A stretch of DNA of 64,000 bases from Flavivirga spongiicola (lineage in GTDB: Bacteria > Bacteroidota > Bacteroidia > Flavobacteriales > Flavobacteriaceae): positions 2,887,001 to 2,951,000 of the forward strand of contig NZ_JAUOEO010000001.1 of NCBI RefSeq assembly GCF_030540825.1, written 5' to 3'. Both the position numbers and the translations under genes were made by a program. Below the pieces are notes generated by a model, which saw only the letters and a program-made list of their open reading frames with translations, searched no databases and was not told the DNA's origin. Of the stretch, positions 1-64,000 are shown piece by piece; the stretch's first letter is position 1, and each line of letters starts with the position of its first letter.

Positions 1-290
1 ACTTTTTCTTTAGAATTATTGGTGATATCAACCATAAATTCCACATCATCACAGTCACCTTTAGTTCTGTGTCCATAGGTTACTAAACCGATATTCTGAT
101 TCTCTGGAAGATTGCTTACAGAAGTTGCTAAAACTTCAGAAGCAATTTCTTTTTTTGTTTTGCCATCTAGTTGTCCCCACATGGAGCCACTTGCGTCGTA
201 GATAAATAAGATTGGAGATGGGGCGTCTTGTTGCGCGTATGTTTGTATACTTAAACCTAATGCACAAAATAGAGTGATTAGTAGCTTCAT
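1..290 (-). CDS. Secreted von Willebrand factor A domain protein (5' part only)
   Basis: The frame starts at the ATG at 290 and runs off the left edge, so only about 96 residues are visible. They begin with a hydrophobic signal peptide ending near TYAQQ, followed directly by a beta strand and the metal-ion-dependent adhesion site motif DASGSMWG (DxSxS type) of von Willebrand A domains, then NIGLVTYGHR, a typical VWA strand. Such proteins are exported and bind partners through a bound divalent metal; some Bacteroidota members belong to outer-membrane or gliding-associated assemblies, but nothing here shows which. The missing C-terminus could carry any extra domain. Confidence 0.8.
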   Translation of the reverse strand, partial: MKLLITLFCALGLSIQTYAQQDAPSPILFIYDASGSMWGQLDGKTKKEIASEVLATSVSNLPENQNIGLVTYGHRTKGDCDDVEFMVDITNNSKEK

Positions 291-694
291 AAGGTTATTT
301 ATTAATGATATTAAAGATACTAAAAATTAACGTTGGTTCGTGTAAATGATTATTAAAGAGTGTGTTATGAATTAAAAAGCTATTTTGTATATATAGGTGT
401 TTGGATGTTTTATTTTTTTCTATTAAATCGCATCTTCTTTTTCTAAAGAATTTTATTATTGGTTGGCCATAATAAAGCACAACTTGTTATTAGTAAAGAA
501 TCATAAAAATTGAGAATAAAAGGAAATAGTATTATCTTTAAACTTTAACAAAGCGGCTTAAATTAAAAGGAAAATATGAAATAAGTTTTGCGATTATTAG
601 TTTATAAAATAGCAGCTATAGATCTCACGTCCGCAAAACAAGTATTAAATAAATTCACTACAATTATTGCTAAACAATTTAAACACTAAGTTAT
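291..694. other. Non-coding gap, AT-rich
   Basis: This divergent space between the VWA gene and the 143-residue secreted protein gene is AT-rich. A 61-codon frame on the minus strand (295-480) has low-complexity composition and no signal or domain, so I do not treat it as a gene. It should hold both promoters, but I see no convincing TAnnTTTG box with a paired -33 element. Confidence 0.5.
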
Positions 695-1126
695 ATGCTC
701 TCATTTAAAACATTTTTAACCTTTAGCCTTATTTTGATAACGACTGTTGGGTTTTCACAACAAATGTCTCAGAAACAGAAGGAAAAGGAGCAAAATAAAG
801 TGAAAATTTTTACTTCAGAAGAAAATGATAATCTCCAGCGTTTTTATAATGAGGAGGTGAATAAAATGAAGTTATCCAAAGAGGAAAGAGAAAAATATTA
901 TGATATATTATTATATCATACTTATGATATGTCTAGGCTTGATGATAAAGATAAAAATTATACCGAAACTGAGATTACAGAAAAGTTTAATACTATTATT
1001 GATAAAATGAATGCTAAAATGAAAGCATTGCTCACACCAGACCAATATATAATGCATCTTGAAATATTTGGAAAGATTATATATAGTGTCAATAGAAAGA
1101 AGGATTTGGATAAAAATAAAGAATAG
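695..1126 (+). CDS. Small secreted protein, paralogue of the 11.1-11.5 kb gene
   Basis: The 143-residue protein starts with a clear signal peptide (about residues 1-21, ending GFSQQ). The mature part is strongly charged and probably all helical. It aligns along its whole length with the minus-strand protein at 11062-11481: both share K-V-x-I-F-(T/S)-S-E-E, a central Y-H-x-Y-x-M-x-RLDD-(K/R)-D block, and a C-terminal (L/I)-L-(T/S)-(P/D)-x-Q-Y-x-x-HL. I do not recognise a named domain. The pattern resembles small periplasmic helical proteins, but the function is unknown. The next gene starts 8 bases downstream, so the two are probably cotranscribed. Confidence 0.75.
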   Translation: MLSFKTFLTFSLILITTVGFSQQMSQKQKEKEQNKVKIFTSEENDNLQRFYNEEVNKMKLSKEEREKYYDILLYHTYDMSRLDDKDKNYTETEITEKFNTIIDKMNAKMKALLTPDQYIMHLEIFGKIIYSVNRKKDLDKNKE

Positions 1127-1134
1127 ATTTTAAC

Positions 1135-1554
1135 ATGGAAGAGTCTAGAAGCGAATATTTTAAGGCGTATGCAGCCATTATGAAGATTACCTTGCGAGAT
1201 GGAGATGCTTCAGAAGAAGAAAAGGACTTTCTTCAGAGTTTTGGGAAAAAGTTAGGAGTTTCAAGTTCTGAATATTTCGAATTAGTAGACACCTATATGG
1301 AATACGAAATAACAGCGCCCTATACTTATAATGAACGTTTGGAAAGCTTATATAAGTTAACGGAGATCGTTTATAATGATGACGGACTAAATAAAACACT
1401 TAAAGAAAAGTGGTTAAAAAGAATGGCCATTGCTATTGGTTTTGATCCGAGTAATATTAAATATGTAGTGGCCAAATCCTTTGACTTATTCAATGATACT
1501 AAAAATTTGGATTTGAAAACTTATAAGGAGAGCATTAAGAATATAATGCATTAG
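1135..1554 (+). CDS. Small cytoplasmic TerB-like helical protein
   Basis: The product has 139 residues, no signal peptide and is predicted mostly helical. The opening block, acidic helix-loop with I-T-L-R-D-G-D-A-S-E-E-E, is reminiscent of TerB-like domains, where an Asp/Glu cluster follows a first helix ('adG.i...E...l'). This is a family-level guess from pattern only. It starts 8 bases after the upstream secreted-protein gene, so a two-gene operon is likely. Its stop codon overlaps the end of a decayed gene on the opposite strand. Confidence 0.6.
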   Translation: MEESRSEYFKAYAAIMKITLRDGDASEEEKDFLQSFGKKLGVSSSEYFELVDTYMEYEITAPYTYNERLESLYKLTEIVYNDDGLNKTLKEKWLKRMAIAIGFDPSNIKYVVAKSFDLFNDTKNLDLKTYKESIKNIMH

Positions 1555-1718
1555 GAAAAACTAAATGGATCGTTTTTAAAAGATTTCATTAATACCAAAA
1601 TAAAACCACTATTACCGTGTACTCCAGAACCTATATCCAGGCGTAACCAGGTGTCTTTATCTTTGAATATCTTATAGCGACCACCAATCCCCAGACTGGG
1701 TTTAATATTTTTTTTGAC
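1551..1718 (-). pseudogene. C-terminal remnant of an outer-membrane beta-barrel protein (Omp85-like)
   Basis: Reading leftward, about 55 codons stay open and end in a stop at 1551. They encode a pattern of alternating residues typical of the last strands of a beta-barrel: S-L-G-I-G-G-R-Y-K, then D-T-W-L-R-L-D-I-G-S-G, then H-G-N-S-G-F. This resembles the C-terminal 'GxGlRY...R.DiGfG..GN.G.y' region of Omp85/BamA-like surface antigens. There is no start codon, and an in-frame TGA lies immediately upstream (1719-1721), directly against the protease gene's stop. It looks like the tail left by a deletion. Confidence 0.55.
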
Positions 1719-1730
1719 TCAAAAGTTTAA

Positions 1731-2753
1731 TTATTTAGATTGCAATGTAATAATTTTTCCTCCTCTTAAAACAGTCATTTTAAATTCTGGTTTTTTTTCT
1801 AGGCTATTTGCAAAATCAGCTATTTTCAATAGGGTGTAGTCTGTAACATCATATGTGATGTCATTAAAAGCCAATATAATATCGCCTCCCATAATTAATT
1901 TTCGAAGGCCAATGGTTACTTCTACATCACCTTCTTTTATACCCATTTTATCAAACAAAGAATTAGAGGCAATACGCTGTACTAGCAGACCGCTGTCTTG
2001 TGGTAGATTAAATAATTTTGCTTCATTCCCAGACAGGGAGTACAATTCTGCTCCAAACCAAGGCATTTTGTTGTTTAGTAGTAATTTGGCGGCTAAATTA
2101 GAAGTTGACGCGTAACCAATACCGTCTGACCCTCCAGATTTGGATGTTATGTGACTCACAATGCCTATAACTTCACCATCCAGATTAAACATAGGCCCTC
2201 CAGAATTCCCTTGATTTATGGCTGCATCGGTTTGAATATACTCCGTATTTGTAAATGGATTTTTTCCAAGAAATTGTTTTTTAAATGCGCTAATATAACC
2301 TGAAGACAGGGAAAAGCCTAAACCTAACGGTACACCAATAACAAATACCCGTTGCCCAATTTTCATTCGGTCTGAGTCTCCAAATCTTACAGTCGTAACA
2401 TTCATCTTTTGCCTCGACAGCTTTAATAATGCAATATCCGCACTTTCATAGGCGGTAATTACTTTGGCAGGTATCGTTTCTCCGTCTGCAAACTGCACAA
2501 CTAAAGTATCGGGGACTCTTACTACATGTGCTGCCGTTACAACTAATTGGTTAGAGATCATAAAACCGGAACCCAATCCTGTATTTGTAACCGTCTGAGA
2601 AACATTATTTGGTGATGTGACTATATTATTTTCCTTGGTATAGATAGCAACCACCGCAGGACTTACTCTTTCATAGATATCAGATAGGTCTTGAGCGTTT
2701 GATTCCTCAGTAATATATAGGCATATTAGAAATAATATAATGATCTTTTTCAT
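1731..2753 (-). CDS. Secreted HtrA/DegP-type trypsin-like serine protease
   Basis: This 340-residue protein has a signal peptide (about 1-20) and a chymotrypsin-fold protease domain (about 25-230). The catalytic triad is readable: His76 in T-A-A-H-V-V, Asp106 in S-A-D-I-A-L-L, and Ser184 in Q-G-N-S-G-G-P. Family members degrade or refold misfolded envelope proteins in the periplasm. The C-terminal 100 residues should be a PDZ domain; only weak signals are present (A-S-N-S-L-F-D-K-M-G-I-K-E-G-D, then G-G-D-I-I-L-A-F-N), so it is a single divergent PDZ unit. The protein is shorter than DegP (about 450 residues, two PDZ), so it resembles DegS-like or stand-alone forms. Confidence 0.9.
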   Translation of the reverse strand: MKKIIILFLICLYITEESNAQDLSDIYERVSPAVVAIYTKENNIVTSPNNVSQTVTNTGLGSGFMISNQLVVTAAHVVRVPDTLVVQFADGETIPAKVITAYESADIALLKLSRQKMNVTTVRFGDSDRMKIGQRVFVIGVPLGLGFSLSSGYISAFKKQFLGKNPFTNTEYIQTDAAINQGNSGGPMFNLDGEVIGIVSHITSKSGGSDGIGYASTSNLAAKLLLNNKMPWFGAELYSLSGNEAKLFNLPQDSGLLVQRIASNSLFDKMGIKEGDVEVTIGLRKLIMGGDIILAFNDITYDVTDYTLLKIADFANSLEKKPEFKMTVLRGGKIITLQSK

Positions 2754-2852
2754 AAGCTGATTAAATAAGAAACAAATTGATTTTATTTAAAATTAATACA
2801 TTTATGGTAAATATAGTTAAAGACGATGTCTTTTGTAAAGTCAGTATATGTT

Positions 2853-3062
2853 ATGTTTAAAAAACTATAGGCGTACTCGTTTTGTTTTTACTTATAAGTT
2901 GTAACCAACTTTATCGTCTAGTTTTATTAGAGAAGATTATAGTGATACTAATTATAGTAAGATAGCAGTCATAGGTATTAGCAATGATTTAAGTTCAAGA
3001 TTGACTTTTGAAAAAATAATGCCTTAACTTTTTCCAAGAAAATGGTGGGACAAATTGTTAAA
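2853..3062 (+). pseudogene. Decayed lipoprotein gene, relative of the lipoprotein at 16.1-16.7 kb
   Basis: Within this gap one frame reads a lipoprotein-type signal (G-V-L-V-L-F-L-L-I-S-C-N). After a frameshift another reads R-E-D-Y-S-D-T-N-Y-S-K-I-A-V-I-G-I-S-N and S-R-L-T-F-E-K, then a third reads F-F-Q-E-N-G. The order and wording match the N-terminal third of the lipoprotein at 16058-16702 (K-C-I-M-V-I-S-N, then S-Q-F-E-N-D, then L-K-E-N-G). Several frame changes and stops mean it cannot be translated as one protein. The rest of the gap 2754-3095 shows nothing else. Confidence 0.5.
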
Positions 3063-3095
3063 GAAGGTATAATTATTACGAAGTAAATATTTTAT

Positions 3096-3818
3096 TTAAA
3101 AAGAATAACCAAATTTGATACCATATCTCCACGCTGGAAGCGTGATTTTTGTTTTTTGATTTCCATTTACCTCAAAATCTGGATCAATAAAATCAATGAT
3201 ACCAATATCTCGTAATGCTTCTGTTAAATCATCATAAAAGGCTTCTGGTACAGGCTCTATTTCTGTTAATTCAATTTGATTACTACTAAACCCTGGTCCT
3301 GCAAAAATTAGGTCTATAAAAAAGCCACTTTTTAATTGCCATTTATACCCCAGTTCTACTCCAATAACTGAAGACTTTAGATTTGCATCTATAAGGATGT
3401 TACTAATTTCATCATTTATTGAAGTGTAAATGCCTCCCAAATCAGCACTGGCATTTTGATATTTATAATATACTCCCGTGTAGAGTCCATTCAATCCAAT
3501 CTTGCTCTTCTGAAAATACCACCTAAATTCCGGAATTATTTTAAACCCAGAGAAATTCAAATCATTAGAATCAAACCGATCAAAATTTATTTTGGTGACT
3601 TCAAATAATCCTGACGAATCTTTATAGCCAAAAGATAAGCCAAAGGATAAATCATCAGTAAAGGCTCGTTCATAATTTAATTGAAATGTTCCAAAGAGAG
3701 GTAGTATGGGATCAATACTGATATGATTTTTTGAAATATCTTTATCTTGAGTAAAACCACTATAAGATACCAAGATTAAAGCCGCAGTAAGGAAATAAAT
3801 ATATGTATTATGTTTCAT
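3096..3818 (-). CDS. Outer-membrane beta-barrel protein (DUF3575-like)
   Basis: The 240-residue product has a signal peptide (about 1-23, ending SGFTQ) and then amphipathic strands typical of a small outer-membrane barrel, e.g. G-T-F-Q-L-N-Y-E-R-A-F and G-L-S-F-G-Y-K. It ends in the outer-membrane signature ...Y-G-I-K-F-G-Y-S-F with a terminal Phe. The opening 'I-S-I-D-P-I-L-P-L-F-G-T-F-Q-L-N-Y-E-R' is the pattern seen in the DUF3575 family common in Bacteroidota. A charged insert (residues about 185-225) probably forms an external loop. No enzymatic motif is seen, so a structural or adhesion role is possible but not shown. Confidence 0.7.
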   Translation of the reverse strand: MKHNTYIYFLTAALILVSYSGFTQDKDISKNHISIDPILPLFGTFQLNYERAFTDDLSFGLSFGYKDSSGLFEVTKINFDRFDSNDLNFSGFKIIPEFRWYFQKSKIGLNGLYTGVYYKYQNASADLGGIYTSINDEISNILIDANLKSSVIGVELGYKWQLKSGFFIDLIFAGPGFSSNQIELTEIEPVPEAFYDDLTEALRDIGIIDFIDPDFEVNGNQKTKITLPAWRYGIKFGYSF

Positions 3819-3902
3819 TTTTTTGTAAAGTTTTGGTTAGAGTATTACACATATTAGTTTTTCAGAGCAAGAATTGAGAGAGATAGTTAAAAGCTACACA
3901 AG

Positions 3903-5723
3903 TTAGGCTTTTTCCATCTTGGGAAGCATGATTTCATTTTTTTCATGATAATGTTCCATGCTTGATAGAATTTTGGTTAATAATTGGAGAACATCACCCA
4001 TGTAAGATCCTTTATTTAACATAATGCATTCAGCTTGAAGCGAATACACTGCATCTGTAATTTCTGATCTTGAGGGTAACCCTTTTTTTGCAAAGTTTTC
4101 TAATACTTGTGTCGCCCAAACTACAGGTATATGAGCTGCGCTGCACAACGCTAATATTTCCTCTTGAATTCTACCTATATTTTCCCAGCCAGTTTCAACA
4201 GCCAAATCTCCTCTTGCAATCATAACACCAATATGTTTCACTTTCATGGCAGATAATAATATTTCTACAAGATTGTCAAAGGCAAGGCGTGTTTCAATTT
4301 TTAAGATAATACTTAGAGGATTAGTTACGGTCCATTTTTCTAATTCCACAAGTAATTCTTCAACATCTTCTTTAGAATTGACAAAAGAAAAATTAACGAC
4401 ATCGGCATGTTTAGCGACAAATTCTAAATCAATCTTATCTTTTTCTGTTAAACCACTAATGCCAAGATTTGTTGTTGGAAAGTTCATACCTTTTTCGGCT
4501 TTTAACTTAGAGCCTGCATCTTTTGCTCTTGTAATTCTTACTTCCATACGGTCTTTAAGGATAGTTTCTATAAGACCTTCAATTTTGCCATCATCAAATA
4601 GAATAATCTCACCTTCTTTGATGCGATTAAATATTTCTGGAGTTTGACAAGATATGTGCGCATTCTCTATTAGCTTTCCTTTATCATCATATACTGCAGG
4701 ATTACCAAGAACGTCATCTTTTGTAATGATAAGAACATCATTTGTCTTTAATAATATAGGTTGCTCGATTGAAGGTAATTCTCCAATATTAGCATCCAAC
4801 ATGTTTGATCTATTACAACAAATTAATGCTCCTGTTTCTATGTATGACGTTTCGTAACAATGAACGGTTGTCTTATTTTTTGATACTTCAATGACTTTGA
4901 ATTCTCTATGCTTGTCTCTCGAATCTTTTAAAAATAAAGTATCATCTTTCTCTAACTTATTTAGCCATTCTGCAGAAACAGGTAATGAATTATATTCTGA
5001 ATCTTCAGTTATGATTGGAACGAGCTCAATTATTGCAGGGTTAGTTATTTTGCCAGAATCATCTCTTTCAGGTGAGATTTTTTTGATCTTAGGGCCTGGT
5101 GTAATATGACCAGTTCTAATTTTTGGTCCAGCCAAATCCATTGTTATTTTTATGGTTTTACCATAAGCTTTAGATGCCTTTTTTATATTATTGATGATTT
5201 TTTGCCAGACTTCTGGTCCATCATGCGCACAATTAATTCTTGCACAGTTCATTCCACGTCCTATCATTTCATAGACCATATCATAATCATAGGCAGCCTG
5301 TGTTGGTTGTGTAACCATTATTCTGACGCGCCTCCCTTTTGAACGATATCCTAAAAGCTCTTTTGAATGCTTATTTAATAAACGTTTTCCATTTTTAATT
5401 GATAATCCAGATTTAATTGTATTAGGTGGCTGTTCATCCAATAGTTTATAGAGAATAAATCTTGTTTTTACTAAGCTAGACATGAGATGGCCTTCTGCTT
5501 TTGCTAACCGTGAAAGCCCTAAATTTTGTAATTTTTTTTGTAGATACCTTAAATCTACTTTCCTAATGCTGTTATAATGAATTAAATTTCGTGCACTTTT
5601 TTGGTAGACTGGATGTACATTTGCTAATGAACTCTCAAAAGACACTAGGTCTTTTTGCAGTATATCAATTATTGTTTCTATACGAGATATGAGTTCATGT
5701 ATTTTATTAGCATTTATGTTCAT
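3903..5723 (-). CDS. Pyruvate kinase-like protein with N-terminal helical extension
   Basis: The 606-residue protein has about 130 helical N-terminal residues of unknown role, then a pyruvate kinase barrel. Motifs: R-G-M-N-C-A-R-I-N-C-A-H-D (normally GMNvaRlNfSHg), D-L-A-G-P-K-I-R-T-G, F-V-N-S-K-E-D-V, the catalytic-lysine strand I-I-L-K-I-E, and I-A-R-G-D-L-A-V-E followed by A-T-Q-V-L-E. Pyruvate kinase converts phosphoenolpyruvate and ADP to pyruvate and ATP. The usual C-terminal allosteric domain (about 120 residues) is missing: the protein ends shortly after S-R-S-E-I-T-D-A. This matches a group of long, C-domain-less homologues, so catalytic activity is likely but not certain. It stands alone with its own promoter space upstream. 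Confidence 0.8.
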   Translation of the reverse strand: MNINANKIHELISRIETIIDILQKDLVSFESSLANVHPVYQKSARNLIHYNSIRKVDLRYLQKKLQNLGLSRLAKAEGHLMSSLVKTRFILYKLLDEQPPNTIKSGLSIKNGKRLLNKHSKELLGYRSKGRRVRIMVTQPTQAAYDYDMVYEMIGRGMNCARINCAHDGPEVWQKIINNIKKASKAYGKTIKITMDLAGPKIRTGHITPGPKIKKISPERDDSGKITNPAIIELVPIITEDSEYNSLPVSAEWLNKLEKDDTLFLKDSRDKHREFKVIEVSKNKTTVHCYETSYIETGALICCNRSNMLDANIGELPSIEQPILLKTNDVLIITKDDVLGNPAVYDDKGKLIENAHISCQTPEIFNRIKEGEIILFDDGKIEGLIETILKDRMEVRITRAKDAGSKLKAEKGMNFPTTNLGISGLTEKDKIDLEFVAKHADVVNFSFVNSKEDVEELLVELEKWTVTNPLSIILKIETRLAFDNLVEILLSAMKVKHIGVMIARGDLAVETGWENIGRIQEEILALCSAAHIPVVWATQVLENFAKKGLPSRSEITDAVYSLQAECIMLNKGSYMGDVLQLLTKILSSMEHYHEKNEIMLPKMEKA

Positions 5724-5850
5724 TTGATTCTTTAAGGGTTGGTTGCTAAAGTAAATCCAAATAGAGAATTTAAATTTACTTTAATATTTGAAATTATCCT
5801 ATTAAACAATTGAGACATATTAATTTTGAGATTATATATAGTATACTAAA

Positions 5851-5876
5851 CTGGCACCAATGTTTATTAGTGCCAG
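5851..5876 (-). terminator. Hairpin terminator after the porin operon
   Basis: Arms CTGGCAC (5851-5857) and GTGCCAG (5870-5876) pair, and read leftward the stem extends to 11 pairs with one G-U. A modest TTTAGT run follows. It lies 100 bases past the porin stop codon, between that gene and the pyruvate-kinase-like gene. Confidence 0.6.
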
Positions 5877-5974
5877 CTGAAATTAAAGAAAGGAATTATA
5901 TTCGAAAATAAAACTCTAAGTATAAATTGAATTGGGGAACAGAACCTATTTATTAAAACAGTTTTATGGCTTTT

Positions 5975-7114
5975 TTAAAAAGCAAAACGAATGCCCAAGC
6001 CATAAACACTTTGATTTCTAGAACTTCCTGCTATATTTTTGCTCTGATCTTGCTTTGTACTTACAAAAATATGGCTCGACTTTTTAAAATTATAAGCTAA
6101 TTCCAAGATACCATATTTGGTGTCAAAATCGCCTAAATTTTGATTTGAATCTGGTTTTAATGAACTGAATCCAGCTGCTACGTGCCATCTTTTGTTAGTT
6201 GAAAACTTATAACGTGAATAAAACTCTACGCCTTTACTATCGTAGAACATATCACCCGTTCTATGGTGATTCTTAAAGATACCATAAGACAACCCAATTT
6301 TAAAACGGTTTTTCTCAAAAGATGCCGCTGTAATAAAAGCTTCATCACCAGATTTAGCCTGATTTGGTAAGGGGTCGTCGACACCATCATTTACTTTATT
6401 GTAGGCTAAACCTATGGTAAATCCATTTGTTTTATAATTAGCACCAAGTCCGTACGTATCAATACTTTTACTGTTTTCAGAGATGTTTCGAGCCTGAGCC
6501 TGAGCTCCAAGACTTAATCCTTTTTTCTTGTAATTTAGTTGTATGACTTGATTAGCTCGACCAGTTCCGGAAATACCGCCATCTGAAATGTTCCAAACAC
6601 CAAGACCAGTACCACCAAATGCTAAGAAATCATCTAATTCACTTGCTGCAAGATTGTAATAGATAGAATTGTTTTTTCCAAAAATAAGTGAGAATTCTTT
6701 ATAAGAAACACCAGCATACCCAATTCTTGTAAAAACGGCATCTCCTACTTGAGCGATGCCTTCTCCAGCATCAATGGCAAATTCAACGGTATCATCTCTC
6801 GACGTTAAATTTAAACCAAACTCTAGACGTCCAATAATATTAAAATTATCCGTTTCACTTTGTGAGAGCCTATGACTGAAGTTTAATCCTACTCGTGGCG
6901 AATTATTGGAAATTCCAATTTCACCCTTTTCAGCGAAACCCGCACCAAGTCGTATACTGCCATAAGGCGTAACCCGAGAGGTTATTTCTTCGATCCAATT
7001 TGTTTGAGTTTGAGTTTCCTTTTCATCAGTTGTTTGCGCATTGATACTGTATGAAAAACAAAATAGCGTGAGCATTAAACATGTTTTTAAGAAACTTTTG
7101 AATGACTTTTTCAT
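5975..7114 (-). CDS. Outer-membrane porin
   Basis: I place the start at the ATG at 7114 (M-K-K-S-F-K) rather than a frame-open Met at 7159, because the latter would overlap the asparaginase gene by 32 bases and would put 15 extra residues before the signal peptide. The protein then has 379 residues: a signal peptide ending S-I-N-A-Q, a short linker, and a barrel of about 16 amphipathic strands starting T-P-Y-G-S-I-R-L-G-A-G-F, with the closing G-I-R-F-A-F. The layout is that of general Gram-negative porins. As the last gene of the aspartate operon, 13 bases after the asparaginase stop, it probably lets the amino acids or dicarboxylates cross the outer membrane. Confidence 0.8.
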   Translation of the reverse strand: MKKSFKSFLKTCLMLTLFCFSYSINAQTTDEKETQTQTNWIEEITSRVTPYGSIRLGAGFAEKGEIGISNNSPRVGLNFSHRLSQSETDNFNIIGRLEFGLNLTSRDDTVEFAIDAGEGIAQVGDAVFTRIGYAGVSYKEFSLIFGKNNSIYYNLAASELDDFLAFGGTGLGVWNISDGGISGTGRANQVIQLNYKKKGLSLGAQAQARNISENSKSIDTYGLGANYKTNGFTIGLAYNKVNDGVDDPLPNQAKSGDEAFITAASFEKNRFKIGLSYGIFKNHHRTGDMFYDSKGVEFYSRYKFSTNKRWHVAAGFSSLKPDSNQNLGDFDTKYGILELAYNFKKSSHIFVSTKQDQSKNIAGSSRNQSVYGLGIRFAF

Positions 7115-7127
7115 TAGTAATAAGTAA

Positions 7128-8198
7128 TTAATAGTTATAAAAAACATCTTGAATTTCAAATAAACTTCTTTCTTTTAATAGTGATAACATTAATAAGATT
7201 CTAGACTTCGCAGGATTTAAATCGTTAGACACAATGGTATGGTAATCATCATCCTTAAATTCGTTATCACGAAGTACCCAGCCTGTTGCCACTCGCGTAC
7301 TTCTTACAACGATAACACCATGATCTTCATAGGCTTTTTTAGCTGCATTCAAGATAGCATCCGTCATGTTGCCATTTCCAACACCTGCAATCACAATACC
7401 TTTAGCACCAGCTTTGACATGCATATCGATTAAATCTGGAGACATATCTGCATAGGCATAAATAATATCCACACGAGGTAATGCTTCTACACCCATTATC
7501 GAGAATTTACTTGTGTTTCCAAATTTTGTGTTTGGCGTACGGAAAAAGCCCAATCTACCATAAAACACACCACCTAGCATGCCTTTAATGGGGGATTGAA
7601 AGCTGTTGACATTGGTCGTGTTCATTTTACTCACATCACGAGCAGCATGTATTTGATCATTCAGTGATACCATGACACCTTTTCCTCTAGCTTCTGGATT
7701 TGATGCTATGGCAACCGCATTGTATAAATTCAATGGACCTTCAGCACTAATCGAGGTTGAGGAGCGCATAGACCCGGTAGTCACCACTGGTTTATCACTT
7801 TTAACCACCAAGCTTAGAAAATAAGCGGTTTCTTCTTGCGTATCGGTACCATGAGTGACCACAATACCATCAACATCATCAGATGCTAATAACTCATTAA
7901 TGCGATTTGCCAATTTCAACCAAATCTCTATAGTCATATCTTGAGAACCTACATTGGCAACTTGTTCACCAGAAACATCAGCCAATTTTTCTATACCCGG
8001 TACAGCATTGATCATGGTCTGAATCCCAACTTGACCTGCTGCATAACTTCCAGAAGTTGCAGACGAAGCCGATCCGGCAATAGTACCTCCAGTTGCTAGA
8101 ATTTTAACATTTGGAAGGTCTGTGTCTTGAGCAGACCCAATAGCAGTTATAGTAACTGCTATTAGGAAAGCCATCATTTTTATATTTAGGAATTTCAT
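7128..8198 (-). CDS. ansB: Type II L-asparaginase, exported
   Basis: The 356-residue protein has a signal peptide (about 1-23) and the asparaginase/glutaminase fold. Catalytic signatures are intact: nucleophile Thr39 in I-L-A-T-G-G-T-I-A-G and the second triad residues in T-H-G-T-D-T (Thr118, Asp119); E-E-T-A-Y-F-L follows as usual. It hydrolyses L-asparagine to aspartate and ammonia; the signal peptide places it in the periplasm, which with the GSxxG-type sequence points to the high-affinity type II class. The upstream neighbour (aspartase) consumes its product, and the downstream neighbour is a porin. Confidence 0.93.
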   Translation of the reverse strand: MKFLNIKMMAFLIAVTITAIGSAQDTDLPNVKILATGGTIAGSASSATSGSYAAGQVGIQTMINAVPGIEKLADVSGEQVANVGSQDMTIEIWLKLANRINELLASDDVDGIVVTHGTDTQEETAYFLSLVVKSDKPVVTTGSMRSSTSISAEGPLNLYNAVAIASNPEARGKGVMVSLNDQIHAARDVSKMNTTNVNSFQSPIKGMLGGVFYGRLGFFRTPNTKFGNTSKFSIMGVEALPRVDIIYAYADMSPDLIDMHVKAGAKGIVIAGVGNGNMTDAILNAAKKAYEDHGVIVVRSTRVATGWVLRDNEFKDDDYHTIVSNDLNPAKSRILLMLSLLKERSLFEIQDVFYNY

Positions 8199-8245
8199 AA
8201 TAAAAGAGTTTGTATGTCTCTATTGCTTTTTTTGAATAATCAATT

Positions 8246-9664
8246 CTATTTATGCAATGCAGCTGTGTATTTAGGATGCATTAAATTATCTACACTGAGA
8301 ATTTTATCTAATTCGTCTTCAGAGAGTAACTCTTTTTCTAAAACCAACTCTCTAATATTTTTACCAGTTGCCACCGCTTCTTTTCCAATGAGATCTCCCA
8401 TATGATGTCCTATATACGGGTTTAAGAAGGTGATGATTCCAACAGAATTGAATACCATTTGTTTCGTGTGTTCTGCATTTGCTGTTATGCCAGCAATACA
8501 TTTTTCTGCGAGTGTAACACAAGCATTAGATAATAACTCAACCGATTCAAAGAGACACTGTGCTAAAACAGGTTCCATCACATTTAATTGTAATTGTCCG
8601 GCTTCAGCAGCAAATGATATCGTAACATCATTGCCTATAATTTTGAAACATACTTGATTCACCACTTCAGGAATTACTGGGTTTACTTTTGCAGGCATAA
8701 TGGATGAACCAGCTTGCATTTCAGGTAAATTGATTTCATTTAAACCACAACGAGGACCAGAAGACAATAATCTTAAATCGTTACATATTTTAGAGAGTTT
8801 AACACCTGTACGCTTTAAAGCTCCGGAGATCATAACGTATGCTCCGGTATCTGATGTTGCCTCAATTAAATTTTCTGCTTTTACAAAACTTGCTTTGGTG
8901 TATTGCTGTAAATAACCAATAGATAGTTCTGTGAACCCTTTTGGTGCGTTTACACCAGTACCTATAGCAGTAGCTCCTAAATTTACTTCAAGAATTAAAT
9001 CTCTTGCATGCTTTAAATTTTTGATCTCTTCTTTTAAATTCGTTGACCACGCAGAAAATTCATCACCCAAAGACATAGGAACAGCATCTTGTAATTGCGT
9101 TCTCCCCATTTTAATTACCTTTTCAAATTCAGCTGCCTTTTTATCTAAATGTGTGGTAAGGATATTTATTTTTTCTAATAAGTGATTGATATAATAATAC
9201 ACAGCTACTCTAAAGCCTGTAGGATATGCATCATTGGTTGACTGTGATTTATTGACATGATCGTTAGGGTGCAAAACATCATAATTCCCTTTATCATGAC
9301 CATTAAGTTCAAGTCCGACATTGGCAATAACCTCATTGGCATTCATATTTACAGAGGTTCCTGCACCGCCTTGAAATACATCTGAAGGAAAATATTTAGT
9401 ATACTTTTCCAAATTATCAAGTATTTCATCGCAAGCTTGAATAATCATATCTGCTTTTTCTGAAGGAATGCTGCCGATTTCTTTATTTGCTGCCGCACAT
9501 GCCTTTTTAGTAATAACCAAACCTTTTACGAAAATGGGGAAGTCACTAATTTTTGAATTTGATATTTGAAAATTATTCATGGCTCTTTGTGTATGAATAC
9601 CATAATAAAAATCGTTTCCTATTTCTAACTCACCTAGTAAGTCAATTTCTTTTCTTGTCTTCAT
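8246..9664 (-). CDS. aspA: Aspartate ammonia-lyase (aspartase)
   Basis: At 472 residues this is the normal aspartase length. The fumarase/aspartase superfamily signature [11 protein letters not shown] near residue 320 carries the catalytic serine loop, and [11 protein letters not shown] and [12 protein letters not shown] are the other conserved blocks. The wording [14 protein letters not shown] favours aspartase over fumarase. It converts aspartate to fumarate and ammonia in the cytoplasm. It sits 47 bases before the asparaginase gene and 31 bases after the dicarboxylate carrier gene in the same operon, giving Asn to Asp to fumarate. Confidence 0.93.
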
Positions 9665-9695
9665 GACATTATGTTTTATTGTGATTTAATAAATT

Positions 9696-10997
9696 TTATA
9701 ATATGAGGCCTCCAAATAGAAATCCGAAGATGACACTTGCAGCTATGGTTACTGTTCCCGGTATAATAAAAGAGTGGTTAAATACATATTTGCCAATCTT
9801 TGTAGTTCCTGTATCGTCCATTTCTACTGCGGCTAATAAGGTTGGGTAAGTTGGCAGTACAAATAATGCACTAACAGCAGCAAAAGATGCAATAGCAGCT
9901 ATAGGGCTTACACCAAGAGCTAATGCTGCTGGCATTAAAGCAGTCGTGGTTGCAGCTTGTGAGTACAATAACATACTTGCGAAGAATAATACAACAGCTA
10001 ACATCCAGGAATATTCATTTAAAACACCTCCTGCAGCTTCTTTAATTTCTACAATATGATTGCTTACAAAAGTATCTCCTAACCAAGCGACACCTAAAAC
10101 ACAAATAGCAGCACTCATACCAGATTTAAAAGTAGACATGCTGGTAACATCACTGATTTTTATCTTACAAACCAGAGCAATTACAGTAGCTGCTAATAGC
10201 ATGACTGCCATAATAGCTTCGTTTCTACCAATGGTAGGATTCTCAATAAGACCTACTTTTTTGGAAATTAAACTAGCATAGGTTACAATTAATATGATAG
10301 CTACAAGAAAAATTCCAACGGACCATTTGGCCTCTTTTGAGTCTTTGTGTTCTTCATTACCTTTAAGTTTTATTAGACCTGCTGATAAACGACGTTGGTA
10401 TTCTGGGTCATCTGCCAGTGGTTTACCAAGTCTATTAGCAACAATAGCACCAACCAAACAAGCCAAAATAGTAGATGGGATTGCTATGGCTAATAATTGT
10501 AAATACGACACTCCTAGAGGTTCTAAAAAGCTTGCAAAAATGACCACTGCAGCCGATATTGGAGATGCTGTGATCGCTATTTGAGAAGCAACAACAGAAA
10601 TACTTAAGGGCTTGGAAGGTCTAACACCACCTTCTTTAGCAACTTCGGTAATAACGGGAAGGGCTGCATAAGCGGTATGCCCAGTCCCTGCTAAAAGAGT
10701 CATCCAATAGGTTACTGTAGGCGCTATAAAAGTGACACGTTTTGGGTTTTTTCTTAAAATCTTTTCAGATAAGTGTACTAAATAGTCTAAACCTCCAGCT
10801 TTTTGCATGGCAGCTATAGCAGAAATTACGGCCATAATAATTAAAATAACATCTACAGGTACATTACCTGCTTCTAATCCAAAAATTAAGGTAAGCACAA
10901 CAACACCAGCACCACCTGCATATCCAATGCCAATGCCACCCATTTTAGAGCCTAGGAAAATAAAAAAGAGAACAACGAGTAATTCAATCCAGATCAT
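9696..10997 (-). CDS. Dcu-family C4-dicarboxylate transporter
   Basis: The 433-residue protein is almost entirely hydrophobic with about 10-12 membrane spans. It contains the DcuA/DcuB family blocks L-L-A-G-T-G-H-T-A-Y-A-A-L-P-V-I and A-S-Q-I-A-I-T-A-S-P-I-S-A-A. Family members exchange aspartate, fumarate, malate and succinate across the inner membrane. As first gene of the operon with aspartase and asparaginase it most likely imports aspartate in exchange for succinate or fumarate. I cannot separate DcuA from DcuB by eye, so no gene symbol is given. Confidence 0.9.
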   Translation of the reverse strand: MIWIELLVVLFFIFLGSKMGGIGIGYAGGAGVVVLTLIFGLEAGNVPVDVILIIMAVISAIAAMQKAGGLDYLVHLSEKILRKNPKRVTFIAPTVTYWMTLLAGTGHTAYAALPVITEVAKEGGVRPSKPLSISVVASQIAITASPISAAVVIFASFLEPLGVSYLQLLAIAIPSTILACLVGAIVANRLGKPLADDPEYQRRLSAGLIKLKGNEEHKDSKEAKWSVGIFLVAIILIVTYASLISKKVGLIENPTIGRNEAIMAVMLLAATVIALVCKIKISDVTSMSTFKSGMSAAICVLGVAWLGDTFVSNHIVEIKEAAGGVLNEYSWMLAVVLFFASMLLYSQAATTTALMPAALALGVSPIAAIASFAAVSALFVLPTYPTLLAAVEMDDTGTTKIGKYVFNHSFIIPGTVTIAASVIFGFLFGGLIL

Positions 10998-11061
10998 TTT
11001 ATAAAGTTTTAATTAATTAAATTTTAATTTTAAAAGGTGAGATTCATTTTAAGTAAATTAT

Positions 11062-11481
11062 TTACTTACCTTTTTTTTTCAGATATACGGCATTTAATAT
11101 GACCTTCCATGTACGTAAATGAGTTTCATATTGCTTATCGCTTAGAATGGGTTTTACATCTTTATGCATAAGATCTACTTGCTGTTGAAGTCGTTGATGT
11201 ATTTCCTTTTCATTAAAATCACTATCCCTATCATCTAAACGTTCCATTTTATAGGCATGGTAAACAACAATCTTCTGGTAGTCTTCTCTGAGCTCGCCTT
11301 TTAACTTCATGAGATCCATTTGATCTTCATACCACAGTTTTTGAAGCTCCTTTTCTTCGGATGAGAAAATAGCAACCTTATAATCAAGATGTTCTTTCTC
11401 TTCTTTAGTCAATTCCTGACCACTAATTTTAAACATGCTAAGGCAGGCTAAAAAGAATAAAGTAAAATACTTGGAATACAT
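11062..11481 (-). CDS. Small secreted protein, paralogue of the 0.7-1.1 kb gene
   Basis: This 139-residue protein has a signal peptide (about 1-21, ending ISGQ) and a charged helical body. It is a full-length paralogue of the protein at 695-1126: K-V-A-I-F-S-S-E-E, M-K-L-K-G-E-L-R-E-D-Y, Y-H-A-Y-K-M-E-R-L-D-D-R-D, and D-K-Q-Y-E-T-H-L align in register. Function unknown. It starts 73 bases after the DUF4251 gene stop on the same strand and may be the third gene of that operon, which carries a predicted LytTR operator. Confidence 0.75.
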   Translation of the reverse strand: MYSKYFTLFFLACLSMFKISGQELTKEEKEHLDYKVAIFSSEEKELQKLWYEDQMDLMKLKGELREDYQKIVVYHAYKMERLDDRDSDFNEKEIHQRLQQQVDLMHKDVKPILSDKQYETHLRTWKVILNAVYLKKKGK

Positions 11482-11554
11482 GTGAATATTTTTTTGGATT
11501 AGTTAGTTATAAATGTAATGAAAATATGACTTTATAGAAATTATGATTTGGCAT

Positions 11555-12076
11555 TCAAATTAATTCTCCATTAGGTTTTATGATGTTACCACTATAACTA
11601 ATACTATTTCTATCTCTGCCGGTAATAGTTAGTGTAGAACTTCCACTTCTGAAAATGGTTATCGTAATATCAAAATATTCTGAATTATTTTTAGTGGATA
11701 ACTCTATGATTGATTTTCTTTTCTTGTCATTGTGGCTTACTACGTAATCTTTGATGATGCCTTTTATTTCGATGCCGCCACCTTTGCCAAAATTTATAGA
11801 TGAATAAACACGTCCAAAATAGGGTAGATCAACATCAATAGAATCATTATAAATTTTTAAATAATAGCCATCGCTATTTATATTAATATTGCCGCCACCC
11901 ATTGGATTTACCCAATTTGGTTCAAAAACAAATGTTTTGGAATTGATTACCGTTTTAGTCTTTGAATATGTTTCCGTATATTTTATTTCCTTCTCTATTT
12001 TTTTTTGAGATTTTGTTTGCCCTGTTATGCCTAATGTGAACAGAAATAAGCCTATTGTTAAAATTATATTTTTCAT
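11555..12076 (-). CDS. Secreted DUF4251 protein
   Basis: The 173-residue product has a signal peptide (about 1-19, ending GITGQ), a lysine-rich linker, then a beta-rich domain. The features T-F-V-F-E-P, a Gly/Asn stretch, D-L-P-Y-F-G-R-V-Y and the closing S-x-T-I-T-G-x-x-R-x-x-I-x-Y-x-G-x-I fit the DUF4251 family, which is found mostly in Bacteroidota and has no known function. It lies 28 bases after the 54-codon gene and is probably cotranscribed with it from the promoter at 12291-12361. Confidence 0.8.
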   Translation of the reverse strand: MKNIILTIGLFLFTLGITGQTKSQKKIEKEIKYTETYSKTKTVINSKTFVFEPNWVNPMGGGNININSDGYYLKIYNDSIDVDLPYFGRVYSSINFGKGGGIEIKGIIKDYVVSHNDKKRKSIIELSTKNNSEYFDITITIFRSGSSTLTITGRDRNSISYSGNIIKPNGELI

Positions 12077-12104
12077 AATTTCTGATTTTTTAATGAGTTA
12101 AATA

Positions 12105-12269
12105 TTACTTTCTCATGGCTGCACCCGCCGCAGCCCCATATAGTTCTAATTCTTTGTAAAACCTTTTGAATATTGTTTTAATTTTTTCAACTAATTCTTC
12201 TTCTTTTAGATCGCTACACCAATTTTTATTGGCATATATTTTTTCTATTGTTGGGATTTGAGTTTTCAT
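12105..12269 (-). CDS. 54-residue hypothetical protein
   Basis: An open frame reaches back to 12431, but the composition before residue 55 is unlike protein (His/Leu/Phe runs) and overlaps the promoter, so I place the start at the ATG at 12269. The resulting peptide of 54 residues begins M-K-T-Q-I-P-T-I-E-K, has an amphipathic acidic/basic helix with one Cys-Trp pair reversed (N-W-C-S-D-L), and ends G-A-A-A-G-A-A-M-R-K. No signal peptide and no recognised family. It is first in a minus-strand operon with the DUF4251 gene, and its promoter carries the paired direct repeats shared with the 45-residue gene near 16.8 kb. Confidence 0.5.
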   Translation of the reverse strand: MKTQIPTIEKIYANKNWCSDLKEEELVEKIKTIFKRFYKELELYGAAAGAAMRK

Positions 12270-12290
12270 ACGTGATTCATATTTATAGTA

Positions 12291-12361
12291 CAAATTTAGG
12301 TTGAAGTCAAGGTGGAAATCGAAATGATCTGGGTGAAGTGGAGAAATAAGGCGGTGAAGTA
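12291..12361 (-). promoter_or_regulatory. Promoter with two 9-bp direct repeats (predicted LytTR operator)
   Basis: Read leftward, a -7 box TAAATTTG (12298-12291, TAnnTTTG type) is followed by GTAC. Upstream are two direct repeats in plus-strand notation GGTGAAGTG (12332-12340) and GGTGAAGTA (12353-12361), 21 bp apart start to start. The gap from box edge to first repeat is identical to that in the promoter at 16878-16948. I see no good -33 TTTG, as expected for activator-dependent promoters. Two direct repeats two helical turns apart is the known binding geometry of LytTR-type regulators, and such a regulator gene lies at 14004-14765. Confidence 0.65.
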
Positions 12362-12462
12362 TTAGTATTTGAAAGTGAATTTTTAATAGGGGTATTAAAT
12401 AACGAGAGTTCGATGCATTGTGAATTGACAATCAGCTATTTAAAAGTTTAATGAGAGAAGTA

Positions 12463-12587
12463 TGTCATTCCGAACACTATCAAAAACAAAATATATTTTG
12501 TTTGAAGATATAAAGCGAAGCTTTTGAGGAGGAATCTCATCCTTCTGAGATGTCTCGTCGCTCATGCTTCGCTCTGTCGACATGACA
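12463..12587. repeat. Dispersed repeat element of the GTCATTC...GAGGAAT type
   Basis: The element begins TGTCATTCCGAA and ends GTCGACATGACA, so its ends are inverted (TGTCAT / ATGACA). Inside are GAGGAATCTC and TGCTTCGCTC, the wording of short intergenic repeats scattered in many flavobacterial genomes. Similar words recur in this window at 22371, 25437, 27388, 27641 and 52657. The rest of the 12270-12734 gap holds the promoter above and nothing else I can identify. Confidence 0.55.
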
Positions 12588-12734
12588 AATCGGTGTTTAT
12601 CAGAAACATAAATGCTATTTGTTCATTGAAATTTATATCGAGTTCACGTTAAATAAGTATATAAAGCAAGAAAAGAATGCGTTTACATTATTAAGAGCAT
12701 TGGAATTGTACTATGCATAAAAGTACAGATCTAT

Positions 12735-13796
12735 TTAAATGGTACGCTTATTAAGTTTTAAAGAATATATGTTTACGGTGCCATGTTTCCCTTTTAAGAG
12801 TACTTTGCCTTCTAGTTTAGATATTGCCCAAGGGGTAATTTTTAAAAGCTTTAGGAGTCTTTCAGAGATAAGTAGATCTACTTCCAGACGATTACATTGA
12901 TCTTGAATTCTTGAAGCAGTATTTATAGTATCTCCATGATAGGCAATCTCACGTTTATATTCTCCAACTTCTGCAACAGTTACGATACCACAATTCATAC
13001 CTGCTTTAAATTCAGGTACCATACCATATGCTTTCATATAATAGCTTGCTCTCTTTTTAATTTGGTCTTTAAAAGCATAAAAAGCTTTTATACTTTTAGA
13101 GCCTTTAAGCCCTTCTTTATAAGACCAGGTTAAAACAGCTTCATCTCCTACATATTGGTAAATAGAAGCTTTATATTTATGAACTATAGCCAAATCATAA
13201 AAACAGTCTTGAAGGAGCTTGCTGTATTTTGTATGCCCTAATTTTTCAGCAATTGAGGTAGAACTTCTAAGATCTAAAAACATAAAAATAAGCTCCTTTT
13301 CTTTTGGAGTATAGAATTTTCCTGAAATGAATTTAATCAAGTTTCCTTCACCTAACATTAAATTAATATTGAGAAAAAGACTTATAAAGAAATTGACCAA
13401 TACAGTATAGATAAAGCTTACCCAAATAACAGGTAATTGTATAAACTCCGATATTTTAAAAGCAACGTCTACAAATATTTCAACCTTAATAAACAAATAA
13501 AATATAAATACATAAAACCCAATGGCGGATATAATTTGTAGTATAAGCGCAAAAGCTAATAACTTGGATAATGGAATACGCCTTCTAACTAAGTTTTCAA
13601 GAAAAATATGGAGTACACCATAAAGTAACCCTTGAGTGATCCATGCTATAATGAATAGAAAAAGTATGTTGGAGAAAGAATCCTCCATATAAGGAATATT
13701 CACATCCTGAGACCCCCGAAGTAGTTGCCAGACAAGACTTGCAATTAACCAACCGATAATATAATCTCTAAGTATCTTGTAATGTCTGGGCTTCAA
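12735..13796 (-). CDS. Membrane-anchored class III adenylate/guanylate cyclase
   Basis: The 353-residue protein has four hydrophobic spans in residues 10-150 and a C-terminal cyclase domain (about 165-350). Both metal-binding aspartates are present (Asp175 in F-M-F-L-D-L-R-S-S-T, Asp218 in Y-V-G-D-E-A), and the late block A-Y-H-G-D-T-I-N-T-A-S-R-I-Q matches the transition-state Asn/Arg region. It should make cAMP or cGMP; substrate cannot be told by eye. No ATG is available: the frame is closed by a TAA four codons before a TTG at 13796, so TTG is the likely start. It lies downstream of the two-component genes on the same strand. Confidence 0.85.
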   Translation of the reverse strand: MKPRHYKILRDYIIGWLIASLVWQLLRGSQDVNIPYMEDSFSNILFLFIIAWITQGLLYGVLHIFLENLVRRRIPLSKLLAFALILQIISAIGFYVFIFYLFIKVEIFVDVAFKISEFIQLPVIWVSFIYTVLVNFFISLFLNINLMLGEGNLIKFISGKFYTPKEKELIFMFLDLRSSTSIAEKLGHTKYSKLLQDCFYDLAIVHKYKASIYQYVGDEAVLTWSYKEGLKGSKSIKAFYAFKDQIKKRASYYMKAYGMVPEFKAGMNCGIVTVAEVGEYKREIAYHGDTINTASRIQDQCNRLEVDLLISERLLKLLKITPWAISKLEGKVLLKGKHGTVNIYSLKLNKRTI

Positions 13797-13879
13797 ACCA
13801 AATTTTTAATTTTTTATGACGTTTTAGTGTCCTTATATTTTTGAGATAACCAATTTCTTTTTTTTTGAAACGAACTATT

Positions 13880-13972
13880 TCATCTTTTTCCTTTATAGTA
13901 ACCATAAAGACCAATGCTAACCAATGGCGAAATTAATAGTACTAATTTTAATATAATCATTAAAGGTTCCAT
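13880..13972 (-). CDS. 30-residue single-span membrane peptide (candidate)
   Basis: An ATG-started frame between the response regulator and the cyclase encodes 30 residues: M-E-P-L-M-I-I-L-K-L then a hydrophobic run to S-I-G-L-Y-G-Y-Y-K-G-K-R and stop. This is one membrane helix with a basic C-terminal end, the form of many small regulatory membrane peptides. It starts 31 bases after the regulator stop. Length alone gives weak support; the well-shaped hydrophobicity and the operon position are the reasons to list it. Confidence 0.4.
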   Translation of the reverse strand: MEPLMIILKLVLLISPLVSIGLYGYYKGKR

Positions 13973-14003
13973 AATGGCTATTGCATTTTAAATGTGTTTA
14001 TAT

Positions 14004-14765
14004 TCAATTATTTACCCATGTTTTTATTTCTGATGATTTCGCTTTACTTATTGTAATGCGCTCTTTAGATGGCGGATTAACATTGATAATCAGCTTTCCG
14101 TTAAAGTAGAATTTGATGCTCTTTATAGCATTTCTATTGATTATAAACTGCCTATTCGCCCTATGAAAGTTATAAGGATCTAGCTCTTTTTCTAAATCTT
14201 CCAGTTTTTTATCTATGACAAATGATTGATTTTTAAATGTTGTAGCGGTTACAATACTAAGTTCTATATGGAAATAAGCGATATCTTCTGCTTTGACTGG
14301 AATCAATTCATCCCTTTGATGTACTAAAAATGTCGTTTTAAAAACGGGACTGTTTGATTGCATGAATTGAACCAATTGCTGAATGTTGTCATAAGATACT
14401 GTACGCGTTTGGGGTCTTGCGCTAAACTTCTTGATGGCAATACTTAATTCCTCTTCATTGATTGGTTTTAATAAATAGTCTAAACTATTAACTTTAAATG
14501 CTTTAAGAGCGTATTGATCATAAGCTGTTGTGAAAATTATTGGGATCGTAATGTTCGTTTTTTCAAAAATCTCAAATGACAGGCCATCGGCTAAATGTAT
14601 ATCCATAAACACAAGAACAGCTTCATTCGGTTTATTAAAATACGCTACTGCTGATTTTACAGAATCTAGTACAGTCAATATTTCAATACTTGAATCAATT
14701 TTGTGTATGAGATAAGTGAGTTGCTCACTTGCAGCCAATTCATCTTCTATAATAACTACTTTCAT
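14004..14765 (-). CDS. LytTR-family response regulator
   Basis: The 253-residue protein has an N-terminal receiver domain (about 1-120) with acidic pocket E-D-E, phospho-acceptor Asp55 in V-F-M-D-I-H-L-A-D-G, and the Lys in Y-L-L-K-P-I. The C-terminal LytTR DNA-binding domain (about 145-250) shows I-A-Y-F-H-I-E, L-E-D-L-E-K-E-L, and F-H-R-A-N-R-Q-F-I-I-N, the family hallmark. It is the partner of the histidine kinase 95 bases upstream. LytTR proteins bind paired direct repeats about two turns apart; two such sites flank this cluster (12332-12361 and 16919-16948). Confidence 0.93.
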   Translation of the reverse strand: MKVVIIEDELAASEQLTYLIHKIDSSIEILTVLDSVKSAVAYFNKPNEAVLVFMDIHLADGLSFEIFEKTNITIPIIFTTAYDQYALKAFKVNSLDYLLKPINEEELSIAIKKFSARPQTRTVSYDNIQQLVQFMQSNSPVFKTTFLVHQRDELIPVKAEDIAYFHIELSIVTATTFKNQSFVIDKKLEDLEKELDPYNFHRANRQFIINRNAIKSIKFYFNGKLIINVNPPSKERITISKAKSSEIKTWVNN

Positions 14766-14860
14766 GTGTTTATATTTATTGCTTTTTATTGGTCACATGT
14801 AGCATCCATTTAATCATTCCCTTAGGTATCAAGATTTTGATTATGGATGTTTCATAATAT

Positions 14861-15916
14861 CTAATTTACTGATAACTTTACCTTAAAAATATTGTTGGTA
14901 TTGCTTATAGAAATATGTTTCTTTTTGAGCGCATAGTAACGTTTATTTAAATTTGCTAACCCATTACCGGTACCAGAGGATAACGTTTTTCTTGGTCTAA
15001 TTTTATTTTCTATGACAATAAAGCCATCCTCAGAATATATATTTACTTCAAGGGGGTGCTCTTCAGATATTTCGTTATGCTTAACCGCGTTTTCAACCAG
15101 TAGCTGTAAAGCTAAAATAGGAACTTTCTTTTTTAATAAGGATTCATCCAGGTTGTAGTTTATGCTGAACCTACTCCGGTATCTTACTTTTATTAAATAT
15201 ATGTAGCTTTTTAAAAACTCAAGTTCCTCTTCAAGGGTTACCAAGTCCCGTTCACTACTTTGTAGTATATAGCGGTACAAGTAAGACAACTTATTAATAA
15301 AACTAGTAGCATCGTTGTTTTCTTTTACCAGTGCACTCAATGAATTTAGAGAGTTAAAAAGAAAGTGAGGATTAACTTGATTTTTAAGAGCCATTAATTC
15401 ATTTTGTAAACTTTGCTGTTTTAAAGCTTCTTGCTCAATTAATTTTTCTTTAAGGCTTAATTGGTATCTTAAAATTCTAGCAATAAATATGGCTATTATG
15501 GCAACTACAAAATATATGAAGTAGGTTAGCCCTTGTTCTTCTGATACCATAGATTCTCCTACTAACCTCGGGTACAAAAAGAGGAATAAATGCAATAAAG
15601 CTAAGTATAAAGCTATATTTATAATGACGGTTGTTAACCCTCTTAGAACACTTTGAAATTTTGAATAGAAATATTTAGTATTCGCATTAAACTCTAATAA
15701 CAACCAGGAAAAAAGAGTAAACCATAAAAATCGAAATAGGATATCTTTTATAGAAGCAGGAGTGAAAGCTGTCGATAAGTCATCTACTATACCAAATATA
15801 ATCAAGATTCTAGGTAAAGTTAAGAGTATTGATATGATTAATGCAATACACAGTAAGACCTTTTGCTTTATAAATGTGGTTGTCAAAATTGTTATCGTTT
15901 TATTAATGAAGATCAT
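14861..15916 (-). CDS. LytS/YehU-type sensor histidine kinase
   Basis: The 351-residue protein has about four membrane spans in residues 15-150, with no obvious sensory domain, then a coiled segment and the His_kinase signature V-N-P-H-F-L-F-N-S-L-N (phospho-acceptor His184). The ATP-binding half has P-I-L-A-L-Q-L-L-V-E-N-A-V-K-H-N and G-T-G-N-G-L-A-N-L-N-K-R-Y, the N and G boxes. It phosphorylates the LytTR regulator encoded next. The input signal is unknown; the lack of a periplasmic loop suggests a membrane-embedded stimulus or partner. Confidence 0.93.
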   Translation of the reverse strand: MIFINKTITILTTTFIKQKVLLCIALIISILLTLPRILIIFGIVDDLSTAFTPASIKDILFRFLWFTLFSWLLLEFNANTKYFYSKFQSVLRGLTTVIINIALYLALLHLFLFLYPRLVGESMVSEEQGLTYFIYFVVAIIAIFIARILRYQLSLKEKLIEQEALKQQSLQNELMALKNQVNPHFLFNSLNSLSALVKENNDATSFINKLSYLYRYILQSSERDLVTLEEELEFLKSYIYLIKVRYRSRFSINYNLDESLLKKKVPILALQLLVENAVKHNEISEEHPLEVNIYSEDGFIVIENKIRPRKTLSSGTGNGLANLNKRYYALKKKHISISNTNNIFKVKLSVN

Positions 15917-15986
15917 AACTAATATAGTTAAAATTAATATAAGTTATTTGTATCGTTTAAGTCGGTTGAATATGAAGTTAAAAACA

Positions 15987-16029
15987 ACTGCCAGAGAAGC
16001 ATGAAATTTTTTTAATGATCTCTGGCAGT
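15987..16029 (-). terminator. Terminator after the lipoprotein gene
   Basis: Arms ACTGCCAGAGA (15987-15997) and TCTCTGGCAGT (16019-16029) form a perfect 11-bp stem with an AT-rich loop. Read leftward it is followed by TGTTTTTAAC. It ends the 45-residue/lipoprotein operon (minus strand) 29 bases past the lipoprotein stop and separates it from the kinase gene. Confidence 0.75.
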
Positions 16030-16057
16030 CAAACTAATCAAACAAACTATAATGAAA

Positions 16058-16702
16058 CTAATTAACTAACTCATGTACTATTCTTTTTGAAAAATCTTTA
16101 GATACGATTCCAATAGATTTAGGATTGTCTGTTTCAGTTGTGATAACAGAAACTAATTGTTGCTTATCAGGCTTGGTTAAATCGTATATAACTGTTTCTA
16201 AAATGTGTTTTTTACCTGTATAGGTTATAGAATTAATAGGTTCTGATTCTATATAAAAACTATTGTAGTAGTAATAGAAACCATTATAATACCATAACCT
16301 AGGAATTGATCTTACGGAAGTTCCGCCTGTTGTTTCTGTTTTTGTGTACTCCTGAGTGTCCTTTAATACAGTGACCATGATCATTTGTATACCTCTACTT
16401 TTAAGATCTGAGGTAATTTCTTGGATTTCGGTGTCGCTCAACTTTACAGAAGTGTCAATTTTTGGAAATATGGTTGAGCTTTCCATAGCATGGAAGCCAT
16501 TTTCTTTTAGTTTTTTAACCAGATCATTTTCAAATTGACTCCTAACAATATGATTATCTGTATTGCTTATCACCATGATACATTTATCTTGTAAATTTGG
16601 TGTTGTAGATTCATTCCAGGTATTAATAACTTTTACAGTTGAACAACTGGTAAGCATAATTGTTAATATTATTATTCCGAGTATTTTGCTAATTGATTTC
16701 AT
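16058..16702 (-). CDS. Lipoprotein of unknown function (DUF4136-like pattern)
   Basis: I start at the ATG at 16702 (M-K-S-I-S-K) since the longer frame back to 16738 begins with non-signal residues and runs into the 45-residue gene. The 214-residue product has a lipoprotein signal with lipobox L-T-S-C-S, then K-V-I-N-T-W-N-E, K-C-I-M-V-I-S-N, and a Tyr-rich stretch near residue 130 (W-Y-Y-N-G-F-Y-Y-Y-Y). The alternating strand/helix order resembles envelope lipoproteins of the DUF4136 type, but this is only a resemblance. A decayed relative lies at 2853-3062. It is 13 bases downstream of the 45-residue gene and under the shared predicted LytTR operator. Confidence 0.7.
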   Translation of the reverse strand: MKSISKILGIIILTIMLTSCSTVKVINTWNESTTPNLQDKCIMVISNTDNHIVRSQFENDLVKKLKENGFHAMESSTIFPKIDTSVKLSDTEIQEITSDLKSRGIQMIMVTVLKDTQEYTKTETTGGTSVRSIPRLWYYNGFYYYYNSFYIESEPINSITYTGKKHILETVIYDLTKPDKQQLVSVITTETDNPKSIGIVSKDFSKRIVHELVN

Positions 16703-16715
16703 GATTTCTTGTGTT

Positions 16716-16853
16716 TTAAATGAACATGGGTAAATCATTATTACTTCTATTGATTTGATTTAGTCTTTCTGAATTATAATCTTCTGAACTTTTTATATGT
16801 ACAAAACGTTTTATAATAAGCCATTTTTTTAGAATTGATTTTAAATTTTTCAT
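16716..16853 (-). CDS. 45-residue basic small protein (candidate)
   Basis: The ATG at 16853 opens a 45-codon frame starting M-K-N-L-K-S-I-L-K-K-W and ending N-N-D-L-P-M-F-I. The first half is a basic amphipathic helix, the second half polar. There is no known family. Support comes from position: it is first after the promoter box TACATTTG (16885-16878) and 13 bases before the lipoprotein start, in the same layout as the 54-residue gene plus DUF4251 gene at 12.1 kb. Confidence 0.45.
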   Translation of the reverse strand: MKNLKSILKKWLIIKRFVHIKSSEDYNSERLNQINRSNNDLPMFI

Positions 16854-16877
16854 GACATTAATATTTTAATTCTTGTA

Positions 16878-16948
16878 CAAATGTATATAGGGACGTGGAT
16901 GTTGTTTTTAGCTTTTTAGGTGAAGTGACTAAAATCTAAAGTGAAGTG
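16878..16948 (-). promoter_or_regulatory. Promoter with two 9-bp direct repeats (predicted LytTR operator)
   Basis: Read leftward, the -7 box TACATTTG (16885-16878) is followed by GTAC. Upstream lie GGTGAAGTG (16919-16927) and AGTGAAGTG (16940-16948), 21 bp apart start to start. Distance from box edge to the near repeat is 34 bp, the same as at 12291-12361. A weaker third copy CGAAGTTA follows at 16951. No -33 TTTG is evident. The match in repeat sequence, spacing and promoter distance at two loci flanking a LytTR gene is the basis for calling it an operator. Confidence 0.65.
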
Positions 16949-17150
16949 TCCGAAGTTAAAAGTGAGTTTGTTGATTAATCATAATAGCTTATAAAAAGAG
17001 AGCTAGTATGATGTGAAATCATCAAGGAGTAAGTTTTTAAATAATTTGAATATCATTGAATTATTTAGAAAAAAAACATAAGAATATAGAGATATTAATA
17101 ATTTTTATGAAAAAATGATACTTTTTTACAGGTAGTATTAAATAAAATTT

Positions 17151-17158
17151 TAGATTTG
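17151..17158 (+). promoter_or_regulatory. Promoter -7 box for the arginine cluster leader
   Basis: TAGATTTG matches the Bacteroidota TAnnTTTG consensus. No good TTTG -33 is seen upstream (TTTTTTACA lies at about the right place). Transcription would begin near 17163, which is the ATG of the first leader frame, so that leader could be translated from a leaderless or nearly leaderless RNA. Confidence 0.45.
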
Positions 17159-17162
17159 CCTT

Positions 17163-17237
17163 ATGAAAAATTTAAAAAATAAAATACGTTGTTCTGTTCC
17201 CGGTTTGCCCGTGCGCATTCGCCGCCGCTGCATCTAG
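17163..17237 (+). CDS. Arg-rich leader peptide 1 (24 codons), arginine cluster attenuator candidate
   Basis: The frame runs from the ATG at 17163 to TAG at 17235-17237 and encodes 24 residues: M-K-N-L-K-N-K-I-R-C, a hydrophobic middle, and V-R-I-R-R-R-C-I at the end. Five residues are Arg, four of them packed just before the stop. The Arg codons are CGT, CGC, CGC, CGC, CGC, while six of the seven Arg codons I read in the argG gene are AGA. It lies 228 bases upstream of the first gene of an arginine biosynthesis cluster. This is the layout of ribosome-mediated attenuation leaders. Confidence 0.55.
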   Translation: MKNLKNKIRCSVPGLPVRIRRRCI

Positions 17238-17319
17238 TCTTCCAGTTAGCAAAACCAAAACGTCATTTTAATTTTTTTTCATAGTGTCCAAAATATTTCT
17301 CATAGCATTTCAAAACCCA

Positions 17320-17416
17320 GTTAACTTTTTAGTTAACAAAGATATTATGCGCCGTAATTTTCCACGTCGCCCGTAAGGGTGTGCTTCTATTTTTGAACTT
17401 AGGTGAGTCCAGTTCA
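17320..17416 (+). promoter_or_regulatory. Small hairpins in the arginine leader
   Basis: GTTAAC (17320-17325) and GTTAAC (17332-17337) form a 6-bp hairpin just before leader frame 2. CCC (17371 region) and GGG across a GTAA loop form a short hairpin over the end of leader frame 2, followed by a CTTCTATTTTT run that could act as a weak terminator. TGAACT (17394-17399) and AGTTCA (17411-17416) form a third. All stems are short; their real pairing needs folding with homologues. Confidence 0.35.
17347..17376 (+). CDS. Arg-rich leader peptide 2 (9 codons), arginine cluster attenuator candidate
   Basis: ATG at 17347 to TAA at 17374-17376 encodes M-R-R-N-F-P-R-R-P. Four of nine residues are Arg, coded CGC, CGT, CGT, CGC, again avoiding the AGA used in the genes downstream. 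It overlaps a short CCC-GTAA-GGG hairpin. The stop is 88 bases before the GNAT gene start. A nine-codon frame can occur by chance; two Arg-rich frames with rare codons in one arginine-cluster leader is what supports it. Confidence 0.5.
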   Translation: MRRNFPRRP

Positions 17417-17464
17417 GTAATCAAAAAAAGGTTAAAATTCAAATAAAAAAATAGATCCAAATAA

Positions 17465-18082
17465 ATGGAGATTGTAATTGCCAATAAATCACATACCAAA
17501 TACGCAGAAATTATTTGCGAAACCATTGCAGAATCAGCAAAGGTTAGAGGTACAGGTATTGCCAAACGTACACCTGAATATATTTCAGGAAAAATGAAAA
17601 ATAGTAATGCTGTTATCGCTATAGATGGCGACGTATTTGCAGGGTTTTGTTATATAGAACTGTGGGGTCATGGAAAGTTTGTAGCTAATTCAGGTTTAAT
17701 TGTACATCCTGATTATAGAGGGAAAGGGCTTGCTAAAAAAATAAAACATAAAGTATTTGAACATTCAAGAACTAAGTTTCCAGATGCTAAAGTATTTAGT
17801 ATTACAACGGGTTTAGCTGTTATGAAATTGAATAGTGATTTAGGATATAAACCAGTGACGTTTTCAGAGTTAACAGACGACCAGACATTTTGGGACGGTT
17901 GTTCAACCTGTCAGAATTATGACGTTTTAACGCGTACCAACCGTAAAATGTGTTTGTGTACAGGTATGTTATATGATGCCAAGACAAAAGAAAAAAAAGG
18001 ATCAAAAAAAATAAAAGAAAAGGTTTTTAAAAGATTGAAACATATTAAAGAAACCATGTTTTTAAAAAAGGATAAAAAATAG
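17465..18082 (+). CDS. GNAT acetyltransferase, candidate N-acylglutamate synthase
   Basis: The 205-residue protein has a GNAT fold: the acyl-CoA pyrophosphate loop is H-P-D-Y-R-G-K-G-L-A-K-K-I (about residues 78-92), with I-V-H-P before it. It is first in the arginine cluster, where the N-acylglutamate synthase is otherwise missing (no argA or argJ in the window), so it may make N-acetyl- or N-succinylglutamate from glutamate. Unusual: a Cys-rich segment C-S-T-C ... M-C-L-C (about residues 145-170) that could bind a metal, and a very basic Lys-rich tail. Enzymatic role is inference from position and fold. Confidence 0.7.
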   Translation: MEIVIANKSHTKYAEIICETIAESAKVRGTGIAKRTPEYISGKMKNSNAVIAIDGDVFAGFCYIELWGHGKFVANSGLIVHPDYRGKGLAKKIKHKVFEHSRTKFPDAKVFSITTGLAVMKLNSDLGYKPVTFSELTDDQTFWDGCSTCQNYDVLTRTNRKMCLCTGMLYDAKTKEKKGSKKIKEKVFKRLKHIKETMFLKKDKK

Positions 18083-18103
18083 ATTTCCATCTTCATGGAA
18101 ACG
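18081..18103 (+). repeat. 23-bp palindromic repeat, family A
   Basis: Hairpin TTTCCAT-CTTC-ATGGAAA immediately after the GNAT stop. It belongs with copies at 20334-20355, 20374-20395, 27712-27735 and 32475-32497 (reverse). Stem bases differ between copies but stay paired, e.g. CCGC/GCGG, CCGT/ACGG, CCAT/ATGG. Confidence 0.6.
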
Positions 18104-18117
18104 AAAACAATAATTAA

Positions 18118-19293
18118 ATGAAAAAATTAGTAATAGCCTATAGTGGTGGATTAGACACATCGTATTGTGCGGTTAGTTTATCAAAAGAGTATGATGTTCA
18201 TGCAGTAAGCGTCAATACAGGAGGGTTTACAAAAAGTGAAATTGAACATATAGAAAGTAATGCTTATAAAATGGGTGTTTCTACTTATAAAAATATTGAT
18301 GCCGTTGCTACGTTTTATCAAAAAGTAGTGAAGTATTTAATTTTTGGTAATGTTTTAAAGAATAACACCTATCCATTATCAGTAAGTGCCGAAAGAATCA
18401 TTCAAGCTATCGAAATTGTGGAATATGCAAAAAGTATTGATGCCGAATATATCGCACATGGAAGTACTGGGGCAGGAAACGACCAAGTAAGATTCGATAT
18501 GATTTTTCAAACGCTGGCTCCAGAAATTAAAATCATTACACCTATTAGAGATGAAAAATTAACCAGACAAGAAGAAATAGATTATTTAAAATCTAATGGA
18601 ATAGATATGTCTTGGGAAAAAGCACAATATTCAATCAATAAAGGACTTTGGGGGACTAGTGTTGGAGGATCTGAGACTTTAACTTCTGAAAAACCTTTGC
18701 CAAGTGAAGCCTACCCATCACAATTGGAGAAAGAAGGTGAAGAGAAAGTGACGCTGACATTTAAAAATGGGGAGTTTGTGGCATTGAATGGTAAAGAAAA
18801 TGAACCAGAAGTTAATATTGAATTGTTAAACAATATAGCATCGAATTACGCTATAGGTAGAGATATTCATGTTGGGGATACGATTGTTGGCATAAAAGGG
18901 CGTGTTGGTTTTGAAGCTGCTGCAGCTTTAATTACTGTAAAAGCACATCATTTATTAGAAAAGCACACACTTACCAAATGGCAACTACAGCATAAAGAAT
19001 ACTTATCAAGTTTTTACGGAATGCATTTACATGAAGGCCAGTATTTAGATCCTGTAATGAGAAACATTGAAGCCTTTTTACAAAGTAGCCAGGAGCAAGT
19101 AAGTGGTGATGTGATAGTAACATTAAAACCATATCATTTCTCTTTGGATGGTATTGTATCAAAGCATGATTTAATGAATGCGAAGTTTGGAAGCTATGGC
19201 GAGATTAATAAAGGGTGGACTGCAGATGAAGCTAAAGGATTCATTAAAATTATTGGAAATCAAAATAAAATATATCAACAAGTAAACTCGTAG
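18118..19293 (+). CDS. argG: Argininosuccinate synthase
   Basis: The 391-residue enzyme joins citrulline and aspartate using ATP, giving argininosuccinate. The N-terminal ATP pyrophosphatase motif A-Y-S-G-G-L-D-T-S is at residues 6-14, and the substrate-binding block H-G-S-T-G-A-G-N-D-Q-V-R-F is near 114-127. Length is normal for the family. The sequence differs from the usual proteobacterial form (e.g. S-W-E-K-A-Q-Y-S-I-N-K-G-L-W-G) in ways seen in the Bacteroidota branch. It is second in the cluster, 35 bases after the GNAT gene, with a family-A repeat between. Confidence 0.95.
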   Translation: MKKLVIAYSGGLDTSYCAVSLSKEYDVHAVSVNTGGFTKSEIEHIESNAYKMGVSTYKNIDAVATFYQKVVKYLIFGNVLKNNTYPLSVSAERIIQAIEIVEYAKSIDAEYIAHGSTGAGNDQVRFDMIFQTLAPEIKIITPIRDEKLTRQEEIDYLKSNGIDMSWEKAQYSINKGLWGTSVGGSETLTSEKPLPSEAYPSQLEKEGEEKVTLTFKNGEFVALNGKENEPEVNIELLNNIASNYAIGRDIHVGDTIVGIKGRVGFEAAAALITVKAHHLLEKHTLTKWQLQHKEYLSSFYGMHLHEGQYLDPVMRNIEAFLQSSQEQVSGDVIVTLKPYHFSLDGIVSKHDLMNAKFGSYGEINKGWTADEAKGFIKIIGNQNKIYQQVNS

Positions 19294-19335
19294 ATAATAA
19301 GCAGGGTTAATCTAGAATAGGAAATAAAACTAAAA

Positions 19336-20319
19336 ATGGAAAATATAAAAGTAGGAATTATTGGAGGGGCAGGTTATACGGCTGGTGAGCTAATTAGATT
19401 GTTGATTAATCACCCAAAAACGACTATTAATTTTGTATTCAGTACATCTAATGCTGGTAATAAAATTAGTCATATCCATCAGGATTTGGTCGGTTCGTTA
19501 GATTTGAAATTTACGGATACTGTTAATCCGGATGTCGATGTGTTATTTTTATGTTTAGGTCATGGGAACTCGGTAAAGTTTTTAGAAAACAATACGTTTT
19601 CAGATAAAACAAAGATTATAGATTTAGGAAACGATTTTAGATTAGAAAAGGATAAAGTTTTTGATGGTAAAAACTTTGTGTATGGTTTACCAGAATTGGA
19701 AAAAGAAACTATTAAATCTGCTAATTATATTGCAAACCCAGGATGCTTTGCGACAGCCATTCAATTAGGATTGTTGCCATTGGCTGAAAAGAATTTATTG
19801 AATAACGATGTGCATATTAACGCAGTAACTGGAGCCACAGGAGCCGGAACTTCACTATCGGCAACGACACATTATACGTGGAGAGATAATAATTTTTCAT
19901 ATTATAAACCATTTACCCATCAGCATTTAGGAGAAATCAATCAATCAGTAAAGCAATTGCAAAATGATTTTTCTTCAGAGATTTTGTTTATGCCAAATAG
20001 AGGGAATTTTTCAAGAGGGATTTTTGCAACTATTTATACAGATTTTGAAGGTACGGTTGAAGAGGCTATCTCTATGTATAAACACTTTTATAAAAATGCC
20101 AAATTCACTTTTATTTCGGATGCAAACATCCATTTAAAACAAGTGGTTAATACGAATAAATGTATTATACATTTACATAAACATAATAATAAACTGTTGA
20201 TTACAAGTGTGATTGATAACTTGTTAAAAGGGGCTTCGGGTCAAGCCATTCAAAACATGAATTTAATGTTTGGATTAGAAGAAACTGAAGGATTGCAGTT
20301 GAAGGGGACTTATTTCTAA
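19336..20319 (+). CDS. argC: N-acetyl-gamma-glutamyl-phosphate reductase
   Basis: The 327-residue protein has the NAD(P)-binding G-G-A-G-Y-T-A-G-E-L-I at residues 10-20 and the catalytic cysteine Cys137 in N-P-G-C-F-A-T. H-L-G-E-I is the conserved distal block. It reduces N-acyl-glutamyl phosphate to the semialdehyde, the third step of the pathway. The acyl group (acetyl or succinyl) cannot be told from this enzyme alone. The gap to proC (93 bases) holds two family-A repeats facing each other. Confidence 0.95.
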   Translation: MENIKVGIIGGAGYTAGELIRLLINHPKTTINFVFSTSNAGNKISHIHQDLVGSLDLKFTDTVNPDVDVLFLCLGHGNSVKFLENNTFSDKTKIIDLGNDFRLEKDKVFDGKNFVYGLPELEKETIKSANYIANPGCFATAIQLGLLPLAEKNLLNNDVHINAVTGATGAGTSLSATTHYTWRDNNFSYYKPFTHQHLGEINQSVKQLQNDFSSEILFMPNRGNFSRGIFATIYTDFEGTVEEAISMYKHFYKNAKFTFISDANIHLKQVVNTNKCIIHLHKHNNKLLITSVIDNLLKGASGQAIQNMNLMFGLEETEGLQLKGTYF

Positions 20320-20333
20320 GTACCGTTTTTTTT

Positions 20334-20395
20334 ATTTCCGCGAAGGCGGAAATCTCAAGCAAAAATAATAAATAGATTTCCGCCTTCGCGGAAAT
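20334..20395. repeat. Paired family-A repeats forming a 22-bp inverted repeat
   Basis: Copies at 20334-20355 and 20374-20395 are exact reverse complements of each other, 18 bases apart, and each is itself a hairpin (TTTCCGC...GCGGAAA). It occupies nearly the whole argC-proC gap. It could act as a processing or partial termination signal inside the operon. Confidence 0.75.
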
Positions 20396-20412
20396 GAAAA
20401 AAAGAATAAACT

Positions 20413-21207
20413 ATGAAAATAGCAATAATAGGAACAGGGAATTTAGGAAGCTCTATAGTCAAAGGACTTATAAAAAATAAGTCATTTACATCGTTGTATC
20501 TAAGTGATAAAAACACATCGGCGGTAAAAGCTTTTGAAGATGAACCTTATGTTACCATTACAAGTGACAACTCAAAAGCAGTTGAAGAATCAGATATCGT
20601 TCTTTTTGCCTTACAGCCCAGACATATTGAAGGCGTATTGAAAGATGTAGCACCAATTATAAAAGCTGATCATATTGTGCTTTCAGTAGCAGCCGGTTTC
20701 GAGATTTCCAGGATAGAGAGTATTATTGGAAACGATAAAAATATCATTCGCGTCATGCCGAATACAGCAATTTCAATAGGGAAATCCATGACCTGCCTTT
20801 CAGCGAATGATAAAGGTCAGGAAAAAATTGAATTGGCAAAAGACATATTTAATCAGTTAGGGACTACCATGGTCATTCCAGAAGAACAAATACAAGCAGC
20901 AACAGTCATCTGTGCCAGCGGGATTGCATTTTGGATGCGTTTGGTACGTGCGACAACGCAAGGCGCTATTCAATTGGGCTTTGAAGCACATGAAGCACAT
21001 GATTTGGCGGTTCAAACTTGTTTTGGTTCTGCAAGCTTGTTAATTGAATCAGGTAGGCATCCAGAGCAAGAAATTGATCGTGTAACAACGCCTAGTGGAT
21101 GTACTATTGAAGGACTGAATGCTATGGAACATCAAGGTTTGAGTTCTGCTTTAATACAAGGCATCGTATCATCGTTCGAAAAAATTAATCAAATTAAAAA
21201 GAATTAA
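20413..21207 (+). CDS. proC: Pyrroline-5-carboxylate reductase
   Basis: The 264-residue protein starts with the dinucleotide fold I-A-I-I-G-T-G-N-L-G-S-S-I and has the family blocks V-R-V-M-P-N-T-A (about 115-122) and T-T-P-S-G-C-T-I-E-G-L near the C-terminus. It reduces pyrroline-5-carboxylate to proline with NAD(P)H. The stop is one base before the argD start, so the two genes are translationally close. Its presence with proA and proB inside the arg cluster is typical of Bacteroidota. Confidence 0.95.
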   Translation: MKIAIIGTGNLGSSIVKGLIKNKSFTSLYLSDKNTSAVKAFEDEPYVTITSDNSKAVEESDIVLFALQPRHIEGVLKDVAPIIKADHIVLSVAAGFEISRIESIIGNDKNIIRVMPNTAISIGKSMTCLSANDKGQEKIELAKDIFNQLGTTMVIPEEQIQAATVICASGIAFWMRLVRATTQGAIQLGFEAHEAHDLAVQTCFGSASLLIESGRHPEQEIDRVTTPSGCTIEGLNAMEHQGLSSALIQGIVSSFEKINQIKKN

Positions 21208-21208
21208 A

Positions 21209-22354
21209 ATGCCATTATTTGACGTTTATCCATTATATAATGTCACCCCGATTTCCGGGAAAGACATACTTGTTTATGATAACGAAGGAACCGAATATTT
21301 AGACCTTTATGGAGGTCATGCTGTGATTTCTATCGGACATGCACACCCAAATTATGTTGAAGCAATCACCAACCAAGTGAATACATTAGGGTTTTATTCT
21401 AATGCGATTCAGAACCCATTACAAAAGCAATTAGCAGATAAAATTGAAGCACTGTCAGAGTGTAAAGATTACGAGTTGTTTTTATGTAACTCGGGAGCAG
21501 AAGCCAATGAAAATGCTTTAAAATTAGCCTCTTTTAAAACAGGTAAGAAACGTGTTGTGGCCTTTAATAATGGGTTTCATGGGCGTACATCAGCAGCCGT
21601 AGCAGCAACTGATAACCAAAATATTATCGCACCAATAAATGCGCAGCAAGCAGTAACCATTTTGCCTTTAAATGATATTGAAGGTGTTAAAAGAGAATTA
21701 GAAAAAGGGGATGTTTGTGCTGTTATAGTGGAGTTTATTCAGGGCGTTGGTGGTTTGGATCAAGGAACAGCAGCGTTTTTTGAACAAGTAGATACACTTT
21801 GTAAAGCTAATAACACCATGTTTATTGCTGATGAGATTCAATGTGGTTATGGACGTTCGGGGAAATTTTTCGCGTTTCAGTATTATAAAGTCACACCAGA
21901 TATTATTTCTATGGCAAAAGGTATGGGGAATGGCTTTCCAATAGGCGGGATTTTAATTCACCCAAATATCGAAGCTAAATATGGCATGTTGGGAACGACC
22001 TTTGGTGGTAATCATTTAGCATGTGCAGCAGGTTTAGCAGTTTTAAATACGATTGAAGAAGAAAACCTCATTGAAAACACGAATGCTATTTCTGAGTATT
22101 TTATTGAAAAAGCAAAAACGATTCCGCAAATAAAAAATATAAAAGGAAGAGGTTTGATGATCGGTTTAGAATTCGATTTTGAAGTTGGAGACCTAAGAAA
22201 GAAACTTATTTATGACGAACATATTTTTACAGGTGGCGCATCCAATAAAAAGTTGTTAAGAATTTTGCCTCCGTTAACTGTTAAAAAAGAACACGTAGAT
22301 CAATTTTTTGATGCTTTGATAAAAGTATTAGTTAAAATGGAAACATCGGTATAA
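21209..22354 (+). CDS. argD: Acetylornithine/succinylornithine aminotransferase
   Basis: The 381-residue class III aminotransferase carries N-S-G-A-E-A-N-E (about 94-101), I-A-D-E-I-Q-C-G-Y-G-R, and PLP lysine Lys237 in S-M-A-K-G-M-G-N-G-F-P-I-G-G. It transfers an amino group from glutamate to N-acyl-glutamate semialdehyde. Ornithine aminotransferases have the same fold, but the position between argC and argB homologues supports argD. The gap to proA contains a fragment of the GTCATT-type repeat (22371-22399). Confidence 0.93.
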   Translation: MPLFDVYPLYNVTPISGKDILVYDNEGTEYLDLYGGHAVISIGHAHPNYVEAITNQVNTLGFYSNAIQNPLQKQLADKIEALSECKDYELFLCNSGAEANENALKLASFKTGKKRVVAFNNGFHGRTSAAVAATDNQNIIAPINAQQAVTILPLNDIEGVKRELEKGDVCAVIVEFIQGVGGLDQGTAAFFEQVDTLCKANNTMFIADEIQCGYGRSGKFFAFQYYKVTPDIISMAKGMGNGFPIGGILIHPNIEAKYGMLGTTFGGNHLACAAGLAVLNTIEEENLIENTNAISEYFIEKAKTIPQIKNIKGRGLMIGLEFDFEVGDLRKKLIYDEHIFTGGASNKKLLRILPPLTVKKEHVDQFFDALIKVLVKMETSV

Positions 22355-22463
22355 AAAAGAATGAAGTTAATATGCCATTTCGACTGAAAGGAGAAATCAC
22401 ATAAGAAGCTAACATAAGAAGAGAAACTGCCACTGAACACTGTAAAACAGAACACTAGAAAAC

Positions 22464-23660
22464 ATGAATACCTTATTATCTATAGAGAAAAGAAATGCTG
22501 TGCTACTTAAAATGGCGATACTTTTAGAACAAGAAAGAAACGCTATTATTGCTATCAATAAAGCAGATTTAGAAGCTTATAATGGCGATGATATTTCGAT
22601 GTATGATAGACTAAAAGTGGATGATACTAAAGTAGATGAAATGATTGCATCTGTAACGCATTTAGCATCTCAAGAAGACCCTGTGGGCATAGAACGCTTC
22701 AGTTTTAAGCATGATAATGGGATGCAGGTCTATAATAAAACAGCGTCGTTTGGAACGGTGTTGATTATTTATGAATCCAGACCTGATGTTACGGTTGAAG
22801 CAGCAGGGATTGCTTTTAAATCGGGTAATAGGATATTACTTAAAGGGGGAAAAGAATCACTAAAATCAAACTTAAAGATTGTTGAGTTGTGGCATCAAGC
22901 TTTAAAAGATTATGATGCGTCAACTGATTGGGTAGCCTACTTGCAATTCAATAGAACAGAAACACAAGCCTTTTTAGAAAAGCCAACACAGAAAGTCGAT
23001 TTAATTGTGCCTCGGGGTGGTGAGAGATTAATTGCTTTTGTGAAGGAACATGCAACATGTCCTGTCATCATTAGTGGTCGTGGTAATAACTTTGTGTATG
23101 TACACCCAGAAGCAGATCAACAAATAGCCTTAAACCTCATTGTGAATGGAAAGACAGCTAAAATATCAGCATGTAACGCCATAGATAAAGTTATTATAGA
23201 TAAAGATTTACCTAATAAAAGAGATTTTATAGAAAACCTCATTTCTAAATTAAAAGCATTTAATGTTGAGGTTTTAGGAGATGAAAACCTTTGTGAATTC
23301 GATGAGGTAAAAGCAATACCATCAGATCAGACATGGTTTGAAGAGTTTTTAGATTATAAGATAGCCATTGGAGAGGTTGCTTCAAATGAAGATGCTATTG
23401 CCATGATAAATAAATACTCTGGTGGACATTCATCAGTCATTGTAACCACCAATGAAGCAGAAGCGAAATTGTTTATGGAGAATGTAGATACTGCAGCGGT
23501 ATATCATAATGCATCCTCACGTTTTACGGATGGCGGACAACTTGGGTTAGGAGGTGAGTTGGCCATTAGCACAGATAAATTACACCAAAGAGGGCCCATA
23601 GGTTTGCAACATTTGGTAACTAATAAATGGTACGTTCATGGAAATGGACAAACAAGATAA
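22464..23660 (+). CDS. proA: Glutamate-5-semialdehyde dehydrogenase (gamma-glutamyl phosphate reductase)
   Basis: The 398-residue protein matches ProA: I-Y-E-S-R-P-D-V-T-V-E-A (about 102-113), L-I-V-P-R-G-G, and the catalytic Cys237 in I-S-A-C-N-A. The late block G-G-Q-L-G-L-G-G-E-L-A-I-S-T is diagnostic. It reduces gamma-glutamyl phosphate to the semialdehyde in proline synthesis. The proB start follows two bases after its stop, the reverse of the usual proB-proA order in enterobacteria but common in this phylum. Confidence 0.95.
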   Translation: MNTLLSIEKRNAVLLKMAILLEQERNAIIAINKADLEAYNGDDISMYDRLKVDDTKVDEMIASVTHLASQEDPVGIERFSFKHDNGMQVYNKTASFGTVLIIYESRPDVTVEAAGIAFKSGNRILLKGGKESLKSNLKIVELWHQALKDYDASTDWVAYLQFNRTETQAFLEKPTQKVDLIVPRGGERLIAFVKEHATCPVIISGRGNNFVYVHPEADQQIALNLIVNGKTAKISACNAIDKVIIDKDLPNKRDFIENLISKLKAFNVEVLGDENLCEFDEVKAIPSDQTWFEEFLDYKIAIGEVASNEDAIAMINKYSGGHSSVIVTTNEAEAKLFMENVDTAAVYHNASSRFTDGGQLGLGGELAISTDKLHQRGPIGLQHLVTNKWYVHGNGQTR

Positions 23661-23662
23661 CC

Positions 23663-24424
23663 ATGAAGAAAAAAAGAATATTACTTAAAGTTGGCTCTAA
23701 TACACTTACCAAAGAAACCAATAACATTTCTAGAGGTAAGATTGAAGATATCGCAAATCAAATGGCACAATTACAGGATACTTGTGAGTTTATTATTGTG
23801 AGTTCTGGGGCTATTGCAGTGGCAAAGCAGTTTGTGAAGTTAGAAAGTAAGCAAAAGGATGTTTTTGTAAAACAAGCTTTAGCGTCTATTGGTCAGCCAC
23901 ATCTTATAAGAATTTATCAAGAGATCTTCAGAGAATATGGGTTGCTAACATCCCAATGTTTATTGTCCTATTCAGACTTTGAAAAACAAGAAAGTAAAAC
24001 CAATATTGTAAATACCATCAATGTACTGGTTAACAATAATTATATTCCAATTATTAATGAAAATGATACCGTGGCTACCGATGAAATTAAATTTGGAGAT
24101 AATGATAAATTAGGAGCACTTACAGCGTCACTTTTAAATGCTGATTTATTTATAATAGCCACCAATACGAATGGCATTTATACTAAAGAATCTATTGAGA
24201 ATGGTATCCCCAAAACTATTGAATTAGTTGAAGATTTTAACGAATTAAAAAACCAAGTAGTAAATTTTAAATCAACTCATGGTACAGGTGGGATGCAATC
24301 TAAAATAGACGCCATTACAGTAGCAAAACAATCGAACGTAGAAACATGGATTGTGAACGGATTGGAAGATAATTTCATCTTAAATGCTATGGATAATAAA
24401 GTATCGCTTACTAAAATAAAATAA
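23663..24424 (+). CDS. proB: Glutamate 5-kinase, short form without PUA domain
   Basis: I choose the ATG at 23663 (M-K-K-K-R-I-L-L-K-V-G-S) because an earlier Met at 23627 lies inside proA and adds residues with no counterpart in the family. The 253-residue protein has K-V-G-S-N-T-L at the start, V-S-S-G-A-I-A-V, I-I-N-E-N-D-T-V-A-T-D-E-I-K-F-G-D-N-D-K-L and the late G-T-G-G-M-Q-S-K-I block. The C-terminal PUA RNA-binding domain of E. coli ProB (about 100 residues) is absent. It phosphorylates glutamate for proline synthesis. Confidence 0.95.
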   Translation: MKKKRILLKVGSNTLTKETNNISRGKIEDIANQMAQLQDTCEFIIVSSGAIAVAKQFVKLESKQKDVFVKQALASIGQPHLIRIYQEIFREYGLLTSQCLLSYSDFEKQESKTNIVNTINVLVNNNYIPIINENDTVATDEIKFGDNDKLGALTASLLNADLFIIATNTNGIYTKESIENGIPKTIELVEDFNELKNQVVNFKSTHGTGGMQSKIDAITVAKQSNVETWIVNGLEDNFILNAMDNKVSLTKIK

Positions 24425-24431
24425 GAAGAAG

Positions 24432-24464
24432 AGACCTATCAGGTTTTTAAAACCTGATAGGTCT
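24432..24464. repeat. 33-nt perfect palindrome, family B
   Basis: AGACCTATCAGG and CCTGATAGGTCT arms flank TTTTTAAAA. It sits 8 bases after the proB stop. A second copy at 25497-25529 has G and C in place of A and T at the matching stem position, so pairing is kept. It could serve as a bidirectional terminator or processing hairpin. Confidence 0.7.
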
Positions 24465-24483
24465 ACAAAATAACAATAAAACA

Positions 24484-25425
24484 ATGAAAAACTACACCTC
24501 CATACACGATATAGATAACTTGCAATCATGGATTGAGGAAGCTAAAGCCTTAAAACAAGATCCTTTAATGCATATGAGCCTGGGAAAAGATAAAACCATT
24601 GGGTTATTATTCTTTAACTCTAGTTTACGTACCCGTTTAAGTACACAAAAAGCAGCGTTAAATTTAGGGATGAACCCCATCGTTATGAATGTGTCTGGAG
24701 ATGCCTGGGGTATAGAATTTGGAGATGGTACTGTTATGGACGGTCATACCGCAGAACATATAAAAGAAGCGGCAGCTGTCGTGTCGCAGTATTGTGATAT
24801 TATTGCAGTAAGAGCATTTCCTACATTGACGGATAAGGCAAAAGATGAAAGCGAGCAGGTTTTAAAATCGTTTGTTAAATATGCGTCTGTTCCTATTGTA
24901 AATATGGAGAGTGCCACCGGACACCCATTACAAGGATTAACGGATGCACTAACGATTTCAGAACATGCAAAAGTTGCAAAACCAAAAGTCGTGTTAAGTT
25001 GGGCACCACACGTAAAAACCTTACCACATGCCGTGGCAAATAGTTTTGTCCAAGCCATGCAAAAAATGGATGTCGAGTTTGTAATTACGCACCCTGAAGG
25101 CTACGATTTAAATCCTGAAATTACGGGAGATACGCCAATAATTTACAGTCAGGAAGAAGCTTTTGCGAATGCTGATTTTGTATATACTAAAAACTGGAGC
25201 TCTTATTCAAATTATGGAAAAATTTTAAGTAAAGACCCTAATTGGATGATTACCAAAGAAAAGTTAGGTGATGCTAAATTTATGCACTGCTTGCCGGTAA
25301 GACGAAATGTAGTCGTAGAAGATGCTGTTTTAGATAGTGAGAGCTCGTTGGTTATTCAGCAAGCTAATAATAGAACCTACGCAGCACAATTGGTATTGAA
25401 AAAAATATTAGAAAGTAATAAATAA
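24484..25425 (+). CDS. N-acyl-L-ornithine carbamoyltransferase (succinyl or acetyl)
   Basis: The 313-residue protein is the special Bacteroidota/Xanthomonas carbamoyltransferase that acts on N-acylated ornithine, not free ornithine. Carbamoyl-phosphate motif S-S-L-R-T-R is at residues 46-51; H-P-L-Q-G-L-T-D and M-H-C-L-P-V-R-R-N are conserved. The segment V-M-D-G-H-T-A-E-H places Ala at residue 90, the position that is Pro in the Bacteroides fragilis succinylornithine enzyme and Glu in the Xanthomonas acetylornithine enzyme. A small residue there favours the succinyl substrate, but this is inference. It is followed by argB, argE and argH, as expected for a pathway deacylating after carbamoylation. 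Confidence 0.93.
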   Translation: MKNYTSIHDIDNLQSWIEEAKALKQDPLMHMSLGKDKTIGLLFFNSSLRTRLSTQKAALNLGMNPIVMNVSGDAWGIEFGDGTVMDGHTAEHIKEAAAVVSQYCDIIAVRAFPTLTDKAKDESEQVLKSFVKYASVPIVNMESATGHPLQGLTDALTISEHAKVAKPKVVLSWAPHVKTLPHAVANSFVQAMQKMDVEFVITHPEGYDLNPEITGDTPIIYSQEEAFANADFVYTKNWSSYSNYGKILSKDPNWMITKEKLGDAKFMHCLPVRRNVVVEDAVLDSESSLVIQQANNRTYAAQLVLKKILESNK

Positions 25426-25496
25426 AAAATGAACGTCATTACAAAAGAGGAACGATTTAAGCAATCTTTTCACACTTAAACTAATACAAAATATTC

Positions 25497-25529
25497 AGAC
25501 CTGTCAGGTTTTTAAAACCTGACAGGTCT
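25497..25529. repeat. 33-nt perfect palindrome, family B (second copy)
   Basis: AGACCTGTCAGG / CCTGACAGGTCT arms around TTTTTAAAA, 12 bases before the argB start. It differs from the copy at 24432-24464 by paired changes only. Just upstream (25437-25472) is a fragment of the GTCATT...GAGGAACGA repeat type. Confidence 0.7.
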
Positions 25530-25541
25530 ATAGATATACGC

Positions 25542-26318
25542 ATGGAAAAACTATCGATAGTAAAAATAGGAGGAAACATTATTGAGGACGCTTCAGCATT
25601 ACAGGCGTTTTTAAAACTGTTTTCAAATCTGGAAGGAAAGAAAATTTTGGTACATGGCGGTGGCAAACGCGCTACATCCATGGCATCTAAATTAGGAATT
25701 GAATCTAAAATGATAAACGGCAGACGCATTACCGATGCCGAAACTTTAGAAGTGATCACCATGGTTTATGGTGGACTGGTTAACAAGAATATTGTTGCCA
25801 AATTGCAAGCGTTAAATACCAACGCGATTGGTTTAACAGGTGCCGATATTAATAGTATTGCATCAGATAAAAGACCTGTGAAAGATGTCGATTTTGGTTT
25901 TGTTGGTGATGTTAAACAAGTAGCTCACGAATCTATAGATAAATTAATCCAAGCTAATTTTACGCCTGTTTTTTGTGCCATTACACATGATGGCAATGGG
26001 CAATTATTAAACACGAATGCAGATACTATTGCATCCCAGGTAGCAGTAGGGATGAGCCATTTATATGAAACATCTATTTACTATTGTTTTGAATTGAATG
26101 GTGTTTTAGAAGATATAAATGATAAGAATTCGGTAGTAAAACATATCGACTCAAAGACTTATAAAACGTTATTAGAAAAAGGCATCATAGCCGACGGTAT
26201 GCTGCCAAAGCTAGAAAATTGTTTCGATGCATTAAATAATGGAGTCAACACAATTAATATGGGAAATACATCCATGTTAACCCAGGAAAATGATAATTTT
26301 ACAACCATAACCTTATAA
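25542..26318 (+). CDS. argB: N-acylglutamate kinase
   Basis: The 258-residue amino acid kinase has V-K-I-G-G-N-I-I (about 7-14), V-H-G-G-G-K-R-A, the glutamate site N-G-R-R-I-T-D-A-E-T-L-E and I-N-T-N-A-D-T-type L-L-N-T-N-A-D-T-I-A. It phosphorylates N-acetyl- or N-succinylglutamate. It lacks the N-terminal helix found in arginine-inhibited hexameric kinases, so direct feedback inhibition by arginine is less likely, which fits with transcriptional control by a leader. argE starts one base after its stop. Confidence 0.94.
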   Translation: MEKLSIVKIGGNIIEDASALQAFLKLFSNLEGKKILVHGGGKRATSMASKLGIESKMINGRRITDAETLEVITMVYGGLVNKNIVAKLQALNTNAIGLTGADINSIASDKRPVKDVDFGFVGDVKQVAHESIDKLIQANFTPVFCAITHDGNGQLLNTNADTIASQVAVGMSHLYETSIYYCFELNGVLEDINDKNSVVKHIDSKTYKTLLEKGIIADGMLPKLENCFDALNNGVNTINMGNTSMLTQENDNFTTITL

Positions 26319-26319
26319 C

Positions 26320-27387
26320 ATGACGCAACAGAAATTAACAAACGATGCCATATTACTTTTAAAAAAGTTGATAGAGACCCAGTCATTTTCTTCAGAAGAA
26401 GACCAAACGGCATTACATATAGAAGATTGGTTTAAACGTTATGAAGTTGATTATAAAAGAACACAAAATAACGTTTGGGCTATTAATAAGTATTTTGATG
26501 AAAGTAAGCCAACGCTTTTGCTAAACTCCCATCACGATACCGTAAAACCCAATAGCGCCTATACCAAAGATCCATTTAAGGCCATTGTTGAAGATGGTAA
26601 GTTATATGGTTTGGGAAGTAATGATGCGGGTGGATGCCTAGTATCATTAATAGCTACATTTACTCATTTTTATACTCAGAAGGATTTAAAATATAATCTC
26701 GTAATTGTTGCTTCCGCAGAAGAAGAAAGCAGTGGGCCAAACGGATTAAATAGTATGTTGGCAGTTATTCCAAAAGTAGATGTAGCCATCGTAGGTGAAC
26801 CTACCCTTATGAATTTAGCAGTAGCCGAAAAAGGCTTAGTTGTTTTCGATGCTGTAGTTTCAGGAACACCAAGTCATGCAGCACACCCTAACGATGATAA
26901 TGTACTATATAATGCCATTGAGGTATTACAATGGTTTAAAGATTTTAAGTTTGAAAAAGGCTCTGAAGCATTAGGAGATGTAAAATTAACAGTCACACAA
27001 ATTAATGCCGGAAAGCAGCATAATGCCGTTCCGGCGCACCTAGATTTAGTTATTGATGTGCGTGTAAATGATGCTTATAGCAATTCAGAAATTGCAGACA
27101 TATTACAAGAACAGTCGCCATGTACAAGCATGACACCTCGTAGTTTGCGTTTAAACTCGTCAAGTATTCCTGTAGATCACGATTTAGTTAAAGCAGGCAT
27201 TGCCATTGGCAGAACGACCTATGGCTCGCCAACTTTATCAGATCAGGCAGTATTATCATGTCCGTCTTTAAAATTAGGGCCAGGAGATAGCACACGTTCG
27301 CATTCGGCAGATGAATTTATTTATGTGAATGAAATAGAAGAAGGGATACAGATTTATATTGAATTGTTGAATCGTGTCATTGTTTAA
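26320..27387 (+). CDS. argE: N-acylcitrulline/N-acylornithine deacylase (M20 family)
   Basis: The 355-residue M20 metallopeptidase has the first metal motif S-H-H-D-T-V (His71-Asp73), the bridging Asp in L-G-S-N-D-A-G-G, the catalytic E-E-E-S-S-G-P and V-G-E-P-T. The dimerisation 'lid' follows at about 170-270. In this cluster carbamoylation precedes deacylation, so the likely substrate is N-acylcitrulline rather than N-acylornithine. The last nine codons (E-L-L-N-R-V-I-V) are duplicated 236 bases downstream at 27595-27623. Confidence 0.9.
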   Translation: MTQQKLTNDAILLLKKLIETQSFSSEEDQTALHIEDWFKRYEVDYKRTQNNVWAINKYFDESKPTLLLNSHHDTVKPNSAYTKDPFKAIVEDGKLYGLGSNDAGGCLVSLIATFTHFYTQKDLKYNLVIVASAEEESSGPNGLNSMLAVIPKVDVAIVGEPTLMNLAVAEKGLVVFDAVVSGTPSHAAHPNDDNVLYNAIEVLQWFKDFKFEKGSEALGDVKLTVTQINAGKQHNAVPAHLDLVIDVRVNDAYSNSEIADILQEQSPCTSMTPRSLRLNSSSIPVDHDLVKAGIAIGRTTYGSPTLSDQAVLSCPSLKLGPGDSTRSHSADEFIYVNEIEEGIQIYIELLNRVIV

Positions 27388-27623
27388 CGTCATAACGAGG
27401 AACGGAGTGACGTGGTTATCTCATGATTGGAACTGAAAATAAACGAATAGAATAAGATTAAAGGAAGTATTATAAAAAAGAATCAAAAATATAGAACCAA
27501 GAAACAAGACATAAATGTAGTTTGTTAAGCGTCTTTGTTCTAAAAGCGAAGCGGTCTATCATCTTGGTTCTAAATTTAAAGAATTAAGATTTTGTTGAAT
27601 TGTTGAATCGTGTGATCGTTTAA
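27359..27623. repeat. Direct repeat of the argE 3' end bracketing a repeat-filled gap
   Basis: The 29 bases 27359-27387 (end of argE including TAA) recur at 27595-27623 with two differences, both compatible with the same codons' reading (E-L-L-N-R-V-I-V-stop). The 207 bases between hold a GTCATA...GAGGAACGGAGTGACG repeat (27388 onward) and a family-C element (27492-27572). The rest of the gap to argH has another GTCACCCTGAG repeat (27641 onward) and a family-A copy (27712-27735); no gene is seen in 27388-27751. Confidence 0.8.
27492..27572. repeat. Inverted-repeat element, family C
   Basis: TAGAACCAAGA (27492-27502) and TCTTGGTTCTA (27562-27572) are perfect inverted arms. The right half, GTTCTAAAAGCGAAGCGGTC and onward, matches 51325-51371 with few differences (GTTCTAGAAGCGTAGCGGTC), so it is a dispersed element. 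Confidence 0.6.
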
Positions 27624-27711
27624 GATAAATAAGAAACGTATTGTCACCCTGAGCACAGTCGAAGGGTCTCAAGCGTCGTAGAAAGTATTAAGATATTAGT
27701 TAAGTATAAAA

Positions 27712-27735
27712 AGATTCCCGTCTTCACGGGAATGA
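27712..27735 (+). repeat. 23-bp palindromic repeat, family A
   Basis: Hairpin TTCCCGT-CTTC-ACGGGAA, 16 bases before the argH start. Stem differs from other family-A copies by paired changes. Confidence 0.6.
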
Positions 27736-27751
27736 CAAAAAAGTATAGAAG

Positions 27752-29026
27752 ATGAAACTCTGGGACAAAGGCATATCAATTGATAAAAAAATAGAACAAT
27801 TTACTGTTGGAAATGATAGGGAAATAGATATTCATATTGCGAAGTATGATGTAATAGCATCCAAAGCACATGCTAAAATGCTTCAAAAAATTGGTATTAT
27901 AACCGTTGAAGAATTGGTTGAATTGTTAGGTGGGTTAAAAATTTTGGAAAATCAGATTGAAAATGGCACGTTTGTTATTGAGCCTCAGTTTGAAGATGTA
28001 CATTCCAAAATAGAATTCGAACTCACTAAATCTTTGGGGGAAGTTGGTAAAAAAATCCATACAGCACGTTCTAGAAACGATCAGGTTTTAGTGGCTCTAC
28101 AATTGTATTATAAAGAGAATTTAGGTCTTGTAAAAGAAAAAACAAAAACCTTCTTTGATACACTTCTTGAATTAGCTGAAACTTATAAAGATAAAGTGTT
28201 ACCTGGGTATACGCATTTACAAGTAGCAATGCCATCATCTTTCGGATTATGGTTTTCTGCCTATGCTGAGTTAATGATAGACGATGTATATTTACTAAAT
28301 GCTGCCATTCAAACGGTAGATCAGAATCCGCTGGGATCTGCGGCGGGTTATGGAAGTTCGTTCCCTATAGATAGAGAATTAACCACAAAAGAAATGGCGT
28401 TTTCTACTTTAAAATATAATGTAGTAGCCGCACAAATGAGCCGAGGAAAAAGTGAGCGAACGATAGCTTCAAGTTTAGGGAGTTTATGTAATACGATGTC
28501 TCGTTTTGCTATGGATGTCTGTTTGTATATGAGTCAGAATTTTGGATTTATTTCCTTCCCAGATGAATTAACTACGGGGAGTAGCATTATGCCACATAAA
28601 AAGAACCCGGATGTATTTGAATTGATTCGAGGGAAGTGCAATAAAATACAAGCTTTACAGAGTGAAATGATTTTAATAACCAATAATTTACCAAGTGGTT
28701 ACCATAGAGATTTTCAGTTATTAAAAGAAAACATTATTGCTGCTTTTGAAGAAGTAAAAGATATTCTGGATATTTTTAATTATTCCATTCAGCAAATTAT
28801 AGTTAAGGATGTTGATATCCATAGTGATTTATACAAATACTTATTTACAGTAGATAATATAAATACACTTGTTGTGGAAGGACAAAGCTTTAGAGAAGCT
28901 TATCAGAAAATTGGAGGACAGGTTCAAGATGGTACGTATGTTCCTGATACCTCTAAGCACCATACACATGTAGGAAGTATTCATAATTTGAGTTTAGATA
29001 AAATACGTGAAAAATTTCCTGAATAA
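27752..29026 (+). CDS. argH: Argininosuccinate lyase
   Basis: The 424-residue protein has the superfamily signature G-S-S-I-M-P-H-K-K-N-P (about 275-285) and the N-terminal S-R-N-D-Q-V-loop (A-R-S-R-N-D-Q, near 108). It splits argininosuccinate into arginine and fumarate, the last step. Length is slightly under the usual 450-460 and the C-terminal region is short, as in other Bacteroidota. The final 25 codons recur in degraded form at 30228-30302, beyond the next gene. Confidence 0.94.
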   Translation: MKLWDKGISIDKKIEQFTVGNDREIDIHIAKYDVIASKAHAKMLQKIGIITVEELVELLGGLKILENQIENGTFVIEPQFEDVHSKIEFELTKSLGEVGKKIHTARSRNDQVLVALQLYYKENLGLVKEKTKTFFDTLLELAETYKDKVLPGYTHLQVAMPSSFGLWFSAYAELMIDDVYLLNAAIQTVDQNPLGSAAGYGSSFPIDRELTTKEMAFSTLKYNVVAAQMSRGKSERTIASSLGSLCNTMSRFAMDVCLYMSQNFGFISFPDELTTGSSIMPHKKNPDVFELIRGKCNKIQALQSEMILITNNLPSGYHRDFQLLKENIIAAFEEVKDILDIFNYSIQQIIVKDVDIHSDLYKYLFTVDNINTLVVEGQSFREAYQKIGGQVQDGTYVPDTSKHHTHVGSIHNLSLDKIREKFPE

Positions 29027-29150
29027 TTGATTTTCAATACTGTAGAGTTATACAGCGATTTTTTTAATTTCAATTTCAGGGTTTTCTCAGATAGTAATGG
29101 CGTTGATAGATTTCATCAGCGTTAATAGTTACATTTAAGATATTTTAATT

Positions 29151-30062
29151 ATGAAAAAATATTTATTAACCTTTTATATGTCGTTAGCAATGTTTAATAG
29201 TTTTTCACAAATTGAAATTGTCAATTTATGGGACAAAGAAATCCCAAACAGTCAAGAAACTACTGAAGTTGAAAAGATTGAAAAGACCGATATAACGAGA
29301 ATATCTCTAGTAAAAATACCAACTTTAGAGATCTATTTGCCATCGAAAAAAAGCGCTACAGGCAAAGCTGTAATTATATGTCCGGGAGGTGGCTATGGTG
29401 TTTTATCTTATGATTGGGAGGGAACTGATGTTGCAAAATGGTTTAATAGTAAAGGTATTGCGGCATTTGTTTTAAAGAGTAGACTACCGCTTTCTAAGTC
29501 TATAATTGTTTCGCATGAAGCACCATTACAGGATGCTCAAAGAGCCATACGATGGGTTAGGCATAATGCAGAGACATATCAAGTAAACCCTGATCAAATA
29601 GGTGTTATAGGTTTTTCTGCTGGAGGGCATTTGGCAGCAACTTTGGGGGTTCGATATGATAAGTCCAATAACTTTAAAGAACAAGCTTTAGATACTATTT
29701 CTGCAAGACCCGATTTTACAGTTTTAGTTTATCCTGTGGTTACTATGATGGATGATTATACGCATAAAGGGTCTCAAAATAGTTTATTGGGAAAAAATGC
29801 AAGTGATGCCTTAAAAAAGGAATATTCTATGGAATTACATGTTACCGAAAACACGCCGCCTACTTTTATGGTGCATTCCGGAAATGATAAAGCAGTTCCT
29901 GTTGAGAATAGTTTACAATTATATAAAGCCCTTAATGATAAAGGTGTCAAGGTTGAAATGCATATTTATCCTCATGGTGGACATGGTTATGGGTTAGCTA
30001 TTGACAAAAGACATTTACAAACTTGGACAGATAGATTGTATGATTGGTTAGAGAGTTTGTAG
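29151..30062 (+). CDS. Secreted alpha/beta hydrolase (BD-FAE/acetyl xylan esterase-like)
   Basis: The 303-residue protein has a signal peptide (about 1-20, ending SFSQ) and an esterase domain: oxyanion motif C-P-G-G-G-Y-G, nucleophile elbow G-F-S-A-G-G-H, acid Asp in H-S-G-N-D-K-A-V-P, and base His in H-G-G-H-G-Y-G. This wording is that of carbohydrate esterases that remove acetyl or feruloyl groups from plant or algal glycans. It has no metabolic link to arginine. It is bracketed by the argH tail (28952-29026) and its degraded copy (30228-30302), which suggests arrival by recombination. Confidence 0.85.
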   Translation: MKKYLLTFYMSLAMFNSFSQIEIVNLWDKEIPNSQETTEVEKIEKTDITRISLVKIPTLEIYLPSKKSATGKAVIICPGGGYGVLSYDWEGTDVAKWFNSKGIAAFVLKSRLPLSKSIIVSHEAPLQDAQRAIRWVRHNAETYQVNPDQIGVIGFSAGGHLAATLGVRYDKSNNFKEQALDTISARPDFTVLVYPVVTMMDDYTHKGSQNSLLGKNASDALKKEYSMELHVTENTPPTFMVHSGNDKAVPVENSLQLYKALNDKGVKVEMHIYPHGGHGYGLAIDKRHLQTWTDRLYDWLESL

Positions 30063-30227
30063 TATAAAAATGGCTTGATTTCGCCAGAAAAAATAATAAT
30101 TCAGCTTAACTTTTAAAGTAAAATATTAAACTGCGAATAAAAACCAGCCTCTTTTGAGGTAGCAGCCAATAGTAAATTAAAAAGCACATTGTAAAAATGC
30201 ACTTTTCGTAAATCTCAATAATATATC

Positions 30228-30302
30228 TCTAAATATCATACACCTGTAGGGAGTATCCATAATTTATCTTTAAACAAAATACATTATAAATTTCCTAAAT
30301 AA
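30228..30302 (+). pseudogene. Degraded duplicate of the argH 3' end
   Basis: Twenty-four codons plus TAA read S-K-Y-H-T-P-V-G-S-I-H-N-L-S-L-N-K-I then K-F-P-K, against S-K-H-H-T-H-V-G-S-I-H-N-L-S-L-D-K-I then K-F-P-E at the end of argH. Length is the same (75 bases) and both end in TAA. No start codon or further argH sequence precedes it. Directly upstream (30179-30224) is a degraded copy of the hairpin plus CGTAAATC(T/C)CAATAAT found after the second esterase at 31267-31313. Confidence 0.8.
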
Positions 30303-30369
30303 ATTATAATTGGAGTAAATATTGAGTAATTTAGAACCTAAATTCAGTAAACGAAAAAATAGGTTTAAA

Positions 30370-31236
30370 ATGAAAAAAGTGTTGGCATTCCTTAGCTTTT
30401 GTGTAATGTTTTCTTCTGCGAGCTTTGCACAAACAGGAAAAGTATTTGATGAATTATCGCATCCAAGTAAAATTTTAAAAGGAGATAGAAACTTTGCTAT
30501 TTATTTACCACCGGATTATGAAGTGTCTCAAAGAAGCTATCCTGTTTTATATTTATTACATGGTGCTACCGATAACCAAACAGGTTGGATACAGTTTGGA
30601 GAAGTACTACATATTACAGACAAGGCTATAAAAGAAGGGAAAGCAACATCCATGATAATTGTAATGCCAGATGCAGATACAAAAAGAATGGGTTATTTTA
30701 ATGACATAAGAGGCGATTGGAGTTATGAAGATTATTTTTTTGAAGAGCTTATGCCTTATGTAGAAACCACCTATCGTATAAAAAGTGAAAAGCAATATAG
30801 AGCAGTAGCAGGGCTGTCTATGGGAGGAGGAGGTTCTTTTATGTATGCCTTACACCACCCAGAATTATTCTCATCGGCATGTCCATTAAGTGCTTATGTC
30901 GGTCCTAAATCTGTTGAAGAAGTGAAAAATATGGCAAAGCAGTATTATAATCTGGAAATCAATGATGAAGATGCCGAAAAATATCTATCAAGATACAGTG
31001 CATTACCGCTTATAGAGTCCATGACCAAAGAACAAATTGAATCTGTAAAATGGTATATCGATTGTGGGGATGATGATTTTCTTTATGAAGGAAATAGTCT
31101 GGTACATATTGCGCTTCGTAAAAAAGAAGTAAAGCATGAGTTTAGAATTAGAGATGGCGGACATTCATGGACGTATTGGAGAGAATCACTCCCTGAGGTT
31201 TTGGAATTTGTATCGAATGTATTTCACCGAAAATAG
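30370..31236 (+). CDS. Secreted esterase, esterase D/tributyrin-type
   Basis: I start at the ATG at 30370 (M-K-K-V-L-A-F), which gives a proper signal peptide ending S-F-A-Q; the frame is open back to a TTG at 30322 but those residues are charged. The 288-residue protein has Y-L-L-H-G-A-T-D-N, W-S-Y-E-D-Y-F-F-E-E-L, nucleophile elbow A-G-L-S-M-G-G-G and the final D-G-G-H-S-W-T-Y-W with the catalytic His. This is the esterase D/feruloyl esterase (putative esterase) family, distinct from the neighbour at 29151. Likely a carbohydrate esterase. Confidence 0.87.
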   Translation: MKKVLAFLSFCVMFSSASFAQTGKVFDELSHPSKILKGDRNFAIYLPPDYEVSQRSYPVLYLLHGATDNQTGWIQFGEVLHITDKAIKEGKATSMIIVMPDADTKRMGYFNDIRGDWSYEDYFFEELMPYVETTYRIKSEKQYRAVAGLSMGGGGSFMYALHHPELFSSACPLSAYVGPKSVEEVKNMAKQYYNLEINDEDAEKYLSRYSALPLIESMTKEQIESVKWYIDCGDDDFLYEGNSLVHIALRKKEVKHEFRIRDGGHSWTYWRESLPEVLEFVSNVFHRK

Positions 31237-31266
31237 GTGAGATATATTTATATGTTAACAAACATT

Positions 31267-31296
31267 AAAAAAGCACATCAGTTAGATGTGCTTTTT
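31267..31296 (+). terminator. Rho-independent terminator, usable in both directions
   Basis: A run of A, GCACATC, loop AGTTA, GATGTGC, then TTTTT. It follows the second esterase and also precedes the end of leuB on the other strand, so it can serve both convergent units. The flank CGTAAATCCCAATAAT is repeated near 30206. Confidence 0.85.
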
Positions 31297-31338
31297 CGTA
31301 AATCCCAATAATTTTAATTTGGTGACTAACTCAAATAA

Positions 31339-32457
31339 TCAAATGATTGTGGACTGTCCTAGATGTATGTTTGTAAAATTTAAATTAGTTTCTTCTGGAT
31401 TGTTTATAAAATCTTCTATAAAATCACCAACTTTAGTGGTGGTTATATGACCGTATTTTGTGTTTAAATCAGGTGTAGTTATATGAAGCTGTAACGATTT
31501 GTCGACACCTTCTCTAATTAAATCGGCTTCTTCATGTAATTCAAAATGATCCAATAACATAGCTGCCGATAAAATGGATGCAATTGGGTTTGCAATACCC
31601 TTATTGGCTGCTTTTGTATAAGCACCGTGTATGGGTTCGAACATAGCATGTTTGTCGCCAATGGATGCCGAAGCTAATAAACCTATAGAACCTACAATAA
31701 CACTGGCTTCTTCAGACAGAATATCCCCAAACATATTTTCTGTTAAAATAACATCAAACTGTCTCGGGTTAATGATAAGTTCCATAGCAGCGTTATCTAC
31801 ATATAGATAATTTAATTTTACATCGGAATACTGCGGAGCTAATTCTTGAACTACTTTACGCCATAGACGAGAACTTGCCAAAACATTAGCTTTATCTACC
31901 AATGTTAATTTACGTTTTCTAGATTGAGCAGCCTTAAATGCTAAATGAGCAATACGTTCTATTTCAAAACGTGTATATTTACAAACATCGGATGCTGTAT
32001 TACCATCTTCGCTTATCTTTTTTTCACCAAAATAAATACCACTTGTAAGTTCACGGTAAATAAGAATATCGGTATCCTTAATTTGTTTTTTCTTTAATGA
32101 AGATTTGTTTAGTAAATCTTCATAAGCTATAACCGGTCTTATATTAGTAAATAAATCCAGTACTTTACGAAGTCCTAAAAGACCTTGTTCTGGCCGGATT
32201 TCAGCATTAGGGTCTATATCGTATTTTGTATCACCAATAGCTCCAAACAAAACAGCATCTGCGTTTTCGCAAATGCTTATGGTTTCTTCTGGTAAAGGAT
32301 CTCCTGTTTTGTCTATTGCTGAAGCACCTACTAACCCGGTTTCGAAAGTAAATATATGGTTAAACTCCATAGCGATAGCTTTCAAAACTTTGACAGCTTG
32401 AACTATGACTTCTGGACCTATACCATCGCCTGGTAAAACGGCAATATTTAGTTTCAT
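31339..32457 (-). CDS. leuB: 3-isopropylmalate dehydrogenase
   Basis: I choose the ATG at 32457 (M-K-L-N-I-A-V-L-P-G-D-G-I-G) over 32478, since the first seven residues of the longer form are a Lys-rich run overlapping a repeat. The 372-residue enzyme has P-G-D-G-I-G-P-E-V, R-P-E-Q-G-L-L-G-L-R, R-E-L-T-S-G-I-Y-F-G and the metal-binding N-M-F-G-D-I-L-S-D-E-A variant L-S-E-E-A. It oxidises isopropylmalate in leucine synthesis. leuA is 41 bases upstream; leuC and leuD are not between them or elsewhere in the window. Confidence 0.94.
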   Translation of the reverse strand: MKLNIAVLPGDGIGPEVIVQAVKVLKAIAMEFNHIFTFETGLVGASAIDKTGDPLPEETISICENADAVLFGAIGDTKYDIDPNAEIRPEQGLLGLRKVLDLFTNIRPVIAYEDLLNKSSLKKKQIKDTDILIYRELTSGIYFGEKKISEDGNTASDVCKYTRFEIERIAHLAFKAAQSRKRKLTLVDKANVLASSRLWRKVVQELAPQYSDVKLNYLYVDNAAMELIINPRQFDVILTENMFGDILSEEASVIVGSIGLLASASIGDKHAMFEPIHGAYTKAANKGIANPIASILSAAMLLDHFELHEEADLIREGVDKSLQLHITTPDLNTKYGHITTTKVGDFIEDFINNPEETNLNFTNIHLGQSTII

Positions 32458-32474
32458 TTTATTTAACTTTTTTT

Positions 32475-32497
32475 TCATTCCGCAAAGGCGGAAATCT
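32475..32497 (-). repeat. 23-bp palindromic repeat, family A (reverse orientation)
   Basis: TCATTCCGCAAAGGCGGAAATCT-type hairpin in the leuA-leuB gap; the same family as the copies in the arginine cluster, with one extra loop change. Confidence 0.55.
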
Positions 32498-32498
32498 A

Positions 32499-33674
32499 TT
32501 AAGCAGAAGCAATTTCCTTATATACTTTGCTTTTTTCTATAATTTGATGGATATCATTATCATCAATTTCTTTCTTTTTGTCGGCAAAATTTAAGAAATT
32601 CACATAAATTTCATCCAACTGAAGTTTGGTCAATTCGTATCCAATATTTTTTGCTCTATATGCTAAAGCAGCTCTTCCACTTCTTGCTGTTAATACAATA
32701 GCAGATTCTGTTACACCAACATCTTTAGGGTCTATAATTTCGTAAGTTTCACGGTTTTTAATAACACCATCTTGATGAATTCCAGAGCTATGCGCAAATG
32801 CATTTGCTCCTACAATAGCTTTGTTCGGTTGTGTGTAAATACCCATATTATCTGAAACCAATTGACTAATACCGTAAAGCATTTCGGTTTGTATTCCAGT
32901 ATCCAGATTTAAATAAGGGTGTTGTTTTAAAATCATGACCACTTCCTCTAAAGCAGTATTTCCGGCACGTTCTCCAATACCATTAATGGTACATTCAATT
33001 TGTCTTGCACCGTTAATAACACCTTCAATAGAATTGGCAGTTGCCAAACCTAGATCGTTATGACAATGACAAGATAAAATAGCTTTGTCAATACCTTTTA
33101 CGTTCTCTTTTAAGTATTTAATTTTAGCACCATATTCATGTGGTAAACAGTAACCAGTAGTGTCTGGAATGTTTAAAACTGTAGCGCCTGCTTTAATAAC
33201 AGCTTCACAAACGCGTGCTAAATATTCGTTATCGGTTCTACCAGCATCTTCAGCATAAAATTCTACATCTTCAACAAAAGATTTTGAATAGCTAACTGCC
33301 TTAACAGCGCGTTCTATGATGTCTTCTTGTGTGGATTTAAATTTGAATTTTATATGTGAGTCAGAGGTTCCAATACCTGTATGGATTCTTGGTGTTTTAG
33401 CATATTTTAATGCTTCAGCAGCTACTTTTATATCATTTTCAACAGATCGTGTTAAACCACAAACAGTTGCATGTTTTACAATTTTAGAAATAGCCTCAAC
33501 CGATTTAAAATCACCAGGGCTTGATACAGGAAAACCAGCTTCAATAATATCAACCCCTAAAGTATCCAGCTGTTCTGCAATGATTAATTTTTGCTCAGTA
33601 TTTAATTTACAGCCCGGGACTTGCTCGCCATCTCGAAGCGTAGTATCAAAAATTTGGACGTTATTATTCGACAT
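32499..33674 (-). CDS. leuA: 2-isopropylmalate synthase, short form
   Basis: The 391-residue protein has [11 protein letters not shown] near the N-terminus, N-I-P-D-T-T-G-Y, and the metal-binding H-C-H-N-D-L-G-L-A. It condenses acetyl-CoA and 2-oxoisovalerate. Full-size LeuA is over 500 residues with a C-terminal leucine-binding domain; here that domain is missing, which makes allosteric leucine inhibition unlikely. Homocitrate synthase-like members share this length, but G-I-G-E-R-A-G-N and neighbouring leuB support LeuA. A Leu-rich leader peptide lies 26 bases upstream of the start. Confidence 0.9.
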
Positions 33675-33700
33675 TTATTAAAATATATTTTCTTATTGTA

Positions 33701-33748
33701 CTACGAATTTATACTTTGGTTTCCTAAAAGCAGAATTAAAGCTTTCAT
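33701..33748 (-). CDS. Leu-rich leader peptide (15 codons), leu attenuator candidate
   Basis: ATG at 33748 to TAG at 33703-33701 encodes M-K-A-L-I-L-L-L-G-N-Q-S-I-N-S. Four of the first eight residues are Leu (TTA, CTG, CTT, TTA) with an Ile among them. It lies 26 bases before the leuA start on the same strand. Leu-rich leader peptides before leu operons are a classic attenuation device; here the space to leuA is short for a full terminator, so control could act on translation instead. Confidence 0.5.
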   Translation of the reverse strand: MKALILLLGNQSINS

Positions 33749-33822
33749 TTCTACGATGTTTAACTCATGGATGTGCTGTTTAATAATTTGATAATCAATA
33801 TATTAATATTGTTTTTGTAACT

Positions 33823-35373
33823 ATGACAAGAGAGCAAAAAGATAATTTGTTTGTATTGGTTAAGTCGCTGTCCAAATCAGAAAAGAGACAGTTTAAGCTT
33901 TATGTTGGTCGTTTAGGTGTCAATGAAGACTCAAAGTTTTTGACACTTTTTAATATTCTTGATAAACTTTCTGTTTACGACGAAGCCGTTATTCTTAAAA
34001 AAGGTATTGTAAAAAAACAACAACTTTCCAATTTAAAAGCGCATTTATATAAGCAAATTTTAATTAGTTTAAGGTTAAACCCTTCGCATCAAAATGTTAG
34101 AATTCAAATTCGTGAGCAATTAGATTTTGCTACCATTTTATATCATAAAGGACTTTATAAGCAAAGTTTGAAAATATTGGACAAAGCCAAAAGTTTAGCT
34201 ATTGCCAATGAAGAAAAAAATATCGCTTATGAAATTGTAGAACTAGAAAAAATAATTGAATCTCAATATATTACCAGAAGTCTTAGTAATAGAGCAGACG
34301 AGTTATCTGTACAAGCAAAAGAGCTAAGTCAACAAAATGTCATAGCTAGTAAATTGTCCAACTTATCGCTTCAGCTATACGGTTTGTTTTTAAAAACAGG
34401 CTATATAAAAAACGATAAAGAAAATCAAAGAGTCACTAATTATTTTAATGATAGATTACCAAAATATGATATAAATAAATTAGGTTTTAGAGAGAAACTT
34501 TGGCTGTATAAAGCCTATTTGTGGTATAGTTTTTTAACCTCAGATTTTTTAGCGAGCTATAAATATGCTTCTAAATGGGTGGGCTTATTTTATGGAAATA
34601 AGGATATGATTATTTTAAATCCTGTCTTTTTTTTAAAGGGAAATCACTATTTACTTGAAGCATTATTTTATTTAAGGCAGTATGAAAAATTTAAGGAAAC
34701 ACTTTTTAATTTAGAAGCGGTTACAAGAGAAAAATGGTTTCCTGCAGATGACAATGTAGATGGACTGGCTTTTTTATATATTTATAATAATAAGTTTAAT
34801 CTACACTTTATAGATGGGAGCTTTAAAGAAGGTTTGCCTTTAATAGACGAAATATTAGAACGTTTAATAAATTATAAAGATCGCATTGATGAGCACCACA
34901 TTATGGTATTCTATTATAAGATAGCGAGTATGTATTTTGGTGCGGGAGAGAATAAAAAGTGTATTTACTTTTTAGAAAAAATAATAAGTAATAAATCTTT
35001 ACAAATGCGTGAAGATTTATTGTGTTTTTCAAGAATTTTAAATCTTGTGGCTCATTATGAAGCAGGTCTGGATTATAATCTGGATGTATTAATAAGAAGC
35101 ACTTATAAGTTTTTAATTAAAATGGAAGACTTATATGAAGTACAAAAGGAATTTATTAAATTTTTAAGAGGCCTAGGAGATATTTATCCAAATGAAGTGA
35201 AAAGGGAGTTTATCAAACTTCATAAAAAATTAAAACAATACGAAGATGATCCTTACCAAAGTCGTGCTTTCTTGTATTTAGATATTATTTCATGGCTGGA
35301 ATCTAAAATAGAAAACAGACCAATTGACTTGATAATTAGAGATAAATTTGAAGCGAGTTTGTTAAGGAAATAA
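33823..35373 (+). CDS. Large helical protein of unknown function
   Basis: The 516-residue protein has no signal peptide and appears entirely helical, with regularly spaced aromatic and Leu residues that resemble TPR-like repeats (e.g. L-Y-H-K-G-L-Y-K-Q-S-L-K-I-L-D-K-A). It begins M-T-R-E-Q-K-D-N-L-F-V-L-V-K-S-L-S-K-S-E-K-R. I know this opening as a conserved hypothetical of Flavobacteriaceae but cannot name a function. It is divergent from leuA and has its own terminator. Confidence 0.75.
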   Translation: MTREQKDNLFVLVKSLSKSEKRQFKLYVGRLGVNEDSKFLTLFNILDKLSVYDEAVILKKGIVKKQQLSNLKAHLYKQILISLRLNPSHQNVRIQIREQLDFATILYHKGLYKQSLKILDKAKSLAIANEEKNIAYEIVELEKIIESQYITRSLSNRADELSVQAKELSQQNVIASKLSNLSLQLYGLFLKTGYIKNDKENQRVTNYFNDRLPKYDINKLGFREKLWLYKAYLWYSFLTSDFLASYKYASKWVGLFYGNKDMIILNPVFFLKGNHYLLEALFYLRQYEKFKETLFNLEAVTREKWFPADDNVDGLAFLYIYNNKFNLHFIDGSFKEGLPLIDEILERLINYKDRIDEHHIMVFYYKIASMYFGAGENKKCIYFLEKIISNKSLQMREDLLCFSRILNLVAHYEAGLDYNLDVLIRSTYKFLIKMEDLYEVQKEFIKFLRGLGDIYPNEVKREFIKLHKKLKQYEDDPYQSRAFLYLDIISWLESKIENRPIDLIIRDKFEASLLRK

Positions 35374-35402
35374 AAAGAGACTGTCTTTTTAACAGTCTCT
35401 TT
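35374..35402 (+). terminator. Terminator between convergent genes
   Basis: AAAGAGACTGT (35374-35384), loop CTTTTT, AACAGTCTCTTT (35391-35402). It starts at the stop codon of the helical protein and faces the end of the fucolectin-domain gene, so it probably serves both strands. Confidence 0.8.
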
Positions 35403-35426
35403 AGAAATATTGTATTGATTATTAAT

Positions 35427-38400
35427 TTAATCAATCAATAACTTTTTTACAATTTGTTTAGTTCCAATATTCCCTTTAAGAATATAGATTCCTTTTGTTA
35501 AACTTTTTACAGAAAACTCGATTAGATTACTACCTTTATTTAGTCTCATTTCTTTATGAATGACTACTCTGCCATGTATGTCAAATAGCTTAAATGAGCC
35601 TATTTGACCTAATTGACTAAGATACCTTAAAGAAAACTTAGACTTAGTTGGATTTGGATAAATCAATAATTCTTTTTCTGAAATGTCATTTTCTAATTCT
35701 TTAGATTTTAATGAAGTTTTTTTAGAAGAAGAGGCAGTTCCAAACACTTGTACTTCTCCCATATGCAAAATACCATTGGTGTTTTCAAGTTGTATCCTGA
35801 TATATCTACCTGTTCTGTTTACCGCTCTTGAGGAAGGTGTTGCAGTTTGACCTGTTTCATGGAAATCTCCTACTCCAGATTGCCCTTGTGACCCTGCTAT
35901 CGTTGTTGAAGTGAAAGGAGCATCTGAGACAAAAATATGATAGTTGGTTAAACGGTCGGCACAGCAATCGGTACGATTGTATACTTTAACATCGGTTATA
36001 TTGGAGACAGCACCAAGGTCTACCTGCCACCAGGGTTGCGATTCCTGATTAGTATGTGACCCTTCACCATCAGGCCAGATTATACCAGAGGTGTTACCAT
36101 CTATTGATTTACTTGCTACGTACGACCCAGAAGTACTGGATTGAGTAGCGGTTTTATTTAATGCGAGGTTCACAGGCGGATTGATTAGAGTACCGAGTAC
36201 TTCCACTTCCGCCAGACTTAATGTACCCGTAGAACTGCTTAGTTGTACTCGAACATAACGACCATTGCGGTTAACGGAGATTGTGGTTGGTGTACCTGCC
36301 TGGGTGGTCTGATTGAAATCGCTTACCCCCGATTGCCCCTGGCTGCCTGAAACTGTGGTAGACGTAAATGCTACATCTGATACAAAAACATGGTAGTTGG
36401 ACAATCTATCGGCACAACAATCGGTACGGTTATATACTTTTATATCTGTAATTGAAGCAACCTGTCCCAGGTCTACCTCCCACCATTCTTCAACGCCATC
36501 ACTATGGTCTTCGTCTGAGTGGGTGACCGAGTTATTTGTCCAATTGCCATCCGTATTTCCATCGACGGCACGGCCCGACACACCTCCATGCGAATCACCA
36601 GATGAAGTAGTTGTTTTGCTTAATGCCAGATTGGTTGGTGTAACAGGAGGGGTAGCTGTATGGGCATTTTGCCAGTAAAACAAATCGCCTTTTCCTCCAT
36701 CCAATGTGATATCAACGGTGTATTGCGTTCCTGAAACGGAAGTCAATGCCACTGTTTCTACATTTCCTGTACTTTTATTTACTCTTTTTAACTGATCTAT
36801 AGGATTAGAACCAAAATCAATGGACAAGGTAATGCGCTGCTGCGTTGTGCTGGCTCTTCCACTGGTATTAGACACAGTATTGTTGGTATTGGCAGCACTC
36901 AAGCCATTCATCAACATGAAATACTTTGCATCCTTATTATGAACGGGTGCCATGGTAACCCCGGATGTATTATCAATACCAGTAACAGGGGTAAAATACC
37001 CAATATAAGTATCGCCGCTAAGGCTGTTGTTGGTAGAACCAAGGTTTGTAGCTGTAATACCAGTAACGTAAGGATCGTCAGAACTGGAAAATGACCATGC
37101 TACTGAACCTACTGGTACTGCATTATTAAGAGTGCTTCCTCCTGATTGATGCTGACCAACTGCGACGGTGACTTTAGTAGATTTTAATCTTGAAAGGTGT
37201 GGAGAAAGGTTTTTAATTTCACCTCCTAAATTGCCATAAAAAGTATAGATGTCACTTGTTGTTCCGTCTGAATTATGGAAGTAAAACGTTCCATTGTTGT
37301 CCTTGACATATCTGAAAATATTTAACCATTTGGCTCCCATCAGCAGTGGTAGATATGCATGTCCATTGATTTGTGTCTCTGACAAGACATAATTTCCGTG
37401 CTTAAATCCCTGTAGGTAGAACCCATAGTTGATCGGACTAGAACCTTCAAATGCTAATCCTCGATATTTATCAAGATGAGTAAGAATAGGCTGAAAAGAT
37501 CGTCCATTATCAGTCGTACTATTATAATAGTACCAGTCATAGGAAATAAAATCTGGTTGAGCTATTTGTACGAAGCTTCTAATTTGCGCATCTGACCATT
37601 GACCAATATATTGATTGTTGTGCACCAACACATCTGGGTATTTAGCTTTGGACACATCAAACCATGCTTTGGTATTATTCACGACCGTAGAGCTATAATG
37701 CTCTTCATCTCCAAATCCGATGGTAGACAACTGACTTAGTTTACTTAGCTGATCTGGTCGTAAAAAGCCATTGTTTATTTCTGAGGTGTTAGGGGCTCTG
37801 TCGAGATGGTCGCCATAGGGTGCCTTTTCTAAAGACCATTGAGAATTGGGGAATTCGTTAAAAAAAGTTTGATTGAACATACCTCGCTCATACCATGTAG
37901 GTGCTGTAAGGTTTAAGTTGGTCCATTCAGTTCCTTGTGGAAAGTCCACACCTCCTGTGGTTAACAAGAATAAAGTTACGTTCGGATCGGCCTTGAGTTG
38001 ATCAATGGTTTGGTTTGCTGAAAAGGAAGTGTTGGATACGAATACATGCGAATCTCCCAATCGATCTCCACAACAATCTGTACGATTCCATATTCGTATG
38101 CTATCGATTGCAACAGTACTCCCCAAATCTACTTCCCACCAAGCGGAAACTTCATCAAGTGTATGAGCTAGAGAATTATCAGTTAAACTCCCCGCTGTAT
38201 TTCCGTCTACGGCTCTTGATGCAATATGGGCTCCATTTGTACTGCTTTGATTGGCTGTTTTACCTTGCGCCACATTTGTAGTGCCATCGTAAACTTCTAT
38301 TTCTGCTACATTAAGAGATCCATTATAAGGTAGTTGTAGTCTTACATAACGAGCATTGATGTTATTGGTATTCAATTTAGAAGGTCGTCCAGGAAATTTA

Positions 38401-38579
38401 GTGTCAGTGTATGTCCATGCTTGGTATTGAATACCATGTTTTATAAATAATCTATCTGATCTGAAGGCAGATTGGGCTAAAACTTCTTGTTGTACTAAGA
38501 ATAAAGCTGATAGTAAAAAAAGAATGAAGTAGAGTTGTTTATTTATATTGACAAGTTCTCTATTATAATATTTTTTCAT
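35427..38579 (-). CDS. T9SS-exported multidomain protein with three fucolectin-type (F5/8C, CBM47-like) domains
   Basis: The 1050-residue protein has a signal peptide (about 1-36), a first fucolectin-like domain (about 75-195), a middle region (about 205-640) of unrecognised, perhaps TIM-barrel fold rich in Trp/Tyr (D-F-I-S-Y-D-W-Y-Y-Y), two more fucolectin-like domains (about 650-795 and 800-945), and a T9SS sorting domain (I-Y-P-N-P-T-K-S ... G-I-Y-I-L-K). Each lectin domain has the signature W-E-V-D-L-G and N-R-T-D-C-C-x-D-R-L with A-V-D-G-N-T. Such domains often bind fucose. It is the gene after SusD, so it probably binds or degrades the glycan taken up by that pair. Confidence 0.85.
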   Translation of the reverse strand: MKKYYNRELVNINKQLYFILFLLSALFLVQQEVLAQSAFRSDRLFIKHGIQYQAWTYTDTKFPGRPSKLNTNNINARYVRLQLPYNGSLNVAEIEVYDGTTNVAQGKTANQSSTNGAHIASRAVDGNTAGSLTDNSLAHTLDEVSAWWEVDLGSTVAIDSIRIWNRTDCCGDRLGDSHVFVSNTSFSANQTIDQLKADPNVTLFLLTTGGVDFPQGTEWTNLNLTAPTWYERGMFNQTFFNEFPNSQWSLEKAPYGDHLDRAPNTSEINNGFLRPDQLSKLSQLSTIGFGDEEHYSSTVVNNTKAWFDVSKAKYPDVLVHNNQYIGQWSDAQIRSFVQIAQPDFISYDWYYYNSTTDNGRSFQPILTHLDKYRGLAFEGSSPINYGFYLQGFKHGNYVLSETQINGHAYLPLLMGAKWLNIFRYVKDNNGTFYFHNSDGTTSDIYTFYGNLGGEIKNLSPHLSRLKSTKVTVAVGQHQSGGSTLNNAVPVGSVAWSFSSSDDPYVTGITATNLGSTNNSLSGDTYIGYFTPVTGIDNTSGVTMAPVHNKDAKYFMLMNGLSAANTNNTVSNTSGRASTTQQRITLSIDFGSNPIDQLKRVNKSTGNVETVALTSVSGTQYTVDITLDGGKGDLFYWQNAHTATPPVTPTNLALSKTTTSSGDSHGGVSGRAVDGNTDGNWTNNSVTHSDEDHSDGVEEWWEVDLGQVASITDIKVYNRTDCCADRLSNYHVFVSDVAFTSTTVSGSQGQSGVSDFNQTTQAGTPTTISVNRNGRYVRVQLSSSTGTLSLAEVEVLGTLINPPVNLALNKTATQSSTSGSYVASKSIDGNTSGIIWPDGEGSHTNQESQPWWQVDLGAVSNITDVKVYNRTDCCADRLTNYHIFVSDAPFTSTTIAGSQGQSGVGDFHETGQTATPSSRAVNRTGRYIRIQLENTNGILHMGEVQVFGTASSSKKTSLKSKELENDISEKELLIYPNPTKSKFSLRYLSQLGQIGSFKLFDIHGRVVIHKEMRLNKGSNLIEFSVKSLTKGIYILKGNIGTKQIVKKLLID

Positions 38580-38856
38580 AATAAAAATATTTGTTAATGA
38601 TTATACTTTATATTAGTCTGATATCATTAGTCTGAGAAGGCATGCTACTATACAAAACATGAGGATTATCTAAACGATTAGATAATTAATAAACTGTAGA
38701 TTATAGTTCAATTCCTTGGAATTTAACCTTAATGAGTTAAATGAGAGTACGATAAATCATAAGAGTGAGAGGTTTTTGTTAAATTTCACCTTTAGATTTT
38801 TAAGGTTTTATGTCATAGGCTTTTATGTTTTTATGATTGTGATTTTTTATTTTTAG
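38580..38856. other. Upstream region of the fucolectin-domain gene with a 9-bp hairpin
   Basis: ATTATCTAA (38665-38673) and TTAGATAAT (38678-38686) form a perfect small hairpin about 85 bases before the gene start, a possible operator or leader hairpin. No other gene or promoter box is clear in this gap. Confidence 0.4.
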
Positions 38857-38894
38857 AATCAGGAACGGTCATAATTTAATGACCATTCCTGATT
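38857..38894 (-). terminator. Terminator after the susD gene
   Basis: AATCAGGAACGGTCAT (38857-38872) pairs with ATGACCATTCCTGATT (38879-38894), 16 pairs with one wobble and a six-base loop. It separates susD from the fucolectin-domain gene, which may therefore have its own promoter or receive read-through only. Confidence 0.8.
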
Positions 38895-38916
38895 AACTAG
38901 CTTAAAGTTTATGACT

Positions 38917-40512
38917 TTAATTTACGTCCCACCATAGTTTAGCACCTCCAGTGTCTTGACCACCAATGGTATTTACTGCTTTTAAAACTTCAGCATTATT
39001 AGTGCTGTATTCGTTAGGTAAATACGGAACTCTTTTCATGAGTCCTCTGCCTACGTTAGTATCGGTGTTTTCAGTATTGAGTAAAGGATACAAGATTTCT
39101 GCATCTGTTCTACGCAAATCTGCCCAAGCTTCCCATGATCCTTCAGGAAAAAGCGCTAAGTATTTTTGAACTGTAATTTGGGTACGTTGCTCATTAATAG
39201 TTGCAGCCCAAGATACAGGTACGCTAACAGGGGGTGTGGTGCTTAATCCAACTGCTGTATATTCTGCTGCCAAATCAGGAACAACTGGAGTAGATACCCC
39301 AGAAATATAATTACTAATGGCAGTAGCATCTGCAATACCCCATTGTCCCATTGACATTTGAATGCCTTGTTCATAATAGCTTTTGGCAGTGTCTCCACCC
39401 ATATTCCAACCATTTATAGCACCTTCAGATCGGTTAAAGTAAATTTCAGCAGTTGTTATGATTTCTATAGCTTTACTGGTGCGTAAATCACTACCCCAAA
39501 TAGCATCATTAGTTGACGCTACATCATCTCTTGTCCAATTTCTTACGGCTCCGCCTCCATTAGGTTGACCTGTAAAAGAGCCTCCATTAACCGATGGTGT
39601 AAACCAGACAGGGAGTCTTGGGTCACTATAACCTTTTAAGATACTTTCCATAGATGCAGACATGGCAAAACCCCAACCGCTACGACCAGTTATTTTGTTG
39701 AAATTATTATCTGTAGCATCACTTACAGCAAATAAGGCATTATCGGCATTTGATTCCATAACACCAGCTGCAACAGCAGATTCAGCCTGTATTTTAGCAT
39801 TAGATGGGTCAATATCAGATATTCTTAAAGCCAATCGTAACCTTAAAGAATTTCCGAATTTTTTCCACTTTTGAATATTGCCATCAAAAACACGATCAAA
39901 ACTTTGGAATATACCAACTGAACCAGATGATGTACCTAATGTATTATTTGCATTATCTAAGAGAGTAAAGAAATCATTATACATAGATTCTTGTGAATCA
40001 TAAGGCACAGATTCGCCTCCTTTACCAGCTTCAAAATAAGGGATTGGTCCAAAATGATCAGTCATTTTGTGATACATGTATACCTTCCATATATCTAATA
40101 TGGCTATAGCTTCAGCATTTCCTTCAGAGGCTTTATAGGCTGTATTCAATGAGGGTACTGCTAGACTATAAAATCGTGTCCAACCTCTTGCTCTCCAACC
40201 ATCATTAACACCATTTCTTTCTGTAGGCCATCCAACATCTGTTACAGATTGAAAATGTACAAACACCATAGAATGTAACATAGTAATTAAGCCATAAGTT
40301 CCATGGTCATCTGACGATCCAGTATTTGATCCATGATGCAAGCCTTTATATAGAGCATTTGCAAAAGCAGGTCCAGCAAAAGAACCATCAAGTTCAGCAG
40401 CACTTATAGCATTAGGATCTGTATTAAGTTCATCAAAATTTTTTGTACATCCTGATAATACTATCAGAAAAACAAAAACCATTAAGTTGTTAATTTTAAA
40501 TATATTTTCCAT
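38917..40512 (-). CDS. SusD/RagB-family surface glycan-binding lipoprotein
   Basis: The 531-residue protein has a lipoprotein signal with lipobox L-S-G-C-T-K, then N-F-D-E-L-N-T-D-P-N-A, the common opening of the SusD-like 2 group. It contains helical TPR-like segments (K-W-K-K-F-G-N-S-L-R-L-R-L-A-L-R-I) and ends in the usual Y-P-x-x-E-x-x-x-N / L-W-W-D-V region. SusD proteins cap the SusC channel and hand over oligosaccharides or peptides. It follows susC by 13 bases on the same strand. Confidence 0.93.
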   Translation of the reverse strand: MENIFKINNLMVFVFLIVLSGCTKNFDELNTDPNAISAAELDGSFAGPAFANALYKGLHHGSNTGSSDDHGTYGLITMLHSMVFVHFQSVTDVGWPTERNGVNDGWRARGWTRFYSLAVPSLNTAYKASEGNAEAIAILDIWKVYMYHKMTDHFGPIPYFEAGKGGESVPYDSQESMYNDFFTLLDNANNTLGTSSGSVGIFQSFDRVFDGNIQKWKKFGNSLRLRLALRISDIDPSNAKIQAESAVAAGVMESNADNALFAVSDATDNNFNKITGRSGWGFAMSASMESILKGYSDPRLPVWFTPSVNGGSFTGQPNGGGAVRNWTRDDVASTNDAIWGSDLRTSKAIEIITTAEIYFNRSEGAINGWNMGGDTAKSYYEQGIQMSMGQWGIADATAISNYISGVSTPVVPDLAAEYTAVGLSTTPPVSVPVSWAATINEQRTQITVQKYLALFPEGSWEAWADLRRTDAEILYPLLNTENTDTNVGRGLMKRVPYLPNEYSTNNAEVLKAVNTIGGQDTGGAKLWWDVN

Positions 40513-40525
40513 AATTATTCTTTAT

Positions 40526-43500
40526 TTAAAATTCTAGTTTTATGTTAACTCCAAAATCTCTAGTAGTAGGGAGATTGAAAGATTCAATACCTTGTATGTT
40601 ACCTATGCCAACACCCTGTTCTGGGTCGAAAAACTCAGCTTTATTAAGTAAAAAGAACAGGTTTCTACCTACTAGTGAGATGCTTGCATTTGAAAATGGT
40701 AAGTTTTTTAAAGTTTTACTAGGTAGTGAGTATCCAAATACTAATTCTCTTAAACGTATGTTGGTCGCATCATAGACAAAATCTTCGGCAGATCTAGCAT
40801 TTCTTGGTGCTACATTTGTCCAATAAGTTTCAGCAGTAACATTTGTGGTGTTAGGTGTTGTTGAAGTAATATTTCCATCGTTATCTCTTGTCGCAACTAC
40901 TCCATCTACTACAAATCCATCTCTATTAGCTAAAGTGAGTTTGCTAGCACCAATACCTGCTAACCTAGCTTGGGTATAGGATAGTACTTCGCCTCCAATT
41001 CTAAAATCAAGCAAAAAGCTTAAAGAAAAATTCTTATAGGCAAATCTGTTTTGCAAACCAGCAGTCCAGTCTGGATTAAAATTACCTCCTTTAATATCTA
41101 ATCCAGAGGTGAATTCAGGAACACCATTACTGGCTACAAGAATGTCACCGTTATCTGTACGATTAAATCCTCTAATATAAAAATCTCCATATTCTCCCCC
41201 TTTGGTTACTTGTACTCTAGCTATTCTTCCTTCTCCTCCAATAGATAATGTTTCTCTGTCTCCATTTATACTAATAACTTTACTTTTATAAGAGGCAAAA
41301 TTAGCAGTAATGTCCCAAGAAAAGTCTTTTAATTTTATAGGTTTGGCACTAAGAACAAATTCTATTCCTTTGTTTTCTACCTCACCACCATTAATGACTT
41401 TTTGGGAGAATCCTGAAGACTCAGGAATATCAATGGTAAATATTTGATCTGTAGTATTGGTTTTAAACCATGTGAAATCTAATCCAAGGCGATTTTTAAA
41501 TAAACGAATATCGGTTCCAAATTCAATGGAAGATGATATTTCTGGTTTAAGGTTTTCGTTTGGTTTTAATGTATTTCTGGTTATAATACCTCCATTTGCT
41601 CCATTATAGATATAAGTAGGACTTAGGCGATAAGGTGCAGTATCATTACCAACTTGGGCGTAAGAAGCCCTAACTTTAAAATAAGTTAATTTATCGCTTT
41701 TTAAATTAGGAATCATTTCAGATAAAATAGAAGAAATACCTATTGACGGATAGAAAAAAGATCTGTTATTAGATGGTAGTGTTGATGACCAATCATTTCT
41801 GGTCGTTACATCTAAGAATAGGGCACTTTTATATCCAATTTGAGCAAACCCATACAAGGAATTTATTTTTCGTTCTGAAATAGATGATGATGCACGACCG
41901 ATTTGAAGGTTACTTATTGAAAAGAAGTTTCTTCTACTCAATCTGTCATTTACACCTACTGAACTGCTTTTTTGGCTAAGTGCATTGCCTCCAAAGTTTA
42001 AGCCTAAGGAGAAATTTTCGAATGTCTTATTGTAAGCTAATAAAAAGTCAGTATTTATCTCCTGTACTTCACGTTTGCTTTCGCCATAGCTACCATCATC
42101 ATTTCCAAAAGCTCTTGCTCCATAAGATTTTGAAATGGTGTTATTTGTATATTGGTCTATCCCAGATCTTACCTGAAGGCTTAAAGATTCTGCGAATTGG
42201 TATTTAAGAGAGGTAAAGCCTATAAATCTATTTCTTTTTTCATCACGTCTGTTATGTCGATTGGAAAACCAAAAAGGATTACCACCAACTGCTCCAAGAT
42301 CATCTCTGCTAACAAAATTATATTGTAGTTGCCCTGCGGCATCAATATATTCAAAGTCTTTGTATTGGCTAAAAGGAAGACTTCGAGGTAATGTATATGC
42401 TGCTTCACCGGTAGAGGTTTCTCCAGTTTTTAGAGGGTTGTTAAGGTCTTGAAGTATAAAGTTGGCTTTAGCATCTAAGGTTAACTTATCTGTTAAGTTA
42501 CTAGTTAATCTAAGGTTTAGGTTATGTCTGTCCAAACGATTACCACCTACAATACCTTCTGCAGTTGTATTAGTGTATGAAAAATAGCCTTGGATCTGTT
42601 CTTTACCAACAGTTACCGAAATAGAATTAGCTAAATTATAACCCGTATCAAAAAAGTCTATAACATTGTTTGGTTGTGCTACATAAGTATAAGTAGCGGG
42701 ACCTGCATAATCAGGATTATGTAAGGGCTGCCATGCCGTTACACTTTGACCATTTAATTTAGCTCCCCAGCTATTTCTGGAAGTAGCCTGATAAGCTCCT
42801 AATGAGCCTTGACCATATTCATTTTGTAAATCCAAAAGATTATAGGCAGATGAGAAAGTAATATTAGAAGAGACAGATATTTTTGTTCCAAAAGCCCCTT
42901 TACCAGATTTTGTATTAATGATAATAACTCCATTACTAGCTCTAGTTCCATACAGGGCAGCAGCAGATGGTCCTTTTAATACAGATATAGATTCGATATC
43001 CTCTGGGTTTATATTTGAAATACCATCAGAGCCTGTAAAGCCGCCAGTATCACTATTAGGTGTAGAAGCTGAATTGTCAATAGGTATTCCATCTATAACA
43101 TATAAAGGTTGATTATTTCCTGTTAAAGATCTATTTCCTCTTAATGTAACTCTAGAAGAGCTACCTACACCGTTAGAAGCTGTAGAAAAATTTAATCCAG
43201 CAACTTTACCAGAAAGCGAATTAGCAACATTTAACGATCGAGCTTCAGAAACTTCATCAACCCCAACATTCTGAGCAGAATAGGTAATAGCTTTTTTTTC
43301 ACGTTTTATACCAAGAGCAGTTACTACAACTTCATTTAAGTTAGCAGCATCTTCCAGCATGGTTACATTTAGAATGGTGTTGTCACCTACCTCAATCGTT
43401 TGCGTTTTCATACCTAAAAAAGAAAAAATTAAGACATCTCCTTTAGAAGCTTCTAGTGTGTAATTACCATCAAAGTCTGTCTGAGTTCCTGTTGATGTAT

Positions 43501-43975
43501 TTTGAATTATAATATTTACTCCAGGAAGAGGGACATTACTTTGATCAGTAACAGTGCCTTTAATTTCGGATTGTTGTATAACTACGTTATTGAGTAAAGG
43601 TGTTTTTGTTTTTTCAGAATGAAGTTTTAGCATGATATGTTTATTTAAAACTTCATAAGAAATATAACTTTTTGAGAATAAATGTTTCAGAACATGAGAG
43701 ATCCGTTTTTTGTTTACTGAGATAGATACTTTTTTATCAAGATTTACAATGCTATTTTCATAAAAGAAGATAAATTCGGACTGTGATTCAATCTTCTTAA
43801 GTACATTTTCAATAGTAACATTTTCTAAATTTAAGGTCACCTTGGTGTTTTGAGAATAGGTGTTGGCCTGAATTTGAAAGAAAGAAACTATAACTAAAAG
43901 TGTCGTTAATTTCATTTTTAAACTGATGTTGGGAAAGTCGTTTCCTAACAACTTCCGAGTAAGGATTTTTTTCAT
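40526..43975 (-). CDS. SusC/RagA-family TonB-dependent transporter with STN domain
   Basis: The 1149-residue protein has an N-terminal extension and signal (ends Q-A-N-T-Y-S-Q), an STN signalling domain (about 45-115), a CarboxypepD-reg-like domain (about 138-215, K-G-T-V-T-D ... P-L-P-G-V-N-I-I), the plug with S-I-S-V-L-K-G-P-S-A-A-A-L-Y-G and a 22-strand barrel ending in Phe. It imports glycan (or peptide) fragments across the outer membrane with TonB energy. The STN domain, with the FecR and sigma genes upstream, indicates that ligand binding triggers trans-envelope induction of the operon. Confidence 0.95.
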   Translation of the reverse strand: MKKILTRKLLGNDFPNISLKMKLTTLLVIVSFFQIQANTYSQNTKVTLNLENVTIENVLKKIESQSEFIFFYENSIVNLDKKVSISVNKKRISHVLKHLFSKSYISYEVLNKHIMLKLHSEKTKTPLLNNVVIQQSEIKGTVTDQSNVPLPGVNIIIQNTSTGTQTDFDGNYTLEASKGDVLIFSFLGMKTQTIEVGDNTILNVTMLEDAANLNEVVVTALGIKREKKAITYSAQNVGVDEVSEARSLNVANSLSGKVAGLNFSTASNGVGSSSRVTLRGNRSLTGNNQPLYVIDGIPIDNSASTPNSDTGGFTGSDGISNINPEDIESISVLKGPSAAALYGTRASNGVIIINTKSGKGAFGTKISVSSNITFSSAYNLLDLQNEYGQGSLGAYQATSRNSWGAKLNGQSVTAWQPLHNPDYAGPATYTYVAQPNNVIDFFDTGYNLANSISVTVGKEQIQGYFSYTNTTAEGIVGGNRLDRHNLNLRLTSNLTDKLTLDAKANFILQDLNNPLKTGETSTGEAAYTLPRSLPFSQYKDFEYIDAAGQLQYNFVSRDDLGAVGGNPFWFSNRHNRRDEKRNRFIGFTSLKYQFAESLSLQVRSGIDQYTNNTISKSYGARAFGNDDGSYGESKREVQEINTDFLLAYNKTFENFSLGLNFGGNALSQKSSSVGVNDRLSRRNFFSISNLQIGRASSSISERKINSLYGFAQIGYKSALFLDVTTRNDWSSTLPSNNRSFFYPSIGISSILSEMIPNLKSDKLTYFKVRASYAQVGNDTAPYRLSPTYIYNGANGGIITRNTLKPNENLKPEISSSIEFGTDIRLFKNRLGLDFTWFKTNTTDQIFTIDIPESSGFSQKVINGGEVENKGIEFVLSAKPIKLKDFSWDITANFASYKSKVISINGDRETLSIGGEGRIARVQVTKGGEYGDFYIRGFNRTDNGDILVASNGVPEFTSGLDIKGGNFNPDWTAGLQNRFAYKNFSLSFLLDFRIGGEVLSYTQARLAGIGASKLTLANRDGFVVDGVVATRDNDGNITSTTPNTTNVTAETYWTNVAPRNARSAEDFVYDATNIRLRELVFGYSLPSKTLKNLPFSNASISLVGRNLFFLLNKAEFFDPEQGVGIGNIQGIESFNLPTTRDFGVNIKLEF

Positions 43976-44029
43976 ACTTTTGTTTTGATTTTTAAATGCT
44001 TAGGTTGTTTTTAAATCATTATTTTACTT

Positions 44030-44060
44030 AATCGGAAAGTGGGTTCAGCATTTTCCGATT
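44030..44060. other. Hairpin between fecR and susC
   Basis: AATCGGAAA (44030-44038) and TTTCCGATT (44052-44060) make a 9-bp stem. A T run follows only on the plus strand, so as a terminator for the leftward fecR transcript it would be poor; it may attenuate read-through into susC or mark a processing site. Confidence 0.45.
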
Positions 44061-44091
44061 TTTTTGTTTGCTTCATTTCATATATTATAGT

Positions 44092-45312
44092 TTAAGGGTT
44101 AATAATTATTATGGTATTGTTCTGTATCATGTATTCAAACTCCATATATTCGCTAAATACATCTAATACTTTTTCTATATTATCTTTAATATTAAAAGAG
44201 GAGGTAAACTGTCTGTTTTCTATGTCTTTATAATGGTTTTTAAAGTGAACATTATAATGGCGCTCTAATTTTTTTAAGATATTTTTAAACGGAGTATCGT
44301 AAAAGTTAAATTTACCATTCATCCATTCTGTATAAATATTTGTATCTACTTCGTTAATAGAAGTTTGTTTTAATGTTTTGTTCCAAGAAGCCATTTGGTT
44401 GGGTTTTAATAAAATAGCATTTTCATGAATGTCATTATTAAATATTTTTACAGAACCTTCTACTAAAACAGTATTAATATTTTGGTCTTCAGGGTATGAA
44501 GACACATTAAATTGAGTTCCTAATACTTTTATGTTAACGTCTTGAGCATTTACAATAAAAGGATGATCAAGGTTTTTAGCAACATCTAAAAAAGCTTCAC
44601 CTGTAACAAATACCTGCCTGTTCATTCCTTTTAAAAATTGAGTAGGATATCTAAGGGAAGATCCCGCATTTAAATGAACTTTAGTGCCATCTGATAAAAC
44701 AATTTGAAACATTTTTCCATGAGGAATTTTAAGTGTATTATATGTTAAATCCCCATGATTTATGGTTTTATTATTATACACTAATTTTGAGCCTTGTTGC
44801 ATTCCTAAAATGACTCCTTGAGTATCTGTAATCTTTTGAGCTTTATTAATATCTATTTCTTGAATATCTCCATTGTCTAATTGAAGTGTTATAGATTCAT
44901 TCTTGATAGTTAATTGATTATCAGTGTTTTTGGTGTTTAAGAGATTAGATTGTTGGAGATGGATAAATGTTGTTAAACCAATAATGCCGATAAAAATAGC
45001 TGCATATTTATACCACTTAATAAGATTTATTTTTCTTGTGCGTGCTTTATGTTTTTGAAGAACAGAAGCTTTTGCTGCAACCACATCTATTTTAGAATAG
45101 TCGCTTATTTTTTGTTCAAGTAATTTTTGATTTTGAAATTTTTGAAATAAATCTTTGTTTTTTTGCGACTCATTTAACCATGATTCAAAAGCTGTTTTTT
45201 CTTGTTTAGACAAGTTCTTATAGAGTGCTTTTGTAATTAGTTCTGCACGTTTTAAGTGTTTTTCAATTTTTTCGTTTTCCAAAGTATTATTGCTTAATTG
45301 ACTATAAAACAA
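44092..45312 (-). CDS. FecR-family anti-sigma factor
   Basis: The 406-residue protein has a cytoplasmic N-terminus (about 1-85) that would hold the sigma factor, one membrane span (W-Y-K-Y-A-A-I-F-I-G-I-I-G-L), a FecR domain (about 175-290, with L-P-H-G-type I-P-H-G-K-M-F-Q-I-V-L-S-D-G-T-K-V-H-L-N-A-G-S) and a C-terminal DUF4974 domain. It relays the signal from the SusC STN domain to the sigma factor. There is no ATG near the start; TTG at 45312 is the most plausible initiator, 31 bases after the sigma stop. Confidence 0.92.
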   Translation of the reverse strand: MFYSQLSNNTLENEKIEKHLKRAELITKALYKNLSKQEKTAFESWLNESQKNKDLFQKFQNQKLLEQKISDYSKIDVVAAKASVLQKHKARTRKINLIKWYKYAAIFIGIIGLTTFIHLQQSNLLNTKNTDNQLTIKNESITLQLDNGDIQEIDINKAQKITDTQGVILGMQQGSKLVYNNKTINHGDLTYNTLKIPHGKMFQIVLSDGTKVHLNAGSSLRYPTQFLKGMNRQVFVTGEAFLDVAKNLDHPFIVNAQDVNIKVLGTQFNVSSYPEDQNINTVLVEGSVKIFNNDIHENAILLKPNQMASWNKTLKQTSINEVDTNIYTEWMNGKFNFYDTPFKNILKKLERHYNVHFKNHYKDIENRQFTSSFNIKDNIEKVLDVFSEYMEFEYMIQNNTIIIINP

Positions 45313-45343
45313 CTGAAAACTAAAAAAGAGGTATAAAAAATAA

Positions 45344-45910
45344 TTATATTTTAAAAAGTAACGCCAAAATAGATACTATTTCAGGCTTTAAAAGCTCAGA
45401 CAATATTTTTTTTCCTTGCTTTTTTTGAACTTTAACAGTTTCAATAGAAATTTCCATCTGTTCGGCAATTTCGGGGTTTTTTAATCCTTTCAAACTTAAT
45501 TCAAAGACTTCTTTACAGCGTTTCGGTAGTTGGTTTAAAGCTTTTATTAAATGAAAATAAACTTCTTCTTCAAAGATTTTATCAAGAAAATTATCTTCAA
45601 ACATGACAGCCTTTTTTTCATTAGCGTATAACTGTTTTACCTTTTCGTGCTTGTTATAGTTAAGACAAGCATTTTTTACAGATTTATATAAAAAGGCTTT
45701 TAGAGAGGTTAAAGAATCAAATTCATACTTTTTTTGAAGCAAAAGCATAAAAACTTCTTGTACAATATCTTCAGAGATATCTTGATTGAAATTAACATAT
45801 TGATTGGCAAATAAGACTAAAGGCTTATAGGTTTCAATAAAAACCGAGTTAAAGATCTCTCGGTTTTCAAAAGTTATTCTAATACTATCTTTAGGTTTTA
45901 GGGTTCCCAA
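45344..45910 (-). CDS. ECF RNA polymerase sigma factor, FecI-like
   Basis: The 188-residue protein has region 2 (I-S-E-D-I-V-Q-E-V-F then F-L-Y-K-S-V-K-N-A-C-L-N-Y) and region 4 (L-P-K-R-C-K-E-V-F-E-L, E-I-A-E-Q-M-E-I-S-I-E-T-V-K) and no other domain. It should direct transcription of the susC-susD genes when released by FecR. A stop codon immediately precedes a TTG at 45910 and no ATG occurs before region 2, so TTG is taken as start. Confidence 0.9.
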   Translation of the reverse strand: MGTLKPKDSIRITFENREIFNSVFIETYKPLVLFANQYVNFNQDISEDIVQEVFMLLLQKKYEFDSLTSLKAFLYKSVKNACLNYNKHEKVKQLYANEKKAVMFEDNFLDKIFEEEVYFHLIKALNQLPKRCKEVFELSLKGLKNPEIAEQMEISIETVKVQKKQGKKILSELLKPEIVSILALLFKI

Positions 45911-46192
45911 TTAAGTCTTTTTAATCAAGGGCTTAAACTAATCAAATTTTGTAAAATCACCAAATAGGCATAATTAAGGGCATATCTATTTTCAGTTACA
46001 CGGTCGCCACGTTACCCAGAATTCATTTCAGAGTCTCATTTATAAGGTTGATTTAGTGATATGAGGTTCTAAAACAAGATCAGAATGATACCTTTGTTAA
46101 CTTTAGAATGTTTTGCAAGGAATATAAATCAATATATTAAAATAGTATAAAAGGTCGGTTAGTAAAATAATTTAAAAAAAAAGCAGAAAAAA

Positions 46193-46225
46193 TTTGGATT
46201 ATAACTTTTTCTGAACGAATATTTG
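46193..46225 (+). promoter_or_regulatory. Promoter for the methionine operon
   Basis: TTTG at 46193-46196 and AATATTTG at 46218-46225 match the Bacteroidota -33/-7 pattern with one mismatch (A for T in the -7 box) and a 21-base spacer. Transcription would start about 25 bases before the SAM riboswitch. The preceding part of the gap, 45911-46192, shows no gene or repeat I can name. Confidence 0.55.
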
Positions 46226-46255
46226 CATACACAAAGTTCAATCACTTATTGAAAT

Positions 46256-46373
46256 GTTATCGAGAAAGGCGGAGGGATTAGACCCTATGAAGCCTTAGCA
46301 ACCCTTTATACGTAAAGAAGGTGCTAAATTCTACCCCATCCAGAAATTATTTCAGGATTCACGGATAGATAAC
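46256..46373 (+). ncRNA. SAM-I (S-box) riboswitch
   Basis: The S-box core is readable: P1 arms GTTATC (46256-46261) and GATAAC (46368-46373), GAGAAAGGCGGAGGGA, the kink-turn/core GAAGCCTTAGCAACC, and AAGGTGCTAAATTC followed by the P4 region. This RNA binds S-adenosylmethionine and lowers expression of methionine genes when it is abundant. It precedes metY by about 180 bases, the right context. Confidence 0.93.
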
Positions 46374-46379
46374 CAAACG

Positions 46380-46412
46380 AAATTACTTTCAGTAATTTTA
46401 AATTTTCTTTTT
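46380..46412 (+). terminator. Weak terminator of the SAM riboswitch
   Basis: AAATTAC, loop TTTCA, GTAATTT (46380-46398) followed by TAAATTTTCTTTTT. The stem is AT-only and short, but it is placed directly after the riboswitch P1. A later hairpin ATTCTCG / CGAGAAT (46515-46535 region) lies just before metY and could instead hide the start site. Confidence 0.5.
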
Positions 46413-46556
46413 AACATTTTTCTATATAAGTACGCTACTCGTAGCATATTTAACTTTTGGTTTAATCGTAAAGAATTTCTAAATGTTTTCATTTAGATAA
46501 CCTTTAAAAATGTCATTCTCGTATAAGTCGAGAATCAATTAATAAAAATTAGAAAA

Positions 46557-47831
46557 ATGAGTACACAAAAATTAGCAACAAATGCATTACACGCAGGTCA
46601 TGACTTTACAGCAAACGGAGGTACAAGAGCCGTGCCTATTTATCAAACGACATCGTATGTTTTTAAGGATTCAGACCATGCAGCAAACCTATTTTCATTA
46701 AAAGAATTAGGATTTATATATACCAGACTTAATAACCCGACGAATCAAATTCTACAAGAGCGTTTAGCTGCCGTTGAAGGTGGTGTTGGAGCCGTTGTTT
46801 TTGCTTCGGGGACTGCAGCTATTTCAACAGGATTATTAACGCTCTTAAAAGCAGGAGACCATATTGTAGCATCTAGTAGCTTATACGGAGGAACTTATAA
46901 TCTATTAAGTGTAACGTTGCCTAGGTTAGGGATTACGACGACCTTTGTAGATGCTTCCAATCCAGATAATTTTAAGGATGCTGTACAAGATAATACAAAA
47001 GCATTTTTTGTGGAATCTTTAGGAAACCCGAAATTAGATGTTTTAGATTTAGAAGCTATTGCTGTGCATTCTAAAGCGGCGGGTGTGCCTTTTATTGTTG
47101 ATAATACCGTAGCCACACCAGCATTATTGAATCCATTAAAGCATGGCGCAAACATTGTCATTCATTCCCTTACCAAATACATTGGTGGTCAGGGAACTTC
47201 TTTAGGGGGCGCTATTATTGATGGTGGTACTTTTGATTGGACAAACGGAAAATTCCCTGAATTTACAGAGCCTTCAGCTGGATATCATGGCTTAGTTTAT
47301 AGCGAAGCCCTAGGTGCAGCTGCTTATACCTTTAAATTGATTTTAGAAGGATTAAGAGATTTTGGTGGTGCTTTAAGTCCATATAATGCCTTTCAAATCA
47401 TTCAGGGCTTAGAAACGCTACCGGTAAGAATTAAGCAACATAGTGAAAATGCTTTAGAACTTGCAAAGTGGTTAGAAAAACAAGACGAAGTTGCTTGGGT
47501 AAATTATCCAGGTTTAGAAAGTAGCAAATACAAAGCTTTGGCAGATAAATACTTACCCAAAGGGCAAAGTGGTATCGTTACTTTTGGTGCTAAAGGAGGA
47601 TATGATGCCGCTAAAACTATAGCAGATAAAACAAAAATATTTTCATTATTAGCAAATATTGGAGATACAAAATCATTAATTATTCATCCAGCAAGTACAA
47701 CACATCAACAGTTAAGTGATGAAGAACAAGTCTCTGCCGGTGCTACAAAAGATTTAATTAGATTATCAGTTGGTATAGAAGACGTAGAAGATTTAAAAGC
47801 CGATTTAAAAACTGCTTTTAGCGAAATTTAA
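46557..47831 (+). CDS. metY: O-acetylhomoserine aminocarboxypropyltransferase (sulfhydrylase)
   Basis: The 424-residue Cys/Met-metabolism PLP enzyme starts T-L-A-type K-L-A-T-N-A-L-H-A-G and has F-A-S-G-T-A-A-I, the PLP lysine in I-H-S-L-T-K-Y-I-G-G (about residue 208) and S-L-G-G-A-I-I-D-G-G. The long form with an insert after the PLP lysine (T-E-P-S-A-G-Y-H-G-L) is typical of O-acetylhomoserine sulfhydrylase. It makes homocysteine from O-acetylhomoserine and sulfide. The next gene, 17 bases on, makes its substrate. Confidence 0.93.
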   Translation: MSTQKLATNALHAGHDFTANGGTRAVPIYQTTSYVFKDSDHAANLFSLKELGFIYTRLNNPTNQILQERLAAVEGGVGAVVFASGTAAISTGLLTLLKAGDHIVASSSLYGGTYNLLSVTLPRLGITTTFVDASNPDNFKDAVQDNTKAFFVESLGNPKLDVLDLEAIAVHSKAAGVPFIVDNTVATPALLNPLKHGANIVIHSLTKYIGGQGTSLGGAIIDGGTFDWTNGKFPEFTEPSAGYHGLVYSEALGAAAYTFKLILEGLRDFGGALSPYNAFQIIQGLETLPVRIKQHSENALELAKWLEKQDEVAWVNYPGLESSKYKALADKYLPKGQSGIVTFGAKGGYDAAKTIADKTKIFSLLANIGDTKSLIIHPASTTHQQLSDEEQVSAGATKDLIRLSVGIEDVEDLKADLKTAFSEI

Positions 47832-47848
47832 GTCCTAAATAATTACGA

Positions 47849-50800
47849 ATGAAAGACGTATTGTCATATATCATAATTCCAAACTATACTACCGAAAGTG
47901 GTGTTATGACCTCAGAAATTAAACTGAGTTATCAACTTTTTGGTAAAACTTTGGGTACAGCACCTGTAGTTTTGGTAAATCATGCTTTAACAGGTAATAG
48001 TCATGTTGCCGGAGATGATGGTTGGTGGAAAGATTTGGTTGGTAAGGATAAAGTCATAGACACTAATTTATATACTGTTTTAGCTTTTAATATTCCCGGA
48101 AATAGTTTTGATGGGTTTGTCATTGATAACTATAAAGATTTTGTTGCCAGAGATGTCGCAAAATTGTTTTTAACAGGTCTTAAAAAACTAAAGATTGATA
48201 AGCTTTTTGCTATTATAGGAGGCTCGTTAGGTGGAGGTATTGCATGGGAAATGGCTGCTATAAAGCCAGATGTTACAGCCCATTTGATACCTGTGGCTAC
48301 CGATTGGAAATCGACCGATTGGTTAATTGCCAATTGTCAAATACAAGAGCAATTTCTATTAAACTCAAGAAATCCGGTACACGATGCCAGAATGCATGCC
48401 ATGTTATGTTATCGTACTCCGGAATCATTTAAAGAACGTTTTCAACGTTCTAAAAATGAAGATTTAGAGATTTTTAATGTAGAAAGTTGGTTACTACATC
48501 ATGGCAAAAAACTGCAAGAACGTTTTCAATTATCAGCATATAAACTGATGAATCAATTATTAAAAACGATCGATGTTACTAAAAACAGAGCCAACGATTT
48601 TAATGTTTTGGAACGTATCGATGCTAACATTCATATTGTAGGTGTAGATTCTGATTTGTTTTTTACGGCAGAAGAAAACAGGCAAACTCATAAACAATTG
48701 GCGTTGACACATCCAAATGTGACCTACAACGAAATACATTCAGTCCATGGGCACGATGCATTTTTAATGGAATATGAACAATTAGAAAAAATCATAGAAG
48801 GCATTTTTGTGCCAGATTCTAAAAAAAGAAAAATGAAAGTACTAAAATTTGGAGGAAAATCTTTAGCAAACGGTGATGGCTTGAATAAAGTTATTTCCAT
48901 TATAGAAAGTAAAGTTAATAATGGTGAAAGAATTTCTGCTGTTGTATCTGCAAGAGGAAACGCTACAGATGCACTAGAGGAAATTTTAAATAGAGCTTTA
49001 AACGGAGAGGCTTTTCAAGACGAATTAGAAGCCTTTAAGGCGTACCAAAAAGAACCCTTAAAAACAATAGACTTTTCTGAGCAGTTTTCAATCCTTGATA
49101 AACTTTTTGAAGGGGTTAGCTTATTACGCGATTGCAGTCAAAAAACGAAAGATGAAATTTTGGCTCAAGGTGAGTTGTTGTCTGTTAAATTGCTTTCAGA
49201 ATTACTTATTCAACGCGGTATTAAAGCAAAAGCTACAGATGCGCGACAATTAATTAAAACGGATAATGCCTTTGGTAATGCACAGCCTATTTCGCAATTA
49301 ACTAAAGATAATGTTAGAAATTATTTTAAACAAAATAATGGTGATACCGTTAATATTGTCACAGGGTTTATAGCATCTAATTCGAAGAATGAAACGACTA
49401 CTTTAGGTAGAAATGGAAGTAATTATACAGCCGCTTTATTAGCGAATTATTTGGATGCTGAAGAGCTGCAAAATTATACACATGTAAATGGCATTTATAC
49501 GGCAAATCCAGATTTGGTTGCCGATGCGCAAAAAATTAGAGAATTGTCATTTAGTGAAGCAAATGAATTAGCTAATTTCGGAACAAATGTTTTACATGCG
49601 AAGACCATTATTCCTTTAGTAGAAAAGAATATTAACCTTCGCATTTTAAACACCTTTAATTCAGATGATGCAGGGACTTTAATTACAGCAAAACCAAGTT
49701 CTAAAGAAGTAACATCCTTATCGGTTTTAGATAATGTAGCATTATTAAATTTAGAAGGACGCGGTTTATTAGGAAAGATTGGGGTGGATGCCAGAATTTT
49801 TAAAGCCTTAAGTATTCATGATATTAGTGTGAGTATTATTTCCCAAGGATCTTCAGAGAGAGGTATTGGATTGATTATAAATGCAGAACTAGCAACTCAA
49901 GCAGTTATTGCACTAGAGCGTGAATTTGAAAACGATTTTTATGCACAAGACGTTAATAAAATTGAAATAATTGATGACGTTTCTGTCATCTCAATTATAG
50001 GGATTGAATTAAGTTCATTCCATAAACCATTTAATGCATTGATTAAAAACCAGATTACCCCCTTATTGTTTAATAATACAGTGACAGGTAGAAATGTAAG
50101 CTTGGTGGTTAAAAAGAATCAATTACACAAAGCCATGAATGTTATTCATGGAGAGGTTTTCGGAATTTCAAAAAAGATAAATATTGCCATTTTTGGACAT
50201 GGAGGTGTCGGTGGAGCCTTAATCAACCAGATATTGAAATCTAAAGATGATATTGAAAATCGTAAAGGCATTAACTTAAATGTTTTCGCCATTGCTAATT
50301 CCAGAAAACTCCTTTTAGACAAAAATGGTGTTAGTTCAAGCTGGAAAAGCGATATAGAATCTGCATCGAAAGAAAGTTCTATTGAAGAGATTATAAGCTT
50401 TGCTAAAGCTCATCATTTAGAAAATTTAATAGCTGTTGATAATACAGCGAGTGCAGAATTTCATGAAAATTATATACCCTTAGTTGAAGCTGGTTTTGAT
50501 TTAGTATCTTCTAATAAAGTAGCCAATACGGTTTCTCATGATTTTTATAAAGGCTTAAGAGGCCAGTTAAAAGAACACAATAAGGAATATCTTTATGAAA
50601 CTACGGTCGGTGCAGGTTTACCACTGATTGATACAATTAAATTATTGCATGAATCTGGAGAAAATATTACCAGAATACGAGGTGTTTTTTCAGGAACATT
50701 AAGCTATTTATTTAATAATTTTTCGGTTCAGGATAAACCGTTTAGTGTTATTGTTCAAGAGACGATAGATAAAGGCTTTACAGAACCAGACCCGAGAGAA

Positions 50801-51250
50801 GATTTTTCTGGAAATGATGTTGCCAGGAAACTATTAATTTTAGCAAGAGAGTTAGATCTGCATAACGAATTTGAAGATGTTGGAGTTCAGAATTTAATTC
50901 CAGAAGCCTATCAAAATATTTCAGTTCAGGAATTTTTAAAACAGCTGGATGTTTTGGATGAAGCATTTCAAAAAATAAAAGACGAACAGAAAGCAGGTCA
51001 TGTGCTAAGATATGTAGGTGATTTATTTGGAGATTTATCTCAAGATAAAGGGAATTTGGAAGTGAAGTTAGTATCTATTCCAGAGGACAGCACATTAGGT
51101 CATGTAAAAGGATCGGATGCTATTTTTGAGATTTTCACTGAGTCTTATGGAGAGCAACCCATCGTTATTCAAGGAGCCGGAGCCGGAGCTGAAGTAACAG
51201 CAAGAGGTGTTTTTGGAGATATTTTAAGGTTGTCTAAGCATATTAATTAA
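47849..51250 (+). CDS. Three-domain fusion: homoserine O-acetyltransferase - aspartokinase - homoserine dehydrogenase
   Basis: The 1133-residue frame is continuous. Residues 1-325 are a MetX-type alpha/beta hydrolase: L-V-N-H-A-L-T-G-N-S, nucleophile Ser126 in G-G-S-L-G-G-G, acid Asp in V-G-V-D-S-D-L, base His in H-S-V-H-G-H-D. Residues from 329 are aspartokinase: K-V-L-K-F-G-G-K-S-L, with T-L-G-R-N-G-S-N-Y-T-A and ACT-like regions. From about 776 is homoserine dehydrogenase: I-A-I-F-G-H-G-G-V-G-G, S-N-K-V-A-N, G-T-L-S-Y-L-F. ThrA-type kinase/dehydrogenase pairs are common; the added N-terminal MetX unit is not in E. coli ThrA. Together they run aspartate to aspartyl phosphate, and semialdehyde to O-acetylhomoserine (the middle step, Asd, is elsewhere). 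Confidence 0.92.
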   Translation: MKDVLSYIIIPNYTTESGVMTSEIKLSYQLFGKTLGTAPVVLVNHALTGNSHVAGDDGWWKDLVGKDKVIDTNLYTVLAFNIPGNSFDGFVIDNYKDFVARDVAKLFLTGLKKLKIDKLFAIIGGSLGGGIAWEMAAIKPDVTAHLIPVATDWKSTDWLIANCQIQEQFLLNSRNPVHDARMHAMLCYRTPESFKERFQRSKNEDLEIFNVESWLLHHGKKLQERFQLSAYKLMNQLLKTIDVTKNRANDFNVLERIDANIHIVGVDSDLFFTAEENRQTHKQLALTHPNVTYNEIHSVHGHDAFLMEYEQLEKIIEGIFVPDSKKRKMKVLKFGGKSLANGDGLNKVISIIESKVNNGERISAVVSARGNATDALEEILNRALNGEAFQDELEAFKAYQKEPLKTIDFSEQFSILDKLFEGVSLLRDCSQKTKDEILAQGELLSVKLLSELLIQRGIKAKATDARQLIKTDNAFGNAQPISQLTKDNVRNYFKQNNGDTVNIVTGFIASNSKNETTTLGRNGSNYTAALLANYLDAEELQNYTHVNGIYTANPDLVADAQKIRELSFSEANELANFGTNVLHAKTIIPLVEKNINLRILNTFNSDDAGTLITAKPSSKEVTSLSVLDNVALLNLEGRGLLGKIGVDARIFKALSIHDISVSIISQGSSERGIGLIINAELATQAVIALEREFENDFYAQDVNKIEIIDDVSVISIIGIELSSFHKPFNALIKNQITPLLFNNTVTGRNVSLVVKKNQLHKAMNVIHGEVFGISKKINIAIFGHGGVGGALINQILKSKDDIENRKGINLNVFAIANSRKLLLDKNGVSSSWKSDIESASKESSIEEIISFAKAHHLENLIAVDNTASAEFHENYIPLVEAGFDLVSSNKVANTVSHDFYKGLRGQLKEHNKEYLYETTVGAGLPLIDTIKLLHESGENITRIRGVFSGTLSYLFNNFSVQDKPFSVIVQETIDKGFTEPDPREDFSGNDVARKLLILARELDLHNEFEDVGVQNLIPEAYQNISVQEFLKQLDVLDEAFQKIKDEQKAGHVLRYVGDLFGDLSQDKGNLEVKLVSIPEDSTLGHVKGSDAIFEIFTESYGEQPIVIQGAGAGAEVTARGVFGDILRLSKHIN

Positions 51251-51324
51251 AAATATTGGAATTAAGCATGAAGAGTCTAGAACATAGACAACTAGAGAAT
51301 AGACATGAAGCTGGTTCAAATCAA

Positions 51325-51371
51325 GTCTTAGTTCTAGAAGCGTAGCGGTCTAGCATCTTGATTCCAAATTA
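51325..51371. repeat. Family-C repeat copy
   Basis: GTCTTAGTTCTAGAAGCGTA and onward to CATCTTGATTCCAAATT matches the right half of the element at 27492-27572. It lies in the gap before the second transsulfuration gene, close to its start. Confidence 0.6.
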
Positions 51372-51387
51372 AGGAAGTATAAAAAAT

Positions 51388-52560
51388 ATGAGCAAAGAAA
51401 AAAAACAGTTTGAAACAGAAGCCATTCGTACGCAATTGGAGCGTACCGAATTTCTAGAACATACAAGTCCGCTATATTTAACATCAAGTTTTGTTTTTGA
51501 AGATGCCGAGGATATGCGAGCGTCTTTCACTGAAGAAAAGGAGCGTAATATATACAGTCGCTTTACAAACCCTAACACCACAGAGTTTGTAGAGAAAGTA
51601 TGTCGTATGGAAGGTGCAGAAGACGGTTATGCATTTTCAACGGGAATGGCTGCGATATTTTCAACCTTTGCGGCATTGTTAGACAGTGGCGATCATATTG
51701 TGTCTGCGCGCTCTGTTTTTGGATCTACACATACCTTGTTTACAAAATATCTACCTAAATGGCATATTGAAACAACATATTTCGATATCAATAAACCAGA
51801 GACTATTGAAAGCTGTATTACATCAAAAACAAGAATTCTATATGCGGAATCACCAACAAATCCTGCAATTGATATTATTGATTTAGAGCTGTTAGGAGAT
51901 ATTGCTAAAAAGCATAACCTAATCTTAATTATTGATAACTGTTTTGCAACACCCTATTTACAACAGCCTATAAAGTATGGAGCACATTTGGTGATTCATT
52001 CGGCAACAAAACTAATGGATGGTCAGGGACGTGTTTTAGGAGGTGTTGCAGTAGGTAACGCTGATCTAATCCGAGAGATTTATTTGTTTGCTAGAAATAC
52101 AGGACCAGCCTTATCTCCATTTAATGCGTGGACGCTATCAAAAAGTTTAGAAACGCTTGCGGTAAGAGTGGATAAGCATTGTGAAAATGCCTTAAAAGTA
52201 GCTGAGTTTTTAGAAAATCATCCAAAGGTGAATTGGGTAAAATATCCATTTTTAAAATCACATCCGCAATACGAAGTGGCTAAAAAACAAATGAAACTAG
52301 GTGGTAATATTGTTGCTTTTGAAGTTAAAGGTGGTATTGAAGCCGGACGTAGCTTTTTAAATGCTATTAAACTATGTTCATTGTCTGCTAATTTAGGAGA
52401 TACAAGAAGTATTGTAACACATCCAGCATCAACAACTCATAGTAAATTATCTGAAGCAGATAGACTGGAAGTAAGCATCACGGATGGTTTAGTTAGAGTG
52501 TCTGTTGGTTTGGAGCATGTGGATGATATTATTGGAGACTTAGAGCAGGCTTTGGGTTAA
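51388..52560 (+). CDS. Transsulfuration-type PLP enzyme (O-succinyl/acetylhomoserine sulfhydrylase or cystathionine synthase-like)
   Basis: The 390-residue enzyme has the same fold as metY but the short form: S-R-F-T-N-P-N-T, F-S-T-G-M-A-A-I, the PLP lysine in I-H-S-A-T-K-L-M-D-G-Q-G-R and S-L-E-T-L-A-V-R. R-V-L-G-G-V-A-V-G matches O-succinylhomoserine sulfhydrylase (MetZ) more than cystathionine gamma-synthase, by eye. It probably uses an activated homoserine made by the fusion protein. It is in line with the SAM-controlled genes, 137 bases after the fusion stop. Confidence 0.85.
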   Translation: MSKEKKQFETEAIRTQLERTEFLEHTSPLYLTSSFVFEDAEDMRASFTEEKERNIYSRFTNPNTTEFVEKVCRMEGAEDGYAFSTGMAAIFSTFAALLDSGDHIVSARSVFGSTHTLFTKYLPKWHIETTYFDINKPETIESCITSKTRILYAESPTNPAIDIIDLELLGDIAKKHNLILIIDNCFATPYLQQPIKYGAHLVIHSATKLMDGQGRVLGGVAVGNADLIREIYLFARNTGPALSPFNAWTLSKSLETLAVRVDKHCENALKVAEFLENHPKVNWVKYPFLKSHPQYEVAKKQMKLGGNIVAFEVKGGIEAGRSFLNAIKLCSLSANLGDTRSIVTHPASTTHSKLSEADRLEVSITDGLVRVSVGLEHVDDIIGDLEQALG

Positions 52561-52640
52561 TCGTTTTTTGTTTTAGTAATCATAAACAGAATATTTGGGT
52601 CTATATTTTTTGAAGTACATACATTCAGAATAATTACAAA

Positions 52641-52825
52641 AAGAGGTCTAAAAAGTGTCATTCAGAAGGAGGAACGACTGAAGAATCTCTTTAAATTCTA
52701 ATCTTTAGATTTAATTTTTAATAAGATTCTTCGCTATAGCCTGTACTGAGTACTTCGGCTGCGCTCAGCATGAACTAAAGTCGAAGTGCTCTGAATGACA
52801 AAATAAATTACTTTTTAGACCTCTT
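52641..52825. mobile_element. 185-bp nested inverted-repeat element (MITE-like)
   Basis: Outer arms AAGAGGTCTAAAAAGT (52641-52656) and ACTTTTTAGACCTCTT (52810-52825) are perfect 16-bp inverted repeats. Next inward, GTCATTCAGA (52657-52666) and TCTGAATGAC (52790-52799) also pair, and GAAGAATCT / AGATTCTTC pair inside. The core carries the GAGGAACGACTGAAGAATCT and CTTCGGCTGCGCTCAGCATG wording of the dispersed repeat type seen elsewhere. It has no open frame and lies in a convergent gap, so it may also stop transcription from both sides. Confidence 0.65.
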
Positions 52826-52847
52826 AATAATTATAATGAGAAGATTG

Positions 52848-55403
52848 TTATTGCTTGATAAATCTTTTGGTAATAGCCAACCTTTTAGAAACAAACCTTA
52901 CAAAATACATACCTGTCGTAAATTGGGACACATTAATAGTATGAGAACCAGCACTTGGGTTTACCTTTTTAACGATCGCTCCCGTAGGTGCAAATATTGT
53001 AACTTCATCAAAATCATTCTCCAAAATATCAATAGTTAACCTTGAATTTGTTGGATTAGGGTACATGTTAATATTTTTGTTTGAGGTTTCAGTGAATGAC
53101 CTCAATGCTTTTACATTAGCATTAACTGAGCTTCCAGTTCCAAGATTAATTGTGTAGTCTTCTACTTCACCCCAAGTGAAAGTTTCACAAGAGGTTGGAA
53201 TGCCATTATATTTCATTGAAACTCTCATTCTAACCGAAGTTTGAGAAGTTCCATTAGGAACTGTAAAAGATCCACTATTAGAAGCATCAGTTGAAGCGGC
53301 TTTAGACCAAACTAATTCACCTGTATCATCAAAACCCCCATTATTATTGTAGTCGATCCAAACGGCATACGCTTCAGAGTATGTGGTTCCTGTCCAAGTC
53401 GGGACAACCGTGACAGTATATGTTTGACCTTCGCTTAGACTTGTAGAAATTGAAGTAAAATCTGAATAAAATTGTGCATTAGAACTATTGTTGATAGTAT
53501 TTAACTGAACATTGCTAATAAATTCATCATTTACATTTGTACTCGCAGAGTCACAATAATTAATATCGTTAGCAATTGTAGTAAACGAAACAGTTTCATT
53601 TCCTGAAACATTCCCCGCAGCATCTTGAGCGGTTACAGAAGCAACATATGCGGTTAAAGGAGAAAGGCCTGTAACATTAAAAGTCGTCGTTGTAGAAGTA
53701 CCAACAGCAGTACCACCTATAGAGATATTATAGCGAGCTACGCCTACATTATCTGTGGATGCGGTCCAACTAAGTGTTGATCCACTAGATGTCATGTTAC
53801 TGGCAACCAAATTAGTTGGGTTTGTCGGTGCTTCAGTATCAGGAGTACCAGCTTCAATTTGAAATTTTCCAACAACACCTTTTCTACTACCGTTGATATA
53901 CTCGGTAATAAACCAAAACGAAGCATCATCCGACGGATCTACATCAATCTTGCTATAATCCCCATATCGAGTGCCACTAAAATTTCCATTTCCATTTGCG
54001 ATAAGTTCTTCTGTACTGGTCATTGTTCCTAATGGATCAGAACTCAATCTGCCGGTAAAATAAGAACTAACCCTAACCGTTGTTGAAGTTGTAGGCCCCG
54101 ACATAGACGTGTATCCCATTCCTATATTGCCCTGTCCATCCATTGCAAGACTCGCGTTCCAGGCATGTTTTCCATCTGGCGCAGTATAGGTGCCTTCCTG
54201 ATATAAAGACCAGGGTTGGTTATCCCCACTCTGTCTAAACTCGTACCAACGTACTCCTGCCAGTTCACCTGAACCAGCATCTGTGTCAACTACAAAATTA
54301 AATAACGCCGAATTATAAGTTGCAAATTTTCTAAATTGAGCTTGATTCATAATAGTTGCTTGCAATGCATCAATAGAAGAACCTCCTCCAGGTTGACTTA
54401 AATTAACAAAACTTCCACCGTCAAAAACACTAATAAAAGGAGTTGTATTGATTTCCTGAGGGTTTGAGATCGTTGAGCTTCCTGGATTACTCCAATTTAG
54501 GTTAGCAGTCCAAACTTTAATATGATCTTGAGATACCCCGCTCCAAGCATCGTCCTGTAGATAGACTATAGTAGCACCTCCTGGAGCCGGTAAATTACCA
54601 TCGGTAACATTTAATGCTTGCGGACTAAAAAAGCCACTGGTTACAATCCCTGGAAGGTTAAATCCAATAATTTGTGCTCCAGAACCTCCTGCCAACATAA
54701 CATCTCTTTCTAATGCCCAAAGTTTATTAGAGCTTCCGGTATTATCGGTAATATAATAACCATCACTCCAGATAGATAGTTTTTGATAATCGTTTATAGC
54801 TGAGATATTGTATATATACCATCCAGCTGTTAATGGGTTAGGGCCATCTGAAACTGCTACCTGAGCTCCAGATCCCAGAAACGAAAGTACCCATCTGTCA
54901 GCTGCATTATCATAGGATACTGTAAGATCGCAACATCCACCCGAAGGGAAAATAGCCGGATTAGGAGCAGTTTGACCTAACAATTGATTCCCAGATTTAT
55001 CATAAATCATAAACCCTGTATTATAGACCACCATCACATGATTAGGACCTACGGCCATGGAAGGATCTGTAGGTTGAGAATTTGATGAGTAGGTGTCAAA
55101 AACAAGACTGGCAGGGGCTCTTTGCATACTTTGTTCCTTTTCATGCTTATTTCTTACATAATAATCATTTGTCGTTTGGGGATCTTTACCAGAAATAACT
55201 TGATTTCCTAATGATCTTTTATCTTTTGCCTCTCTAACTGAATTGTCAGGGGGGATAAGATCATTGGGTCTTGATAACATAGAAGAAATATGCTCTACAG
55301 ATGATATCTTTCCATGATAAAAAGCTTTGTTTTGATTTTCTTGTGTGTGTGCCATAAAGGAAATGACCAACAATAATGGTAATAATAGGTGTTTGTGTTT
55401 CAT
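52848..55403 (-). CDS. T9SS-exported multidomain surface protein (FnIII, GEVED)
   Basis: The 851-residue protein has a signal peptide (about 1-21), a large N-terminal region (about 90-500) rich in Gly/Asp/Trp suggesting a beta-propeller (repeated D-x-x-x-x-W-V-L-S and S-I-W-S-D-G-Y), one fibronectin type III domain (about 520-610), a GEVED domain (about 620-770, signature W-I-D-Y-N-N-N-G-x-F and W-G-E-V-E-D-Y) and a T9SS sorting domain (M-Y-P-N-P-T-N-S ... G-M-Y-F-V-R-F). It is probably a surface adhesin or secreted enzyme scaffold; no catalytic motif was seen. Confidence 0.82.
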   Translation of the reverse strand: MKHKHLLLPLLLVISFMAHTQENQNKAFYHGKISSVEHISSMLSRPNDLIPPDNSVREAKDKRSLGNQVISGKDPQTTNDYYVRNKHEKEQSMQRAPASLVFDTYSSNSQPTDPSMAVGPNHVMVVYNTGFMIYDKSGNQLLGQTAPNPAIFPSGGCCDLTVSYDNAADRWVLSFLGSGAQVAVSDGPNPLTAGWYIYNISAINDYQKLSIWSDGYYITDNTGSSNKLWALERDVMLAGGSGAQIIGFNLPGIVTSGFFSPQALNVTDGNLPAPGGATIVYLQDDAWSGVSQDHIKVWTANLNWSNPGSSTISNPQEINTTPFISVFDGGSFVNLSQPGGGSSIDALQATIMNQAQFRKFATYNSALFNFVVDTDAGSGELAGVRWYEFRQSGDNQPWSLYQEGTYTAPDGKHAWNASLAMDGQGNIGMGYTSMSGPTTSTTVRVSSYFTGRLSSDPLGTMTSTEELIANGNGNFSGTRYGDYSKIDVDPSDDASFWFITEYINGSRKGVVGKFQIEAGTPDTEAPTNPTNLVASNMTSSGSTLSWTASTDNVGVARYNISIGGTAVGTSTTTTFNVTGLSPLTAYVASVTAQDAAGNVSGNETVSFTTIANDINYCDSASTNVNDEFISNVQLNTINNSSNAQFYSDFTSISTSLSEGQTYTVTVVPTWTGTTYSEAYAVWIDYNNNGGFDDTGELVWSKAASTDASNSGSFTVPNGTSQTSVRMRVSMKYNGIPTSCETFTWGEVEDYTINLGTGSSVNANVKALRSFTETSNKNINMYPNPTNSRLTIDILENDFDEVTIFAPTGAIVKKVNPSAGSHTINVSQFTTGMYFVRFVSKRLAITKRFIKQ

Positions 55404-55989
55404 TTTGGTTTGTTTTAAAGTTTTTTTTGATTAAATGGCAAGGCATATTTATAATATGCTCTAACCTTTCCCTTACCTATTTCTTTTAAAAAATGGTATT
55501 CAGTTCACATAGTTGTTAGTGTATAGCATGTGATTTTTGCATAATCAATCTTTTTTGGATCATCGGAGAGAAGATGATCATGATTAATTAGCATCCTTAA
55601 AAATTAAACCAATTTCATTTTTGTCTCTGTAACCAGTAGAACGGCTATAACATTTTTATTATAAACCTGGTTAACCTAAGTTTGATTGGTGGTTTAGGTA
55701 TAATTTAGCAGTAAAAAAGATAGATTTTTAGTAAATTAAAATACTGAATTCTAATCTTTAATTTAAAGATCCATCTAAAATAATCTACTTTAAAGTTACA
55801 CAAATATTTTGTATTATCTATTTTTATGTTAAAAAAATGTGGAATATGTAATGAATTATCGAAAAAACGACATATCATCGATTTGTAGTGCTCGTGTAGA
55901 AGAACCTTATGCGATCCCTATTTTGAAAACATACTGTTTAGACAAGCATAAGGGATTTCATTTATAGACCTCTCACTAATTAGGGTTTG
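55404..55989. other. AT-rich upstream region without a gene
   Basis: The only structure I note is GATCATC (55558-55564) / GATGATC (55573-55579), a 7-bp hairpin about 155 bases before the surface-protein gene start (minus strand). No reading frame of note. Confidence 0.4.
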
Positions 55990-56230
55990 TAAAACCAATA
56001 TTTCCACACCTCACAAGGTTTTTAAGTGTGAGCATAGGTAGATTCACAATGGGCTGGTTCCATGGTTTCAAATTTCATGATCATCAACGACAAAGGAGAA
56101 ATCCTGAATTTTACTATAAAACAGGCCAGCGAAGATGATAGAAGTCCTTTGGAAAAAGAACCGTTTTAGATAAAATATTAAGAAAGCTCTTTGCCGACAA
56201 GAGATATATTGGTAAGGATCTGCCGCATGG
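55990..56230 (+). pseudogene. Remnant of an IS982-family transposase
   Basis: Broken frames read H-K-V-F-K, then T-M-G-W-F-H-G-F-K-F-H, then M-I-I-N-D-K-G-E-I-L-N-F-T-I, then E-D-D-R-S-P-L, then D-K-I-L-R-K-L-F-A-D-K-R-Y-I-G-K-D-L. This is the DDE core of IS982-type transposases (G-W-F-x-G-F-K-L-H-L-I-I-N-D-x-G-E). At least three frameshifts and stops separate the pieces. No clear terminal inverted repeats remain. Confidence 0.75.
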
Positions 56231-56336
56231 AAGGTGCTGAAGATATTATGCAAGAGTTGGAACAAACGTTACAAAAATATTAAAAGAAGTTTCTAAATAA
56301 ATTTATTAGTTCACGCTCATTGTGTGACAGGCTAAC

Positions 56337-56377
56337 CCCGCTTCGTGTGCTGAAATAAGTTCAGTACACGAAGCGGG
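56337..56377. terminator. Strong hairpin terminator
   Basis: CCCGCTTCGTGTGCTGAA (56337-56354) pairs with TTCAGTACACGAAGCGGG (56360-56377), 18 pairs with one wobble and a five-base loop. It lies 31 bases past the end of the small lipoprotein gene (minus strand). Its GC-rich arms stand out from the surroundings. Confidence 0.75.
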
Positions 56378-56407
56378 ATCTCAGATTTAATACCTTTTTA
56401 TTATATA

Positions 56408-56926
56408 TTAAATAGCAACCTTAGTATAGGTAATTTTGGTTTTGCTATTGATACGATTGTCATTTACGTCAGTAAAAATGAAATTGTCATCAACGGAGAA
56501 CGAAGTAGTATCTGTATTAAATTCAATGTTAATTATTCGTAGATTACAGAAACTTACTAGGGCTAAAGAATTCTCTGTTAACTTCCAGGTTCCACTTGAT
56601 GTTTGCTTATTGTTGCAATTAGATGCGTTTAGTCCTTGACTAAACTGGTAGGATCTATCATTTTTAAAATCATAGAAAGCATCTTTCTCGCAGTCTGAGT
56701 ATTGATCAAATATGTTGGTGCTTGGGTTATCTTCATTATCATCGGTTAAATCTATTTCTTTCTCTGAAACGATGGCTGATAAAACCCACTTATGGGCAAA
56801 TGAGGTTTCTTTATCGCTTAGTGCTCCAGTTAAGTCTTCTGTACAATTATTATCATCATTGCTACAGCTAATAGTCAATAGGGCAACTGCCAATAAGCTG
56901 CTTAGTAGTGCATTTGGGTTTTTCAT
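56408..56926 (-). CDS. Lipocalin-like small lipoprotein
   Basis: I use the ATG at 56926 (M-K-N-P-N-A-L-L); the frame also reaches a TTG two codons earlier. The 172-residue product has a lipoprotein signal with lipobox T-I-S-C-S-N-D, then K-W-V-L-S-A-I-V, C-E-K-D-A-F-Y-D-F-K-N-D and S-G-T-W-K-L-T-E-N-S-L. The 'W.l......C..D....F...G.Y......C......GTW...' layout is that of lipocalin-like domains frequent in Bacteroidota lipoproteins. Ligand unknown. Confidence 0.75.
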   Translation of the reverse strand: MKNPNALLSSLLAVALLTISCSNDDNNCTEDLTGALSDKETSFAHKWVLSAIVSEKEIDLTDDNEDNPSTNIFDQYSDCEKDAFYDFKNDRSYQFSQGLNASNCNNKQTSSGTWKLTENSLALVSFCNLRIINIEFNTDTTSFSVDDNFIFTDVNDNRINSKTKITYTKVAI

Positions 56927-56932
56927 GTTCAA

Positions 56933-57300
56933 TTAGTTTTAATATTTAATATAATAAGTAGATGTCGAAATCTTAAAATAGTTGCGTGAAGATTGAGGTC
57001 ATTTTAAAAAAAAGTCAATGACTGAAAATATTGTTTGCTTTGCTATTTTGTTATGGGCAGATAATTAATAGTGAAGCTAAAGCTTTTCAATTTGTACTTT
57101 AATAAAAATCAATTATAGTATTTTATGGTTTTTATGTAGCAAAATAGTATCAAGGATGGTAGAAAATTAGGAAGTTATTGTCGGTATAAATAAATAAATT
57201 GTAGCCAATAAAAAAATCTTTAGAAGATGCACCTCGCTTTAAAAGCGATTCCTTATATATAAGGACATTTTGCTTGATAATTAACATGAAAAGAATATAA
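56933..57300. promoter_or_regulatory. Promoter region of the fucosidase cluster with two palindromes
   Basis: CGCTTT-A-AAAGCG (57235-57247) and the perfect 16-bp palindrome TCCTTATATATAAGGA (57250-57265) lie 36 to 66 bases before the first gene. They could be operators for a dimeric regulator or leader hairpins. No other feature is seen in the gap. Confidence 0.45.
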
Positions 57301-59685
57301 ATGGAAAGATTTATTACCAGAATACTTATGTTGTTTATTACAATTATTGGGTTTTCTCAAGAAAGTACTGATGATTTACGCTTGTATAATGATTTTGCAG
57401 ATATTTCTGCAGATAATATTTTTAAAACAGAAGGCTATTTTAATTGGGGTGCTTCCATTATTAAAGGAGATGATGGGAAATATCATTTGTTCTATGCCCG
57501 ATGGGAAAAGAAATATTCTTTTTATGGATGGTTAACACATTCTGAAGTGGCACATGCTACATCTAAAAGTCCGGCAGGTCCATGGAAATATAAAGAGACT
57601 GCTTTAAAAGGAGTGGGGGGAAATCGATGGGATGCCATCACAGCCCATAATCCGAAGATTAAATATTTTGAGGGGAAATACTATTTGTATTATATCGCTA
57701 CTAATATGGGCGATAAAATAATTTCTGAAGAAGAGTTGATAGAAACTTCAAAGGTCGGTTACAGCCATCCAAATTGGAAGGTATTACGTCCAAATCAACG
57801 AACTGGTGTTGCTGTTTCAAATTCAATAAATGGTCCCTGGAAAAGAATGGACCAACCACTAATAGAACCTTCGGGACCGATTAAAACGTTGACCGTAAAC
57901 CCCGCCATAGATAAAGATAAAAATGGGACATACCATTTGGTTGTAAAAGGTGATAAACCTGATGTAACAGGTTTTGTAAGAAATCAAGCCATTGCTATTT
58001 CAGACAGTCCTACGGGACCATTTGAAATTCAAGAGAAACCGGTAATTGATTATATGGATACTGAAGATATGTCGGTTTGGTATGATAAAAAACGGGAGCG
58101 TTTTTATGGCGTTTTTCATGCACATAAATTTATTGGTTTGGTGACATCGAAAGATGGGATTAATTGGAAAAAGGCTAATGATCATATTCTGAAATTGAAA
58201 TCGGTTCAATTAGAAGATGGATCGACTTTAAAGCCAGAGCGTATGGAGCGCCCTTTTATTTTTACTGAGAATGGAGAACCCACGGTATTGAGTTTGGCAA
58301 TAAAAAAAGGAAATGAATCCTACACTGTTTTTATTCCTATTGAAAAACCGGAATTCCCCAAACCTAATAAACGACAATTGGCTTGGCAAGAGGCTGAATT
58401 GGGAGTCGTGTATCATTATGATTTACATGTGTTTGATGGCATAAAATATGGGCAAGGTGGTAATAGAATTGACCCTGTTTCAGATTATCAAATATTCAAT
58501 CCTAAAAACTTAGATACAGATCAATGGGTGAAGGCAGCGAAAGACGCCGGTGCAAAATTTGCTATATTAACAGCAACCCATGAAACAGGGTTTGCTTTGT
58601 TTCAGTCGGAAGTTAACCCTTATAGCGTAAAAGCAGTAAAGTGGAAGGGTGGAAAAGGTGATGTTGTAGCAGACTTTGTTGCATCTTGTAGAAAGTACGG
58701 AATAAAACCAGGAATTTATCTTGGGATTCGCTGGAACTCTTTTATGGGAGTTCACGATTTTAAGGTGAATGGTGAAGGTGCTTTTAAAGAAAATCGTCAG
58801 AAGTATTACAACCAAATGGTTGAAGGCATGGTCAAAGAGATTTGTACCAAATATGGAGAACTTTTTGAAATATGGTTTGATGGAGGTGCAGATCATCCAG
58901 ATAATGGAGCACCAGACGTTTTACCTATCGTTAGAAAATATCAACCAAACTGTTTGTTTTATCACAATGGGCAATTGGCAGAAGCAAGATGGGGCGGTTC
59001 TGAATCAGGAATAGTGAGTTACCCAAGCTGGGCAACATTCCCTTATCCTGTTACAGGAGCGGGAGAAAGTGCTAAAAAGAATATTGCAAAAGACAATTTT
59101 AAGTTATTAAAGCAAGGAGATCCAAACGGAGCGTTTTGGGTACCTGCGATGTCTGATGCACCATTGCGAGGTTATAATGGTCGCCATGAATGGTTTTGGG
59201 AGCCTGGTGATGAAGCACATATTTTTCCTTTGGAGGATTTAATGAATATGTATTATAAATCTATCGGAAGAAATTCTACGCTAATTATAGGGTTGACCCC
59301 AAATCCAGATGGTTTAATGCCAGAAGGAGATGTGATTCGATTAAAAGAATGGGGTGATGAAATTAAAAGAAGGTTTGAAACTCCCATTGCTTTTACTTCT
59401 GGAAAAGGAAAAAAAGTAACCTTAAAATTAGAAAACCCAACTGTAATTAATCATGTCATTATTCAAGAGGATATTCGTTTGGGAGAACGTGTTCGTGTTT
59501 ATTCGTTAGAAGGATTTGTTAAAGGAAAATGGAAAGTATTGTCTCAAGGAGAAAGTATTGGACAAAAACGAATTGAACAGTTTGAAAATGTTGAGATTAG
59601 TCGTATCAGATTAAAAGTACTGGAATCAGATAGAGAACCTCAAATAAAGTCTATGAGTGCTTATTATGTCACAGATAAAAATTAA
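57301..59685 (+). CDS. Two-domain glycosidase: GH43-like beta-propeller fused to GH29 alpha-L-fucosidase
   Basis: The 794-residue protein has a signal peptide (about 1-20). Residues about 25-335 look like a five-bladed propeller of the GH43 type (D-G-K-Y-H-L-F-Y-A-R-W, K-I-K-Y-F-E-G-K-Y-Y-L-Y-Y, S-P-T-G-P-F). Residues about 355-690 are a GH29 fucosidase barrel: W-F-D-G-G-A-D with likely nucleophile Asp527, A-K-F-A-I-L-T-A-T-H-E-T-G, and P-G-I-Y-L-G. A short C-terminal beta domain follows. GH29 enzymes release alpha-L-fucose with retention. Whether the propeller is catalytic is not clear by eye. Confidence 0.85.
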   Translation: MERFITRILMLFITIIGFSQESTDDLRLYNDFADISADNIFKTEGYFNWGASIIKGDDGKYHLFYARWEKKYSFYGWLTHSEVAHATSKSPAGPWKYKETALKGVGGNRWDAITAHNPKIKYFEGKYYLYYIATNMGDKIISEEELIETSKVGYSHPNWKVLRPNQRTGVAVSNSINGPWKRMDQPLIEPSGPIKTLTVNPAIDKDKNGTYHLVVKGDKPDVTGFVRNQAIAISDSPTGPFEIQEKPVIDYMDTEDMSVWYDKKRERFYGVFHAHKFIGLVTSKDGINWKKANDHILKLKSVQLEDGSTLKPERMERPFIFTENGEPTVLSLAIKKGNESYTVFIPIEKPEFPKPNKRQLAWQEAELGVVYHYDLHVFDGIKYGQGGNRIDPVSDYQIFNPKNLDTDQWVKAAKDAGAKFAILTATHETGFALFQSEVNPYSVKAVKWKGGKGDVVADFVASCRKYGIKPGIYLGIRWNSFMGVHDFKVNGEGAFKENRQKYYNQMVEGMVKEICTKYGELFEIWFDGGADHPDNGAPDVLPIVRKYQPNCLFYHNGQLAEARWGGSESGIVSYPSWATFPYPVTGAGESAKKNIAKDNFKLLKQGDPNGAFWVPAMSDAPLRGYNGRHEWFWEPGDEAHIFPLEDLMNMYYKSIGRNSTLIIGLTPNPDGLMPEGDVIRLKEWGDEIKRRFETPIAFTSGKGKKVTLKLENPTVINHVIIQEDIRLGERVRVYSLEGFVKGKWKVLSQGESIGQKRIEQFENVEISRIRLKVLESDREPQIKSMSAYYVTDKN

Positions 59686-59707
59686 TTGAACAACTCAACT
59701 ATAAAAA

Positions 59708-62080
59708 ATGAAAAAAACAATACTTGTATCTACTTTATTAATGATTTTACTCATTAATGCTTGTTCTAAAACCTCAATTCAGGAAATATATGTGAGCCCC
59801 ATGGGAAGTTCTCAAAATACGGGATTTCAGGACTCACCACTATTTACAATTCAGGAGGCTTTGGACAAAGCATTGGCCTATAAAAAGGAGAATGCTCAAA
59901 CTCAAATTATCATTCATGTTTCAGAGGGTGAATATCGTTTGGATAAATCGATTCAATTCAATGCTGCTTTAAGTGGCGTGAAAATTGTTGGTGCTGGAGT
60001 TGATAAGGTCGTTGTAAAAGGATCTCAGCAGTTAGACTTAGAATGGAAGGCATACAAAGATCAAATTTTGGTTGCTAAAGTGAATAGTCAGATTCAGTTT
60101 GACCAATTTTTTGTGAATGGTAAACAACAAATATTGGCGCGTTATCCAAATTATGACGAAAAAGGAGGGCACTGGCAAGGGCACGCAGCAGATGCTATAG
60201 ATCCTGAACGTGTTAAAACTTGGAAGCAGCCTAAAGGAGCGGTCATTCATGCGATGCATAGAGGTGAATGGGGTGGATTTCATTATGAAGTGACGAAAGC
60301 AAATGAAGATGGAACTTTGGAGTTAACGGCAGGCCATCAGAATAATAGACCTTCTGAAATGCATCATAAATATAGAATGGTTGAAAATGTATTTGAAGAA
60401 TTGGATAGTCCAGGCGAGTGGTATTTAGATAAGGAAAATCAACTTTTATATTATTGGCCAACGGAAACTATGTCTATAAAAAAGGCAAAATTAGAAGGGA
60501 TAACTTTAAAGCATTTAGTTGCAATTGTCGGTGATGAAAAAAATCCTGTTAAGAATATTGAGATCACTGGAATTAAATTTGAGCATGCACAACGAACACT
60601 AATGGAAACGTACGAACCTTTGTTAAGAAGTGATTGGACTATTTATAGAGGAGGCGCCGTATTTATAGAAAATTCAGAAAACATATCGATAACAGATTGT
60701 GAGTTTACCAATTTAGGAGGAAACGTAATTTTTGTGAGTAAATACAATAGAGGAGTCATAATTAAAGGGAATCACATTCACGATAGCGGTGCCACCGCGG
60801 TAAGTTTTGTTGGTGATGCTAGTGCTGTAAGATCACCATCATTTCAGTATGGAGAATATGTGCCTTTGGCAGAAATGGATACTATTAAAGGACCAGCCAA
60901 CGATTTGTATCCAAGTGATTGTATTGTTGACGATAACTTGATTTATAGAATTGGTCGTGTGGAAAAACAGGTGGCTGGAGTACAGATATCCATGGCCATG
61001 GATATTACCATTCGTTCTAATAGCATTTATGATATTCCGCGAGCGGGAATTAATGTGAGTGAAGGAACTTGGGGTGGGCATATTATTGAATACAATGATG
61101 TGTTTAATACGGTTTTAGAAACTTCTGATCATGGCGCGTTTAATTCATGGGGTAGAGATCGTTTTTGGCACCCGAATAGATCGGTGATGAATAAATTAAC
61201 TACCGATAATCCGGAAATGCCATATTGGGATGCCATTCATACTACTGAAATTAAATTTAACAGGTTTCGTTGTGACCATGGTTGGGATATTGATTTGGAT
61301 GATGGCTCTTCAAACTATATAGTTTCGAATAATGTATGTTTAAACGGTGGAATTAAGCTACGAGAAGGGTTTTATCGTACGGTTGAGAATAATATTATGG
61401 TGAATAATAGTTTTCACCCTCATGTTTGGTTTGAAAAAAGTGGCGATGTATTTAGAAAAAATGTGATGATGACCGATTATAAAGATATTCGTTTAAGTGG
61501 TTGGGGAAAAGATGTAGACTCTAATTTATTTCCAAATGAAAAAGCACTACAAAAGGCACAAAAAAATGGAACAGATGCTAATAGTGTATTTGGAAACCCA
61601 TTATTTGAAGACCCGAAGGTTGGGAATTATACACTTGCAAAAAATTCACCGGCATTTAAAATTGGCTTTCAAAATATTCCGATGGATAAATTTGGTGTGC
61701 AAAAACCAAGTTTAAAAGCAATCGCCAAAACGCCGGAACTGCCAGTGATTTGGTCTGTGGAAAATGACAAATCAGAAGAATCAATCACTATGAATTGGTT
61801 AGGTGCTACGATTAAAAATATTGAAACGATTGAAGAAAGATCAGCGTCAGGTTTAAATAAAACGGCAGGAGTTGTGATTTTAAAAATTGCAAAAGAAACC
61901 GTTTTGGCAGCATCAACTTTAAAAGCTGGGGATGTCATTATTGCCGGGGAAGGCGAAGAAATAAATCAGATTCAAGATTTAATGCGAGTATTCCAAGGGC
62001 ATAATTGGAAAGGAAAGATTAACTTTAAAATCTTTAGAAACCAAAAACCAATGGATTTAATCGTTAATGTAAAAAAATAA
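59708..62080 (+). CDS. Beta-helix glycosidase, GH141-like, with C-terminal PDZ-like domain
   Basis: The 790-residue lipoprotein (lipobox I-N-A-C-S) has a right-handed beta-helix made of repeated I-x-I-x-x-N/D-x-I segments (about 270-600). Q-I-L-A-R-Y-P-N-Y and the helix layout match GH141, a family that includes alpha-L-fucosidases and xylanases; this is recognition by pattern. Trp- and His-rich loops (D-H-G-A-F-N-S-W-G-R-D-R-F-W-H) likely form the active cleft. The last 90 residues (S-G-L-N-K-T-A-G-V-V-I-L ... L-K-A-G-D-V-I-I) resemble a PDZ domain, unusual for such enzymes. It follows the fucosidase gene by 22 bases. Confidence 0.78.
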   Translation: MKKTILVSTLLMILLINACSKTSIQEIYVSPMGSSQNTGFQDSPLFTIQEALDKALAYKKENAQTQIIIHVSEGEYRLDKSIQFNAALSGVKIVGAGVDKVVVKGSQQLDLEWKAYKDQILVAKVNSQIQFDQFFVNGKQQILARYPNYDEKGGHWQGHAADAIDPERVKTWKQPKGAVIHAMHRGEWGGFHYEVTKANEDGTLELTAGHQNNRPSEMHHKYRMVENVFEELDSPGEWYLDKENQLLYYWPTETMSIKKAKLEGITLKHLVAIVGDEKNPVKNIEITGIKFEHAQRTLMETYEPLLRSDWTIYRGGAVFIENSENISITDCEFTNLGGNVIFVSKYNRGVIIKGNHIHDSGATAVSFVGDASAVRSPSFQYGEYVPLAEMDTIKGPANDLYPSDCIVDDNLIYRIGRVEKQVAGVQISMAMDITIRSNSIYDIPRAGINVSEGTWGGHIIEYNDVFNTVLETSDHGAFNSWGRDRFWHPNRSVMNKLTTDNPEMPYWDAIHTTEIKFNRFRCDHGWDIDLDDGSSNYIVSNNVCLNGGIKLREGFYRTVENNIMVNNSFHPHVWFEKSGDVFRKNVMMTDYKDIRLSGWGKDVDSNLFPNEKALQKAQKNGTDANSVFGNPLFEDPKVGNYTLAKNSPAFKIGFQNIPMDKFGVQKPSLKAIAKTPELPVIWSVENDKSEESITMNWLGATIKNIETIEERSASGLNKTAGVVILKIAKETVLAASTLKAGDVIIAGEGEEINQIQDLMRVFQGHNWKGKINFKIFRNQKPMDLIVNVKK

Positions 62081-62129
62081 ACCTATTGAAGTTTAATTGG
62101 TGTAATATATAATTAAAGATATCAGACTT

Positions 62130-63566
62130 ATGAATTTTGTTGTAAACAGTACTACCAAGCCTCTTAGAAAAATAGTATTAGCCTATGTGTTCTTTTTATG
62201 TTGTTTGAATGCTCAGGCAAAAATTTGGTTACCTTCTGTATTATCAGATAATATGGTTTTACAACAAAATTCTGAAGCCACAATCTGGGGTTGGACTACA
62301 AGAGCAAATGAGAAAATTTCTGTTACAGGATCTTGGGATAACATAAAAATAACCGTTGAAGCTTATCAAGGTACTTGGTCTTTAAAATTACCTACGCCTA
62401 AAGCAGGTGGACCATTTACCGTAACTATTGAAGGACATGAAAAGATAATTTTAACTAATGTACTAATAGGGGAAGTATGGATTTGTTCCGGGCAATCGAA
62501 TATGGAATGGACACCGCTTCATGGATTGGACAATGCTGAAAAGGAAATAGCAAATGCTACGTATTCAAATATTCGATTTTTTTCAGTCCCAAAACACATT
62601 TCAAAGTATCCCCAGGATGATTCCTTTGGAGAATGGGTAGAGAGCGCTCCGGAAACCATGAAGAATTTTAGTTCTGTTGGATATTTTTTTGGTAGAAGAT
62701 TACATAAAGATTTAAATGTTCCGGTTGGATTAATTAACTCAAGCTGGGGTGGAACTAATGTGGAAGTGTGGATTCCAGAAGAAGTCATACAACAGAAGAA
62801 AGAACTTGTAAAAAGTATAGATCGTATTCCTGAGAATGTATGGCGACCGAGAAATGAGGCTTTAGCTTATAATGCCATGATTCATCCATTGATTAATTTT
62901 GATGTAGCAGGTGCTATTTGGTATCAAGGAGAATCAAATAGAGTGAATGCGGAATATTATCACCAAGCATTTTCAATGATGATAAATTCTTGGCGAAAAG
63001 ATTGGAAAAAGGAGTTTCCATTTTATTTTGTGGAAATAGCACCATATAATTATAATTCTGAAACCAATTTGGAAGCTGCATATGTGCGTGAAGCACAATT
63101 GAAAACTATGCAGACAGTTGAGAATACAGGAATGGCTGTTACCAATGATATTGGAAACCTTAAAGATATTCACCCTACCAATAAACAAGAAGTAGGAAGA
63201 CGTTTGGCTTTGTGGGCGCTTGCGAAAACCTATGGAGTAAAAGATATAGCCTACAGTGGACCCATATATAAGTCATTAAAAATTGAAAAGAGTAAGGCCA
63301 TCGTAACATTTGATTTTACAGGAAAAGGTTTAGAAGTAAAAGGAAAAGAAGTGAAGGAATTTTTTATAGCAGGGGCTGATAAAAAATTCTATCCAGCCAA
63401 AGTGAAAGTTTACGGAAATAGGGTAGAGTTAAAATCAAAAAAAGTAAAAAAACCAGTAGCAGTGCGTTTTGCTTTTACCGAAACGGCATTGCCAAACTTA
63501 TACAACAGTCATGGTTTGCCGGCAGCGGCTTTTAGAACCGATGATTGGGGTGTTAAGAAAAAATAA
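62130..63566 (+). CDS. Sialate O-acetylesterase-family (SASA) carbohydrate esterase
   Basis: The 478-residue protein has a signal region (about 1-30, ending N-A-Q-A), the nucleophile block C-S-G-Q-S-N-M-E-W (Ser123), I-N-S-S-W-G-G-T and G-A-I-W-Y-Q-G-E-S-N, all SASA family marks. The D-x-x-H motif D-I-H-P-T-N supplies the remaining catalytic residues. Members remove acetyl groups from sialic acid or, in algal-glycan loci, from other acetylated sugars; the fucosidase/sulfatase context suggests acetylated fucan-type glycans. Confidence 0.9.
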   Translation: MNFVVNSTTKPLRKIVLAYVFFLCCLNAQAKIWLPSVLSDNMVLQQNSEATIWGWTTRANEKISVTGSWDNIKITVEAYQGTWSLKLPTPKAGGPFTVTIEGHEKIILTNVLIGEVWICSGQSNMEWTPLHGLDNAEKEIANATYSNIRFFSVPKHISKYPQDDSFGEWVESAPETMKNFSSVGYFFGRRLHKDLNVPVGLINSSWGGTNVEVWIPEEVIQQKKELVKSIDRIPENVWRPRNEALAYNAMIHPLINFDVAGAIWYQGESNRVNAEYYHQAFSMMINSWRKDWKKEFPFYFVEIAPYNYNSETNLEAAYVREAQLKTMQTVENTGMAVTNDIGNLKDIHPTNKQEVGRRLALWALAKTYGVKDIAYSGPIYKSLKIEKSKAIVTFDFTGKGLEVKGKEVKEFFIAGADKKFYPAKVKVYGNRVELKSKKVKKPVAVRFAFTETALPNLYNSHGLPAAAFRTDDWGVKKK

Positions 63567-63596
63567 AAAGAAAAAATAAATTTAAGGAATAGATAT

Positions 63597-64000
63597 ATGA
63601 GAGTCCGAAATGTAAATAAAATTGGGATTGGAATACTAGCGGTTATGCTTATGATTGGTTGTAATAAGAACCAAAAAGTGAAGCAAGTAAGCCCTGCTAA
63701 AAAACAGCCAAATATTATTTATGTATTAGCCGATGATTTGGGATATGGAGATATTACTGCTTTTAATAAGGACAGTAAGATTTCAACTCCAAATATTGAT
63801 AAAATGGCAGCAGAAGGGATGAAATTCACTGATGCGCATACATCATCTTCGGTATGCACACCTACCAGATATGGAATTTTAACCGGTCGCTATAATTGGA
63901 GGTCGAGATTGAAATCAAGTGTTCTTGGTGGAAAATCTAAAGCGTTGATTCCTAATTCTAGAACTACGATAGCATCTTTATTGAAAAAGCAAGGATATAC
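63597..64000 (+). CDS. Sulfatase, family S1 (5' part only)
   Basis: The ATG at 63597 opens a lipoprotein-type signal (M-L-M-I-G-C-N-K) followed by P-N-I-I-Y-V-L-A-D-D-L-G-Y-G-D with the metal-binding aspartates and the formylglycine site S-V-C-T-P-T-R-Y-G-I-L-T-G-R (Cys87). The frame runs off the right edge. Cys-type S1 sulfatases need the maturation enzyme AnSME or FGE elsewhere. With GH29, GH141-like and SASA genes, it points to a sulfated fucose-containing substrate. Confidence 0.92.
   Translation, partial: MRVRNVNKIGIGILAVMLMIGCNKNQKVKQVSPAKKQPNIIYVLADDLGYGDITAFNKDSKISTPNIDKMAAEGMKFTDAHTSSSVCTPTRYGILTGRYNWRSRLKSSVLGGKSKALIPNSRTTIASLLKKQGY

Follow-up and report, generated by a model that had tools for sequence, protein, structure and literature searches.

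A putative arginine-sensing attenuator with two successive leader frames upstream of the arginine biosynthesis operon of Flavivirga spongiicola

Introduction

In transcription attenuation of the trp, his and leu type, which is mediated by the ribosome, a short leader frame containing codons for the product amino acid controls a biosynthesis operon. Ribosomes can also pause in an arginine-dependent manner through the nascent peptide, the precedents being the fungal arginine attenuator peptide and enterobacterial SpeFL. The closest described systems otherwise comprise the Salmonella speF leader with its frame orf34, in which Rho and RNase G take part (PMC6386406), the ermB leader (PMC8274638), and the leaders mapped in Flavobacterium psychrophilum, an organism of the same family as the one considered below (PMC9723704). 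Searches of the open-licence literature gave papers on attenuation for other amino acids, but none on an arginine leader in Bacteroidota.

The locus described here lies in a 64,000-nucleotide stretch of the genome of Flavivirga spongiicola (genome G000), referred to as the window; all of its features discussed below are on the + strand. An earlier note, made from the letters of this DNA, had proposed that two Arg-rich mini-frames ahead of the arginine cluster mediate attenuation by the ribosome. The Arg clusters, the arginine operon downstream and the covarying hairpins described below all fit that proposal.

The leader and the genes that it precedes

As an attenuation leader should, the leader in the window precedes arginine biosynthesis genes (argG, argC, argD, argB and others), which were named by their NCBIfam best matches, with the curated cut-off applied per family. 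The first gene of the operon (17465–18082) encodes a GNAT-type acyltransferase, which is presumed to catalyze the first arginine step on the basis of its position and a weak N-acetyltransferase match below the cut-off; among named genomes, its nearest counterparts are those of Flavivirga species. It is followed by argG, for argininosuccinate synthase (18118–19293; best matches to this enzyme, below the curated cut-offs), argC (19336–20319; above the cut-off), proC, argD, proA and proB (20413–24424; argD below its cut-off, the other three above), and an N-acetylornithine carbamoyltransferase family gene, argB and an argE/dapE-type gene (24484–27387; the last below its cut-off, the others above).

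A search with PF01316 (Arg_repressor, ArgR) gave no match in any of 119 genomes, comprising G000 and relatives. The same profile was found in 9 of 14 control genomes, one of them a Bacteroides, which indicates that the search works, and the leader is therefore the best candidate for arginine control in these organisms. No Rfam family, the T-box included, matched the leader at its gathering threshold, and five matches at E up to 5 were far below their cut-offs. The sole gathering match in the window was a SAM riboswitch at 46254–46375 (RF00162, 72.9 bits).

Distribution among relatives

The 3′ part of the leader contains two hairpins. P2 (CGCCC-GUAA-GGGUG, 17368–17381) has its 5′ arm within an Arg-Pro codon pair and the stop codon UAA in its loop, and P3 (GAACU-U-A-GG-UGAGU-CC-AGUUC, 17395–17415) carries the near-invariant loop AGGUGNGUCC; the U-rich linker between them (17382–17394) contains, together with the next base, the −7-like sequence TATTTTTG (17388–17395). 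DNA around the leader gave matches in 16 of 21 genomes searched, its own included, some of these matches being short and AT-rich. A covariance model of P2 and P3, termed R1 and built from 26 loci, gave one meaningful match in G000 (78 bits; three others at E 2–7) and matched 93 of 149 sampled genomes of the family at E up to 0.1, the match in G069 being due to chance. There is one real match per genome, and ten second matches in relatives were also attributed to chance. P3 was considered as a general leader element and rejected, as by eye neither the three other G000 matches nor the ten second matches are arginine leaders. In a sample of the phylum, R1 matched 16 of 395 genomes, every match falling within the same family, and at E up to 0.01 it was present in 75 of 80 named loci found via the acyltransferase, several of which are, judging by length, on contigs of the first set.

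P2/P3 itself served to collect a total of 111 loci, so that the presence of these hairpins is given by construction; the frames and the upstream stems were not used in the collection. In 109 of the 111 loci, the arginine acyltransferase is the next gene on the same strand, and its projected start lies 32 to 231 nt (median 41) past the R1 match; of the two exceptions, the leader is followed by argG in G141, and by another gene and then argG in G010. In two congeners, G010 (L199) and G004 (L198), no acyltransferase was found and its place before argG is taken by another gene; the leader is kept, as a double leader in G010 and as a single leader with a UACGU P3 loop in G004. For the covariation and codon-position counts, 11 near-duplicates were first taken out of the 111, leaving 100 loci, about half of which have both leaders and half only the second; this 50:50 division is approximate, since loci were typed by searching for ORF1 together with a −7 box, four that seemed wrongly typed as double were reassigned to single once they had been read, and nine that stayed undecided were counted as single by rule. 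Upstream of the single leader, three loci (L041 of G079, L103 of G172 and L198 of G004) share a conserved stretch around TTAACGAAAGGGGCT..GCCGACGATTTAGAGTTA.

The leader is absent upstream of the operon in some relatives: in genus g155, argC is present with no such leader upstream in the three genomes read (G368, G184 and G259), and G490, from another genus, showed no R1 match at the operon. By eye, G368 (L194) has a short frame, MNKISLHITSLSRTNSPITSPEVRTLSL, between a −7-like box and the acyltransferase; two of its codons are CGG (Arg), and it is possibly a different leader. Outside the family, Arg-rich leaders precede the acyltransferase in f2 (G013, G087 and G098) and f3 (G014) and, less clearly, in f9 and f15, in each case without a convincing R1 match, a result that for f9 and f15 does not extend to a loose threshold; the loci in question (L170, L175 and L182 in f2; L171 in f3; L173, L178 and L180 in f9; L174, L176 and L179 in f15) have different hairpins. 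The existence of Arg leaders outside the family suggests an older origin of the sensor. Among three f5 genomes read, two (G016 and G099) had no such frame within 420 nt, and the third (G088) had only an unrelated-looking frame at −415 to −343.

The two leader frames

The first frame, ORF1 (17163–17237), encodes the leader peptide MKNLKNKIRCSVPGLPVRIRRRCI, exactly the 24-codon Arg-rich frame of the earlier note, with CGY Arg codons at positions 9, 18 and 20–22. In the 50 non-redundant double-leader loci, ORF1 contains 255 Arg codons, 210 of them CGY, and an Arg is present among codons 7–11 in only 38.

The −7 promoter box of Bacteroidota has the consensus TAnnTTTG, and a box of this type, TAGATTTG (17151–17158), ends 4 nt upstream of ORF1. 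In most double leaders, ORF1 starts 3–6 nt past the −7 box, and TAnnTTTG-like boxes lie 4–7 nt ahead of the first frame in most. A box with at least 5 of the 6 consensus bases precedes ORF1 in 49 of the 50 double-leader loci, compared with 4/50 and 6/50 in their control stretches (4 to 7 of 50 overall), and a 5/6 box precedes the single leader in 28 of 41, a further nine of the 50 single loci having no candidate; these counts are partly by construction in both classes, since a match of at least 4/6 was itself a criterion of the ORF1 search. The consensus used agrees with the −7 box, TAnnTTTG, of F. psychrophilum (PMC9723704). The position of TAGATTTG predicts a leaderless or nearly leaderless ORF1, which would be unusual, since leaderless mRNAs make up only 5.5% of those mapped in F. 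psychrophilum; Shine-Dalgarno sequences are absent in these organisms (PMC9723704). The earlier note would have given up its reading if transcription started downstream of 17376, and the evidence points the other way: the conserved, covarying leader and the TAnnTTTG box 4 nt before ORF1 indicate an upstream start.

The second mini-frame of the earlier note, nine codons reading MRRNFPRRP (17347–17376), is present as described, and it is probably the end of a longer frame, ORF2, of 30 codons, starting at GTG 17284 (17284–17376; VSKIFLIAFQNPVNFLVNKDIMRRNFPRRP). The extension brings no further Arg. In 47 of the 50 double-leader loci, the frame can be followed without interruption from an ATG, GTG or TTG to the stop; this start codon is found between −112 and −70 relative to P2, usually at −84, −87 or −90. 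Relatives such as G054, G042 and G205 are without the inner start, and gaps in the ORF2 region are mostly multiples of three (alignment A2, 19 loci).

ORF2 ends in Arg-Pro-stop in 91 of the 111 loci, and its frame reads P2 as CGC-CCN in 105. The last 14 codons of this frame hold 445 Arg codons across the 111 loci selected by P2/P3, 404 of them CGY, compared with 143 and 41 Arg codons in the other two frames, the ORF2 frame having been picked as the Arg-richest of the three. Among the 80 of the 100 loci that were picked for an Arg-Pro-stop ending, the other 20 being dropped, codon −3 is Arg in 75, with CGT, CGC and CGA all used; codon −4 is Arg in 38, and codons −4 to −10 in 13 to 38. The Arg run is therefore kept while its positions drift and third bases vary, a pattern expected from selection on codon identity; P2, whose arm includes codon −2, accounts for the strict CGC there. 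The frames, on whose conservation the proposal of attenuation depended, are kept in close and in more distant relatives, and the recurrence of both frames in congeners and other genera is more than chance.

The contrast drawn by the earlier note between the nine CGY Arg codons of the frames and the AGA of the downstream genes is real by window counts: the 40 ORFs with a length of 150 aa or more contain 544 Arg codons, of which 153 are CGY and 284 AGA, CGC being uncommon (31) and CGT not rare (122). Its further statement that rare codons are a hallmark of attenuation fares less well, since Arg codons of either kind, rare or frequent, have the same effect in Salmonella orf34 (PMC6386406).

RNA stems and covariation

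Covariation was assessed by comparing each locus's own segment pair with segment pairs taken from different loci (5000 permutations). The covarying hairpins that the earlier note proposed to look for are present in relatives, namely T1:T2, P1, P2 and P3. T1 (about 17163–17192), the 5′ arm of a long A/U stem in module 1, contains the ORF1 start codon and Arg codon 9, and T2 (about 17258–17282), its terminator-like 3′ arm with a U-tract at 17265–17279, lies beyond the ORF1 stop. In double-leader loci, T1:T2 reaches −10.29 compared with −7.94 kcal/mol (z −7.6, 0/5000), whereas single-leader loci reach only z −1.2 at these coordinates. A U-tract of at least 8 T in 10 nt occurs in module 1 of 42 of 50 double-leader loci (shuffle mean 16.3) and at the same coordinates in 12 of 50 single leaders (shuffle mean 6.6); module 2 is poorer in this respect, with 15/50 in double (mean 4.9) and 5/50 in single leaders (mean 1.7).

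P1 (GTTAACT-TTTT-AGTTAAC, 17320–17337), upstream of the ORF2 Arg codons, covaries in double leaders (z −10.9, 0/5000). In single leaders, the start of the frame pairs instead with a stretch just ahead of the Arg run, a stem termed P1b (z −5.4, 0/5000), the windows of which give z −2.5 in double leaders. The P3 stem gave z −14.3 (n = 92), and its loop is AGGTGAGTCC in 65, AGGTGTGTCC in 19 and AGGTGCGTCC in 4 of 92 loci, 8 of the 100 having been dropped for want of a recognisable loop. In a model-fitted alignment of P2–P3 from 94 loci, 93.2% of cells pair compared with 88.7 in shuffles, and 8 of the 12 base pairs vary on both sides (score 0.217 compared with 0.138, 0/500 shuffles). The inner G-C pair of the P3 loop is replaced by A-U in three loci, and by eye the exceptional P3 hairpins of G065, G051, G004 and family f2 present a U-N-N-G-U-like pentaloop on another stem.

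Other pairings were weaker. H1 (z −2.8 and −1.3) and, in single leaders, P1 (z −1.8) were weak when the windows did not overlap, better values for both having come from overlapping windows, and a hairpin at the ORF1 stop, S1, was set aside with z −1.8 in overlapping windows. Five tests of alternative, antiterminator-like pairings showed no covariation (z 0.5 to 1.9), and no mutually exclusive pairing was found among them; a long-range pairing of the ORF2 start with the P2–P3 linker, suggested by eye in G012 (z 1.3 and 0.5), and a pairing of the Arg region with the linker (z 1.8 and 1.3) were both rejected. No strong intrinsic terminator follows P2 or P3, a generic scan giving one weak site, at P2; the candidates for intrinsic termination in the leader are this site and, in double leaders, the T1:T2 stem with its U-tract. 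The leader of the window itself folds with only a modest advantage over shuffles (z −1.1 and −1.7), and whole-region folding upstream of P2 averaged only z −0.8 over the 111 loci. The P3 loop was also rejected as a Shine-Dalgarno sequence, its end lying 49–104 nt from the start codon in 19 of 20 loci and 247 nt in the other. In addition, P3 lies beyond the region in which termination is presumed, at a variable distance from the first gene, which speaks against its occluding the start of that gene.

Proposed mechanism

The leader is most likely a ribosome-mediated attenuator that senses arginine tRNA, with two successive modules in the window and one or two across loci. The frames, Arg codons, stems and link with the arg operon come from comparison among relatives, from which we infer translation, stalling, termination and the direction of control. 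Transcription would start at or just ahead of ORF1, given the conserved −7 box, and a ribosome would load onto ORF1 with hardly any delay after the RNA emerges. With ample charged tRNA-Arg, the ribosome would reach the ORF1 stop and depart, T1 would pair with T2, and transcription would end at the U-tract. When charged tRNA-Arg is scarce, the ribosome would stall first at Arg codon 9, inside T1, such that T1:T2 could not form; an early stall at this codon would thus block T1:T2 directly, as in textbook attenuation. Alternatively, it might stall later, in the ORF1 Arg run, inside the loop. T1 would be free again during such a late stall, and the logic of ORF1 hence depends on codon 9.

ORF2 may represent a second round of the same test, with Arg codons that extend into the P2 5′ arm and a stop codon in the P2 loop. 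A ribosome stalled in ORF2 would keep P2 open, together with P1 or, in single-leader species, P1b, and a finished ribosome would let these stems form. The late Arg runs of both frames lie beside or within hairpins (the weakly supported H1 and S1 in module 1; P1 or P1b and P2 in module 2), which a stalled ribosome would keep from closing. Candidates for the effect of P2–P3 on expression are a weak intrinsic terminator, Rho and decay. A bolder version, offered tentatively, is that P2, with the stop codon in its loop, and P3, with its U-N-N-G-U-like pentaloop, form a new RNA element that relays the signal to RNA polymerase, Rho or the ribosome without a terminator/antiterminator switch, and that much of Flavobacteriales would in this way control arginine without ArgR by a codon-counting leader, doubled in about half of the loci.

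Alternative explanations

A Rho-dependent variant, which is compatible with the attenuator, is conceivable although doubtful: a released ribosome would expose the C-rich Arg stretch to Rho, a stalled one would mask it, and the hairpins would tune the timing. C exceeds G before P2 (0.375 compared with 0.222 in single and 0.283 compared with 0.206 in double leaders, −30 to +2), CGY is used in place of AGA, module 2 is without a strong terminator, and Rho acts on Salmonella orf34 (PMC6386406). However, in the remaining leader codons C at the third base shows only a slight increase (0.191 compared with 0.115 in nine arg-operon genes), and the U-tract of module 1 suits intrinsic termination.

It is improbable that the leader is a nascent-peptide sensor, in which arginine or a related compound, rather than a shortage of tRNA in the Arg run, pauses the ribosome at the Arg-Pro-stop of ORF2. 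The prevalence of this ending (91/111) would suit such a sensor, and a Pro preceding the stop slows release; however, the peptide ahead of the Arg run is poorly conserved between genera, the Arg positions drift, and G079, G172, G026, G157 and others keep the hairpin without Arg-Pro-stop, so that the Pro-stop ending seems to arise as a by-product of the P2 arm.

Even less probable is a bypass of the leader frames by a main promoter in the P2–P3 linker, at TATTTTTG. Boxes of the −7 type with 5/6 matches are enriched there relative to mononucleotide shuffles (29/50 compared with 13.0 in one set of loci, 20/50 compared with 10.9 in the other), whereas exact −7 boxes are not (2/50 in each set), and the stems P3, P2, P1 and T1:T2 show RNA covariation, for which transcription has to come from upstream. 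A promoter downstream of 17376 is rejected as the only start because the upstream stems covary. An additional internal promoter in the linker is possible, and TATTTTTG may instead be a pause signal or a by-product of the U-rich linker.

Least likely of all is a riboswitch in which P2–P3 binds arginine or another ligand directly and the frames are secondary, a reading to which the near-invariant P3 loop would lend itself, but the Arg codons are conserved as codons, and by eye the loop differs in outlying leaders that keep them (G051, G004 and family f2).

Comparison with known systems

The arginine-tRNA-sensing attenuator offers a concrete answer to how arginine is controlled where the PF01316 search found no ArgR: very probably, tiny Arg-rich frames and their hairpins let the cell sense arginine shortage through ribosome stalling and switch the cluster on. 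Two serial sensors, a near-leaderless first frame and no Shine-Dalgarno sequences would make the leader well suited to clean tests of how transcription and translation are coupled in Bacteroidota, and P2–P3 is a candidate new RNA family.

Within Flavobacteriaceae, the closest parallels are the leaders of F. psychrophilum, where leader-peptide attenuation was inferred before amino-acid operons and the −7 box is likewise TAnnTTTG; the conserved 5′ elements named in its text are those of pheA, hisG and others rather than an arginine leader, although its supplement may list one (PMC9723704). The ermB leader similarly has two successive leader peptides ahead of one gene, but there the attenuation is translational and antibiotic-induced, with no amino-acid operon (PMC8274638). 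In the Salmonella speF leader, as described in its report rather than by comparison of sequence or structure, the Arg codons of orf34 also sense arginine, with hairpins at and after the stop codon; orf34 differs in controlling ornithine decarboxylase and in having two consecutive Arg codons early in one frame, and the SpeFL (DUF2618) core HIRRT.HIM is not visible by eye in the leader peptides described here (PMC6386406). Compared with trp, his and leu attenuation, the present leader is distinguished by its amino acid, arginine, by a pair of sensors in series at roughly half of the loci, by a near-leaderless start, by having no recognisable antiterminator and no strong module 2 terminator, and by the extra conserved hairpin P3; it shares with these systems the short frame, the cluster of product codons, the hairpins overlapping the control codons and, in module 1, a U-tract following the stem.
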